From Thermodesulfobacteriota bacterium (GTDB lineage Bacteria > Desulfobacterota > Desulfobacteria > Desulfobacterales > JAUWMJ01): DNA of 42,905 nt. Positions within the stretch are counted from its first letter, which is position 1. Each line of letters starts with the position of its first letter. Below are positions 1-42,905 of the stretch, in pieces. Location of the stretch: the NCBI GenBank assembly GCA_034189135.1, contig JAXHVO010000054.1:1-42905 (forward strand), given 5' to 3'. Below the pieces are notes generated by a model that was given only the letters and a program-made list of their open reading frames with translations, was not told the DNA's origin and ran no database searches. Position numbers and translations under genes: made by a program.

Positions 1-521
1 CTTTAACGAGTTGCCAATGCAAGTAAATTATGCATTTTCTGGAAAATCTTCGTTTTACTTCTATGCGATTTTACATCGTAAATTCAAACAGTTTTCAATT
101 GTCGTTCAGACACTAATTAAATCTTTATATGCAAATACCATGCACAGCAAGAGGATATGCAAATATATATTGAATATTCAAGTGGTTGAATAGAATGGCT
201 TATGAGCCGGCCTGTGTCATTATTACCTATAGATCACAGATATTATGTCATCCAGTTCATACTATTACCCATGATGCCTAATTTCCTGAAGACAGTAAAA
301 CGGTTTGAAAGCATATAATACCCCAACTGAGCTTAAGCAAAATGTAGAACTTATAAAAAAACCACTCTCTTTTCTTTGTTCTGCGTGAAAGTCAATGATT
401 CTCCACCTTCTGCATTACCAGAGACACTCAGTTTGCGATGTTTCCGGTTTGGTTGGCAGAAAACCAAAGCGAATGAGGACAGACAAACGTGGACTTGAAA
501 ATGGGGGATTTGAAATTCGCT
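1..521. other. AT-rich flank without a supported gene
   Basis: No convincing coding region is visible. Two short open frames (11-193 and 395-652, plus strand) have no ribosome binding site, and their products have low-complexity or unnatural composition. The second also runs antisense into the end of the glycosyltransferase gene. The stretch is the downstream flank of that minus-strand gene. I see no strong terminator hairpin in it. Confidence 0.5.
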
Positions 522-1874
522 TTAATTGTTTAAGTATTGATACATTACCAGGTGAGGCTCTATATCCAGATGAACATTATTTTCAGAAATTTGCGTTGCT
601 CTGGACAGCTGCACTACCGAATTGCCAAAAAATGACCGTAATGCCGCATTAAGCTGGTTGCAAAGGACAGAGTATGAATAATGCCTGGCGGCAATTTTAT
701 AATTATAATTTACCATCTGTTCTCTTCTTTCAGGAGATTGGAGAATCGATTTTATTTTTTCCACCGTTTTTTTGGTAAGAAACCCATCCATCACCGTAAT
801 GTCAAATCCCAACGGCTCAATGTCGCGAACAAAGGTGGCATATCGGTTTATTAAAATAGGCTTTTTAAAGTAAATGGCTTCCAGAAAGGCATTTCCGAAT
901 CCTTCATATAGGCTGGGATAGGTGATAAAATCTGCAAATGGATACACATCCCAAAGGGAAGATCCGGTGTTGCCATTTCCGTTATCGGCCCAGGGGTCTG
1001 CGATTTTGGTGGCAACCAGACGAAGATCCACATCATGTTCCCGGGCATAATCTTTTAACCATTCCGCATATTCATAACCTTCATCTCCTGCTTCATGGGA
1101 CACAATCAGTTTGTTTCGTGGATCCTTAAGCTCCTTGACGAGCTCGATGGCATATTCGATCCCTTTTCTCCTTATTATGCGTGTGGGTTGCAAGATCATT
1201 CGGTCATCGGATTGTAAACCGATAGATTCACGGAAAACCCTGGCGCCTTGGGCATCGAATGATGGTGGGTTGTCAAAATCGATGACATTTGGAACAATAA
1301 TTGAAGAAATACCGGTACGAAGTGCAAGCTGTTCCTGAGCTTCGGAATTGATTACCACATGTTTGATATTGGGAAGGTTGGGTGGAAACGCCATGCGCAG
1401 ATAATCATTTACCGCATTCACTGAAAAGCGAACCCTTTCCCAGTAAAAATCGTGGTTGTGAGAAATAGTAGGCATTTGAGTTTCAGCAACGGTTTCGGTT
1501 AATGCAAGACCCAACGGCACATGCATCGGGATGGTGAGAACATTTTCCGCAATAATAAGATCGATATTAAAGTGGTTGATAAATTCGTGGAGTTTTAATT
1601 TGAGTTGAGACCTTAACTCGTGAATGGCTTGGGTCACCGAGGGATTTCGCCTTTTGTTCCCCAAAATTTGTTCATTGATCCACTGATTTTTTTCATATTT
1701 AAAATAGGCTTCCGGGACCAACAGGCTTTTGGTCATATCCCGATCCAGTCTACCGGCAAACCAGAAACAATTGTGTCCGCTCTTGGCAAAAACATCCGCC
1801 CACTTACTTGCTTCCAGAGTAACGCCGTCCGTGCCTGAGAACCGGGTTGAAATAAATCCTATGTTTATGCTCAT
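522..1874 (-). CDS. Glycosyltransferase family 4 (GT-B fold)
   Basis: A 450-residue protein that probably transfers a sugar from an activated donor in the cytoplasm; the acceptor cannot be predicted. The N-terminus (INIGFISTRFSGTDGVTLEA) is the glycine-rich first strand of a GT-B N-domain. The C-terminal donor-binding domain starts near residue 215 (a QPTRIIRRKGIEYAIEL-type strand) and contains YPSLYEGFGNAFLEAI, the E-x7-E region typical of GT4 enzymes. AGGATAC lies just upstream of the ATG. The gene stands alone: a plus-strand gene diverges from it, and the 445-bp gap between them is AT-rich. The family assignment is firm. The substrate is unknown, and nearby genes give no polysaccharide context. 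Confidence 0.85.
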   Translation of the reverse strand: MSINIGFISTRFSGTDGVTLEASKWADVFAKSGHNCFWFAGRLDRDMTKSLLVPEAYFKYEKNQWINEQILGNKRRNPSVTQAIHELRSQLKLKLHEFINHFNIDLIIAENVLTIPMHVPLGLALTETVAETQMPTISHNHDFYWERVRFSVNAVNDYLRMAFPPNLPNIKHVVINSEAQEQLALRTGISSIIVPNVIDFDNPPSFDAQGARVFRESIGLQSDDRMILQPTRIIRRKGIEYAIELVKELKDPRNKLIVSHEAGDEGYEYAEWLKDYAREHDVDLRLVATKIADPWADNGNGNTGSSLWDVYPFADFITYPSLYEGFGNAFLEAIYFKKPILINRYATFVRDIEPLGFDITVMDGFLTKKTVEKIKSILQSPERREQMVNYNYKIAARHYSYSVLCNQLNAALRSFFGNSVVQLSRATQISENNVHLDIEPHLVMYQYLNN

Positions 1875-2319
1875 GTATCCTATATTCTGGCTGATTAAAA
1901 ATGAAACCGGTGTTTCTTAAAAATAAATCTCCCCAGTGAATCCTTTTTCATTTGAAGCATCCATATAACAACATATTGTAGTGTGTCAACAGTATATATC
2001 AATATATTGTGATTAATTTTGCTTTGGCGGTTTTTCGCTATAAAATTTCATCAACTGATTTGAGCCGGCCGCTGAAAGGCTTAGCAAAATCCACACGTTC
2101 CTGTACCTGCCACTTTCCCAACTTCCTGTCAAGCATTATGCTTTGCCTGGCTTACATCGACACCAGTTATTAAAACCCGCTGTGATGAATATATTCTTTA
2201 CCTTCTTTTCGATTTTTGCCATAATCCTCATTTTTATAAAATATCTCCTTCATGGAATACGCAACCATGAAAGTGACACTCTAACGAAGCCTTTAGAGAT
2301 CTTACTGGACCATTGCCAT

Positions 2320-3396
2320 ATGCCCACGGAAACAGTTGATACCATAATTATCGGAGGTGGCCTCAGCGGTATATATGCCGCCTACCTGCTGTCCCAAAGG
2401 AAGAGGCCTTTTGTTGTTCTTGAAGCCCGTGGACGTCTCGGTGGCAGGATTTTAAGCCCTGAGCATCAAGAATTTCACTCCGATCTCGGTCCCTCATGGT
2501 ACTGGCCCGCCATTCACTCCAAAATGATGCACCTTATTCAATCCCTGGGCCTCAGGGGTTATCGCCAGTTTGAAGAAGGTATGGGCCGTTTTCAAAGTCC
2601 CAATGGCACCGTCAAGACCGTCAGCGGTTACGCCATGGAACCCCTTTCCTGGCGGCTTTCCGGTGGCATGATGGCACTGATCACAAAACTCTGTGAGGAT
2701 ATCCCGGAAAACGCCATCAGGCTCAATCACCCGGTCTGTAAAATCGAAAAAAAGCGCACCCGTGTTCTGGTCAGTGTCGGCGAACTAGATAGGGAGCCCT
2801 GGATCTGCTTCAGCACCAGCAAGGTCATCCTCGCTTTGCCCCCGCGCCTTGCCGCCGCCACCATTCTGTTTAACCCGGAGCTGTCGCATCATTTGACCCA
2901 GGCGATGCTGAAAACCGGTACCTGGATGGCAGGCCAGGCCAAATTCTGTGCCCTTTATGAAGAACCTTTTTGGCGCCAGTCAGGCCTCTCCGGCCAGGCT
3001 TTCAGCCAATGCGGTCCTCTCAGTGAGATCCATGACGGATCCAACCACAGCCTGGGGCCTTACGGCTTGACCGGCTTTGTCGGTATTCCGGCAGTGCAGC
3101 GTAACCATCAACCACTCCTTACGGAGGCCATTCTCTCCCAACTTGCAATCATCTATGGCAACGCTGCGGCACAACCGGCGACCTTTTTCTACCATGATTG
3201 GGCGCGCGAACGATTTACCGCCACCCAGTTCGACCAGCCACCGATGATCGAACACCCCCTCTATCACCCCCCTGCAGGCCAAACCTCCATTTGGGACGGC
3301 ACCATCCATTTTGCCGGCACGGAAACCGCAGAGCAAAACGGTGGCTATCTTGAAGGCGCCCTGACCGCAGCCGAACGCTCTGTGATAAACCTCTAA
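2320..3396 (+). CDS. Flavin-containing amine oxidase family protein
   Basis: An FAD-dependent oxidoreductase of the monoamine oxidase/phytoene desaturase superfamily. Right after the chosen ATG comes the dinucleotide-binding strand TVDTIIIGGGLSGIYAAYLL, with the acidic residue and arginines of EARGRLGGRI after it. The C-terminus has the matching FAD motif IHFAGTETAEQNGGYLEGAL. The 358-residue length fits the compact bacterial members. The frame stays open upstream to 2143 (TTG) and through an ATG at 2185, which would add a hydrophobic membrane-anchor-like segment. No start has a good ribosome binding site. I chose 2320 because homologues usually begin just before this strand and because the DNA becomes markedly GC-richer from there. 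Substrate unknown; an amine or a carotenoid-like lipid are both possible. Confidence 0.82.
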   Translation: MPTETVDTIIIGGGLSGIYAAYLLSQRKRPFVVLEARGRLGGRILSPEHQEFHSDLGPSWYWPAIHSKMMHLIQSLGLRGYRQFEEGMGRFQSPNGTVKTVSGYAMEPLSWRLSGGMMALITKLCEDIPENAIRLNHPVCKIEKKRTRVLVSVGELDREPWICFSTSKVILALPPRLAAATILFNPELSHHLTQAMLKTGTWMAGQAKFCALYEEPFWRQSGLSGQAFSQCGPLSEIHDGSNHSLGPYGLTGFVGIPAVQRNHQPLLTEAILSQLAIIYGNAAAQPATFFYHDWARERFTATQFDQPPMIEHPLYHPPAGQTSIWDGTIHFAGTETAEQNGGYLEGALTAAERSVINL

Positions 3397-3470
3397 GTTA
3401 GCAACCATAATGACACCAAATTGATTCATTCCAAACCGATTAAAATGGCGGTTCGGCAAAATAAAATATG

Positions 3471-3500
3471 ACTTAACATTTGCCATGTCAGATGTTAAGT
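3471..3500 (+). promoter_or_regulatory. Perfect 9-bp inverted repeat upstream of the cheR-like gene
   Basis: ACTTAACAT at 3471-3479 and ATGTTAAGT at 3492-3500 are exact reverse complements separated by 12 bases. The dyad ends directly before the AGGA...AGG purine tract that precedes the ATG at 3516. It could be a repressor operator or an RNA hairpin in the leader that affects ribosome access. It is not followed by a T-run, so a terminator is unlikely. Confidence 0.5.
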
Positions 3501-3515
3501 AGGATTTAGGTTAAT

Positions 3516-4367
3516 ATGATGAGCCGTCGCAATTATGTTGAATTTCTGACCTGGGCCCTGCCCAGGCTCTCCATGAGGTACAAAGGATTCCGCAGGGTGA
3601 AGCGGCAGGTATGCCGGCGGATAGACCGGCGTATGCGCACATTGAATTTATCCGGTCTGGATGAATATAAACAGTATCTGATGGCAAACAACGATGAATG
3701 GCATACCCTGGATCAATTTTGTCGAATACACATCTCTCGATTTTTTCGCGATACCTATGTATTTAACCCCATGATGAGTTCCATCTTGCCGGAGCTGGGA
3801 CAGACAGTCAAACAAGAAAAAGGCAGGATCTTGTCCGTTTGGAGCCTGGGATGCGCATCCGGTGAAGAGGCCTATACCTTTAAAATTATTTGGCATGCCC
3901 TGCTGCAGGATCGGTTTCCTGATATATCCATTCAAATATTAGGTACGGATATTGATGAACATATGCTGGCGCGCGCCAGAAGTGGTAAATATAAAAAAAG
4001 CAGTTTAAAGGAAATGCCCGATTATCTGATTCAATATGGTTTTGAAATTTCAGGTGAAAATTATTGCTTAAATGATCTTGTAAAACAGGGTATTGAATTT
4101 TTAAATCAGGATGTACGTCAACAAATGCCTCAATCCTTGTTTAATATCATCGCCTGTCGCAATCTGATCTTTACCTATTATGATTTAAATCTTCAACAGA
4201 AACTGACCCAAAGATTGATTAAAAGACTGACACCCGGGGGCATTCTCATTTTGGGAAAGAATGAATCATTGCCTAGTGATTACCCTGAGTTGGTTCAACA
4301 TAATCAGTGCAAATTGTTTTACCAAAAAGTTCAACGATTCAACAGGTCGAAGGATCGACACACTTGA
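3516..4367 (+). CDS. CheR-type protein-glutamate O-methyltransferase
   Basis: A 283-residue SAM-dependent methyltransferase of the CheR family, which methylates glutamates in chemoreceptor cytoplasmic domains. The helical N-domain covers residues 1-70. Then come ISRFFRD (residues 73-79, the usual NxTxFFR site), the SAM motif VWSLGCASGEEAY (108-120), the acidic LGTDID (142-147), and IIACRNLIFTYYD, the counterpart of IFCRNVxIYF. The domain is complete, but no CheB, receptor or CheA/W gene is in this window. It therefore works with receptors encoded elsewhere, or on another target as in Frz- or Wsp-like systems. The leader holds a strong dyad at 3471-3500. The closest alternative is a CheR relative with a non-chemotaxis substrate. 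Confidence 0.85.
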   Translation: MMSRRNYVEFLTWALPRLSMRYKGFRRVKRQVCRRIDRRMRTLNLSGLDEYKQYLMANNDEWHTLDQFCRIHISRFFRDTYVFNPMMSSILPELGQTVKQEKGRILSVWSLGCASGEEAYTFKIIWHALLQDRFPDISIQILGTDIDEHMLARARSGKYKKSSLKEMPDYLIQYGFEISGENYCLNDLVKQGIEFLNQDVRQQMPQSLFNIIACRNLIFTYYDLNLQQKLTQRLIKRLTPGGILILGKNESLPSDYPELVQHNQCKLFYQKVQRFNRSKDRHT

Positions 4368-4460
4368 CCGGTGATATTTACACTGTCATAAGCGGCTGTA
4401 TTTTGAACACGGACAAAACAATAAACACCTTCACAAAAGCGGCTTGAAAGTATATCATAC

Positions 4461-4967
4461 ATGAATTCCATAGATGAAATCGTTGCCATTGTTGATGAAA
4501 ACAATCATATCATCGACTCTGCTCCCCGATCGGTGATGCGTGCACAAAATCTTCCTCACCGCGCATGCTACGTGCTGGTCTTCAACTCACTTGATAAAAT
4601 CTTGGTGCAAAAACGAACCCAAAGCAAAGATGTCTATCCGGGTTATTATGACATCGCCACCGGCGGCGTTGTGCTGGCGGGTGAAACATACGAAGAATCG
4701 GCCCAAAGAGAGCTGGCGGAAGAAATAGGGGCAATAAATATTCCCCTGAGGAAACATTTCGATTTTTTCCATCAGGATAGTCACTGCCGGGTGTGGGGAC
4801 GAGTTTTCAGCTGTAGATATGACGGCAAAATTATACTTCAGAAAGAGGAAGTAGAAAGCATAGACTACCACACCATCGCAGAGATAATGAAACTAAAGGA
4901 CATTAAATCTTTTACCCCGGATGGCCTTTATGTACTTTCCCGCTATCAGATGAAAGGGCTGAGTTGA
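4461..4967 (+). CDS. Nudix hydrolase (YfcD-like)
   Basis: A 168-residue Nudix protein that would cleave a nucleoside diphosphate linked to another group. The Nudix box is complete: G69-x5-E75-x7-R83-E84-L-x-E87-E88-x-G90, within GGVVLAGETYEESAQ followed by RELAEEIG. The N-terminal strand EIVAIVDENNHIIDSAPRS and the phrase YPGYYDIATGG match the YfcD subgroup, which also resembles isopentenyl-diphosphate isomerase. The true substrate is unknown for this group. Only 40 bp separate it from the next gene, so the two may be cotranscribed. Confidence 0.88.
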   Translation: MNSIDEIVAIVDENNHIIDSAPRSVMRAQNLPHRACYVLVFNSLDKILVQKRTQSKDVYPGYYDIATGGVVLAGETYEESAQRELAEEIGAINIPLRKHFDFFHQDSHCRVWGRVFSCRYDGKIILQKEEVESIDYHTIAEIMKLKDIKSFTPDGLYVLSRYQMKGLS

Positions 4968-5007
4968 AAGAAAACCGTTCAACATTTTTATAATAAGGAT
5001 ACATGCC

Positions 5008-5673
5008 ATGAAGATTACCGATGAAATATATCAGGTGGGCGGGAGTGGATTTTCCTCGCCGGAAGATGCCGCCATCTATCTGATCGTTTTTGCCGAGCAC
5101 GCGGCGCTGGTGGACGCAGGCTGTGGCCGAAGCCTTGAGAAGGTCATACAAAATATCAACAGGTGCGGTATTGGTTCAGGACAAATCGACTATCTTTTGA
5201 TCACCCATTGTCATTTTGATCACACCGGTGGTGCTGAGGCCCTAAAAGACCAATTCCAGTGTCGGATTATCGCCCATGAACTTGATGCCAAATATCTGGA
5301 ACAGGGAAATGATACGGTAACCGCGGCAAATTGGTATGGCGCCCACCTGAAGCCGTTTCACGTTGACCGAAAATTAGTCACCGCCAGAGAAATAATTGAT
5401 TTGGGCGGCAGGAATATTGAAGCCGTCCATGTCCCGGGGCATTCTCCTGGATCGGTGGTTTATTTGACCGAGTCTGAAGGAAAAAAAGTGCTCTTTGCCC
5501 AGGATGTGCACGGCCCTCTGGATTCAAGCTTCCGGTCCAATAAAAAAGACTACTTCACATCCCTCAAACGGCTGCTGTCACTTGAAGCCGACATATTGTG
5601 CGAAGGACATTTTGGTATATACCGGGGCAAAAACGAGGTGGCCGGGTTTATTGAATCATTCCTGCCAAAATAA
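5008..5673 (+). CDS. Metallo-beta-lactamase-fold hydrolase
   Basis: A 221-residue MBL-fold protein of the glyoxalase II/RNase Z superfamily. It has a full dinuclear metal site: H67-x-H69-x-D71-H72 in ITHCHFDHTGG, H145 in HVPGHSPGS, D166 in LFAQDVHG, and H201 in LCEGHFGIY. There is no signal peptide, so it is cytoplasmic. A putative hydroxyacylglutathione hydrolase-like or other thioester/lactone activity fits, but the sequence does not decide. The ATG is preceded by ATAAGGATAC. It lies 40 bp after the Nudix gene and 73 bp before the PAC2 gene, on the same strand. Confidence 0.88.
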   Translation: MKITDEIYQVGGSGFSSPEDAAIYLIVFAEHAALVDAGCGRSLEKVIQNINRCGIGSGQIDYLLITHCHFDHTGGAEALKDQFQCRIIAHELDAKYLEQGNDTVTAANWYGAHLKPFHVDRKLVTAREIIDLGGRNIEAVHVPGHSPGSVVYLTESEGKKVLFAQDVHGPLDSSFRSNKKDYFTSLKRLLSLEADILCEGHFGIYRGKNEVAGFIESFLPK

Positions 5674-5746
5674 ACCAACGCCCCCACTTCTTTTTGTGGC
5701 AAAAGCCATATTGACATTCCCCGACATGAATGACAAATAGAGAAAT

Positions 5747-6613
5747 ATGGATGAACAGGGAATTCATATCGAAAAAACAGTCGAATTGAGCTATCCGCTG
5801 CTGATTGCGGGGTTTGACGGTTGGGGTAATGCGCTTAACGTTTCCAAGGGCATGGTTTCTTACCTGGTTCGTAGCTTGAATGCCGAAATATTTGCCAGAA
5901 TTAATCCGGATCATTTTTACCGCTATGATGAAGACCGCCCCGGGGTCAAGATAGAAGACGGCCTTTTGAAACAATTTTCCACACCTGGTGGTGCTTTTTA
6001 TGCGGCAAAGACAGGACAGGCTGAAAGGGATCTGGTTATTTTAATGGCCGATGAACCACATTTGAACTGGTTTAATTTTATCGACGGGCTGTTTTCCCTT
6101 TGCCAACAGCATGGAATCAAGACCATTATTACCCTGGGTAGCATGTATGACAACGTTCTCCATACCGACCGAATCGTATCGGGAATCGTCTCGGACCCGG
6201 AGTTGTTTTCCAGGTTAAAAGAGAAAAACGTCATTCCCATCAACTACCAGGGCCCCAGTGCCATCCATTCCATCATACAGTCCCAGGGATCCCAGCAAGG
6301 CTTTCATTGCATCAGCCTGTGGGGCCACTGCCCGTTTTATCTGCAGGGGACCATCCACTTCGGTCTGATGGCCCATCTGGGCAAAATGCTGTCGCACTTT
6401 GGAGAGTTTACTTTAGACACGCAAACCCTTGAGGCGAGCTGGCAAGAGCTGGACAAACAGATCCGTGAACTGGTGAACCGTAATCCTGAGGTTCAGTCCA
6501 TTATCAGCGAACTAAGAAAGGCCAAGGTGAGAGGGTCATGGGAAAGTATGAAGGGATCCGCTAAAAAGAGCGACAAAGTCATTAATCTGACGGATTTTCT
6601 CAAGCCGGGCTAA
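5747..6613 (+). CDS. PAC2 family protein
   Basis: A 288-residue member of the PAC2 (proteasome assembly chaperone 2-like) family, named for eukaryotic chaperones. Bacterial members have no settled function. Diagnostic stretches are YPLLIAGFDGWGNALNVSKG near the N-terminus, the FYRYDEDRP region, LVILMADEPHLNW, and IITLGSMYDNVLHTDR. The C-terminal 60 residues are helical and charged. No signal peptide or membrane segment is seen. It follows two same-strand hydrolase genes closely, but proteasome genes are absent from the window, so the context does not give it a task. Confidence 0.85.
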   Translation: MDEQGIHIEKTVELSYPLLIAGFDGWGNALNVSKGMVSYLVRSLNAEIFARINPDHFYRYDEDRPGVKIEDGLLKQFSTPGGAFYAAKTGQAERDLVILMADEPHLNWFNFIDGLFSLCQQHGIKTIITLGSMYDNVLHTDRIVSGIVSDPELFSRLKEKNVIPINYQGPSAIHSIIQSQGSQQGFHCISLWGHCPFYLQGTIHFGLMAHLGKMLSHFGEFTLDTQTLEASWQELDKQIRELVNRNPEVQSIISELRKAKVRGSWESMKGSAKKSDKVINLTDFLKPG

Positions 6614-6784
6614 GTCGAAAGTGACCGGACATGCTGTCGGAATCCATTTGGCAAGGCAAAATCCTTAGGCATGGCCTGAAACGTCCACTCTGCAGAACCC
6701 GGCCCTGGATACAGCCGAAGACTCGGAACGCACTACTTCTTCCAAGAGCACGGGTTCTCAGCGAGATAGATCAACTACGCTATT

Positions 6785-7792
6785 TTATCCTCCGGGTAAA
6801 ATCACGATATCGACCCGCCGGTTCATCCGCTTGTTTTCCGGAGTATCATTGGGGGCCAGGGGGTGATATTCCCCGTAACCCACCGCAGAGAGTTTTCTGG
6901 GGTCCATATCTGTTTTATCGGTAAAAAACCGTAAAACAGCCAGTGCCCTGGCTGAAGAGAGTTCCCAGTTTGAGGGAAACTGTTCGGTATGGATCGGCAC
7001 ATTATCGGTATGCCCTTCGATCTGGATATTATTTTCGGGATATCTGTTGATGGCCTGAGCTATTTTTGCCAGAGATTGCTTGACCTTTTTTTTCAGCCTG
7101 GCCTGGCCTGAATCGAACAGGATACTGTTATCGATGTTGATAATGGTCTTGGTTTTATATCGTTTTAGGGTGATTTCGCCATTTTCAATCTCTGCTCTCA
7201 ACTGTTTTTCGATCTGATCGGCCTGTTGGGAGAGTTTATTGAGCGCTTTTTCCTTTTCTGCGTTCATATCTTCAAGGATTTTGATCTGATCAAGCAGTTT
7301 CCCGGTGAGTATTTTATGCGACTGTATCTCATGGTCCAGTCGGTTGTTCAGGGTCTCAAGTTCATCCCTGTATTGCGACTTAAGCGTGCCGATGGTATCA
7401 TTTTTTGCCGCAATATCGGTGTCATATTTTTCCTGAAGCTCGGTAATCTGCTGCAGCAGGCCCTGGGTTTGTTCGGTGGATTCATTTTTCAGGGTGGCAA
7501 TGCTTTGGTTTAGCTCATCCTGTCTCGAAGCGGCCACGGCCATATCATCTGTGTATTTTTCCTCTAAGTCTTTGAGTCCCTGTTCAAGGCTTGAAATCCG
7601 GTTTTTCTGTTCTGAAATGGTCTTATCATTTTTCGCTTTGGTAGCGGACAGTTCTTCTTCAATTCCCTGTTTTTCATGTTCCAAAGCCGTGTAATCACTC
7701 AGCAGGCTGGTGTAGCTTTTTTTGGTTACCACACAACCCCCGATTAATGAAATAAGCACACAGCAAATCATGAGCAGTCCGGTTGTTTTCAT
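6785..7792 (-). CDS. OmpA-family lipoprotein with long coiled coil
   Basis: A 335-residue envelope protein. The signal peptide ends in the lipobox LIGGC, so Cys20 would be lipidated and hold the protein in the outer membrane. Residues about 28-195 are a heptad-rich coiled coil (LSATKAKNDKTISEQKNRIS and following). The C-terminal OmpA/MotB peptidoglycan-binding domain (about 215-335) has IEGHTDNVPI, SSARALAVLRFF and NRRVDI, which bind the diaminopimelate of peptidoglycan. It probably tethers outer membrane to cell wall, or works as a MotB-like spacer. It converges with the PAC2 gene; the 171 bp between them show no clear terminator. Confidence 0.88.
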   Translation of the reverse strand: MKTTGLLMICCVLISLIGGCVVTKKSYTSLLSDYTALEHEKQGIEEELSATKAKNDKTISEQKNRISSLEQGLKDLEEKYTDDMAVAASRQDELNQSIATLKNESTEQTQGLLQQITELQEKYDTDIAAKNDTIGTLKSQYRDELETLNNRLDHEIQSHKILTGKLLDQIKILEDMNAEKEKALNKLSQQADQIEKQLRAEIENGEITLKRYKTKTIINIDNSILFDSGQARLKKKVKQSLAKIAQAINRYPENNIQIEGHTDNVPIHTEQFPSNWELSSARALAVLRFFTDKTDMDPRKLSAVGYGEYHPLAPNDTPENKRMNRRVDIVILPGG

Positions 7793-8095
7793 GTCAAATC
7801 TCCTTTATCCGTTTTGAAAAAAGATGATCCAGCAGCGATGAGACTTTGTTTTGACAAAAACGAGTATATGCCCACCCCATTGATGTGTCAAGGTCTTTGA
7901 AAATACACGTTATAAATACAAACGGTCGACTTGAACTGATCAGGGATAAGGAGCATCCGTGGTTTCGGGTCATTGGTTGAATGGAAATTACCATAGCAGG
8001 GGAATAAGCAATCCTGCTGGTAGCTGGATAGGGATTTGACTAACCCGGTGAATTGTTTTAAACTCCATTAAAAAAAATCGGGTAAAGGAACCCCC
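7793..8095. other. Divergent intergenic region
   Basis: These 303 bp separate the minus-strand OmpA lipoprotein gene from the plus-strand FAD oxidoreductase gene. They contain the leader and promoter of both, but only the plus-strand promoter is readable (8036-8064). A short minus-strand open frame inside (7794-7994) has no ribosome binding site and an unlikely product. Confidence 0.5.
8036..8064 (+). promoter_or_regulatory. Predicted sigma70-type promoter for the FAD oxidoreductase gene
   Basis: TTGACT at 8036-8041 and TAAACT at 8059-8064 are separated by 17 bp, the optimal sigma70 spacing. Transcription would begin near 8071, leaving a leader of about 25 bases with AAAGGA before the ATG at 8096. 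Confidence 0.5.
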
Positions 8096-9472
8096 ATGAA
8101 AAATTTACCGAAATCACCCTTATCACTGTGGCTGGACACCTACGGCACTTACATACCCGAACCACCCCTGCAGGGAGAGGTAAAGGTGGATATCGCTATT
8201 ATTGGAGGAGGATTTACGGGGGTGGCAACTGCGCACGAACTGAAACGGGCTGAGCCGTCTTTGCGGGTAGCGATTATTGAAGCTGAAACCGTTGGCTTTG
8301 GAGCCAGCGGCCGTAACGGATCATTCGCCATGACTGTGGTGGGTCTGGGATTCGGAGTTACGGCCATGTTACGGGGAAAGCAGTTTCTCAGCAAGGCCCA
8401 TAAGTATATGATGAAAGCCGTTGATCACCTTGATGACCTGATTCAACGGGAAAAGCTGAATTGTGACCGCATCCGGCCGGGATTTTTAAGAACCGCGACC
8501 ACAGATGGCTATGTCAAGCGCATTCAGCATGATGTCAAACTTATAAACTCCCTCGGATTTGATGACATCTCCTGGCTTAAAGCCCGGGAGGTACGTGAAC
8601 GTGTCAATTCGGATCGTTATCTGGGAGCCATGTGGGAGCCACGCATGGTGCTGATCAATCCGGCCAAACTGGTTCGGGCGGAAAAAAAGCTTGCCTCAAA
8701 TATGGGAGTTATGTTTTTTGAAAATACCCCGGTTATGGAAATAACTTCAAAACCGGTTTTCCGCATTAAAACACCCGGAGGGAGAGTGTCTGCGGAACAA
8801 ATTGTTTTTGCCACCAACGCCTATTCACATCTTTTCCCCGGTCTCAAGCGAAAGCAGGTGCCTGCGTTTACTTATATGATCGCCACCGCTCCACTTAGCG
8901 ATCGGCAGCTTGAGCCGATTGGCTGGGACGGCTTTGAAGGTCTGGAAGATGCCCGCAACCTGATCCACTATTACCGGCTTACCCGTGATAAGCGCCTGGT
9001 AATGGGGGGAGGCCCGGTCGGTCTGACCTGGGCCAACTCTCTGGATGCAGATAGCAATGAAGCCGCCTGGAAGCACCTGGAAAATCATATCCACTTTCTT
9101 TTCCCTTCGCTTTCCGGGGTAAAAATCACCCACCGGTGGGGAGGACCCTTTTCGGTCACGGTAAATCTGACTCCTTCTCTGGGTTACCTGGGTAATAAAA
9201 GGGCGGTGTACAGCCTGGGATGTATCGGACATGGTGTCTCTATGAGTCACCTTAACGCCTGCGTACTAAGAGATCTTCTGCTGCAACGCCGGAGCGGTTT
9301 ACCTGAATGCCCTTTTGTCAACCACAGGGTCATCCCCTGGCCCCCCGAACCTCTTCGCATGGCTACTATCGGCGCAATTCGCGGTTACCTTCAAATCGAA
9401 GACTGGTTTCATGAACGCAAGTTGCCACGGGCAGGAAATTTAAACAACAAGCAGGGAGCAAGCAAAATATAG
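8096..9472 (+). CDS. FAD-dependent oxidoreductase, DAO family (PuuB-like)
   Basis: A 458-residue D-amino-acid-oxidase-type flavoprotein most like gamma-glutamylputrescine oxidase and glycine/sarcosine oxidases. The Rossmann strand [19 protein letters not shown] is followed by [18 protein letters not shown]; the ASGRNG pattern is common in PuuB-like enzymes. Near the C-terminus, [14 protein letters not shown] is the second FAD contact. It would oxidise a C-N bond of an amine or amino acid, passing electrons to oxygen or to a carrier; the carrier is more likely if the host is a strict anaerobe. AAAGGA precedes the ATG. No puu genes are nearby, so the substrate is open. Confidence 0.85.
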
Positions 9473-9561
9473 CGAGTTTTTGCTGAGTATCTTTAAATTC
9501 AAATTGGTCTATAAGCTTTGAAAACCATATTTATCATCACCAATACAAAAGGGGTGATTCG

Positions 9562-11598
9562 ATGAGCGCAGAAAAATATAAAAGAAGGCTGACCGCCATT
9601 TTTAGTGCCGATGTCGTTGGATATAGCCGACTCATGGGTGAAGATGAGGCCGCTACCGTTGATACGATTACCAACTATCGTGAAATCATCGCCGATCTGA
9701 TCGAACAGCACCGGGGTCGAATGGTGGACTCTCCAGGAGATAATATCCTAGCCGAATTTGCCAGTGTGGTCGATGCTGCCCAATGTTCCGTGTCTGTCCA
9801 GAAGGAAATCCAGGCCCGTAACAATGAACTGCCTGTGGACCGAAGGATGCAGTTTCGCATAGGGATCAACCTGGGCGACGTGATTGAGGAAGGAGAAAGG
9901 ATATATGGAGACGGTGTAAATATCGCGGCAAGGCTCGAAGCTCTTGCAGACCCTGGCGGGATCTGTATATCAAAAACAGCCTTTGACCACATCGAAAGCA
10001 AGCTGCCTTTAGGATATGAATATATTGGAGAACAGTCAGTCAAAAATATTTCCAAACCGGTGATGGCTTACAAGGTATTAATGGACCCCAGGATTATCAC
10101 ATCCGGTGAAATTAAGCAGAAAAAAGAGATGCCACCCTGGTCGAAAAAATCCGCCATTGCAGTGGGAATCGCCATCATTACCATTTTCATGGCGGTGGGA
10201 ATCTGGAGCTTCTATCTTGGCGGTCGTTTAACCGAGCGAGCCACAGGGGGGAAGGCCTCCATTGTGGTTTTACCGTTTAAGAATTTGAGCGATGACCCTG
10301 AGCTGGAATATTTCAGTGATGGTATTACCGAAGAGCTGATCGGTGCACTGGCTGAAGTGAGAGGACTGAAAGTCATTTCTCAGACCTCGGCCTTTTTTTA
10401 CAAAGGAAAAGATGTGGATCTTCGCACGGTAGCTGAAAAGCTCAAGGTGAACAACGTGCTTGAAGGAAGCGTGAGAAAGTCCGGCAATAAACTTCGGATC
10501 AGCGCCCAGCTTATTAAGGTTGCCGATGACACTCACCTGTGGTCGGAAAGCTATGACCGAGAGATTAAAGGGGGATTCGATATTCAGGATGAGATATCTA
10601 TGGCAGTTGCCAAAAACTTGAAGGCGCAACTCCTGGGAATTGAGGACGAGCTTTTGGCCCATGACTACCTTCGGCGGTTTAGTGTCGATACAATTATAAA
10701 ACAAGGAGAAAAGATAGAGGGCGGGTTGTCGGCCTTTGGTGCCAATATAGAAATGGCCGGGACGGTGAATGGGGGTCTTGAAGCCTTTGGAGCAAATATA
10801 ACCATTTCGGGAAAAAATCAGGGTGACCTCAAATTTGCCGGCGCAAATGTAATTCTCGCCGGAGAATTCCTCGACATCGTGAAGGGTCTATCGGCAAATT
10901 TAACCATTTCAGGCACCTTTGAGGATGACCTTGTGGTAAGGGCAGCAAGGATAACGATCGCTCCATCAGCCGTGATCAAAGGTGACTTTGCATACTCCAC
11001 CGCCTTGTTTGAACGAAAAGAGGGATCACAGATAATGGGGAAAGTGGTCCAGTTGGAGAGCGAGGAAGGGGAAGTCTGGGCACGAAATAAACCGCAGTAT
11101 GAAAAGGGCCCCGATTTTTTGGCCAAGAGCCTGTTTTGCATCATCTCCGCCATAGCGCTTATTATTGTCGGGTGGCTTGTCTATTACCTCTTGCCCAAAC
11201 AGACTGAAGAAATAGTTTCTACCATCGCCGGTTCGATGTGGAAAAGTTTGGGAATCGGTTTGATCGTTTTAGTGGTGACGCCGCTTTGCATCATAATCAC
11301 CTTGCTTACCGCCATAGGAATACCCGCGGGAATCATCATGGCTTTTCTTTACATCATTATGATATATATCAGTCGTGTGTATGTGGGGCTCTGGATCGGG
11401 AGGATGCTGTTGGGAAATTTTAAAGAATCATTGACCGCTTCCTTTTTTTGGCCTTTGGTGACCGGGACCATCATTATCGGAATCCTATTGCTCATTCCTG
11501 TCATCGGCTGGCTGTTGAGATTCTTTCTCCTCTTAATCGGTCTGGGTGCCATGTGGCAGGTTTTATGGCATTTTGTTAAACCGGTTAAAACCGTATAG
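9562..11598 (+). CDS. Class III nucleotide cyclase fused to FlgO/TolB-N-like, beta-solenoid and polytopic membrane modules
   Basis: A 678-residue multi-domain protein. Residues 8-175 are a class III cyclase domain: D17 in FSADVVGYSRL and D60 in SPGDNILAEF would bind the metals, and N120/R124 in VNIAARLE the transition state. A membrane helix follows (197-219). Residues 231-360 match the TolB-N/FlgO-like domain often found after such cyclases (SIVVLPFKNLSDDPELEYFS, VLEGSVRKSG, LIKVADDTHLWSESYDR). Instead of the usual TPR tail, residues 375-500 form short glycine-rich beta repeats (AFGANIEMAGTVNGGLEAFG) like bactofilins. Residues 521-668 hold about five membrane helices. AGGGGTG lies before the ATG. 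The frame is open throughout, so this is one fused gene. It probably makes a cyclic nucleotide in response to an envelope signal (inference). Confidence 0.85.
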   Translation: MSAEKYKRRLTAIFSADVVGYSRLMGEDEAATVDTITNYREIIADLIEQHRGRMVDSPGDNILAEFASVVDAAQCSVSVQKEIQARNNELPVDRRMQFRIGINLGDVIEEGERIYGDGVNIAARLEALADPGGICISKTAFDHIESKLPLGYEYIGEQSVKNISKPVMAYKVLMDPRIITSGEIKQKKEMPPWSKKSAIAVGIAIITIFMAVGIWSFYLGGRLTERATGGKASIVVLPFKNLSDDPELEYFSDGITEELIGALAEVRGLKVISQTSAFFYKGKDVDLRTVAEKLKVNNVLEGSVRKSGNKLRISAQLIKVADDTHLWSESYDREIKGGFDIQDEISMAVAKNLKAQLLGIEDELLAHDYLRRFSVDTIIKQGEKIEGGLSAFGANIEMAGTVNGGLEAFGANITISGKNQGDLKFAGANVILAGEFLDIVKGLSANLTISGTFEDDLVVRAARITIAPSAVIKGDFAYSTALFERKEGSQIMGKVVQLESEEGEVWARNKPQYEKGPDFLAKSLFCIISAIALIIVGWLVYYLLPKQTEEIVSTIAGSMWKSLGIGLIVLVVTPLCIIITLLTAIGIPAGIIMAFLYIIMIYISRVYVGLWIGRMLLGNFKESLTASFFWPLVTGTIIIGILLLIPVIGWLLRFFLLLIGLGAMWQVLWHFVKPVKTV

Positions 11599-11949
11599 GT
11601 TATTTTGCAATGAATTGGGGGCATTCTGTCGCATTAAGATCAGGCAAAAGGCAGCAATTTGTCCCTCTGAGTCATATAGCAAATTCAAGTCCAATCCAAA
11701 TTTTTCCGCAATTCACCCGCCGTATTTACCGATGGTTTTGACAGATACCCCCAATCCTGTCTTGACAATACAGTGGTTTTACGATATCTTAATTTTACTC
11801 GCCTGTATACTCATTAAAATTGTCGTTGGTTTTTATACTCCGCTACACATAGAGATTCAACCGATTATAGTAAAAAGCCTTAACCTTTCCCCTTCCTTGA
11901 TCCCAAGAAGGGAATTTTTATCACCCGTCTTATATGAAAGGAGGCAAAA
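11599..11949. other. Intergenic leader of the GAF gene
   Basis: These 351 bp hold no supported gene. A plus-strand frame overlapping the cyclase end (11546-11953) has no ribosome binding site and its product looks like translated noncoding DNA. A promoter for the GAF gene is predicted at 11762-11790, leaving a leader of about 150 bases. The phrase TTGGGGGCATT at 11617-11627 recurs at 12637-12647, in the next long gap, and may be a short dispersed repeat. Confidence 0.5.
11762..11790 (+). promoter_or_regulatory. Predicted sigma70-type promoter for the GAF gene
   Basis: A perfect -35 element, TTGACA (11762-11767), is followed after 17 bp by TATCTT (11785-11790). The expected start of transcription is near 11797. 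The same element pair with the same spacing occurs upstream of the dioxygenase-like gene at 21120-21148. Confidence 0.55.
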
Positions 11950-12501
11950 ATGAAACGGCAGATCATTAACTACGAAACCCTGCTCAAAGTCACCAAAGCC
12001 ATGTCCCTGTCAAGGGATCATGAAAAGGTCATCCAGATCACGGTGGAAGCCGTCCGGGATACCTTGGACATCAAGGGCTGTGCTCTCTTTCTGATCAATC
12101 ATAATACCAATCAACTTGAGGTGGCGGCATCCTGTGGACTCAGCCAGGAGTATCTGAACAAGGGGCCGGTCAGCTCGCTGCATTCCATTGCCAAATCCCT
12201 GACCGAAGGACCGGTTGCCATCTATGATGTCACCGACGATCCCAGAATCCAGTATGCAGAAGCCGCAAAAAGCGAGGGGATCGCGTCCATTCTATCGGTA
12301 CCGATTTTCGTCCGGGGCCAGATCATCGGTGCCATGCGGGTTTACACCTTTGAGCACTGGGAATTCACCCTGGAAGACGTTAACTTTGTCCAGGCACTGG
12401 GACAGATCGCGGGAATACTGATCGACTTGAGCAGGCTTATTCAGGGACAACAGGAGCACATCGACGTCCTGACTACCATGAAGGAAGCCAGGGAGATGTA
12501 A
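11950..12501 (+). CDS. GAF domain-containing protein
   Basis: A 183-residue protein consisting of almost nothing but one GAF domain (about residues 18-165), a small-molecule or redox sensing fold. It shows the usual GAF pattern: ISVEAVRD-type helix, IKGCALFLINHNTNQLEVAAS, then GPVAIYDVTDDPRIQYAEAA, GIASILSVPIFVRGQIIGAM and LEDVNFVQALGQIAGILID. No output domain is fused, so it must act through a partner. A strong AAGGAGG precedes the ATG, and a promoter is predicted at 11762-11790. The next gene is 708 bp away, so it is probably monocistronic. Ligand unknown. Confidence 0.88.
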   Translation: MKRQIINYETLLKVTKAMSLSRDHEKVIQITVEAVRDTLDIKGCALFLINHNTNQLEVAASCGLSQEYLNKGPVSSLHSIAKSLTEGPVAIYDVTDDPRIQYAEAAKSEGIASILSVPIFVRGQIIGAMRVYTFEHWEFTLEDVNFVQALGQIAGILIDLSRLIQGQQEHIDVLTTMKEAREM

Positions 12502-13209
12502 AAAGGCAGGGTGAAAACAGCTTCAACCCATACCGCGATTTCCCGGAGACTTCTACATCTATGGAAAAGCTTCAGGACTCCTAAATGAATATCATATTTG
12601 CCCGGCTGCCAGGCGTACCTATCTAAAGCAGCAGGTTGGGGGCATTGGTTTATAAATTGAAAGTTTGCTGCATCCTATCCCCCTTGTCAGCCACAAAGTA
12701 TTTGTTTTTATATGAACACTTCTACAAGATTTAATGAATCGTGCTTTCAAGGTTGACTGTTCTGCGTTGACCGTTCTGCATTCTTTGCCGGCAGTCGGCC
12801 TGTTCTTTCTTTACGATCTCTTATATACAAGTTTTTCATCGTTAAAAACGGAACATATTTATGACAAACCGTATAGTATCATTATTCAATCTTTTATCCC
12901 ATAATTCCTCCATCAATTAGCAGGACGGAAAATAGCTGTTTCTTCTTGAACTTGCATGTGGCATACAGAATTTAATAGTTTACACACATCGTTTATACAG
13001 TATTTATTTTGTTGTACTTTAAAGCGTTTCGATTTATGGTATCATTTATCCTTTATGATATAAAAAATTTCACCCCACCATCAATAGTATCAAAAAGGTC
13101 TTCACTCCATATCTCCCTTGACTTTAAGCGCAGTTAGAATTAATGCATAGCCGCCTTTTCACAGGAGTACTAAACAGCATTTTATGATGAAAGACGAAAG
13201 GATAGAAAG
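12502..13209. other. Long AT-rich intergenic region before the Na/Pi transporter gene
   Basis: This 708-bp region has no open frame of credible composition and no tRNA-like fold that I can see. It contains a short tandem repeat (12753-12780) and stretches of T- and A-rich DNA. No convincing Pho-box direct repeat was found upstream of the transporter. A regulatory RNA or long leader cannot be excluded. Confidence 0.5.
12753..12780. repeat. Two-copy 14-bp tandem repeat
   Basis: TTGACTGTTCTGCG at 12753-12766 is followed at once by TTGACCGTTCTGCA at 12767-12780, 12 of 14 bases identical. It may be a slippage product or a pair of protein binding half-sites. It is far from any gene start. Confidence 0.5.
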
Positions 13210-14883
13210 TTGAATATAATAAATGTTATCATTCAAACAATCGGTGGATTAGGCCTGTTTGTCCTTGGCATGAAGATGATGACAGAAGGTTTGCAGATGT
13301 CTGCCGGCAAAAGGATTAAAAACATACTGGGGGCTGTTTCTGCAAACAGGGTGGTCGGTTGTATCACGGGAGCCGGTGTAACCGCCATGGTACAGTCATC
13401 TTCGGCTACGACAGTCATGCTGATCGGTTTCGTCAGTGCCGGGTTAATGACATTACAACAGGCAGTGGGGGTTATCCTGGGTGCCAATGTCGGAACCACT
13501 GTCACTGCGCAATTAATTGCTTTTAAACTTACCAAAGCGGCCCTGCCTGCCATTGCAATCGGTGTATCACTCAAATTTTTTACCAAAAAAAAGAAATACA
13601 GATATATGGGTGATGTTATTTTAGGATTTGGCCTCCTTTTTTTTGGCATGACTGTGATGAAACTTGGGCTGTCGCCCATTAAAAGCGATCCGGCCTTTAT
13701 TGAATTTTTTACCAAGTTTGACCCGGGCAGCATTGGCGGCCTCCTTCTATGTGTAATGGTCGGCGCTTTTCTGACCATTATGATTCAATCTTCATCTGCC
13801 ACAGTTGGATTAACAATGACATTAGCGACTCAGGGATTATTGACCTTTCCGGGTGCTATGGCACTGGTTCTTGGGGAAAATATAGGGACCACCATTACGG
13901 CTGAACTGGCTACGATTGGATCTACAAATATCAACGCACACAGAGCCGCAAGGGCGCACACGATGTTCAATGTGATCGGTGTCGGATTAATGCTTTTAAT
14001 CTTTCCGTACTTTGTCGGTATCATTGAGTTTATTACCGGGCTGTTGGGCGCAGGACCCGTCACCAGCTTGATTAACGGTGATTTGGTCAATGTCGCTCGA
14101 TATATCGCCAATGGCCATACCATATTCAATGTGCTCAATGCAGCTGTATTCCTGATTTTCCTCCCTTTGCTGATCAAGGTTGCGATTAAGTTGTCTCCCA
14201 AACAAGAAGAGCCGGAGGATATGTACAGACTGCCCGACTTTGGAGACAGATTCATTGATACACCCATCGCCGCTTTAGCCAAAGCCCGGAGTGAAATTGT
14301 CAGAATGGCCGAAATAGCTATTCTAACATTTAAAAATACGATTAATTGTATAGAAGATCGAAATTACAACAGGTTAAGCAAATGGAAACGTATTGAAAAC
14401 CATTTGGACGCCATGCAGAAAGAAATCACTGCATATTTGACTAGAATTTATCAAAGTGAGGTGAATGAATCTGAGGCCAAAGAAATCTCCAGTTTGATGA
14501 GGATGACGAATAATATTGAAAGAATCGGTGATTCAGTGGAAAACATCGCACAATTGATGGAAAACTATATTGAAAACGATTTGAAGTTTACACCTGCCGC
14601 TATTGCGGACGTTAAAAAAATTTCAGGTCAGGTAACAAACTTTCTCCTCTTGGTTACCAAGGGAATGCAAAGCCACCATGAAAACTTCATGAACGAATCG
14701 GATTCATTAGAAAATTCAATCGACCATATGAGAGAAAATATGCGCCAGGGTCATATTTCGAGGCTTCGATCCGGTGACTGCGCACTTGATCCCGGTCTGG
14801 TATTTATTGACATGCTAACAAACTTTGAAAAAATAGGAGATTATTGTTTCAATATTGCCGAAGCGGTGGCCGGTCTTAAATAG
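13210..14883 (+). CDS. Na+/phosphate cotransporter family protein with PhoU-like tail
   Basis: A 557-residue inner-membrane protein of the NptA/YjbB-type Na/Pi cotransporter family. Residues 1-345 hold the membrane helices with two inverted repeats, each carrying the QSSSAT signature: AMVQSSSATTVMLIGF near 60-75 and IMIQSSSATVGLTMTLATQG near 191-210. Residues about 370-550 form a cytoplasmic helical PhoU-like domain (MTNNIERIGDSVENIAQLME). The start is a TTG, preceded by AAAGGATAG, which supports it over internal ATGs. Import or export of phosphate driven by sodium is the family role; some members mainly export. It stands alone on the plus strand. The product is confidently assigned; the direction of transport is not. 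Confidence 0.9.
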   Translation: MNIINVIIQTIGGLGLFVLGMKMMTEGLQMSAGKRIKNILGAVSANRVVGCITGAGVTAMVQSSSATTVMLIGFVSAGLMTLQQAVGVILGANVGTTVTAQLIAFKLTKAALPAIAIGVSLKFFTKKKKYRYMGDVILGFGLLFFGMTVMKLGLSPIKSDPAFIEFFTKFDPGSIGGLLLCVMVGAFLTIMIQSSSATVGLTMTLATQGLLTFPGAMALVLGENIGTTITAELATIGSTNINAHRAARAHTMFNVIGVGLMLLIFPYFVGIIEFITGLLGAGPVTSLINGDLVNVARYIANGHTIFNVLNAAVFLIFLPLLIKVAIKLSPKQEEPEDMYRLPDFGDRFIDTPIAALAKARSEIVRMAEIAILTFKNTINCIEDRNYNRLSKWKRIENHLDAMQKEITAYLTRIYQSEVNESEAKEISSLMRMTNNIERIGDSVENIAQLMENYIENDLKFTPAAIADVKKISGQVTNFLLLVTKGMQSHHENFMNESDSLENSIDHMRENMRQGHISRLRSGDCALDPGLVFIDMLTNFEKIGDYCFNIAEAVAGLK

Positions 14884-14968
14884 AATAAATGGCAATTGAA
14901 GGTCTGCCCCTTTATCCAAAGATATTCAGAATATATCCGGGTAAATCACTCGGCGGAGGTATTTTCTG

Positions 14969-15406
14969 ATGCTGTCAACCATGAAAGCTCTGGTTAAAGA
15001 AAAAGACATCTGTGTGCTGGCAACGGCATCCACCGATGCCGTTCCACATTGTTCTCTGATGGCATATGTTTGCGATGAAGCATGCCGGAACATTTATATG
15101 GCGACGCACAGGTCCACCAAAAAATACAAAAATTTACAGCAAAATCCGGCGGTCAGTTTGCTCATCGATTCCAGAGACACTAATCCCCGCCAACAGGTTC
15201 GGGCGCTGACTGTAACCGGAGTCTATCAACCCATGGTCAGCGAACGAGAAAAAGAGCAGGTCAAAACCCGACTGCTCGATCGCCACCCTCACCTCATCGA
15301 TTTTATGGCTCATCCGCATACCGTCATATTAAGCATTAAAGTGCAATCTTTCTTGCTCTTGAACGGAATTACCCAATCCCATTTCGCAAGCCTAAATGAC
15401 GGTTAG
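14969..15406 (+). CDS. Pyridoxamine 5'-phosphate oxidase-like FMN split-barrel protein
   Basis: A 145-residue protein with the FMN-binding split-barrel fold. The N-terminal strands CVLATASTDAVPHCSLMAY and IYMATHRSTKKYKNLQQNP (residues 14-62) match the family pattern, in which a basic cluster binds FMN phosphate. It probably binds flavin; whether it reduces a substrate or only senses or stores flavin is unknown. A GGAGG lies nine bases before the ATG. It converges tail to tail, with a 13-bp gap, on a second gene of the same fold. Confidence 0.82.
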   Translation: MLSTMKALVKEKDICVLATASTDAVPHCSLMAYVCDEACRNIYMATHRSTKKYKNLQQNPAVSLLIDSRDTNPRQQVRALTVTGVYQPMVSEREKEQVKTRLLDRHPHLIDFMAHPHTVILSIKVQSFLLLNGITQSHFASLNDG

Positions 15407-15419
15407 CTTCTCCCAGGAT

Positions 15420-15800
15420 CTAGTGTTTATCGCCGATTAGAGGCAGTTCTTTGTCCAGCTTGAAAAACGCCAGGAATCTCGATTCTTTACTTTCCTCGTC
15501 AGCAGGGTAGCTTCGTCGGGACAGCTTATCGATCAAAGCCGAGTTTTCTTCTTCTCGAATTTTGGTTAAGTATAACCGCTTTCCTTTATATCCGGCGCCG
15601 TCCTCTTTGAACAGAAAGGATGCGTGAGGATTCGACCGGATATTCTCGTGAGTGAGCCGGTCCCGCATGATAAATGCCAGTGACCCGTCATCCATGAAAT
15701 GAGGTCTGGAATAGACCGCTGCATTCACCTTACCACTGCTGTCTGCCGTCGACATAACGCCGAGGCCTTTTATGTTTGAAAAATATTCTTTAAGCTCCAT
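15420..15800 (-). CDS. Pyridoxamine 5'-phosphate oxidase-like protein (second copy of the fold)
   Basis: A 126-residue split-barrel protein: LGVMSTADSSGKVNAAVYSR, FIMRDRLTHENIRSNPHASF, and GYKGKRLYLTKIREEEN are typical of the group that resembles general stress proteins. It is not a close copy of its convergent neighbour, so the pair is probably not a recent duplication. AGGAGG sits five bases before the ATG. A coiled-coil gene is 89 bp upstream on the same strand. FMN binding is likely; activity is unknown. Confidence 0.82.
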   Translation of the reverse strand: MELKEYFSNIKGLGVMSTADSSGKVNAAVYSRPHFMDDGSLAFIMRDRLTHENIRSNPHASFLFKEDGAGYKGKRLYLTKIREEENSALIDKLSRRSYPADEESKESRFLAFFKLDKELPLIGDKH

Positions 15801-15889
15801 AAGAACCTCCTCAATATGCTAAAAATATGCAGCAGCAAAAAGGCTGCCGCATATTTTGATTATAACGCCCCAGTCTGCCAGCCACCGGT

Positions 15890-16192
15890 TTAGCCACCGA
15901 AATTGCCGGCACCGATTACATCAATGGCGTCCTCGTATTTTACACCGATCACCTTATAGGCATTATCGATTTCTCCTCTTTCAGCCCCCCACTCGGTGGG
16001 GCATTCGGTTCGGAGTCGCTCGGTCCGATCATCCAGATCGACCACAAGCATTCGAAGATCTTCAACATTGGAAAGCACTCTTTGCTTATCAGCGGACGGT
16101 AATTTGTCCAATTTATGCTGCAAATCAAAAAGTCTTGCCTTCCATACGGTAAGTTCCTGTTCCAATCCTTTGCAATAGTCATTTATATTCAT
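15890..16192 (-). CDS. Small coiled-coil protein, sll1863-like (tentative)
   Basis: A 100-residue acidic protein, mostly helical. Residues 8-65 form a likely coiled coil (LEQELTVWKARLFDLQHKLD), followed by a conserved-looking region TEWGAERGEIDNAYKVIG and a short glycine-ending tail. The overall layout resembles small stress-related coiled-coil proteins of the sll1863 type, but I cannot confirm that by eye. AGGAGG lies directly upstream of this ATG. Several other frames overlap it on both strands, but none has a ribosome binding site, so this is the real one. It may form a small operon with the split-barrel gene downstream. Confidence 0.7.
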   Translation of the reverse strand: MNINDYCKGLEQELTVWKARLFDLQHKLDKLPSADKQRVLSNVEDLRMLVVDLDDRTERLRTECPTEWGAERGEIDNAYKVIGVKYEDAIDVIGAGNFGG

Positions 16193-16264
16193 GGTATCCT
16201 CCTTATTTTACTTTCAGTCATGTGATCAATAGAAAAGTGATATCTAAAATAATTAGATTCACGG

Positions 16265-17482
16265 CTATTTTCTGGTACCCCATACGGCAAATATCGGATC
16301 CGACCATCTTTTTTCAGAAAAATATTTGTCATGATGCGGTCTGGGCAGACCTCTCATAGAGTAGGTCTGTATATCTTTATACAAACCGGATTGCAGAAAG
16401 TACTCCAACACAAGGCCCATGCGTTCGAAATCGTGCAACTCCTTCCAGATACCGGTGACTTTGGGAGGAAACCATCGATTGGAAAAAGTGATCATAAATT
16501 GGCCGCCCGTCCTTAAAATCCGTGCGATCTCTTTAAAAACTTCGAACGGATGAATAAGGTATTCAACCGAAAGTGAACAGATTGCGGCATCATAGCCTCC
16601 TGTTTCCAAGGGCAAGGTTGGATTTTGATTCAGGTCATAAACCATCCGGTCGGTGAGTCGTACGTTATTATTCAGCTCTTCTATGTTGAGACCAAGTCCG
16701 TTCAACTTGTTAAGATTCAGGTTATCTGGAATGTATGATGTCCAACTGCTCATCAGATCAAGCACTCGCATGTTGTCTTTGAGAAATTTGCCGTAAATAC
16801 CGGTAATCACTTTTACGGCACTCTCATCGATGTGATGGACAAATCTTGGCTGCCGATAGAAACGGTCGTCCGGGCGTTCATCTTGCCGTTTAAACGGAGT
16901 GCCAGAAAAAAAATCGGTCGGATGTTTTTCCCACCGGGCTTGCATACCGGGACCGTTTGCAATCAGTTCCATCCAATCGTTACAGCTACCACCACGATCA
17001 ACCGTTTTGCTGCGGACAGCATTTATGGTTCCTTTGATATAAGTCTTACTTTTCGCCAGCGGATGATTGAAATCAACCATCAGATGATTGTTTTGAACTC
17101 CCACACATCGGAATGGCTGGATGTTTTGGGGTAATATGCCGCCGATATCCTCGAGGATCCCTTTGGGATAGAATCGTCCCTCCCGGGGTTCAATATTATC
17201 ACTCGATTTAAATCGATGGTTAAATTGAGCCTGCTTCACCTCAAAAGTATTCCGCATATTGTTTCCTGGAACCACGATACCCGGTTCAAAATCGATTTCG
17301 ATCACACCCCCCGCAGCTTTACCATTCAGCCTAGCGAGCAGATCTTCCGGCATACAATCCTTCCAAAAATTAATATGATAAGCTTCGAAATGTTCTGAAT
17401 GTAACGCTTCTGCACTTTTCCAGTTCATTTCAAAGTGTATGTCTGCAACCGCATTTTGGTTAATGATGTTCATCGCGTTCAC
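16265..17482 (-). CDS. SlyD/FKBP-like domain fused to a class I SAM methyltransferase
   Basis: A 405-residue fusion. Residues about 58-155 resemble the C-terminal half of a SlyD-type FKBP peptidyl-prolyl isomerase: IQPFRCVGVQNNHLMVDFNH followed by PLAKSKTYIKGTI corresponds to the SlyD strand around VDxNHPLAGK. Residues 228-405 are a class I methyltransferase whose motif I is VLDLMSSWTSYIP instead of the glycine-rich VLDxGCGxG. The rest is regular: GGYDAAICSLSVEYLIHPFE for motif II, ILRTGGQFMITFSNRWFP for motif III. A known methyltransferase group has this DLMSSW form, so it is probably active. Target unknown. The gene lies 72 bp upstream of the coiled-coil gene and is read in the same direction. 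Confidence 0.75.
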   Translation of the reverse strand: MNAMNIINQNAVADIHFEMNWKSAEALHSEHFEAYHINFWKDCMPEDLLARLNGKAAGGVIEIDFEPGIVVPGNNMRNTFEVKQAQFNHRFKSSDNIEPREGRFYPKGILEDIGGILPQNIQPFRCVGVQNNHLMVDFNHPLAKSKTYIKGTINAVRSKTVDRGGSCNDWMELIANGPGMQARWEKHPTDFFSGTPFKRQDERPDDRFYRQPRFVHHIDESAVKVITGIYGKFLKDNMRVLDLMSSWTSYIPDNLNLNKLNGLGLNIEELNNNVRLTDRMVYDLNQNPTLPLETGGYDAAICSLSVEYLIHPFEVFKEIARILRTGGQFMITFSNRWFPPKVTGIWKELHDFERMGLVLEYFLQSGLYKDIQTYSMRGLPRPHHDKYFSEKRWSDPIFAVWGTRK

Positions 17483-17679
17483 CTTTCATCCAATCCGAAT
17501 GCATTTTTGGAATGTATTGCTACACATGTTATAAGTTAGTACCGCAGGTAATAAAATCAATGGGAGATTTTACATGGTTTATTGATAGGGAAATACCCTT
17601 AAAAAATAAAATTCGCCTGCCGATATCGAAGCGTTGCAGACCATCATTCGTCCGGTTGCCAAACACCCGCTGAAAGTGG

Positions 17680-18567
17680 TTAGGACAGGGACAGCAAATA
17701 GGACCTTAAGTTGGTCGACTTATTGGTAATTTTTAATTTGGCTCTAAGGTTTTTGCGGTGGAAATGTATGGTGGTGGGTGAAACATTGAGGAGGTCGGCA
17801 ATTTCTTTACTGCTTTTGCCATCTCTGATAAGGGTGGCGACCTGCATTTCCTGCGGAGTGAAGAAAATACCGGCAGCAGCCAGGTTTTGCAGAAACGGTG
17901 AAATGATATCGTTTACATGGGCATCGATGATTTCAACAAAAGTTTTCTCCCTGGGTTTCAGTCTGGATTTTCTTAATTTATCCAAATAAGGAAGGACCAT
18001 TTGTTTGATGTTTAGTAAAAATTTCTTTTCCAGATCCACTTTGTCGGCTTCTCTTTGGGTGAGCAATACCTTCAAAGCGATGTTGGATTCCTCGAGGCTT
18101 TGCTTTTGAAGTTCCAATTCCTGTTCCCTTGTTTTCAAAGCCTCTTCAGCCAGTTTCAATGCGGTAATATCTTCATGGCTGACCACCACCTGGACCGGGT
18201 CTTGATGTTGAATCCGAATCACCCGCATGTAGTACCAGTGTTGCTTATCAGGGGAATGGCATGGATAATCAAATAAAAATTCATCCATATCACCTTTGAT
18301 CACCGAACGGATACCGTCAGCCACTTTTCTGGCGCGGGTTGCTTCTTCGCCGGTTACCGCCTCACATATTTCCAGGTAATTGACTCCAATGGAATCATGC
18401 TCACCCTTCATCTGATTGGCGCCGGCATAATTTATCCAGGACCGATTGGTTTCCATGATGACCCCCTGCGCGTCCAAAATGGCGATGTTAGCCGACAGGC
18501 TATTCAAAACGGTTTTGGGCAGCAGGTCGTTGACATCTTTAAATTCCGCATTTGGCCGGTATGGCAT
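17680..18567 (-). CDS. PAS domain LuxR-type transcriptional regulator
   Basis: A 295-residue cytoplasmic regulator. Residues 18-135 form a PAS domain (NIAILDAQGVIMETNRSWIN; then HWYYMRVIRIQHQDPVQVVV ending in HEDIT). Residues 138-185 are a coiled coil, which would transmit the signal through a dimer. Residues 236-282 are a LuxR/GerE helix-turn-helix: FTPQEMQVATLIRDGKSSKE, IADLLNVSPTTIHFHRKNLR. The protein is likely a one-component sensor, or works with a kinase, binding DNA on a small-molecule or redox cue. It sits alone between same-strand genes. A small palindrome lies upstream (18629-18641). Target genes are unknown. Confidence 0.88.
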   Translation of the reverse strand: MPYRPNAEFKDVNDLLPKTVLNSLSANIAILDAQGVIMETNRSWINYAGANQMKGEHDSIGVNYLEICEAVTGEEATRARKVADGIRSVIKGDMDEFLFDYPCHSPDKQHWYYMRVIRIQHQDPVQVVVSHEDITALKLAEEALKTREQELELQKQSLEESNIALKVLLTQREADKVDLEKKFLLNIKQMVLPYLDKLRKSRLKPREKTFVEIIDAHVNDIISPFLQNLAAAGIFFTPQEMQVATLIRDGKSSKEIADLLNVSPTTIHFHRKNLRAKLKITNKSTNLRSYLLSLS

Positions 18568-18628
18568 GGATTCGTTCCCTATTTATACTGCTAAAAACTT
18601 TCGCTACACCTAAGATTTAATGTCTTGT

Positions 18629-18641
18629 TGGTATCATACCA
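18629..18641. promoter_or_regulatory. 13-bp perfect palindrome upstream of the PAS-LuxR gene
   Basis: TGGTATCATACCA has two 5-bp arms around TCA and lies 62 bp before the regulator's start. Its size and place fit an operator, perhaps for autoregulation. It is short enough to be chance. Confidence 0.3.
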
Positions 18642-18714
18642 GGCCACTAAGCTCAATCGATGGCACCCATCATGTAGCTGCCATCAGAAACCGAGCTGGT
18701 GAAACAAGGGCCAT

Positions 18715-19518
18715 CTAAAATTTTCTCGTCGTTTTGCGAACATGGTCACCGATTCGCTTGATGCGATCCATTTCCTCTTCGCCCAAAGGCCCCAGTTCAA
18801 GAGCCGGAAGATCCTGGCGTAATTGTTCGACGTTTTTGGGTCCGCAAAGACAAACATCCACCGCCGGATTGGACAGCACAAAGCGATAACAATCACTCGG
18901 TACCGGTACCGATTCGCCCATCGGCATCTTGGCGGCATTCAGCATCTGACCCCAGCGGGTAGCGGTATAGGTAACGATTCCCGGTCGGTCGTCTTCCGTC
19001 AATGAAGAAAAACATTCCTCTTCCGCACCGCGATGGGCCGCATTGTATCGGATGTGAAACAGGTCGAACTGGCCGGTGGCTGCCATTGACGGGAAAAGGG
19101 TACGATTGTGTCCCGACATCCCCAAAAATCGAAAAACTCCATTTTCCTTCAATGCCATGACCCGGTCGATCAACTTTGGTGAAGGACGGCGATTGTGCCA
19201 GCCTAATATTAGGATATCGGCCTGTTCCAGACCGATTGATCTCAAATTTTTTCTCAACAGGGATTTGGTCAGCAGGCCGGATCTGGCATAGGTGTGAATG
19301 GCAACCACCAGCTGGTCTCGCCGGCCTTTTCGACAGAGGTTTACGATGGCCTGTTTCATACCGGCCCGGTGTCGACCGGAACCCAGATAAAAATAATTAC
19401 AGCCTTTTTCAAACGCCTCCTCGAAGGCACTTGCAGGCGCACCATAACTGGCGGCCAGTCCCAATCGCCCCACGCGCAGACCGGTTCTGCCCAATATGCT
19501 CTGTTTGTATTCTTCCAT
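18715..19518 (-). CDS. Aldo/keto reductase-like protein with a degenerate active site
   Basis: A 267-residue TIM-barrel protein clearly related to aldo/keto reductases: LGRTGLRVGRLGLAASYGAP at the N-terminus, ADILILGWHNR for the strand that normally carries histidine, FRFLGMSGHNR, and a C-terminal PAVDVCLCGPKNVEQLRQ matching the NADP-phosphate loop. By my alignment the catalytic tetrad is gone: Asp is Y44, Tyr is R49 (NYFYLGSGRHR), Lys is replaced in VVAIHTY, and His is G106. It may bind cofactor without reducing a carbonyl, or use other residues. It starts 15 bp after the peptidase gene ends, so the two are likely cotranscribed. Confidence 0.8.
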   Translation of the reverse strand: MEEYKQSILGRTGLRVGRLGLAASYGAPASAFEEAFEKGCNYFYLGSGRHRAGMKQAIVNLCRKGRRDQLVVAIHTYARSGLLTKSLLRKNLRSIGLEQADILILGWHNRRPSPKLIDRVMALKENGVFRFLGMSGHNRTLFPSMAATGQFDLFHIRYNAAHRGAEEECFSSLTEDDRPGIVTYTATRWGQMLNAAKMPMGESVPVPSDCYRFVLSNPAVDVCLCGPKNVEQLRQDLPALELGPLGEEEMDRIKRIGDHVRKTTRKF

Positions 19519-19533
19519 TTCAACGCTTCCCTT

Positions 19534-21009
19534 TTATGACAGGTTATTCTTCCAGCGCTTAAGGAGCTGATCCGCAGTCAACGGACCGAGGTCGTTTTTT
19601 TTAAAAAACTGAAAAATATCCAGCCGGTTACCCTGGGACCACCATTTTTTTAATATATCGCCCGCTTCTTTTTTCAGCATCCAGCCGGTTCCCAGGCTGT
19701 CGGAAAGAAAGCTTTCCATAATCGACTCTCCCATCCATCCGAGAAGATAATCGAGGCTGTAAAATTCAGCAACAAGATCAAAAAGGTGACTTTCAGGTTG
19801 ATGGAAAAAGCCGGTATATCTTGACATTATCCTTGCGTAGGGTTCTCCATCTGAAAGATTTCCATTGGAAAACATGTTAAACTCTGAAATGAATTTGGCT
19901 GCATATCGCCTGAACACGGAAAGGTCCTTGAGCATCTTGTAGTAAACCAGCTGTTTGACCTCTCTGGTATCCATGCCCAGGTATTCTTGCAGAAAGGGAC
20001 GGGACAAAGTCATATTCTGAAGAAGAAAAGCGTAACACTCCGACAGACTGTAAGACGTGGCCATTTCTCTGTCAATCATGGAAAGGTCAGGTGAAGTGAA
20101 AACCGCCGACAGTCCGTGTCCCAGTTCATGTGAAAGTGTTTCCATATCGACCCAGCCCCCTTCCGGCTGCATCAGGACATAAACCTCCTCAGGGACCTGT
20201 AGAGTAAAGCAAATGGCCTGGGAACTCTTCTTTGCTTCTCTTTCCAGTTCCAGGGTAAGACCCGGTGTTTTTTTAAGATCAATGCGCCATTTATAAAAAA
20301 AATCAATCAGTTTTTCCATGGCTTTTTCCGGAAAAATATGGTCAAACTGCACCAGGCTTAAAATATGAATGGCATCAAATCGGGTGAGTTTCTCAAGCGG
20401 CAAACCGAACTGCTCATGGCTCCAGCGTTCCATGGCGTTAAAATATAAATCGTCTGTTTGTAACAGAAAGTTCTTAAAGTAGTGGTAGAAATAAACATAG
20501 TCGATCCCTTTTTTCTTTTGACAGTAATGATGATAATCGGTAAATCCAAATTCCTCTTCAATAATATCGAACAGGATGTTCCAGTAGTTGAGTGCAAAGG
20601 GTTTTAAAAATCGACACAGGGGACCGGTTTCTTTTTGTAACATCTGTCTCGATTGATAGGTGCTCGACTTTTGACACCAGGGGATGATATCACGAAAATA
20701 GATCTTCTTTTCATTGACAATGGCCGCAGCGCCCTGCATCCATCCTCTCATTTCGGTTTCGTGGGGGAGAAGCGACCGCTGGAGGAAATGGTCAATGAGA
20801 GTATATTTGAGCCGTGTTCTGGCCGTTATATTTTTGAGTTTATCAATTCGTTCTAACGTATCGTGGCTGATAAACATTTCATAACCATCATAGATCTGAT
20901 CCGGCCGGAAAGGAATCCTGGCGCCCTCCCATTGAGCAAGGGCCTCCACATTCCACCGGTAATTTAAATGATGGAGTATATTCTCTATTTCCAGTTGATC
21001 GCTTTCCAT
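19534..21009 (-). CDS. M3-like zinc metallopeptidase
   Basis: A 491-residue peptidase of the thimet/oligoendopeptidase F type (MA clan). The active site is HELGH (H294, E295, H298 in METLSHELGHGLSAV), and the third zinc ligand is probably E324 in SYSLSECYAFLLQNM, about 25 residues on, as in M3 enzymes. The rest is helical. It has no signal peptide and would cleave short peptides in the cytoplasm. It is a little shorter than oligoendopeptidase F (about 600), lacking part of the usual N-terminal domain. It lies directly upstream of the aldo/keto reductase homologue. M32-like relatives are the main alternative. Confidence 0.8.
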   Translation of the reverse strand: MESDQLEIENILHHLNYRWNVEALAQWEGARIPFRPDQIYDGYEMFISHDTLERIDKLKNITARTRLKYTLIDHFLQRSLLPHETEMRGWMQGAAAIVNEKKIYFRDIIPWCQKSSTYQSRQMLQKETGPLCRFLKPFALNYWNILFDIIEEEFGFTDYHHYCQKKKGIDYVYFYHYFKNFLLQTDDLYFNAMERWSHEQFGLPLEKLTRFDAIHILSLVQFDHIFPEKAMEKLIDFFYKWRIDLKKTPGLTLELEREAKKSSQAICFTLQVPEEVYVLMQPEGGWVDMETLSHELGHGLSAVFTSPDLSMIDREMATSYSLSECYAFLLQNMTLSRPFLQEYLGMDTREVKQLVYYKMLKDLSVFRRYAAKFISEFNMFSNGNLSDGEPYARIMSRYTGFFHQPESHLFDLVAEFYSLDYLLGWMGESIMESFLSDSLGTGWMLKKEAGDILKKWWSQGNRLDIFQFFKKNDLGPLTADQLLKRWKNNLS

Positions 21010-21119
21010 TTTTTTTCTGCTGGTTTTTATCTAAACTTTATATTTAAATATCAGCGTTGGCAGCCTTTTACAAGTTTTTATGTTTTTCCAGGACAGTCCT
21101 GAAATTATTCTCTGCTTTC

Positions 21120-21148
21120 TTGACAAAAACAGCCATGGCAGATATCTT
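21120..21148 (+). promoter_or_regulatory. Predicted sigma70-type promoter for the dioxygenase-like cluster
   Basis: TTGACA at 21120-21125, a 17-bp spacer, and TATCTT at 21143-21148. Transcription would start near 21155, about 120 bases before the first gene. Same-strand genes then run to the GC-rich hairpin at 24991. Confidence 0.5.
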
Positions 21149-21274
21149 TGGACCGTGAATGAAACCACTAAAAATTTAGCATGTCAGCGAAACTGAGGAT
21201 TTGAATCGTCTGCAGGCAAAAATTAAAATGAGCGGCACCAGAATTGAAACTCCAAAACAACACATGATTTGCCA

Positions 21275-22045
21275 ATGACCGAACGGATGCCTGCCCTGTT
21301 CGTCGGCCACGGCAGCCCGATGAACGCCATCGAAGACAATGAGTTCACCCGAATATGGGAAAACATCGGCAAATCCATTCCCAACCCCCGGGCGATCCTG
21401 TGTATTTCCGCTCACTGGGAAACCACCGGCACCCGAATCACCGCAATGCCCGACCCGGCCACCCTTTATGATTTTCAAGGTTTTCCCAAACCGCTTTACG
21501 AAAAACGATATCCGGCCCCGGGTGCCCCGGAACTTGCTCGCAGCATTACAGAAAGCATATCGGACGTGGTCGTTCACCTCGATTTCGGATGGGGGCTCGA
21601 TCATGGAGCATGGGCCGTACTATGTCGGATGTTTCCACAGGCAAACATTCCCGTGTTGCAGCTGAGTCTCGATTTCGATCAACCACCCGCTTACCACTAT
21701 CGGCTTGGACAGCAATTGACATACCTGCGCAACCGGGGTGTTCTGATCGTCGGTAGCGGTAACATGGTCCACAACCTGCGTACCATGGTCTGGGAGGACA
21801 CCTCTTTTGACTGGGCGCTGGAATTCGATGCCAGATTGGCCGAGGCGATCCGATCCGGTGATCACCAGAGCATGATTTCTTACCAAAGCATGGGAGACCA
21901 GGCACACCTGGCCGTGCCGACCAACGAGCATTTTCTTCCGCTTTTGTATGTACTGGCGTTGCAGGAATCATCGGACACAGTTGGTTTCTTTTGTGATCGC
22001 GTGACCCTTGGATCGATCTCCATGCGATCGGTTCAGATCGATTAA
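21275..22045 (+). CDS. Extradiol ring-cleavage dioxygenase class III, DODA/YgiD type
   Basis: A 256-residue member of the 4,5-DOPA extradiol dioxygenase family, which opens catechol rings with a single metal ion and oxygen. Metal ligands are expected at the histidines of LFVGHGSPMNAI and ISAHWETTG, and in GWGLDHGAWAVL; SGNMVHNLR is a further conserved stretch. A TTG at 21269 and a second ATG at 21287 are alternative starts; no good ribosome binding site favours any of them. For an anaerobe, an oxygen-dependent enzyme is odd, so another role (a non-oxygen lyase or oxygen-detoxifying function) is possible. It heads a same-strand cluster. Confidence 0.85.
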   Translation: MTERMPALFVGHGSPMNAIEDNEFTRIWENIGKSIPNPRAILCISAHWETTGTRITAMPDPATLYDFQGFPKPLYEKRYPAPGAPELARSITESISDVVVHLDFGWGLDHGAWAVLCRMFPQANIPVLQLSLDFDQPPAYHYRLGQQLTYLRNRGVLIVGSGNMVHNLRTMVWEDTSFDWALEFDARLAEAIRSGDHQSMISYQSMGDQAHLAVPTNEHFLPLLYVLALQESSDTVGFFCDRVTLGSISMRSVQID

Positions 22046-22105
22046 ACGGTGAAAAGGTAGTTATGGATAATATACAAATACCATCAATTAACAGCGGAGA
22101 AAAAA

Positions 22106-22810
22106 ATGAAATATGAAAAAAAGAAGACTTCCCCTTCCTGTGCATCCTGTGAAGTGGAGATCCCCCAAAGAATCTGTTTTTCCGATAAAGGCAAAGGCCA
22201 TACGGGGTGTCCCACCTTGACGCGAAACGAGCTTCTAACGCAAGCTAATAAGGAGTATGAAGCCGAGAAAATCAATCACTTTGCTTATAATGCGTCTTTG
22301 CAGGAAGCAGAGTGTTATGCCAACCGAGACCAACAGCCCTATATTATGCAACCGACCAAAACACGGATCGTTGAAACCTGTGAATTTGCGAAAAAAATGG
22401 GGTATCAACGCATCGGTCTGGCCTTTTGTATCGGTTTGACAATGGAAGCGAAAATTGTTGAGGAAATACTGACGGAATATGGGTTTGAAGTGGTCTCCGT
22501 CTGCTGTAAAGCCAGCAATAGCTCAAAAGAAATCATTGGCATTTCAGATGATGAAAAGATATTCAAGGGCACGGATGAAGCGATGTGCAACCCCATATTC
22601 CAGGCAAAGGCCCTGACCCATGAACAGGTTGATTTTAACATCCTGCTGGGATTGTGTGTGGGACACGATTCCTTATTTTTGCAATTTACCGATATCCCCA
22701 CCACCGTACTGGCGGTAAAAGATCGGGTCACCGGCCATAACCCTCTGGCGGCTATTTATCATGCAAAATCATATTACCAGAAAATCAGGCACCCGGATAT
22801 TAAATCCTGA
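22106..22810 (+). CDS. DUF1847 domain-containing protein
   Basis: A 234-residue cytoplasmic protein of the DUF1847 family, which has no known function. The N-terminus has a cysteine cluster, C12 and C15 (SCASC), C24 and C35 (HTGCP), probably binding zinc or an iron-sulfur centre. The body has the usual YQRIGLAFCIGLTMEAKIVE, FEVVSVCCKAS and ILLGLCVGHDSLF stretches with more cysteines. GGAG precedes the ATG. It begins 60 bp after the dioxygenase-like gene and is followed by an FMN reductase, which suggests a redox role (inference). Confidence 0.85.
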   Translation: MKYEKKKTSPSCASCEVEIPQRICFSDKGKGHTGCPTLTRNELLTQANKEYEAEKINHFAYNASLQEAECYANRDQQPYIMQPTKTRIVETCEFAKKMGYQRIGLAFCIGLTMEAKIVEEILTEYGFEVVSVCCKASNSSKEIIGISDDEKIFKGTDEAMCNPIFQAKALTHEQVDFNILLGLCVGHDSLFLQFTDIPTTVLAVKDRVTGHNPLAAIYHAKSYYQKIRHPDIKS

Positions 22811-22881
22811 CTTGGGGTGTAAAAAATTACGCCAGGGATTTGGTATTTACCGTACATGAGTTTATCAAAGGAGTCGACGCG

Positions 22882-23610
22882 ATGAAGATAACCGTTTTTT
22901 ACGGAAGCATACATAAAACCAGAGGAAACACCTATGTGTTAATCGATGCGTTTGCAGAGGGGGCAAAGGAGGCAGGCGCAGTAGTCGATATCGTTTTCCT
23001 GGCGGAAAAGTCCATCAAGCCTTGCAGGGCCTGCCTGAAATGCTGGACCAAGACCCCCGGTAAATGCGTCATAGCGGACGATATGGCGCAACTTTTACCG
23101 CAGTTTATTCAATCGGATATTGTGGTCATGGCCACACCGGTTTATGTTCATAACGTGACGGGTATCATGAAGACCTTCCTTGACCGCATGATGCCGCTGA
23201 TCGATCCGCGTCTGGTGAAAATGGACAACGGGTATACCGGGCATGTAAAAAAGCACCCTCACTATCCCAAATTCGGGTTGATTGCCACCGGCGCTTTCCC
23301 GGAACAAAAATGCTGTGAATTTGTCAGCAGTTACTTTCACCGCCTGGCCGTTGAACTTTATTCGGAAGTTATATTCGAAATTTGCCGGGGCGAGGCCATT
23401 TTGCTGAAAATGGGTGAAAACACGCCACTTGGCCCCCTGATCGACGAATATAAGGAAACCGTTAGAAAGGCCGGACGGGAAGTTGTAAAAAACATGAAAA
23501 TCTCTGACGCAACAGCCGAAAAGCTCGACCAGCTTTTCATACCGGAAGATATGTATATCAAACAAGCCAATCAATACTGGGACAGCCGCATCGCCCACTA
23601 CAAAAAATAA
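22882..23610 (+). CDS. NAD(P)H-dependent FMN reductase, flavodoxin-fold
   Basis: A 242-residue flavodoxin-like protein. KITVFYGSIHKTRGNTYVLI is the phosphate-binding loop for FMN. PCRACLKCWTKTPGKCVIAD, followed by DM, is the cysteine-rich segment typical of the iron-sulfur-flavoprotein-like group. MATPVYVHNVTGIMKTFLDR is the second FMN contact. It would transfer electrons to or from flavin. The frame is open from 22840, but AAAGGAG lies just before the ATG at 22882, and homologues start at this strand, so 22882 is the start. It follows the DUF1847 gene by 71 bp. Confidence 0.88.
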   Translation: MKITVFYGSIHKTRGNTYVLIDAFAEGAKEAGAVVDIVFLAEKSIKPCRACLKCWTKTPGKCVIADDMAQLLPQFIQSDIVVMATPVYVHNVTGIMKTFLDRMMPLIDPRLVKMDNGYTGHVKKHPHYPKFGLIATGAFPEQKCCEFVSSYFHRLAVELYSEVIFEICRGEAILLKMGENTPLGPLIDEYKETVRKAGREVVKNMKISDATAEKLDQLFIPEDMYIKQANQYWDSRIAHYKK

Positions 23611-23665
23611 GGCCGTTTTTCAAGGAATGTCGATTCTTTTTATTTAACATAATAAGGAGGTAAAT

Positions 23666-24940
23666 ATGCGCAAACCGGCAATCGTTACAGCAACTTTGTT
23701 GTTTATCGTCTTTTCTTACGGTATCACCTGTGCCGCCAAACCTGATGTAACGGGTAGCAAAGACCATCCGATTGTTTCCAGAATCCCCAATTTTTATATC
23801 TCCAGCTATAAGGACGTTGAATATGATCAATTTGAATTCCCGCTGAAAAGCGGAAGAGAGAAGGTGTCCGGCCGCACTTATGTCATTACATACAAACAGC
23901 AAAAAGGTGCACCACCCATGTCGAAAGTCCAAAAGGTGAAAAATTATACCCATGCGATTAAAAAAATCGGTGGCGACGTTATTTTTGAAACAAAAAGCAG
24001 TGCCACAATGAAAGTAAAGGTGGATAAAAGTGAAATCTGGCTTTACATCTCAAATCCTTTTGGCGCAAGAGCTTATGCTTTACCCATCGTTGAAAAAGGA
24101 CCGATGCGCCAGGACGTGGTGGCCCAAACTCTGACCGCGATGCCGTCTGCAAAAGAAGTGGTGATAAAAAAAACAAAAAAAGACAAACCCGGAAGCAAAG
24201 ATCACCCCCTGATTACCAGAATCCCTCATTTCTATATTTCTTCCTACAAGGATATCGAATTTGGTGGTCATGATTTCCAGTTAAAAAAAGGCAAGCAGAA
24301 AGTAGAGGGTCGCAAATTCGATATCACCTACAGACAGCAGGAAGGGGCGCAGTTGATGTCGAATATTCAAAAAGTACGGAATTATACCAACGCGATTAAG
24401 AAAATCGGTGGCGAAGTTCTTTTTGAAAGCAAAGGCAGGGCGGTCATGAAAGTCATTGCCGATAACCGGGAAGTCTGGCTTCAGGTATCCAACCCCTTTG
24501 GTCAACGGGCATACGCCTTGACTATTGTTGAAAAACAATCGATGAAACAGCAAGTCACCGCCGATGCGGAAGCCATGCTGAAAGACATCAAGCAAACCGG
24601 ACATGTGGCTGTGTATGGCATCCATTTTGATACCGGTAAATCGACCCTCAAACCATCTTCCGCGCCGGCCTTTAAGGAAATTACACGCCTGTTGAAATTG
24701 GATCCCAAGCTCAATATTTATGTGATCGGACACACGGACATGGTGGGAACCCTGAGCTCCAATATGCAGTTGGCCCAATCCCGGGCCAATGCCGTGGTAA
24801 AAGAGCTGGTCACCAAATATAAGATCAATAAAAAACGACTGACACCCAAAGGGGTGGGTCCGCTTTGTCCGGTGGCTTCAAATAAAAGCAAAGATGGAAA
24901 AGCAAAAAACCGGCGTGTCGAACTGGTTGAGAAAATATAG
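23666..24940 (+). CDS. OmpA-family protein with duplicated N-terminal domain
   Basis: A 424-residue envelope protein. A signal peptide covers residues 1-23. Two homologous units of about 115 residues follow, 30-145 and 176-291; both contain SKDHP, IPNFYISSYKD / IPHFYISSYKD, VKNYTHAIKKIGG / VRNYTNAIKKIGG, and NPFG-RAYAL. They are joined by a lysine-rich linker. An OmpA/MotB peptidoglycan-binding domain (311-424) ends it: IHFDTGKSTLKPSS, VIGHTDMVGT, NRRVEL. The repeat domain is unknown to me; it may bind an envelope partner. AAGGAGG lies before the ATG, 55 bp after the FMN reductase. A GC-rich hairpin follows. Confidence 0.88.
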   Translation: MRKPAIVTATLLFIVFSYGITCAAKPDVTGSKDHPIVSRIPNFYISSYKDVEYDQFEFPLKSGREKVSGRTYVITYKQQKGAPPMSKVQKVKNYTHAIKKIGGDVIFETKSSATMKVKVDKSEIWLYISNPFGARAYALPIVEKGPMRQDVVAQTLTAMPSAKEVVIKKTKKDKPGSKDHPLITRIPHFYISSYKDIEFGGHDFQLKKGKQKVEGRKFDITYRQQEGAQLMSNIQKVRNYTNAIKKIGGEVLFESKGRAVMKVIADNREVWLQVSNPFGQRAYALTIVEKQSMKQQVTADAEAMLKDIKQTGHVAVYGIHFDTGKSTLKPSSAPAFKEITRLLKLDPKLNIYVIGHTDMVGTLSSNMQLAQSRANAVVKELVTKYKINKKRLTPKGVGPLCPVASNKSKDGKAKNRRVELVEKI

Positions 24941-24990
24941 ATTGAAATATGGAATAGATATCATACAAGTTAGTGGTATGATTCTGGGAG

Positions 24991-25009
24991 CCCCCGGCAA
25001 TGCCGGGGG
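24991..25009 (+). terminator. GC-rich hairpin after the OmpA gene
   Basis: CCCCCGGC and GCCGGGGG form a perfect 8-bp stem with a 3-base loop, 51 bp after the stop codon. It is not followed by a T-run, so it may act as an mRNA-stabilising hairpin or a Rho-assisted end rather than a classical terminator. Confidence 0.5.
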
Positions 25010-25912
25010 TTACCCGAAATGAACAAAAACAGACCGGCATCAATCATTTATGAAATTTACCCATCCAAACAAAATAATCACCCCTTCAAAACCCTGAAAC
25101 AGCAATCCTGTTCCAAATAATCTCAGTACATATTTCCTTAAATACGACCAGGTAAAATATTCTATTTTCACCGCAGAGTCTCAAAGTAGCCAAAGAATTA
25201 TTATTTGATATAATAACATGCAGTGGTAACAATACAAACAAATACTTAATCGAACTTGCGAATTATCGCAGTTATAATATTTCTCAAAAATTTACATACC
25301 CGACAGGGCACAACGAAGCATGAAACCTAAGGTCCGTCCGGGGAATCGCCTATTGGCCCGTTACCAGACATACCAATTTTATCTAAAAATGAACGTACGG
25401 CAGCTATTTCGCTTCAATTAGATTTGAGCCAGCCACAGGGGACAGAATCCCACGGCGGCGTTGATCGTCTCTGCCTGTATGGGTTTAACTGAGAAGATAG
25501 GGGGTGTGTAGGATACCAATCTCATTTGTTAAGTCTGGTAACGGGCCAATAGGCGAGTCCCCGGACGGACCGAGCTAAGATTGAAAAATGACTGTTTGTT
25601 TCTAATGAATGTTCCATCCTAAGCAATAATGAACACCACATTCTCCCTTCAACTAAAGCGGAAATGATCCAAATTTCATGTATTCCAGGCTCAACCATGT
25701 AAAAATATTCACAAAAATTGTGGCATTTATTTCGCAAAATCATGCTGTTAAGTAATTAATTTTTATTCTTATCTTTCTATCTACCTGTATTAATTAGGAA
25801 TAGTAGAATATTCAATTCTTCGGCACGAATTGTGCTTAAAGAAGTATTACCGTTGTCATTTTAATAGATTTATAAATACTGAATATACAAAATTTAAACA
25901 GGAAATCAGCAA
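25010..25912. other. AT-rich, nearly gene-free region
   Basis: Apart from the inverted-repeat element at 25331-25571, I see no supported gene here. Open frames on the minus strand (25522-25743, 25836-26183, 25906-26262) lack ribosome binding sites and give implausible products. The stretch near 25170 (CACCGCAGAGTCTCAAAG) resembles a degraded low-complexity repeat. The region may be an old insertion site. Confidence 0.45.
25331..25571. repeat. 241-bp element with 39-bp inverted ends
   Basis: Bases 25331-25369 and 25533-25571 are inverted copies matching at 38 of 39 positions (arm starting GGTCCGTCCGGGG). The 163-bp interior has no coding frame. Terminal inverted ends around a noncoding core fit a MITE or insertion-sequence remnant. 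A CTAAG occurs just outside both ends (25327-25331 and 25574-25578) but not at equal offset, so it is weak evidence for a target duplication. As RNA the arms would form a very stable stem. Confidence 0.7.
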
Positions 25913-25999
25913 GTGGAAGAAATATTAATTTCACTGGGTTTGGCACTTTTCGTCGTTTTAATGCTTTTTGCATACTTTGGATTCGTGCTTGGTTTATAG
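25913..25999 (+). CDS. Possible 28-residue membrane peptide
   Basis: GTG at 25913 opens a 28-codon frame ending in TAG at 25997, with AGGA nine bases before it. The product begins MEEILISLGLALFVVLMLFA and ends YFGFVLGL, one uninterrupted hydrophobic helix with an acidic N-terminus, like KdpF-type small membrane proteins. It is too short to be proven from sequence alone. It lies isolated in AT-rich DNA, 235 bp from the convergent DUF6125-like gene. Confidence 0.35.
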   Translation: MEEILISLGLALFVVLMLFAYFGFVLGL

Positions 26000-26234
26000 C
26001 ACAAAGAACATAAGTGTTTCGATTGAAAAACTCTAACCACTCTAATAAACTGAAGAATATGAAGTCGTCTTCTCGGATGTACGTGCATCTTTTCAAAGGG
26101 CTGGCGAAACTTAAATAGAAAGGCGGCACCGGGGAAAATAACGGCATTTTGGGAAGTACAATCTGTGCGCTGTAAGCGTTCACATCTGCTGCAGGTGAGT
26201 ACTGATGGCAGTCTCTGAGAACGCCTGGCTAAAC

Positions 26235-26747
26235 TTATTTGCAGGTGAAGCGCCATTGACAAAACATATCGTCCGGATGTGGATCAGGAGGTGCAAACAG
26301 GCACTCCACCTGTATCCGTCGATCGATGGCTTTGGCAAAACTTTCGAACTCACCTTTATGCATGTCCTTGCAGACAAACTCATCCAGTCCCCGTCGTAGG
26401 CGTGCTTCCTGGGTCGGACAGGAGGGCACGCTAATGATCACCTCGTCTTCTTTTTCATCGATATCGTACCCCACCAGGATACACCACGGGAAATACCTAA
26501 GCGCCCGGACAAATCCCTTTAAACCCCTTTCGTCAATGTGAAATCTTTGTAAAAGATCTTCGGCTGCCATGGCGGGAACACGGCCCCAGACCAGTTCATT
26601 AATGCGTTCCGCGGTGGGCTGATCGAACCGTTCCGCCACATTGATAAACCAGAAGGCATCCATGACCCTGTAATGGTGGAGAAGAAAATCGATATAAGAT
26701 CGTAACTGTTCCGAATCCATATTTTCAAATATTTCAAGATTCACCAT
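26235..26747 (-). CDS. DUF6125-like cysteine-containing protein
   Basis: A 170-residue cytoplasmic protein. [32 protein letters not shown], and the C-terminal pattern [20 protein letters not shown] then [17 protein letters not shown] match the DUF6125 family as I recall it, whose members carry a conserved cysteine set and resemble thiazoline-carboxylate hydrolase-like proteins. No activity is established. The frame is open to 26888, but AGAGGAGT lies four bases before the ATG at 26747 and the upstream extension looks like translated noncoding DNA. The gene diverges from the TPR-array gene; their shared 268-bp region holds two dyads. Confidence 0.72.
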
Positions 26748-26903
26748 GTTCACTCCTCTTCCGGGTGGATAGGGGCATCCCCTGGTAAAATTTCCATGAT
26801 CCACTATAGTGGGTGTAACATAGGTAATATATGCCAATTTTACCATATAAATCAACAATAGATACGATAGAAGCTTTTTATCATACAATCACCAAAGGTA
26901 GGG

Positions 26904-26922
26904 AACCAAACGATGTTTGGTT
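26904..26922. promoter_or_regulatory. Perfect 19-bp dyad in the divergent region
   Basis: AACCAAAC-GAT-GTTTGGTT has two exact 8-bp arms. It lies 31 bp upstream of the predicted -35 element of the TPR-array gene and 156 bp upstream of the DUF6125-like start. This is a good position for a regulator acting on the plus-strand promoter. A small RNA hairpin is the alternative. Confidence 0.5.
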
Positions 26923-26953
26923 GATATGATGTGGGTAACCGTCTATAATTCCT

Positions 26954-26989
26954 TGACATTGTAATAAAAATACGATATTTTATACAATT
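26954..26989 (+). promoter_or_regulatory. Promoter of the TPR-array gene with overlapping dyad
   Basis: TTGACA (26954-26959), 17 bp, then TATTTT (26977-26982). A dyad lies over the same bases: ATTGTA (26959-26964) pairs with TACAAT (26984-26989), and AAAATA (26968-26973) with TATTTT (26977-26982). A repressor bound here would cover the -10 element. AGGAT lies seven bases before the ATG at 27016. Confidence 0.5.
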
Positions 26990-27015
26990 ATAACAAATGA
27001 TCATAGGATTGAATA

Positions 27016-30000
27016 ATGAACCAGCGCACGGATGACGATCTGCCCCGTGGCTCATTTTATGGCCTGGTGACAGATAAAATATCGGTAGATGCATTTAAAC
27101 CTAAATTTGGGGATGCAAAAAACTTTGCGGTGTTTTCTTTTTTGGTCAAACAAAAGGATACCGCCACCAAGTTGAAGGGTTATATTTTGCAAAAAAACTT
27201 CGATTTATTTGACGTCGAAGTTTCACCGAATCCAGAACCGGACCCGCAAAAGGATGGGAAATATATACTTTTTATAGAGATGCTGAGAAACAAGGATATG
27301 TTTGCCACCATGGACAAGTTGCTTTTACATATCGATCATCTGGTATCAATAAAACAATGGCATTTCAAAACTTCTGCTGTTAAAGAGTATATGGATTGGA
27401 ACAGAGACAATTTTTTAAAAGCCGTTTGTCAATCGCCGGATGAGTACTCCAACCAAACGCCAGTATCCAAAGACAACGATGAAATCGATCCCGCCACCCA
27501 AAATTCGAATGATGGAAATATTAATCACCGCCTTTTAGAAAAAATTATTCAAAGGCAAATGGCCAAATTGAACCAGTCGTACATCGAATCATTGAAAGAA
27601 CACATTAAAGCCATCAATGAAAATAAACTGCAGCTGTCTCGACATATCGAAGACTTAAAAATTGACAGGGATCGCCTTTACAAACAGCTGGAGTTGAGTC
27701 ACGATCGTGAGAAAATAGCTCTATTACGTGAACAGCAGGATTTTAAAAGAATAAAATCTCTCAAAAAGCAACTCGCACTCCTGACCGCTCCGGCTTCAAG
27801 AGAAATGGAAATTGTCATCCCGGATGAAACTGCATATGACACCGATACAAAACCTGTCGAAGGTTTAGAGTCCGCTGTAGAAGAAATTAAAGATGAAGAA
27901 GAAATATATACCGAAACCCGGGATGAATACCAAAAAGCCCCATTAGAGGAGGAGCCCCCCGATGAATCGCCGGTTTCAAATAAATCATCCGGCCCGAATG
28001 TCGTATCGGATCTTCCTGACAGAATTACCATTGAAGAATCGTCCGGTTTTGTCAGACAGATGTACTGTGATGACCCGAATAAAGATGAAAGTAAAACAAA
28101 GCCGTTAGAACATGAGGATCCTGTCACGTCTATAAATAATGAACCTGAAAACCCCGAAAAAGAAAAAATAGATACCACCCATAACGAAACGGAAAATCTG
28201 GCAGCCGAACCATCTACACCTGCGAAAAATGATGAAATCCTTGAATTTGAAACTCCGGTGGAGCTGCAAGACCTCAAGCATGTTGAATCGGATGATTCAG
28301 CCGCAGAATCGCGATCAGACGATATTATTGTACAGAGCCTCATAGAAAAATCGACGGCCAAGGTTGAAGATGAATCCCGCCTTGCGGACGATCTTGTTCC
28401 CAAATACATGGTTTTAGGCCGTAAAGCCTTGGAAAAAAATGACTATGACCGTGCCATTGAATATTTTTTAAAAGTTGTTGATATACTACCAACCGCCGGA
28501 ACTGTTGTTTTGAATCTGGCAGATTTGTATTTTATTAAGCAAGAATTTGTGAATGCCAGGAAGTATGCCATCCAGGCTATGGAATTGGGTGAAGAATCTG
28601 CCACTTTGCTTTTAGAAAAAATTGATGCGGTGCTTGCAGAAGATGCAGGCCCTCCGTCTTCTATCGATAATAATATAGGAAAAATTTCTGAAAATCTGAT
28701 CGCCCGGCAAGATGGTACCAATCAAGAAGAGGAAGAGTTAGAAGATACGGTATTTATTGAAATGTCTGCTTTAAACGAAGCAGCCGATTCAGCAGAAGAA
28801 AAAATACCAAATGCTATCAAAGATATTGTTTCCCAAGATGATGAAAAAATTGAGCCAAAAGACGACGCCAGAAAATACATGACCCTGGGAATTAAAGCCG
28901 CCGGAATGAAAGATTATCACCAGGCTATTGAACATTTCAGTAAGGCTGTTGAAATACTTCCCGACAGCGCATCCGGGTTTTTTAATCTAGCAGTTTTAAA
29001 CTACAAGCTCAAGGAGTATGAAACCGCATATATGCATGCCGAAAAAGCGATCGAGTTGGGTTCGCCTTCCGCTGTCCAGATTCTGGAAAAAATAAAACCG
29101 TTAAGGGTGACTGAGGCAAAATCTCCTCAGGTTGACAGCGGAAAAGAAAGGGAAACCTTTTTTATCGAGTCTGCTGCTGCGACTCTGGAAGAGTTTATAA
29201 AAACAGAAAAGATCGAACAAACAGATACCGCTGTTGATTCATCCCATCGAGAAAAAGATGCGGTGGTGAACGATATCTTTAAACTCGGACTGGCTGCACT
29301 GGGTAAAAAAGAATTTTCCCAGGCGATCAGGCATTTCAATAAAGTCGTTGAGCTGTTGCCCAATGGAATTCCAAGCTATATTCATCTGACCAAAATACAT
29401 TACAAACTGGGAAAATACCGCCAGGCCCGTAAATATGCTAAAAAGGCATTTGAATTAGGGGATTATACCTTAAAACCGATTTTAGCAAAAATCGATGCTA
29501 AATTGGCCAAACAACCTGCTCAACCCCCTTCTACAGGTCCCATAAAACTTAAGGAACAACAAACCCCGGCCGAAACTGCTAAGGACACCAAAGAGAAACC
29601 TGAGGTGCAGCAATCTCACCATGATGCAAAACCGGGCATAAATGCGGGGGGAAATTGGCCTGAACCGAAGCTTATGGGGGAAAAGCCGGATGTCGATATC
29701 ATGCAACCGGTTGCTTTGGTCGCCGATTCAAGACAAAGTACAACACCAGCCGACTCAGAGCAGACTGTTTCAGAAGCATCAACTGATGAAAAAAAGAACA
29801 AACCGCCGCTACCGGAGGTCCCGATCGAAACCGGGGAAGTAAAGCTGGATCATATAACCAAAGCAAAGCCGGAATTACATAGCGAAAGTCTGACGGAAAC
29901 TATCACCCAGGGCAAAACCGCCTTGAAGCAGAGTCAGAATTTAGCAAAACCCGCAGACACCACACAACCGGAAGCCAAAGATGAGTTCACATCCGAAACA

Positions 30001-30333
30001 CCTTCTCAAGATATGTCCCTGCAAACAGAAAATCCTAAAGTTCCACGTGAATACGGTTCTATCGACGAGTATTTTGAAGCCGGTCTGGCGGCATCGGAAA
30101 GGAATGACTTCAACTTTGCGCTGGAATATTTCAATAAAGTTGCTCTGGCTTTACCAAAAGCACCGGCCAGTTTTCTCAACATGGCGGATATTCATTATCG
30201 AATGAAGAATTTTAAAACCGCTCGTAAGCATGCTGAAAGAGCACTTGATCTGGGAGCACATTCCGCCCATCGGATACTAAGCAAAATTGAAGATTCTCTG
30301 AAGGAAAAGAGCAGCCCTGCTCCCCTAAAATGA
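27016..30333 (+). CDS. Large TPR-array protein with acidic linkers
   Basis: A 1105-residue cytoplasmic protein without signal peptide or membrane helix. Residues 1-130 are a folded domain I do not recognise (GSFYGLVTDKISVDAFKPKF, KYILFIEMLRNKDMF). Residues 172-258 form a coiled coil. Four separate TPR units of about 80 residues follow at 463-542, 617-695, 753-832 and 1015-1096, each with the pattern (A)xxxxDYxxAIExFxKVVxxLP and a second helix pair ending in A-x-ELG. Between them are 70-180 residue linkers rich in E, D, K, P, S, probably disordered. It looks like a scaffold gathering partners on spaced TPR docks. It is convergent with guaB; the partner is unknown. Confidence 0.8.
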   Translation: MNQRTDDDLPRGSFYGLVTDKISVDAFKPKFGDAKNFAVFSFLVKQKDTATKLKGYILQKNFDLFDVEVSPNPEPDPQKDGKYILFIEMLRNKDMFATMDKLLLHIDHLVSIKQWHFKTSAVKEYMDWNRDNFLKAVCQSPDEYSNQTPVSKDNDEIDPATQNSNDGNINHRLLEKIIQRQMAKLNQSYIESLKEHIKAINENKLQLSRHIEDLKIDRDRLYKQLELSHDREKIALLREQQDFKRIKSLKKQLALLTAPASREMEIVIPDETAYDTDTKPVEGLESAVEEIKDEEEIYTETRDEYQKAPLEEEPPDESPVSNKSSGPNVVSDLPDRITIEESSGFVRQMYCDDPNKDESKTKPLEHEDPVTSINNEPENPEKEKIDTTHNETENLAAEPSTPAKNDEILEFETPVELQDLKHVESDDSAAESRSDDIIVQSLIEKSTAKVEDESRLADDLVPKYMVLGRKALEKNDYDRAIEYFLKVVDILPTAGTVVLNLADLYFIKQEFVNARKYAIQAMELGEESATLLLEKIDAVLAEDAGPPSSIDNNIGKISENLIARQDGTNQEEEELEDTVFIEMSALNEAADSAEEKIPNAIKDIVSQDDEKIEPKDDARKYMTLGIKAAGMKDYHQAIEHFSKAVEILPDSASGFFNLAVLNYKLKEYETAYMHAEKAIELGSPSAVQILEKIKPLRVTEAKSPQVDSGKERETFFIESAAATLEEFIKTEKIEQTDTAVDSSHREKDAVVNDIFKLGLAALGKKEFSQAIRHFNKVVELLPNGIPSYIHLTKIHYKLGKYRQARKYAKKAFELGDYTLKPILAKIDAKLAKQPAQPPSTGPIKLKEQQTPAETAKDTKEKPEVQQSHHDAKPGINAGGNWPEPKLMGEKPDVDIMQPVALVADSRQSTTPADSEQTVSEASTDEKKNKPPLPEVPIETGEVKLDHITKAKPELHSESLTETITQGKTALKQSQNLAKPADTTQPEAKDEFTSETPSQDMSLQTENPKVPREYGSIDEYFEAGLAASERNDFNFALEYFNKVALALPKAPASFLNMADIHYRMKNFKTARKHAERALDLGAHSAHRILSKIEDSLKEKSSPAPLK

Positions 30334-30424
30334 TTCTGTATAAATGGTTTGGATGTATGATATGAACCGGTGAAAAGGTCTAAATTTGCCACCAGGCGCT
30401 GTGGGCCATAAACTATGAACTCCA

Positions 30425-31888
30425 CTAATCCAAGCGGTAATTGGGAGCCTCTTTGGTAATAATTACATCATGGACATGGCTTTCACGCATCCCTGCCGCA
30501 CTTATTTTGATAAACCTGGCCTTTTCCCTCAGCTCTTCCAGATTTCTGCATCCCACGTAACCCATTCCCGCTTTGAGCCCCCCGATAAGTTGATAAATAT
30601 TATCGGAAAGAGTCCCCCGGTAAGGTACACGTCCGACAATACCTTCAGGAACCAGCTTTTGGTCTTCATCCTGTTCACTTTGATAATATCGGTCTTTGCT
30701 CCCCTTTTTCATGGCCTCAAGGGACCCCATGCCCCGGTACATCTTGTAACTTCGTCCCTGGAAAATGACGAGTTCACCCGGACTTTCCTCTGTTCCGGCA
30801 AAAAGGCCCCCGATCATTATGGCGTTGGCTCCTGCACCGATTGCCTTGGTAATATCACCGGAAAATTTGATCCCTCCGTCAGCGATAAGAGGCACACCGG
30901 TTTTTTTCGATATTGACTTGCAGTTCATTATGGCTGTCATCTGGGGAACGCCGATGCCCGCAATAATACGGGTGGTGCATATGGACCCGGGTCCGATCCC
31001 TATTTTCACTCCGTCTACTCCGGCATTAATAAGGTCCTCCGCCCCTTTTGCCGTACCGACATTGCCGGCGATCAGTTCAATATCTTTAAAATTACCTTTT
31101 AATATTTTTACCGCATTAATCACATTGGCTGTGTGTCCATGGGAAGTGTCTATCAGCAAAACATCGGCACCTCCCTTCAAAAGCGCATCGGCCCTCTCTT
31201 CCATGTCAGGTCCGACACCTATGGCCGCACCGGCCCTGAGTCTGCCCATGGTATCTTTACACGCATTGGGATATTTTTTTATCTTTTCAATATCCTTGAT
31301 AGTGATCATACCCTTCAACGATCCCTTTTTATCAACCACAAGGAGCTTTTCAATTCTATGTTTATGCAAAAGCTTCTTCGATTCTTCCAGCCCGATCCCT
31401 TCTGAAACGGTAACCAGGTTTTCTCGGGTCATCACTTCAGACACCGGTTTGTCCAGATTCGTCTCGAATCTCAAGTCCCTGTTGGTCACAATACCCAGCA
31501 GTTTATCTCCCACGGTAACAGGTACTCCTGAAATACGATACTGCGCCATTAGCTTCAACACTTCCTTTACCGGCTGGTCAGGAGTGATTGTCACCGGATC
31601 GATTATCATACCGCTTTCAGATTTCTTAACCCTGCCCACCTCAACCACCTGACTTTCGATACTCATATTCCTGTGTATAAAACCCATACCCCCTTCACGT
31701 GCCATACTTATGGCGCTTCGCGCTTCGGTGACAGTGTCCATTGCAGCACTTACCAGTGGGATATTAAGTGAAATATTTTTAGTCAGCCGGGTACGGGTGT
31801 CAACGTCTTTGGGCAACACATCCGAATAGTTGGGAATCAATAAAACATCATCAAAGGAATAGGCTTCTTCGGGTGGTATTTTTGTCAT
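30425..31888 (-). CDS. guaB: IMP dehydrogenase
   Basis: A 487-residue enzyme that oxidises IMP to XMP with NAD, the first committed step of GMP synthesis. The N-terminal [20 protein letters not shown] begins the TIM barrel. Two CBS domains sit between residues 94 and 205. The catalytic loop is [13 protein letters not shown] with Cys304, followed by the flap GSKDRYYQ. Length and domain order are those of bacterial GuaB. GGAGGAG lies four bases before the ATG. It is convergent with the TPR-array gene, 91 bp away, and guaA is not in the window. Confidence 0.97.
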
Positions 31889-32093
31889 GGATCTCCTCCG
31901 TTTAATAAAATAATCTATTCTCTGTGTTTTCGGTGAGCCTAGTGGTGAAAAAATGATTTTTTACCAGACCGTCATTTTTGAGCGAACCCAATAGCAAAAT
32001 CCCGGGTTTTTAGCAATCCTTTATTTGATGACTTGACAATAAAGCGGCATACATAATAAATGATGATCTCTCTTTTTAACAAAACCCTTAACC

Positions 32094-32702
32094 ATGCTGA
32101 TCAAAATTAATAATATAAACCCGCAAATGCGACTCATCATCAAGGTGGTTGATGTCCTTAAAAAGGGTGGAATCGTCGCCTATCCAACCGATACCTTCTA
32201 TGGAATAGGCTGCGATATTATGAACAAAAAAGCAATTGAAAAAATTTACCAGCTAAAACAACGCAATAAAAACAAACCGTTTAGTTTTATCTGTTCCGGG
32301 CTTAAAAACATCAGCCATTATGCAAAAGTTTCAAACTACGCTTATAAAACCATGAAACGACTCCTGCCCGGGCCTTACACCTTCGTTTTGGAAGGCTCAA
32401 AACTGGTCCCCAAGATCATGCTGACCAAGCGAAAAACCGCCGGAATACGAGTTCCGGATAATACCATTTGCCAGGCCCTGGTGGAAGAACTGGGAAATCC
32501 GATTATTACCACAAGTGCCACCATGCCTGATGGCACCCTGTTTCACCATCCTTCCTTTATCCTCGATTATTTTTCGTCTAGAATAGACTTTGTCATTGAT
32601 GGTGGTCCTGTGTCAGGGCAACCATCAAGTGTTATTTCTCTGATAAACGATTACCCCGAAGTCATACGAAAAGGGCTGGGAGATGTGAGCATATTTGAAT
32701 AA
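32094..32702 (+). CDS. YrdC/Sua5-domain protein, YciO subfamily
   Basis: A 202-residue protein of the L-threonylcarbamoyladenylate synthase family. TsaC/Sua5 makes the precursor of t6A in tRNA; the YciO branch, to which this sequence belongs by layout, has unclear activity. Telling stretches: GGIVAYPTDTFYGIGCDI, NKPFSFICSGL, LLPGPYTFVLEGS, KRKTAGIRVPDN, NPIITTSATMPDG, and an ending in VIRKGLGDVSIFE, close to E. coli YciO. No ribosome binding site is visible before the ATG. TTGACA at 32033-32038 could be its -35 element. It converges with sppA. Confidence 0.85.
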   Translation: MLIKINNINPQMRLIIKVVDVLKKGGIVAYPTDTFYGIGCDIMNKKAIEKIYQLKQRNKNKPFSFICSGLKNISHYAKVSNYAYKTMKRLLPGPYTFVLEGSKLVPKIMLTKRKTAGIRVPDNTICQALVEELGNPIITTSATMPDGTLFHHPSFILDYFSSRIDFVIDGGPVSGQPSSVISLINDYPEVIRKGLGDVSIFE

Positions 32703-32761
32703 TGCGATCGATTGATCGTTGCAGTCGGAAAAAAATCCTTCTTTCTCCGCAACGCGTAATC

Positions 32762-32775
32762 CGTAACCCGAAACA
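32762..32775. repeat. Copy of an interspersed CGTAACCCGAAACA repeat, sppA 3' side
   Basis: CGTAACCCGAAACA occurs here and again at 33831-33844, so sppA is bracketed by two copies in the same orientation. Around it lie degenerate units such as CGCAACGCGTAATC and CCGTTACCAACC, which look like the interspersed GGGTTACG-type repeats I associate with related genomes. Confidence 0.55.
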
Positions 32776-32800
32776 GTCCCGTTACCAACCAGCAACCGAC

Positions 32801-33706
32801 TTACGGACGGTATAAGTAACCGGCGTATAGTTCAGTATTCACACACCGATCTGCAATCTCTTTGGCGGATGATTCTATCAGATATTTAACCAGGGATGTT
32901 TTTTTCTCAGGGGCATAAACATATGATACTTTCCCCTTTATTCCGGCCATTCTGCCGGCCCATTCAACTGCATCTTCCAGGTTTCCAAGACGATCCACCA
33001 GATGCATTGCTTTGGCCTGCTCTCCGGAAAAGATGCGCCCGTCGGCAATAGATTCCACTTTTGACAGTTCCATCTTTCTTCCCTTGGATATTGCCTCGAT
33101 AAACTGCCGGTGAATATTGACCGACAAATCCTGAAGAATTTTTCTTTCATCGTCAGTCATATCTCTAACCGGGGATCCCATGTCCTTATATTCAACACTT
33201 TTGACCACCACCGGGACCAATCCGATTTTACGAAACAGCTGCTGAAAATTGGTAAAACCCATAATGACACCGATACTGCCGGTTATGGTGCCCGGGTTGG
33301 CAACGATTCCGTCCGCTCCCGCGGCAATATAATATCCTCCTGAAGCGGCCACCGCACCCATTGAAGCAACCACTTTTTTTAATTTAACGGTTTTTCTGAT
33401 CTCTCTGAAAATCTCCTGCGAAGGACCTACACCTCCACCTGGAGAATCTATCCGGAGTACAATTGCTCTGATTGATTTATCTTCACGGAAACGTTTAAGG
33501 TGATGAATGACATCCTTGGAATCGGAAATCACCCCTTTTATTTCGATAATACCGACTTTTTCACCCCCTGTCTTAAGATCATCATAACCGGAGTTTCTGG
33601 TGCCAACCACAACCAAAATGGAGATGACCACAACTGCGATGGCAGCTGCAGATATGGATGAAAAAACCAAAATGAAAAAAAGGTAGGGGTGTCTGCGGGA
33701 AAACAT
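32801..33706 (-). CDS. sppA: Signal peptide peptidase SppA, S49 family
   Basis: A 301-residue membrane-anchored serine protease that degrades cleaved signal peptides. One N-terminal membrane helix (about residues 7-34) leaves the catalytic domain outside the cytoplasm. The Ser/Lys dyad is present: S122 in GAVAASGGYYIAAGA and K174 in SVEYKDMGSP, 52 residues apart, the same spacing as in Bacillus subtilis SppA. LRIDSPGGGVG and GTITGSIGVIMG are further family marks. It is the short, half-size SppA type, working as an oligomer. It lies 210 bp after rpsA, separated by a strong hairpin. Confidence 0.95.
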   Translation of the reverse strand: MFSRRHPYLFFILVFSSISAAAIAVVVISILVVVGTRNSGYDDLKTGGEKVGIIEIKGVISDSKDVIHHLKRFREDKSIRAIVLRIDSPGGGVGPSQEIFREIRKTVKLKKVVASMGAVAASGGYYIAAGADGIVANPGTITGSIGVIMGFTNFQQLFRKIGLVPVVVKSVEYKDMGSPVRDMTDDERKILQDLSVNIHRQFIEAISKGRKMELSKVESIADGRIFSGEQAKAMHLVDRLGNLEDAVEWAGRMAGIKGKVSYVYAPEKKTSLVKYLIESSAKEIADRCVNTELYAGYLYRP

Positions 33707-33779
33707 GATTTAATATTTTTATTTAAGTAAACATTGGGGAATGGCCTAATTTTGTATCAAATACAATCGTTCCCGGCTG

Positions 33780-33844
33780 CGGGTTGCGTGTTACCAGTTG
33801 CGGGTCCTTTATACCCCGCACCTGGTAACACGTAACCCGAAACA
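33780..33844 (-). repeat. Long hairpin repeat between rpsA and sppA
   Basis: Arms 33780-33797 and 33822-33839 match at 17 of 18 bases (CGGGTTGCGTGTTACCAG). Inside them a second pair, TGCGGG/CCCGCA (33799-33804, 33815-33820), continues the stem. The right edge holds the CGTAACCCGAAACA unit shared with 32762-32775. In rpsA mRNA this would fold into a stem about 60 bases long. It may protect the mRNA end, stop transcription, or be a mobile palindromic repeat. No T-run follows on the minus strand. Confidence 0.65.
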
Positions 33845-33916
33845 TTGGTGTGAGAGCAAAACGGTTAAACCTTAAAGAGGTCATTGTTGGCTAAATATAA
33901 ATGTCACATTGCAGGA

Positions 33917-35797
33917 TCACTCATCATTTAGCTTTTCCTGGAGATTCTCACGAAGGATTTCTCCAAAAGATGAAGTGGCGGGTCTCATTGTATTTACATA
34001 TTCACTCAAAAGATTCTGTTCATCTTCAATCTCAAGCCGTTTGATTGATAGACCAATCCGTCTTTCCTCGGTATTGATGTTCATCACTTTGGCTGTAATC
34101 ACATCGCCGATGTTATATTTGCCCACCGGGGTCTTGATTTTTTCCTTGCTGATTTCAGACACATGAACAAGCCCCTCTATGCCCTCTTCCAACTCTACGA
34201 ACACCCCGAAATCAGTAAGATTTGTGACCGTACCGGTAATCTCTTTCCCGACTTCATAGCGCTGTGGGACAGTCTGCCACGGATCCGGCTGCAAATGTTT
34301 AATGCCGAGAGAGAACCTTTTGTTTTCCTTTTCAATATCCAGAACAATGGCCTGAATCACTTCCCCTTTTTTATATATTTCAGACGGATGTTTGATCCTT
34401 TTGGTCCATGAAATATCTGAAATGTGGACAAGGCCGTCAATCCCCTCATCTATGCCGATAAAAAGACCGAAATCAGTAATGTTTTTAATTTTACCTTCAA
34501 TAGTGGTTCCAACGGGGTATTTTTCACTGATTACATCCCACGGATTGGGAACAACCTGCTTCATACCCAAAGATATACGCCTGTTTTCAGGTTTGATATC
34601 GAGTACCACCGCTTCAACTTCATCACCCACGGAAACAATCTTGGATGGATGGCGTATTTTTCGAGTCCATGACATTTCCGAAACATGAATCAACCCCTCG
34701 ATACCCTCTTCCAGTTCAATAAAAGCCCCATAATCGGTCAGGCTGACAACTTTACCGGTTAAGCGCTCTCCCAAAGGATACTTTTCAACCGCCACTGACC
34801 AGGGATCCTCGGTGAGTTGTTTCATTCCAAGTGAAACCCTTTCCTTTTCGATATCCAGGTTAAGAATTTTGACGGTGATCTCATCACCAATGGAAAAGAG
34901 TTCTGAGGGATGTTTAACGCGTCCCCATGAAATATCGGTAATATGAAGCAGTCCGTCTATACCACCAAGATCAATAAAAACACCATACTCCGTGATATTT
35001 TTTACCACACCCTTGACGACTTTCCCCTCATGAATGGAAGATAGGGTTTCTACTCTTCTGGATTCACGCTGATGTTCGAGTATCGCCCTTCTTGAGAGCA
35101 CGATATTGCTCCGTTTTCTATTATATTTTAGAATCTTGAAAGTATACTTATTTCCTACCAACTCATCTAGATTTCGTACCGGACGCAAATCCGCCTGTGA
35201 ACCAGGCAAAAATGCCTGGACACCTATATCTACGGAAAAACCACCTCTGACGCGATTTAAAATAACGCCTTCGACAGTTCCTTCTTCATCGTAAAGTTTT
35301 TTAATATCTTCCCATACCTTGATATTTTCGGCTTTTTCTTTGGAAAGAACAACCCGCTCTTCTTCTTCGTCCCACCATTCAACCATTACTTCTGTGCTGT
35401 CACCCACTTGGACGTTGATATTTCCCTCTTCGTCTTTAAATTCAGCAATCCGTATCTGTCCTTCTGATTTGTATCCAATATCTACCAAAACATATTCGTT
35501 GTCGATTGAAATGATCTTGCCTGTCACCACTTCACCTTCAGTAAAGCGTTTAAAGCTTTCCTCATACAAATCCATCATGCTTTCCATACTTTCATCAGGT
35601 TCGGAAACATCGTCAGCTGACGGTTCATCTTCCGGCGCATCACCTTTTAATTCTTCACCCTTCTGATTATCCCCTGCACCCAGCTTAACTATTGCTTCCG
35701 GCATAACTTCATCATCCGGCTGGCTCACATCTGAATTCTCCTGTTCATCATCCTGGTTTAATTGTTTGTTTTCTTCGTTTTTACCTAAATCGTTCAT
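33917..35797 (-). CDS. rpsA: 30S ribosomal protein S1
   Basis: A 626-residue protein that helps the 30S subunit bind and unfold mRNA. Six S1/OB domains are visible at about 85-155, 171-238, 256-326, 341-413, 428-500 and 515-587. The third to sixth have the YGVFIDLGGIDGLLHITDIS pattern; the first two are more divergent, as usual for the ribosome-binding domains. An acidic, probably disordered N-terminal extension of about 75 residues makes it longer than E. coli S1 (557). AGGGGGA precedes the ATG. The cmk-rpsA order is common in proteobacteria, supporting the call; the gap to cmk is 226 bp. Confidence 0.97.
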   Translation of the reverse strand: MNDLGKNEENKQLNQDDEQENSDVSQPDDEVMPEAIVKLGAGDNQKGEELKGDAPEDEPSADDVSEPDESMESMMDLYEESFKRFTEGEVVTGKIISIDNEYVLVDIGYKSEGQIRIAEFKDEEGNINVQVGDSTEVMVEWWDEEEERVVLSKEKAENIKVWEDIKKLYDEEGTVEGVILNRVRGGFSVDIGVQAFLPGSQADLRPVRNLDELVGNKYTFKILKYNRKRSNIVLSRRAILEHQRESRRVETLSSIHEGKVVKGVVKNITEYGVFIDLGGIDGLLHITDISWGRVKHPSELFSIGDEITVKILNLDIEKERVSLGMKQLTEDPWSVAVEKYPLGERLTGKVVSLTDYGAFIELEEGIEGLIHVSEMSWTRKIRHPSKIVSVGDEVEAVVLDIKPENRRISLGMKQVVPNPWDVISEKYPVGTTIEGKIKNITDFGLFIGIDEGIDGLVHISDISWTKRIKHPSEIYKKGEVIQAIVLDIEKENKRFSLGIKHLQPDPWQTVPQRYEVGKEITGTVTNLTDFGVFVELEEGIEGLVHVSEISKEKIKTPVGKYNIGDVITAKVMNINTEERRIGLSIKRLEIEDEQNLLSEYVNTMRPATSSFGEILRENLQEKLNDE

Positions 35798-35983
35798 ATT
35801 AAAAAAAATCCCCCTTGCCTTTGTTTTTGGCTATTTTATCAGATAGCATAACTTAATATAACTATCAGACTGATTTTAAAAAAACAACCATTAATTTGAT
35901 TTTTGTAACCAGAGTGAACAAAGCAGCTTTTAAATCGACCATCAGCAAAATTTAATTTCAATTTTTGATTGGGTTTTTTTGCT

Positions 35984-36011
35984 CCAGGCCCTCAAGTTAC
36001 CAAGTGCCTGG
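35984..36011. other. Short hairpin after cmk
   Basis: CCAGGC (35984-35989) pairs with GCCTGG (36006-36011) across a 16-base loop, 12 bp beyond the cmk stop codon. On the minus strand it is followed by AGCAAAAAAA, not T's, so it is not a standard terminator. The codons for the end of Cmk (around 36030-36050) and this hairpin are in GC-rich repeat-like sequence, unlike the rest of the gap up to rpsA, which is AT-rich. Confidence 0.3.
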
Positions 36012-36023
36012 TCTCCCAGCTTT

Positions 36024-36716
36024 CTATTCTCTCAGCCTCCCGGCCTCTATATAAGACAGCATCAATTCAACAACTTCGCCGGCGGAAATATCGGTAGAAT
36101 CTATAATTTTAGCATCCTCAGCCGGCTTCAGGGGCGCAAGATTCCTGTTGCTGTCATTTTCATCCCTTTGCATCATGTCTCTTTCAACCTCTTCCAATGA
36201 TTGAGAGGGGTTCGGTTCCATTTCCCTGTAGCGTCTTAAAGCCCTGGTCTGATGGGATGCATCCAGAAAAAATTTTATATCGGCATCAGGAAAGACAACC
36301 GTTCCCATATCTCTGCCTTCGAAAACAACCCCTTTTTCTCTGCCCATATGCCTTTGAAGAGCCAAAAGAAACTTTCTTACAACCGGTCTTGCGGAAACCG
36401 CAGAGGCAAACATGGTAATTTCAGGGGTCCGAATTAAATCGGTAATATCCGAATCATTGGATATAAGTCGCAACTCTTTATTGACATGTACAAATCTGAG
36501 TTTTAGCTCGGCGCATATGCTTTCAAGACCCATGTCATCATCATTACTTAAGCCTTTGGATAACGCTTCATAGGCCACCCCCCGGTAAAGGGCCCCTGTG
36601 TCAATATATTTATATCCCAAGCGATCCGCCAAAGACCGGCTAACCGTGGTTTTACCCGCCCCTGCCGGGCCGTCTATGGTGATAACAAGTCGTTTTGAAA
36701 TTCGAGCTGTATTCAT
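36024..36716 (-). CDS. cmk: Cytidylate kinase
   Basis: A 230-residue enzyme that phosphorylates CMP and dCMP using ATP. The Walker A loop ITIDGPAGAGKTT is near residues 13-24, followed by LGYKYIDTGALYRGVA, the nucleotide-binding phrase of the family. VVFEGRDMGTVVFPDADIKF and FLDA mark the CMP-binding region. Length is normal. The start ATG directly abuts the hisC stop codon (TAGATG), so translation is probably coupled. It is part of the minus-strand run ahead of rpsA. Confidence 0.96.
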   Translation of the reverse strand: MNTARISKRLVITIDGPAGAGKTTVSRSLADRLGYKYIDTGALYRGVAYEALSKGLSNDDDMGLESICAELKLRFVHVNKELRLISNDSDITDLIRTPEITMFASAVSARPVVRKFLLALQRHMGREKGVVFEGRDMGTVVFPDADIKFFLDASHQTRALRRYREMEPNPSQSLEEVERDMMQRDENDSNRNLAPLKPAEDAKIIDSTDISAGEVVELMLSYIEAGRLRE

Positions 36717-37805
36717 CTATGTCAGCACCTTATCCAGTGCCTTGATAAACCTTTTATTCTCATCACGAAGTCCGACATTGACACGAATATACTCAGGATA
36801 CCCATAGGATGTCATGGAACGCACAATCACGCCGTGGCTCAACATTTTTTTAAAAACTTCGTCGGCATTTCTGGCAACATCGATAAGAAAAAAATTTGCC
36901 TGGGTTGGATAGAATTTCACTCCCAAACCGTTCAAAGCGTCATACAGGAAATCAAGACCTTCATGAATTATCTTTTTCGTCTTCCGGAAAAATTTTTCAT
37001 CGTTCAGCGCGGCAATTGCTCCGGCCTGGGCGAGGGAGTTGGTATTAAACGGAAGCCTGATTCTGTTAACAATGCCTGATATCTCTTCAGACATGATCCC
37101 GTACCCTATTCTAAGCCCGGCCAGACCGTAAGCTTTGGAAAAGGTTCGAAGTACCACCAGCGGCTTTTTAGAATCGATATAGTCAATACCGCTCGCGCAG
37201 TTTCTGTCCCTGACAAATTCGATATAGGCTTCGTCTACCACCACAACGATTTCAGCTGGAAGACTATCAAGAAATTTTTCAAATTGATTCTTCGAAATAA
37301 TGGTTCCGGTGGGATTGTTGGGATTGCATATAAAAACCATCTTCGATTTTGCTGTCAATCTTTTTTTAATCTCTTCAAGATCAATGGAAAGTGACTTAAG
37401 GGGAACATTTACACAGGTTGCACCTGCAGCGCGAACCATTATATCATAAATCAAAAATGAAGGTTGTGGCAAAAGTACTTCATCCCCGGGCTTTAGCAAT
37501 GTGTGGGCCAGCATACCGATGATTTCATCGGAACCGTTTCCTAAAACGATATTCCCGGGAGACAGTTTCAGTTTTTCGGCAATCCTGTTGACCAGATAAT
37601 ATCCGCTCCCGTCAGGGTAACGGTTTAATTTTTCCAGTGCAGCTTGAATGGCCTCTACGGCCATGGGGGAAGGTCCCAAAGGGTTTTCATTGGAGGCAAG
37701 TTTTATCGATTTTTTTATACCATACTCCCTTTCAAGCTCCTCAAGCGGCTTTCCCGGAACATACGGTTTGATCGATAAAACATAATCTGGAATGGATAAT
37801 TTCAT
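36717..37805 (-). CDS. hisC: Histidinol-phosphate aminotransferase
   Basis: A 362-residue class I/II PLP aminotransferase, acting on histidinol phosphate in histidine synthesis. The pyridoxal lysine is K224 in TFSKAYGLAGLRIGYG. NPNNPTGT (161-168) and LASNENPLGPSP (near 36-47) are the other anchors. Related enzymes also act on aromatic amino acids, and the context (an oxidoreductase operon, no other his genes) leaves that open. It starts 3 bp after the gamma-subunit gene. Its ribosome binding site, if any, is within that gene. Confidence 0.92.
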   Translation of the reverse strand: MKLSIPDYVLSIKPYVPGKPLEELEREYGIKKSIKLASNENPLGPSPMAVEAIQAALEKLNRYPDGSGYYLVNRIAEKLKLSPGNIVLGNGSDEIIGMLAHTLLKPGDEVLLPQPSFLIYDIMVRAAGATCVNVPLKSLSIDLEEIKKRLTAKSKMVFICNPNNPTGTIISKNQFEKFLDSLPAEIVVVVDEAYIEFVRDRNCASGIDYIDSKKPLVVLRTFSKAYGLAGLRIGYGIMSEEISGIVNRIRLPFNTNSLAQAGAIAALNDEKFFRKTKKIIHEGLDFLYDALNGLGVKFYPTQANFFLIDVARNADEVFKKMLSHGVIVRSMTSYGYPEYIRVNVGLRDENKRFIKALDKVLT

Positions 37806-37808
37806 GTT

Positions 37809-38345
37809 TTATCGCTTGGCGGCTTTTTCCCCGGCGGTCACCGCCTCCATATTGAGGGGAATCAGTTTTGCTTTTTTGGAAAATTCCTTTCTGACGCATT
37901 CGCGCAAAACATCAAAATCAACCACTTTGCTCCGGGCAACAAACGCAGACAGTGCCACAATATTTAACGACCTGACATTCCCCAGCTCCTTGGCAATATC
38001 ATTGGCCGGTACATTGAGCTCATCCACATCCTGCCGACCGGAATTGATGGATATTAACGAGGAGTTAATCATAATCACCCCGCCCGGTTTCACCATGGGG
38101 GCAAATTTCTCCAGCGAAGGTCGATTCATGGCCACCAGATGCAAAGGATTCCTGATAATCGGAGAGCCGATGGGCCTGTCGCTGATCACCACCGTACAGT
38201 AAGCGGTACCGCCCCGCATCTCGGGCCCGTAAGAAGGAACCCAGGCCACCTCTTTGCCTTCTTCCATGCCTGCATAGGCAAGGATCTTTGCACTTAACAA
38301 TATCCCCTGACCGCCAAAACCGGCGAACATCACTTCACTTTGCAT
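37809..38345 (-). CDS. 2-oxoacid:ferredoxin oxidoreductase, gamma subunit
   Basis: A 178-residue subunit of a KorC/VorC/PorG type, which joins the catalytic alpha and beta subunits. It begins MQSEVMFAGFGGQGILLSAK, with the glycine-rich loop of this family, followed by VPSYGPEMRGGTAYCTVVIS. The name depends on the substrate (2-oxoglutarate or branched-chain 2-oxoacids), so no symbol is given. It is 9 bp after the beta-subunit gene and 3 bp before hisC. Confidence 0.93.
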   Translation of the reverse strand: MQSEVMFAGFGGQGILLSAKILAYAGMEEGKEVAWVPSYGPEMRGGTAYCTVVISDRPIGSPIIRNPLHLVAMNRPSLEKFAPMVKPGGVIMINSSLISINSGRQDVDELNVPANDIAKELGNVRSLNIVALSAFVARSKVVDFDVLRECVRKEFSKKAKLIPLNMEAVTAGEKAAKR

Positions 38346-38354
38346 TCTGGCCTC

Positions 38355-39092
38355 CTACTCCGGTAATTTAAATTCACCCAGTTCATAATAGGGGAGCATC
38401 TTCTCTTCCGCCCACTTAATCGCCTCCACCGGAGTCAGACCCCAGTTGGTGGGGCAGGTGCTCACCACTTCAATAAAGCTGAAACATCGGCCTTCCAGTT
38501 GATAACTAAATCCCTTCTTGATGGCCTTTTTGGCCCGGTTGATATATTTCGGCTTCAGCACGGTTTGCCGCGTTATGTATCCCGGCGTCTTTAAGGATGC
38601 CAGCAGTTCCGCCATCCTCACCGGCATACCCACTTCTTCCACATCCCGACCAAAAGGAGAGGTGGTGGTGCGCTGCCCCGGCATAGTGGTGGGAGCCATC
38701 TGGCCGCCGGTCATACCGTATACCGCATTATTTACAAAAATCACGGTGAATTTTTCACCCCGGTTGGCCGCATGAACAATTTCTCCCATTCCGATACTGG
38801 CCAGATCCCCGTCCCCCTGGTAGGTAAAAACCATCAAATCCGGACGAACCCGCTTTATTCCGGTGGCCATTGCCGGTGCACGGCCGTGGGCGGCCTCCTG
38901 AAAGTCAAAGGTAAAATAATTATACGCCAGCACCGCGCATCCCACTGGAGCGACACCCACCGTACGGCCCCGGATACCCAGTTCGTCAATCACTTCAGCC
39001 ACCAGACGGTGGATCACCCCATGGGTGCACCCCGGACAGTAATGCATCACCTGATCGGAAAGGGCTTCCGGTTTTTTAAATGTCTTTCCCAT
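38355..39092 (-). CDS. 2-oxoacid:ferredoxin oxidoreductase, TPP-binding beta subunit
   Basis: A 245-residue subunit carrying thiamine pyrophosphate. HYCPGCTHGVIHRL gives two cysteines (C19, C22), GDGDLASIG (93-101) and the VNNAVYGMTGGQ stretch bind the diphosphate-magnesium. AAHGRAPAMATGIKRVRPD is typical for the KorB/VorA type. With alpha, gamma and ferredoxin subunits next door it forms the complete enzyme that converts a 2-oxoacid plus CoA to an acyl-CoA, CO2 and reduced ferredoxin. Confidence 0.93.
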   Translation of the reverse strand: MGKTFKKPEALSDQVMHYCPGCTHGVIHRLVAEVIDELGIRGRTVGVAPVGCAVLAYNYFTFDFQEAAHGRAPAMATGIKRVRPDLMVFTYQGDGDLASIGMGEIVHAANRGEKFTVIFVNNAVYGMTGGQMAPTTMPGQRTTTSPFGRDVEEVGMPVRMAELLASLKTPGYITRQTVLKPKYINRAKKAIKKGFSYQLEGRCFSFIEVVSTCPTNWGLTPVEAIKWAEEKMLPYYELGEFKLPE

Positions 39093-39118
39093 TATATTGC
39101 TCTCCTGATTATTATGAG

Positions 39119-40189
39119 TTATGTATTTAATCCTGTGACCGCTTCGATGACCTCTTCAGGGGTGGGAATGTCCCCCCCGCATTTTCCATACCATGACACA
39201 GGCACTTTCCCCTGAACAGACATACGAACGTCTTCCACCATCTGGCCCATGCTCATTTCAACGCTGATCACCGCCTTGCATCCGCCCTGTTGCGCCGCTT
39301 CCCTGACTGCCGTTTCCGGAAAGGGGAACAGCGTCTGCGGCCGGATCATGCCGATTTCGATCCCGTCTTCTTTTAATTGATCGATGGCGGTTTTACAGAC
39401 CCTGCTCATGGTGCCGTAGCTGACAATCAACACCCTGTAGTCCGAGTCGGTATTATACTCTTCGTACCTGATCTCTTCTTTTTTCATCCGTTCATATTTG
39501 GCTCTGAGGATCAGGTTGTTCCGGTTCAGCTCTTCCGGATCCAAAAACAAAGATTTAACCAGGTTACGCTGATTACTCTTGCGAGTATCCATGCCGTTGG
39601 TGGCCCACTCATCTTTATTGGTCGGCTCAACCTTGAGGTGATCCACGAATTCAACCGGTTCCATCATCTGGCCGATTAAACCATCCCCTAAAATGATCAC
39701 CGGGTTACGGTACTTTTCCGCTAGGGGGAATGCCATCATCACCATTTCAACCGCTTCCTGAACACTGGCAGGCGCCATTACCAGTAACCGGCAGTCCCCA
39801 TGTCCGATCCCACGGGTTGCCTGAAGGTAATCGGCCTGCGACGGAAGGATGCCCCCCAGTCCCGGACCGCCACGCATGATATTTACAAAAACCGCCGGAC
39901 ACTGAGCAGCCGCTATATAGCTGATCCCCTCACTCATCAAGCTTATCCCCGGGCTCGATGACGTGGTAAATATCCGTTCCCCCGCTGCAGCCGCACCAAA
40001 AATCATATAGGAAACCGCCACTTCACTTTCACCCTGCAAAAAGTGTCCCCCCACTTCCGGCATGCGCCGGGAAAGATATTCGGCCACCTCGGATTGGGGT
40101 GTAATGGGATAGGCAAAGTAGTTCAGACATCCAGCCCGAATGGCCGCCTCTCCGATCGCTTCGTTTCCCTTCATTAATACTTTACTCAT
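39119..40189 (-). CDS. vorB: 2-oxoacid:ferredoxin oxidoreductase, alpha subunit (VorB type)
   Basis: A 356-residue subunit most like VorB, the 2-oxoisovalerate enzyme, although KorA is close. The N-terminus has GNEAIGEAAIRAGC, FAYPITPQSEVAEYLS and FLQGESEVAVSYMIFGAAAA; then FTTSSSPGISLMSEGISYI. The open frame goes to 40282, but GGAGGG lies before the ATG at 40189 and homologues start with the phrase MSKVLMKGNEA, so 40189 is chosen. Its start overlaps the ferredoxin gene by 8 bp, indicating tight translational coupling. Confidence 0.92.
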   Translation of the reverse strand: MSKVLMKGNEAIGEAAIRAGCLNYFAYPITPQSEVAEYLSRRMPEVGGHFLQGESEVAVSYMIFGAAAAGERIFTTSSSPGISLMSEGISYIAAAQCPAVFVNIMRGGPGLGGILPSQADYLQATRGIGHGDCRLLVMAPASVQEAVEMVMMAFPLAEKYRNPVIILGDGLIGQMMEPVEFVDHLKVEPTNKDEWATNGMDTRKSNQRNLVKSLFLDPEELNRNNLILRAKYERMKKEEIRYEEYNTDSDYRVLIVSYGTMSRVCKTAIDQLKEDGIEIGMIRPQTLFPFPETAVREAAQQGGCKAVISVEMSMGQMVEDVRMSVQGKVPVSWYGKCGGDIPTPEEVIEAVTGLNT

Positions 40190-40436
40190 TTTTTCCCTCC
40201 ATTTTTCCCGCGTCTGCCGCAGCTTCAACCACCTCGGTGATGGTAATCGCCATATCCGGACACATGGTACAACACATGGCACAATAAATACAATCTTCCG
40301 GCCTCGCTTGATACGCGGGAAAATAACCCTTGGTGTTCACCTGTTCCGAAACTTCCAAAACCTTCTTGGGACATACGGTCACGCATAAACCGCAACCTTT
40401 GCATCTCTCACTGTCTATATGATGTCTATAGGCCAT
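40182..40436 (-). CDS. Ferredoxin subunit, two [4Fe-4S] clusters
   Basis: An 84-residue KorD/VorD-like ferredoxin. The clusters are CKGCGLCVTVCP (C12, C15, C18, C22) and CIYCAMCCTMCP (C49, C52, C55, C59). It accepts the electrons from the oxidoreductase and passes them to the soluble ferredoxin pool. AGGAG precedes the ATG. It overlaps the alpha-subunit gene by 8 bp. The order ferredoxin-alpha-beta-gamma matches the classic four-subunit operon. Confidence 0.93.
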   Translation of the reverse strand: MAYRHHIDSERCKGCGLCVTVCPKKVLEVSEQVNTKGYFPAYQARPEDCIYCAMCCTMCPDMAITITEVVEAAADAGKMEGKNE

Positions 40437-40456
40437 AGAAAATTGCTCCTTTCTAG

Positions 40457-41152
40457 TCAGCTTAATTCGGCCGCCTTCTTCCAGGGCGGCACCAGTTGTC
40501 TTTCTATCTGCAAAACAGGACAGGAAAAACGGTTTACATCGATCTCAGTCATCAGTTCTGATGGAACAGTAATAAATTTTAAAGCCAGACCACTTTCACG
40601 AGATAAAAGCTTAACAAACTCGTATCCGGTATATATATCTTCAGGTCCTGTTTCGTCAATTAAATTTGAATTGCCCACCAAACCGCTTATAGTCATTTTT
40701 GAAGCAGCTTCGATTTCGCTGCGCATTTTCAGGCAGCCTTTCACTGTATTGGTAAAGGGCCGCAGGGGATTTACCACCTGAAGCATTTGAAAATTGCTTC
40801 CATTAAATGCGTGGGCGAGGGCTGCCAGCACAGTGGCCCCCGCATCATCTCCGCCGGCATCAATAAGAGTCAGCTCAACCGGATTTTTAATCAACCCGGC
40901 AATAACGGGGCTCAGTATAGGAAGATCCGCCTGAAGGTATTCTTCCGCAGGCAACGCCATACCAATTCCCAGCTTGGAAAGCTGGCTTCGTGCTTCACGG
41001 GTCCTGAAATAGGGGTTTACCAGGTCAAGGTCTGCAATCTTAACATCCATCCCTGCCCTTTTTTGGTGAACTGCCAGATTGATGGAAACTTCTGTCTTTC
41101 CGCTTCCATAGTTTCCGACAATCACTACAATTCCTTGAAGATCAATTTCCAC
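40457..41152 (-). CDS. P-loop NTPase (MinD/CbiA-like) at the head of the oxidoreductase operon
   Basis: A 231-residue cytoplasmic ATPase of the ParA/MinD/CbiA superclass. The Walker A motif is GNYGSGKTE near residues 13-21, and VKIADLDLVNPYFRTREA is the following helix with the aspartate strand; LTLIDAGGDDAG would be Walker B/switch. It does not have the deviant KGG(K/T) loop of real MinD. The frame is open to a GTG at 41191, but homologues I recall begin at the phrase EIDLQGIVVIVGNYGSG, so the GTG at 41152 is preferred. It is 20 bp upstream of the ferredoxin gene. A maturation or assembly role for the enzyme is an inference. Confidence 0.78.
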   Translation of the reverse strand: MEIDLQGIVVIVGNYGSGKTEVSINLAVHQKRAGMDVKIADLDLVNPYFRTREARSQLSKLGIGMALPAEEYLQADLPILSPVIAGLIKNPVELTLIDAGGDDAGATVLAALAHAFNGSNFQMLQVVNPLRPFTNTVKGCLKMRSEIEAASKMTISGLVGNSNLIDETGPEDIYTGYEFVKLLSRESGLALKFITVPSELMTEIDVNRFSCPVLQIERQLVPPWKKAAELS

Positions 41153-41191
41153 AAATCTGTCCCGCTTAAAATAAAAATGGCAAAATATCAC

Positions 41192-41522
41192 ACCTTAACC
41201 AATGGATCAATAAGCATAAACAAAACCATTTATTTTCTCTAAAATCTTTTGTCAAGCTTTTCACTCAAATTTCTCAGCTGAACTTTAAACTGCACCATAT
41301 TTTTTAAAAAAAATGCCATTTTCCACGTAGGTCACCCGAAATCAAAATTTCGCCACTCCAAACGACATGGTCGGTTACACGATAATAGTTAAAAATGAGG
41401 GTGTTCTCCTTGATCTCTATCAAGGTCAGAGTGTTCACGATCAAACTCACTGCCATTGTTCATGATGGCCTCCCGATAAGTCCTCATAGTATACGGTGAA
41501 TAAAGGTAATTTAAAAATACAA
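41192..41522. other. Control region of the oxidoreductase operon
   Basis: These 331 bp lie upstream of the NTPase gene. They hold the FNR-type promoter at 41382-41423, and a weaker second promoter candidate on the minus strand, TTGACA at 41255-41250 with TAAATG 17 bp on at 41232-41227. No convincing gene. A 19-codon frame (starting ATGGTGCAGTTT on the minus strand) has no ribosome binding site. Confidence 0.5.
41382..41423 (-). promoter_or_regulatory. FNR-type class II promoter
   Basis: TTGAT-CTCT-ATCAA at 41410-41423 is a perfect FNR-consensus palindrome (flanked CC/GG, so nine paired bases per side with the flanks counted as CCTTGAT/ATCAAGG). On the minus strand exactly 22 bp separate it from TATTAT (41387-41382), a 5/6 match to the -10 consensus. 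That puts the site at -41.5 from the expected start at 41375, the arrangement in which FNR activates. It would drive the NTPase-oxidoreductase operon with a leader of about 220 bases. Confidence 0.65.
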
Positions 41523-42218
41523 TCAAACACACAGATCTAAATCGAACCTAACCAGCTTGAATTTTTTTTTAGTATCTTCCGCTATATTGGCTCCAATTCG
41601 AGCCATAAACAGGTTTTCCGGTCGCATCATGACGTTAGCCTCATTGGTGCGGAAGGTCTTAAATCCCTGTTGAGAAAATATACCGACCAGCATGTCCCGA
41701 TAGTCCATAGCAGACATCCCTGCCAAGTCCCACGTCCATGAGTATCCCACCATGTAAAAAATTCTCTCGTCTTTTAAGGGGTGATCCACGAGTAATTGGA
41801 TGATTTTTTTAGATATGCCGAGGGATCGCCATGGTCTGCCGATCTCAATGACCGAAACCTCCATCATGATCCAATCCCCCAATCGTTTCCAGCGTTCCCC
41901 GGAAGGAGGGTATTCTAAAATGCCAAACCCGACAATTATCCCATCCGGGGTAAAAGCCAAAGTCACATTTGTATCCGGCTGTGAGGCTGCCTGTATCAGG
42001 GTTTGTTTCTTGGAAACAATGGACCGGTATCCGGCATACTTGGTATAGGCCTCTATAAACGATAGTGATTCAATGTCACCCGGACTGTTGAAGGAGCTTA
42101 TGATAACCTTTCCCCGTTGGGTAGGCCATTCAATCTGTTTTTGTTTTTTATTGCCATACATTCCGTTTATGGGAACTTCCTCCATTCTTGGTGAAAATGC
42201 TTTCGCATAATCTGCCAA
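41523..42218 (-). CDS. AcuA-like GNAT acetyltransferase
   Basis: A 231-residue GNAT-family protein resembling AcuA, the enzyme that acetylates and so inactivates acetyl-CoA synthetase in Bacillus. Matches: VEVSVIEIGRPWRSLG-type motif A with RSLGIS (131-136) in the place of R-x-x-G-x-G/A, the YSWTWDLAGMSAMDYRDMLV stretch, and RPENLFMARIGANI near the end, both like AcuA. The start is a TTG with AGGAT nine bases ahead; an ATG at 42185 is the alternative. acuB/acuC and the synthetase gene are absent here. Regulation of an acyl-CoA synthetase is an inference. Confidence 0.75.
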   Translation of the reverse strand: MADYAKAFSPRMEEVPINGMYGNKKQKQIEWPTQRGKVIISSFNSPGDIESLSFIEAYTKYAGYRSIVSKKQTLIQAASQPDTNVTLAFTPDGIIVGFGILEYPPSGERWKRLGDWIMMEVSVIEIGRPWRSLGISKKIIQLLVDHPLKDERIFYMVGYSWTWDLAGMSAMDYRDMLVGIFSQQGFKTFRTNEANVMMRPENLFMARIGANIAEDTKKKFKLVRFDLDLCV

Positions 42219-42374
42219 CCATGGACGATCCTGTCATTCCAGGGCATCGAAGCAAAATAAAATATAATCGTTAAATTAAGAAATGTATAGGGAAAAATAA
42301 ACCTTGTCCCTTTTTCCTGAAGTGCGGATCGATAAAGAAATAACTTGGAAAAGATAAAAAAAGGAAGGGTTATC

Positions 42375-42764
42375 TTAGGAGTTCAGCCAGTCTTCGGCCT
42401 CTTCTATGGTGTTAAAATACTTTATATTTCGTTCTGTAAAAATATTAGCAATATTTCTATAAAAATCTGTCACAGTTTTTTGCATTAAGCAATCTTTTTC
42501 GATTACTGCTGCTGACTTTCCGGGTGGAGCAAAATCTCGCACCATACTGGCGCTTCTGAATATTTTGGAAAACTCAAAAGAATCGGAAAAACGAGCTTCT
42601 TTAAAAAGCCACAAAATATTTCGCTTGCCCTTACTCCATTTTGCATCTAATGAAATGGAAAAAAAAGTATTGCTAATTTTTTTAGCGTTAATATCCCCGG
42701 TTAAACTAATATAAGATAGGTCTTTGGTCTCATCATATTCTATCGGATATACTTCTTTTGGCAT
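42375..42764 (-). CDS. STAS/SpoIIAA-like domain protein
   Basis: A 129-residue protein with the layout of SpoIIAA-like/STAS-like proteins: a first strand pair (DLSYISLTGDINAKKISNTF), a middle strand GKRNILWLFKEARF, SAAVIEKDCLMQKTVTDFYR, and a final FNTIEEAEDWLNS, the ending typical of this family. No phosphoacceptor serine is obvious. It could be a regulatory binding partner in a signalling pathway, possibly linked to the acetyltransferase gene 156 bp downstream on the same strand. The ribosome binding site is weak. Confidence 0.7.
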   Translation of the reverse strand: MPKEVYPIEYDETKDLSYISLTGDINAKKISNTFFSISLDAKWSKGKRNILWLFKEARFSDSFEFSKIFRSASMVRDFAPPGKSAAVIEKDCLMQKTVTDFYRNIANIFTERNIKYFNTIEEAEDWLNS

Positions 42765-42905
42765 GATCTAATTTTATAACAAAAATCATTAGTGTCCGGT
42801 TAAGAATCGAATAAATTCAGCTGGATATGGCCACTAGTAATTTTATTTTTGTAATCAATTGGCGTAATGGCCTGTGAAATAAGCCTTTGTTCAAAAACAG
42901 TTATA

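Follow-up and report, generated by a model that had tools for sequence, protein, structure and literature searches.

A predicted class III nucleotide cyclase joined to a bactofilin-like beta-solenoid and a polytopic membrane module in one conserved chain

A gene of a Thermodesulfobacteriota bacterium encodes, judged by sequence comparison, a single chain in which a class III nucleotide cyclase, a membrane helix, an FlgO-like domain, a bactofilin-like beta-solenoid, and a polytopic membrane module follow one another and are held together by selection (Table 1). The gene lies in the window, i.e., the whole stretch of 42,905 nucleotides that was analyzed, which is the entire contig C54 of a 4.6-Mb draft genome in 140 contigs. 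A preliminary description of this DNA had proposed an uninterrupted frame of 678 codons carrying a cyclase, an FlgO-like domain, a bactofilin-like solenoid, and membrane helices in one protein; the reading frame at 9562 to 11598 is indeed open throughout, and the arrangement is conserved in a homologue of the same length.

To our knowledge, the usual description of bactofilins is that of scaffolds in the cytosol, rather than of components of a signaling enzyme. No description of a bactofilin-cyclase fusion was found among the papers listed in searches of the open-licence PMC literature; in the part of PMC12364344 available to us, a paper that mentions both bactofilin and adenylate cyclase, the cyclase term refers to a two-hybrid assay.

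Table 1 Layout of the fusion gene, with positions in the window and the basis of each assignment
Feature	Position	Strand	Basis
Whole fusion gene	9562..11598	+	678 codons plus stop, ATG start at 9562; open frame, ungapped homologue of the same length at 72% identity
Class III nucleotide cyclase domain, residues 1-176	9562..10089	+	Pfam PF00211; PDB 3mr7; alignments
Membrane helix 1, residues 199-217	10156..10212	+	hydropathy 2.37; lysine-rich N-terminal flank (N-in)
FlgO/TolB-N-like domain, residues 230-357	10249..10632	+	PF17680 and TolB_N matches below cutoff; end of head homology
Junction, residues 358-371	10633..10674	+	lies past the point where head homology usually stops and ahead of the residue where tail homology sets in
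Bactofilin-like beta-solenoid, residues 372-500	10675..11061	+	AF2 model; fit to 6rib; hhalign with shuffle controls
Polytopic membrane module, residues 522-669, 4-5 helices	11125..11568	+	hydropathy; loop charges; AF2 confidence low there

Recurrence and rarity of the fusion

How widespread is such a chain? Among 389 genomes sampled from the order, a tail match at an E value of ≤0.001 was found in 9, and a full tail match within a frame of fusion length was found in 2, the window's own genome and G157. The latter belongs to another family of the same order, and its 678-aa protein aligns with the window protein without gaps at 72% identity, so that the search for the same architecture elsewhere, suggested in the preliminary description, had a positive outcome. 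The tail was also matched in 3 of 96 genomes of relatives, 5 of 291 genomes of the class, and 19 of 297 genomes of the phylum, the class and phylum counts coming from a three-row profile and including short bactofilins as well as a small number of weak or spurious matches; in these three samples, the sole full tail match in a fusion-length frame was the window genome's own copy. The genome samples overlap, and the counts are therefore not additive. Tails occur in 1 of 4 genomes of the family of G157 and in 1 of 12 of the family of G226, and a pattern-based, nonexhaustive scan of a collection described as 84,980 species returned two loci, one fused and one stand-alone. The architecture is rare in the samples.

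Further candidates for a fused genome were set aside. L025 (JAFDAT010000085.1) and L019 of G157 are one locus, hence the count of two fused genomes. Locus L020 of G226 holds only the tail end (108 positions aligned) at a contig end, with its head off the contig, and was not counted as a fusion; it is 68.5% identical to the window protein, 61% identical to L025, and at most 51% identical to stand-alone forms, and no close head was found in the 73%-complete G226 genome.

Between the two fused genes, dN/dS is 0.12 overall (Nei-Gojobori; dS of 1.1 to 1.5, close to saturation), with values of 0.065 for the cyclase, 0.219 for the helix-1 linker, 0.128 for the FlgO-like domain, 0.092 for the solenoid, and 0.182 for the membrane module. 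The low ratio in every segment indicates that the whole chain is maintained. Identity between the two proteins is 76% in the solenoid and 61% each in the membrane module and the helix-1 linker, which are the least conserved parts. Phylogenetic analyses place the two fused proteins as sisters with 100/100 support both in a tree of 25 heads, from which four short matches (L057, L058, L003 minus, and L059 minus 5544) and identical rows were left out, and in a tree of 17 tails, in which L018 has a very long branch. The simplest reading is a single fusion event, which either predated the split of the two lineages or was passed between them.

Could the fusion be an assembly chimera or another local artefact? 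The draft state of the genome would allow it, and the tail is found as a separate gene in other genomes, a circumstance that the preliminary description had linked to such an artefact. Yet the fusion recurs, ungapped and over its full length, in a genome of another family, and both of its halves are sisters with full support; short of an identical assembly error in both genomes, this second occurrence rules an artefact out, and we regard the chance of one as negligible.

The neighbors of the fusion gene in the window include genes for an FAD oxidoreductase and a GAF protein by Pfam, and the gene downstream of the L025 fusion is, by eye, a convergent GAF/PAS/LuxR-like gene. The downstream neighbor thus differs between the two, and no conserved operon or pathway-pointing neighbor was seen when the window was compared with L025 on the downstream side. 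The window also encodes a TPR-rich protein of 1,105 aa (27016 to 30333), unrelated to the fusion gene.

The solenoid tail and its stand-alone relatives

Among the domains that the preliminary description had proposed to search for, PF00211 (Guanylate_cyc) exceeded its cutoff, FlgO remained below its own, as did TolB_N in a TPR-tailed paralogue, and PF04519 (Bactofilin) was silent on the window protein, whose tail was searched even with E values up to 10 allowed. At that setting, the C-terminal half gave no Pfam match at all, and an NCBIfam scan yielded no name for the tail. In the fused homologue, PF04519 matches residues 377 to 476 with an E value of 3.3e-6 and 27.7 bits, 0.2 below the cutoff of 27.9; one stand-alone relative exceeds the cutoff (E value of 1.8e-8), and 11 of 17 aligned tail relatives match at an E value of ≤0.1 (best, 5.9e-10).

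Profile comparisons by hhalign point the same way. Against five bactofilins that are genuine by Pfam (PF04519 E value of 1.5e-21 or better) but were retrieved by tail searches, which biases the comparison toward a match, an alignment of three tails scored a probability of 96.6 (E value of 6.6e-10), and the solenoid columns alone scored 97.15, while 100 column shuffles reached at most 2.36 and the reversed alignment reached 0.98. Against three own-genome bactofilins that the Pfam model had retrieved and the tail searches had not, the probability was 42.6 (E value of 2.5e-4, score of 29.4), with 100 shuffles giving at most 1.05 in probability and 16.7 in score, the reversed alignment giving 1.59, and the window row alone giving 20.6. 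This independent comparison is weaker, yet well above chance; it leaves our estimate unchanged, because the homologues match the Pfam model regardless of it.

The preliminary description had placed the solenoid at residues 375 to 500, close to the range of 372 to 500 determined here, and had proposed a structure prediction that might have found none. An AF2 model of residues 359 to 678 from three sequences has 12 strands over residues 369 to 497, with block pLDDT values of 73 to 95 over residues 369 to 508 and 60 or less in the membrane part; the full-length model has a mean pLDDT of 46.3, and the head is unusable in it. The top Foldseek match is BacA 2n3d (probability of 1.00, E value of 0.025), with no match below 0.001. 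In VIA-align, where Z values below about 13 are common for repeats, the Thermus thermophilus bactofilin 6rib is fitted over 97 of 101 residues at 1.8 Å with a Z of 12.2. Six chains outrank it, rows within 1 Z being ties: 4i84 (Z of 15.5), 4rm6 (13.7), and 2odl (12.8), which are other helices with rmsd values of 2.8 to 3.8 Å, and 4e6t, 7tgh, and 2qkx, with rmsd values near 11 to 12 Å. The left-handed helices LpxA, LpxD, and GlmU fit at an rmsd near 11 to 12 Å, which may reflect their handedness. Because 6rib is outranked and its Z lies under the caution line, the bactofilin claim is carried by the sequence evidence: the structure comparison says beta-helix, and the sequence profiles say bactofilin-like.

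The hydrophobic autocorrelation of the solenoid peaks at lag 17 (0.24, a value without a control), and the members of a single pair of DNA repeats are spaced 102 nt apart, i.e., 34 residues or two 17-residue lags, although a two-copy family may be chance. By profile and model, the tail qualifies as a homologous beta-solenoid of the bactofilin kind. It has this fold in common with bactofilins (PF04519; BacA of Caulobacter, 2n3d; T. thermophilus, 6rib) and differs from them in lying below Pfam detection, in carrying a membrane module, and in being probably extracytoplasmic; filament formation, a trait of bactofilins, is putative here.

The tail also exists without the cyclase. The tail alignment kept 2 fused tails and 15 stand-alone forms, the latter being 276 to 372 aa long and running from a hydrophobic N terminus through the solenoid to membrane helices. 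Left out of it were L023, L041, L043, L045, and L047, which are other stand-alone forms; L020, which is partial; L052, which duplicates L039; L030 and L051, which match in the membrane part alone or are false; and five short bactofilins. Among large frames with weak partial tail matches, L022 (1,285 aa) and L051 (513 aa) were judged false by eye from their sequences, and L031 (1,430 aa) was set aside as false without inspection of its sequence.

The five nearest bacterial stand-alone forms are 41 to 49% identical to the tail (residues 372 to 678) over nearly its full length, and the homology of the nearest forms with the fusion starts at residues 372 to 377, directly after their signal-peptide region. 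Four haloarchaeal, plasmid-borne forms are 23 to 26% identical over 69 to 78% of the tail; all four records are annotated "polymer-forming cytoskeletal protein," and the two inspected by eye have the same pattern of signal peptide, solenoid, and helices. Haloarcula WP_284011324.1 and Halobellus WP_103993014.1 are examples of such proteins. Scans of the non-haloarchaeal members gave no Pfam or NCBIfam name of the family's own. Solenoid and C-terminal polytopic module form one homologous block in this family as in the window tail, whereas the stand-alone proteins have no enzyme and begin with a signal-peptide-like N terminus, the place of which is taken by the cyclase head in the window protein. 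Homology thus shows the predicted tail to belong to this signal-peptide/solenoid/polytopic-membrane family, joined just past where the signal peptide would end. Since the signal peptide is replaced by the head, the window protein is, on this comparison, a fusion containing the module rather than a plain family member. Proteins with this layout (L084:561-1682, L085:627-1733, and relatives) span bacteria to haloarchaea.

The cyclase head and its TPR-tailed relatives

PF00211 matches residues 12 to 161 with an E value of 2.1e-9 and 37.7 bits (cutoff of 21.9), and the best solved cyclase relative in a PDB search is 3mr7 (E value of 2.9e-35). Alignments and the sequence letters show D17 and D60, the metal residues, and N120 and R124, those of the transition state, all in place (roles as described for the class; PMC3770947); by domain match and these residues, the window protein is assigned to the class III nucleotide cyclases. 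The base-specifying positions are D56 (9727-9729) and R113 (9898-9900), which in 3mr7 and Ma1120 are occupied by K and D. The protein is thus without the canonical Lys/Asp (ATP) pair, which is not needed for class membership, and because these positions are noncanonical, activity cannot be taken for granted, and the substrate and product (cAMP or cGMP) are not predictable. Of the 8 heads aligned, 5 have R and 3 have T at position 113; D56 is invariant in all 8, so the departure from the canonical pair looks like a subfamily trait rather than decay.

The replaced pair could also mean that the cyclase part is a pseudoenzyme with little or no catalytic activity, which would leave the protein as an envelope scaffold only. 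The metal and transition-state residues are retained, D56 does not vary, and the cyclase is the most constrained part of the chain, all of which argue against this reading; in addition, replacement of the Asn/Arg pair does not keep XC_0250 of Xanthomonas from making cGMP, according to the accessible part of PMC3770947. We consider a pseudoenzyme quite unlikely. XC_0250 of Xanthomonas campestris, compared here by its description in that part of the source (PMC3770947), is a guanylate cyclase that resembles the window protein in having an N-terminal class III cyclase and a long repeat-containing tail, but its tail consists of TPR repeats instead of a solenoid and polytopic membrane module, and the transition-state Asn/Arg absent from it are present in the window protein.

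Beyond helix 1, FlgO (PF17680) matches residues 233 to 323 of the window protein with an E value of 0.05 and 13.9 bits, below the cutoff of 22.6, and remains below it in the fused homologue (E value of 6.3e-4, 20.0 bits), while TolB_N reaches an E value of 1.7e-4 and 22.1 bits in a TPR-tailed paralogue, also short of its cutoff of 22.4. Since no match exceeds a Pfam cutoff, residues 230 to 357 are termed only FlgO/TolB-N-like. Homology to the window head (query of 371 aa) stops at residue 357 in 9 of the 13 distinct full-length heads, at 363 in 2, and at 367 in 2.

That cyclases of this type normally end in TPR repeats after the FlgO/TolB-N-like domain, as the preliminary description stated, agrees with all three long-tailed relatives scanned (two from the own genome, one from G010), and the tails of other relatives resemble TPR tails by eye. 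TPR-tailed relatives in the own and related genomes have the head, the membrane helix, and the FlgO/TolB-N-like domain in common with the window protein. Heads at 45 to 60% identity are numerous in these genomes: the full protein has 18 matches in its own genome (the window protein itself and distant cyclases counted), and the head has 30 in G067 (fragments and distant ones counted). The predicted cyclase-helix-FlgO-like head is thereby shown to be a member of a large paralogous set with TPR as the usual tail.

Class III cyclases are greatly expanded in the own genome, G000 (L053-L058), and in G067, many full-length ones having TPR-like tails, and some relatives (L053, L060) have a double FlgO-TPR arrangement in open frames of 1,034 to 1,048 aa.

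TPR repeats are not the only tails found. Two own-genome cyclases (L057:1886-2950 and L058:1414-2655) match the head over its first 190 to 196 residues only and carry other membrane tails, suggesting that tail exchange is a habit of this cyclase set; by eye, one of these tails resembles a TM2 domain, and in the other, helices flank an SH3-like stretch. The fusion itself shows that the tail of a large cyclase set can be exchanged.

Topology and proposed working

On which side of the membrane does the solenoid lie? Hydropathy gives four membrane segments after residue 500; a fifth helix is a reading of the long hydrophobic C-terminal stretch, which has a Pro-Gly break, so that the preliminary count of about five stands for four and depends on that reading for the last. 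No membrane segment was found by hydropathy between residues 217 and 526 of the window protein. All 15 stand-alone tails of the alignment are hydrophobic near the N terminus (best 15-residue mean hydropathy of 1.97 or more), and the two fused tails have no such stretch in their first 50 residues (0.86 and 1.03). When the first ATG was simply taken as the start, a hydrophobic segment began within the first 23 residues in 17 of 20 stand-alone forms; L041, L043, and L045, with the start chosen by script, have no early one. Among five short true bactofilins retrieved by tail searches, none has a membrane segment.

The B-C and D-E turns are free of K/R in all 17 rows of the alignment, and the A-B loop, the C-D loop, and the C-tail have K/R in all 17; with five helices, these charges would put the solenoid outside and the C terminus probably inside. 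The evidence is soft, as the turns lacking K/R span just 4 and 6 residues, K/R and D/E are equal in number (2 each) in the A-B loop of the window protein, D/E being frequent there in other rows too, and the linker from the solenoid to helix A has 1 to 8 K/R per row. The lysine-rich N-side of helix 1 (residues 199 to 217) fits a cytosolic cyclase. Given the exported-type N termini of the stand-alone relatives and the broadly agreeing loop charges, the solenoid is most likely extracytoplasmic, unlike classical bactofilins, which are located in the cytosol. In two relatives (in L063 and L064), no membrane helix precedes FlgO-TPR; hence, homology alone does not settle on which side the FlgO-like part lies, and it need not always be outside.

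These observations also bear on a reading in which everything up to the C-terminal helices is cytosolic and the cyclase is tied to a cytosolic bactofilin cytoskeleton. Classical bactofilins are cytosolic and the own genome has four of them, but the N termini of the stand-alone relatives, the membrane helix between the cyclase and the FlgO-like domain, and the loop charges oppose it, and we hold this reading to be very unlikely. The preliminary proposal of a cyclase tied to an envelope scaffold therefore keeps the tie, made by one conserved chain, while a tie to the cytosolic cytoskeleton, which its wording may imply, becomes unlikely; an envelope-facing sensor or scaffold fits better.

Our preferred reading, to which we give about an even chance, is that the protein may be a receptor-type class III cyclase in which the usual TPR tail has been swapped for an envelope-facing solenoid and membrane anchor that report the state of the envelope inward. 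The single helix of the head would direct export in place of the tail's signal peptide, leaving the cyclase in the cytosol, the FlgO-like domain and solenoid outside the cytoplasm, and the C terminus anchored by the membrane module. By self-association or by binding another envelope part, the solenoid could join chains or separate them. Because class III cyclases function as dimers, solenoid-driven pairing of chains would change the relation of the two cyclase domains and set the synthesis of cNMP, reporting the envelope state to the inside. A bolder version, which we think improbable, has the solenoid polymerize or stack outside the cytoplasmic membrane, with the state of the filament (assembled, stretched, or broken) setting cyclase dimerization inside; if true, it would be a direct second-messenger readout of an extracytoplasmic bactofilin-like scaffold.

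Alternatively, the tail may be an anchor or positioner only: the cyclase would be constitutively active, and the solenoid and membrane module would keep it at certain sites of the envelope but have no part in its regulation. The membrane module and helix-1 linker, at the lowest identity between the fusions, would suit this, and both polymerization and membrane binding of a bactofilin are needed for partner recruitment, as stated in the part of PMC12448750 available to us. The strong constraint on the solenoid counts against it, as does the FlgO-like domain, which still links head and tail just as it does in relatives with TPR tails, and we regard a pure anchor as a real though minority prospect. 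Under the preferred reading of an inward-reporting receptor, cNMP output would report on the solenoid and offer an experimental handle, and the joining of a cyclase to a bactofilin-like solenoid, probably on the outer face, would give a little-studied exported bactofilin-like family a testable role as envelope sensor or scaffold.

The four classical bactofilins of the own genome (G000; L065-L068) are ordinary short ones on contigs C65, C86, and C119, two of them lying about 240 bases apart on C119.
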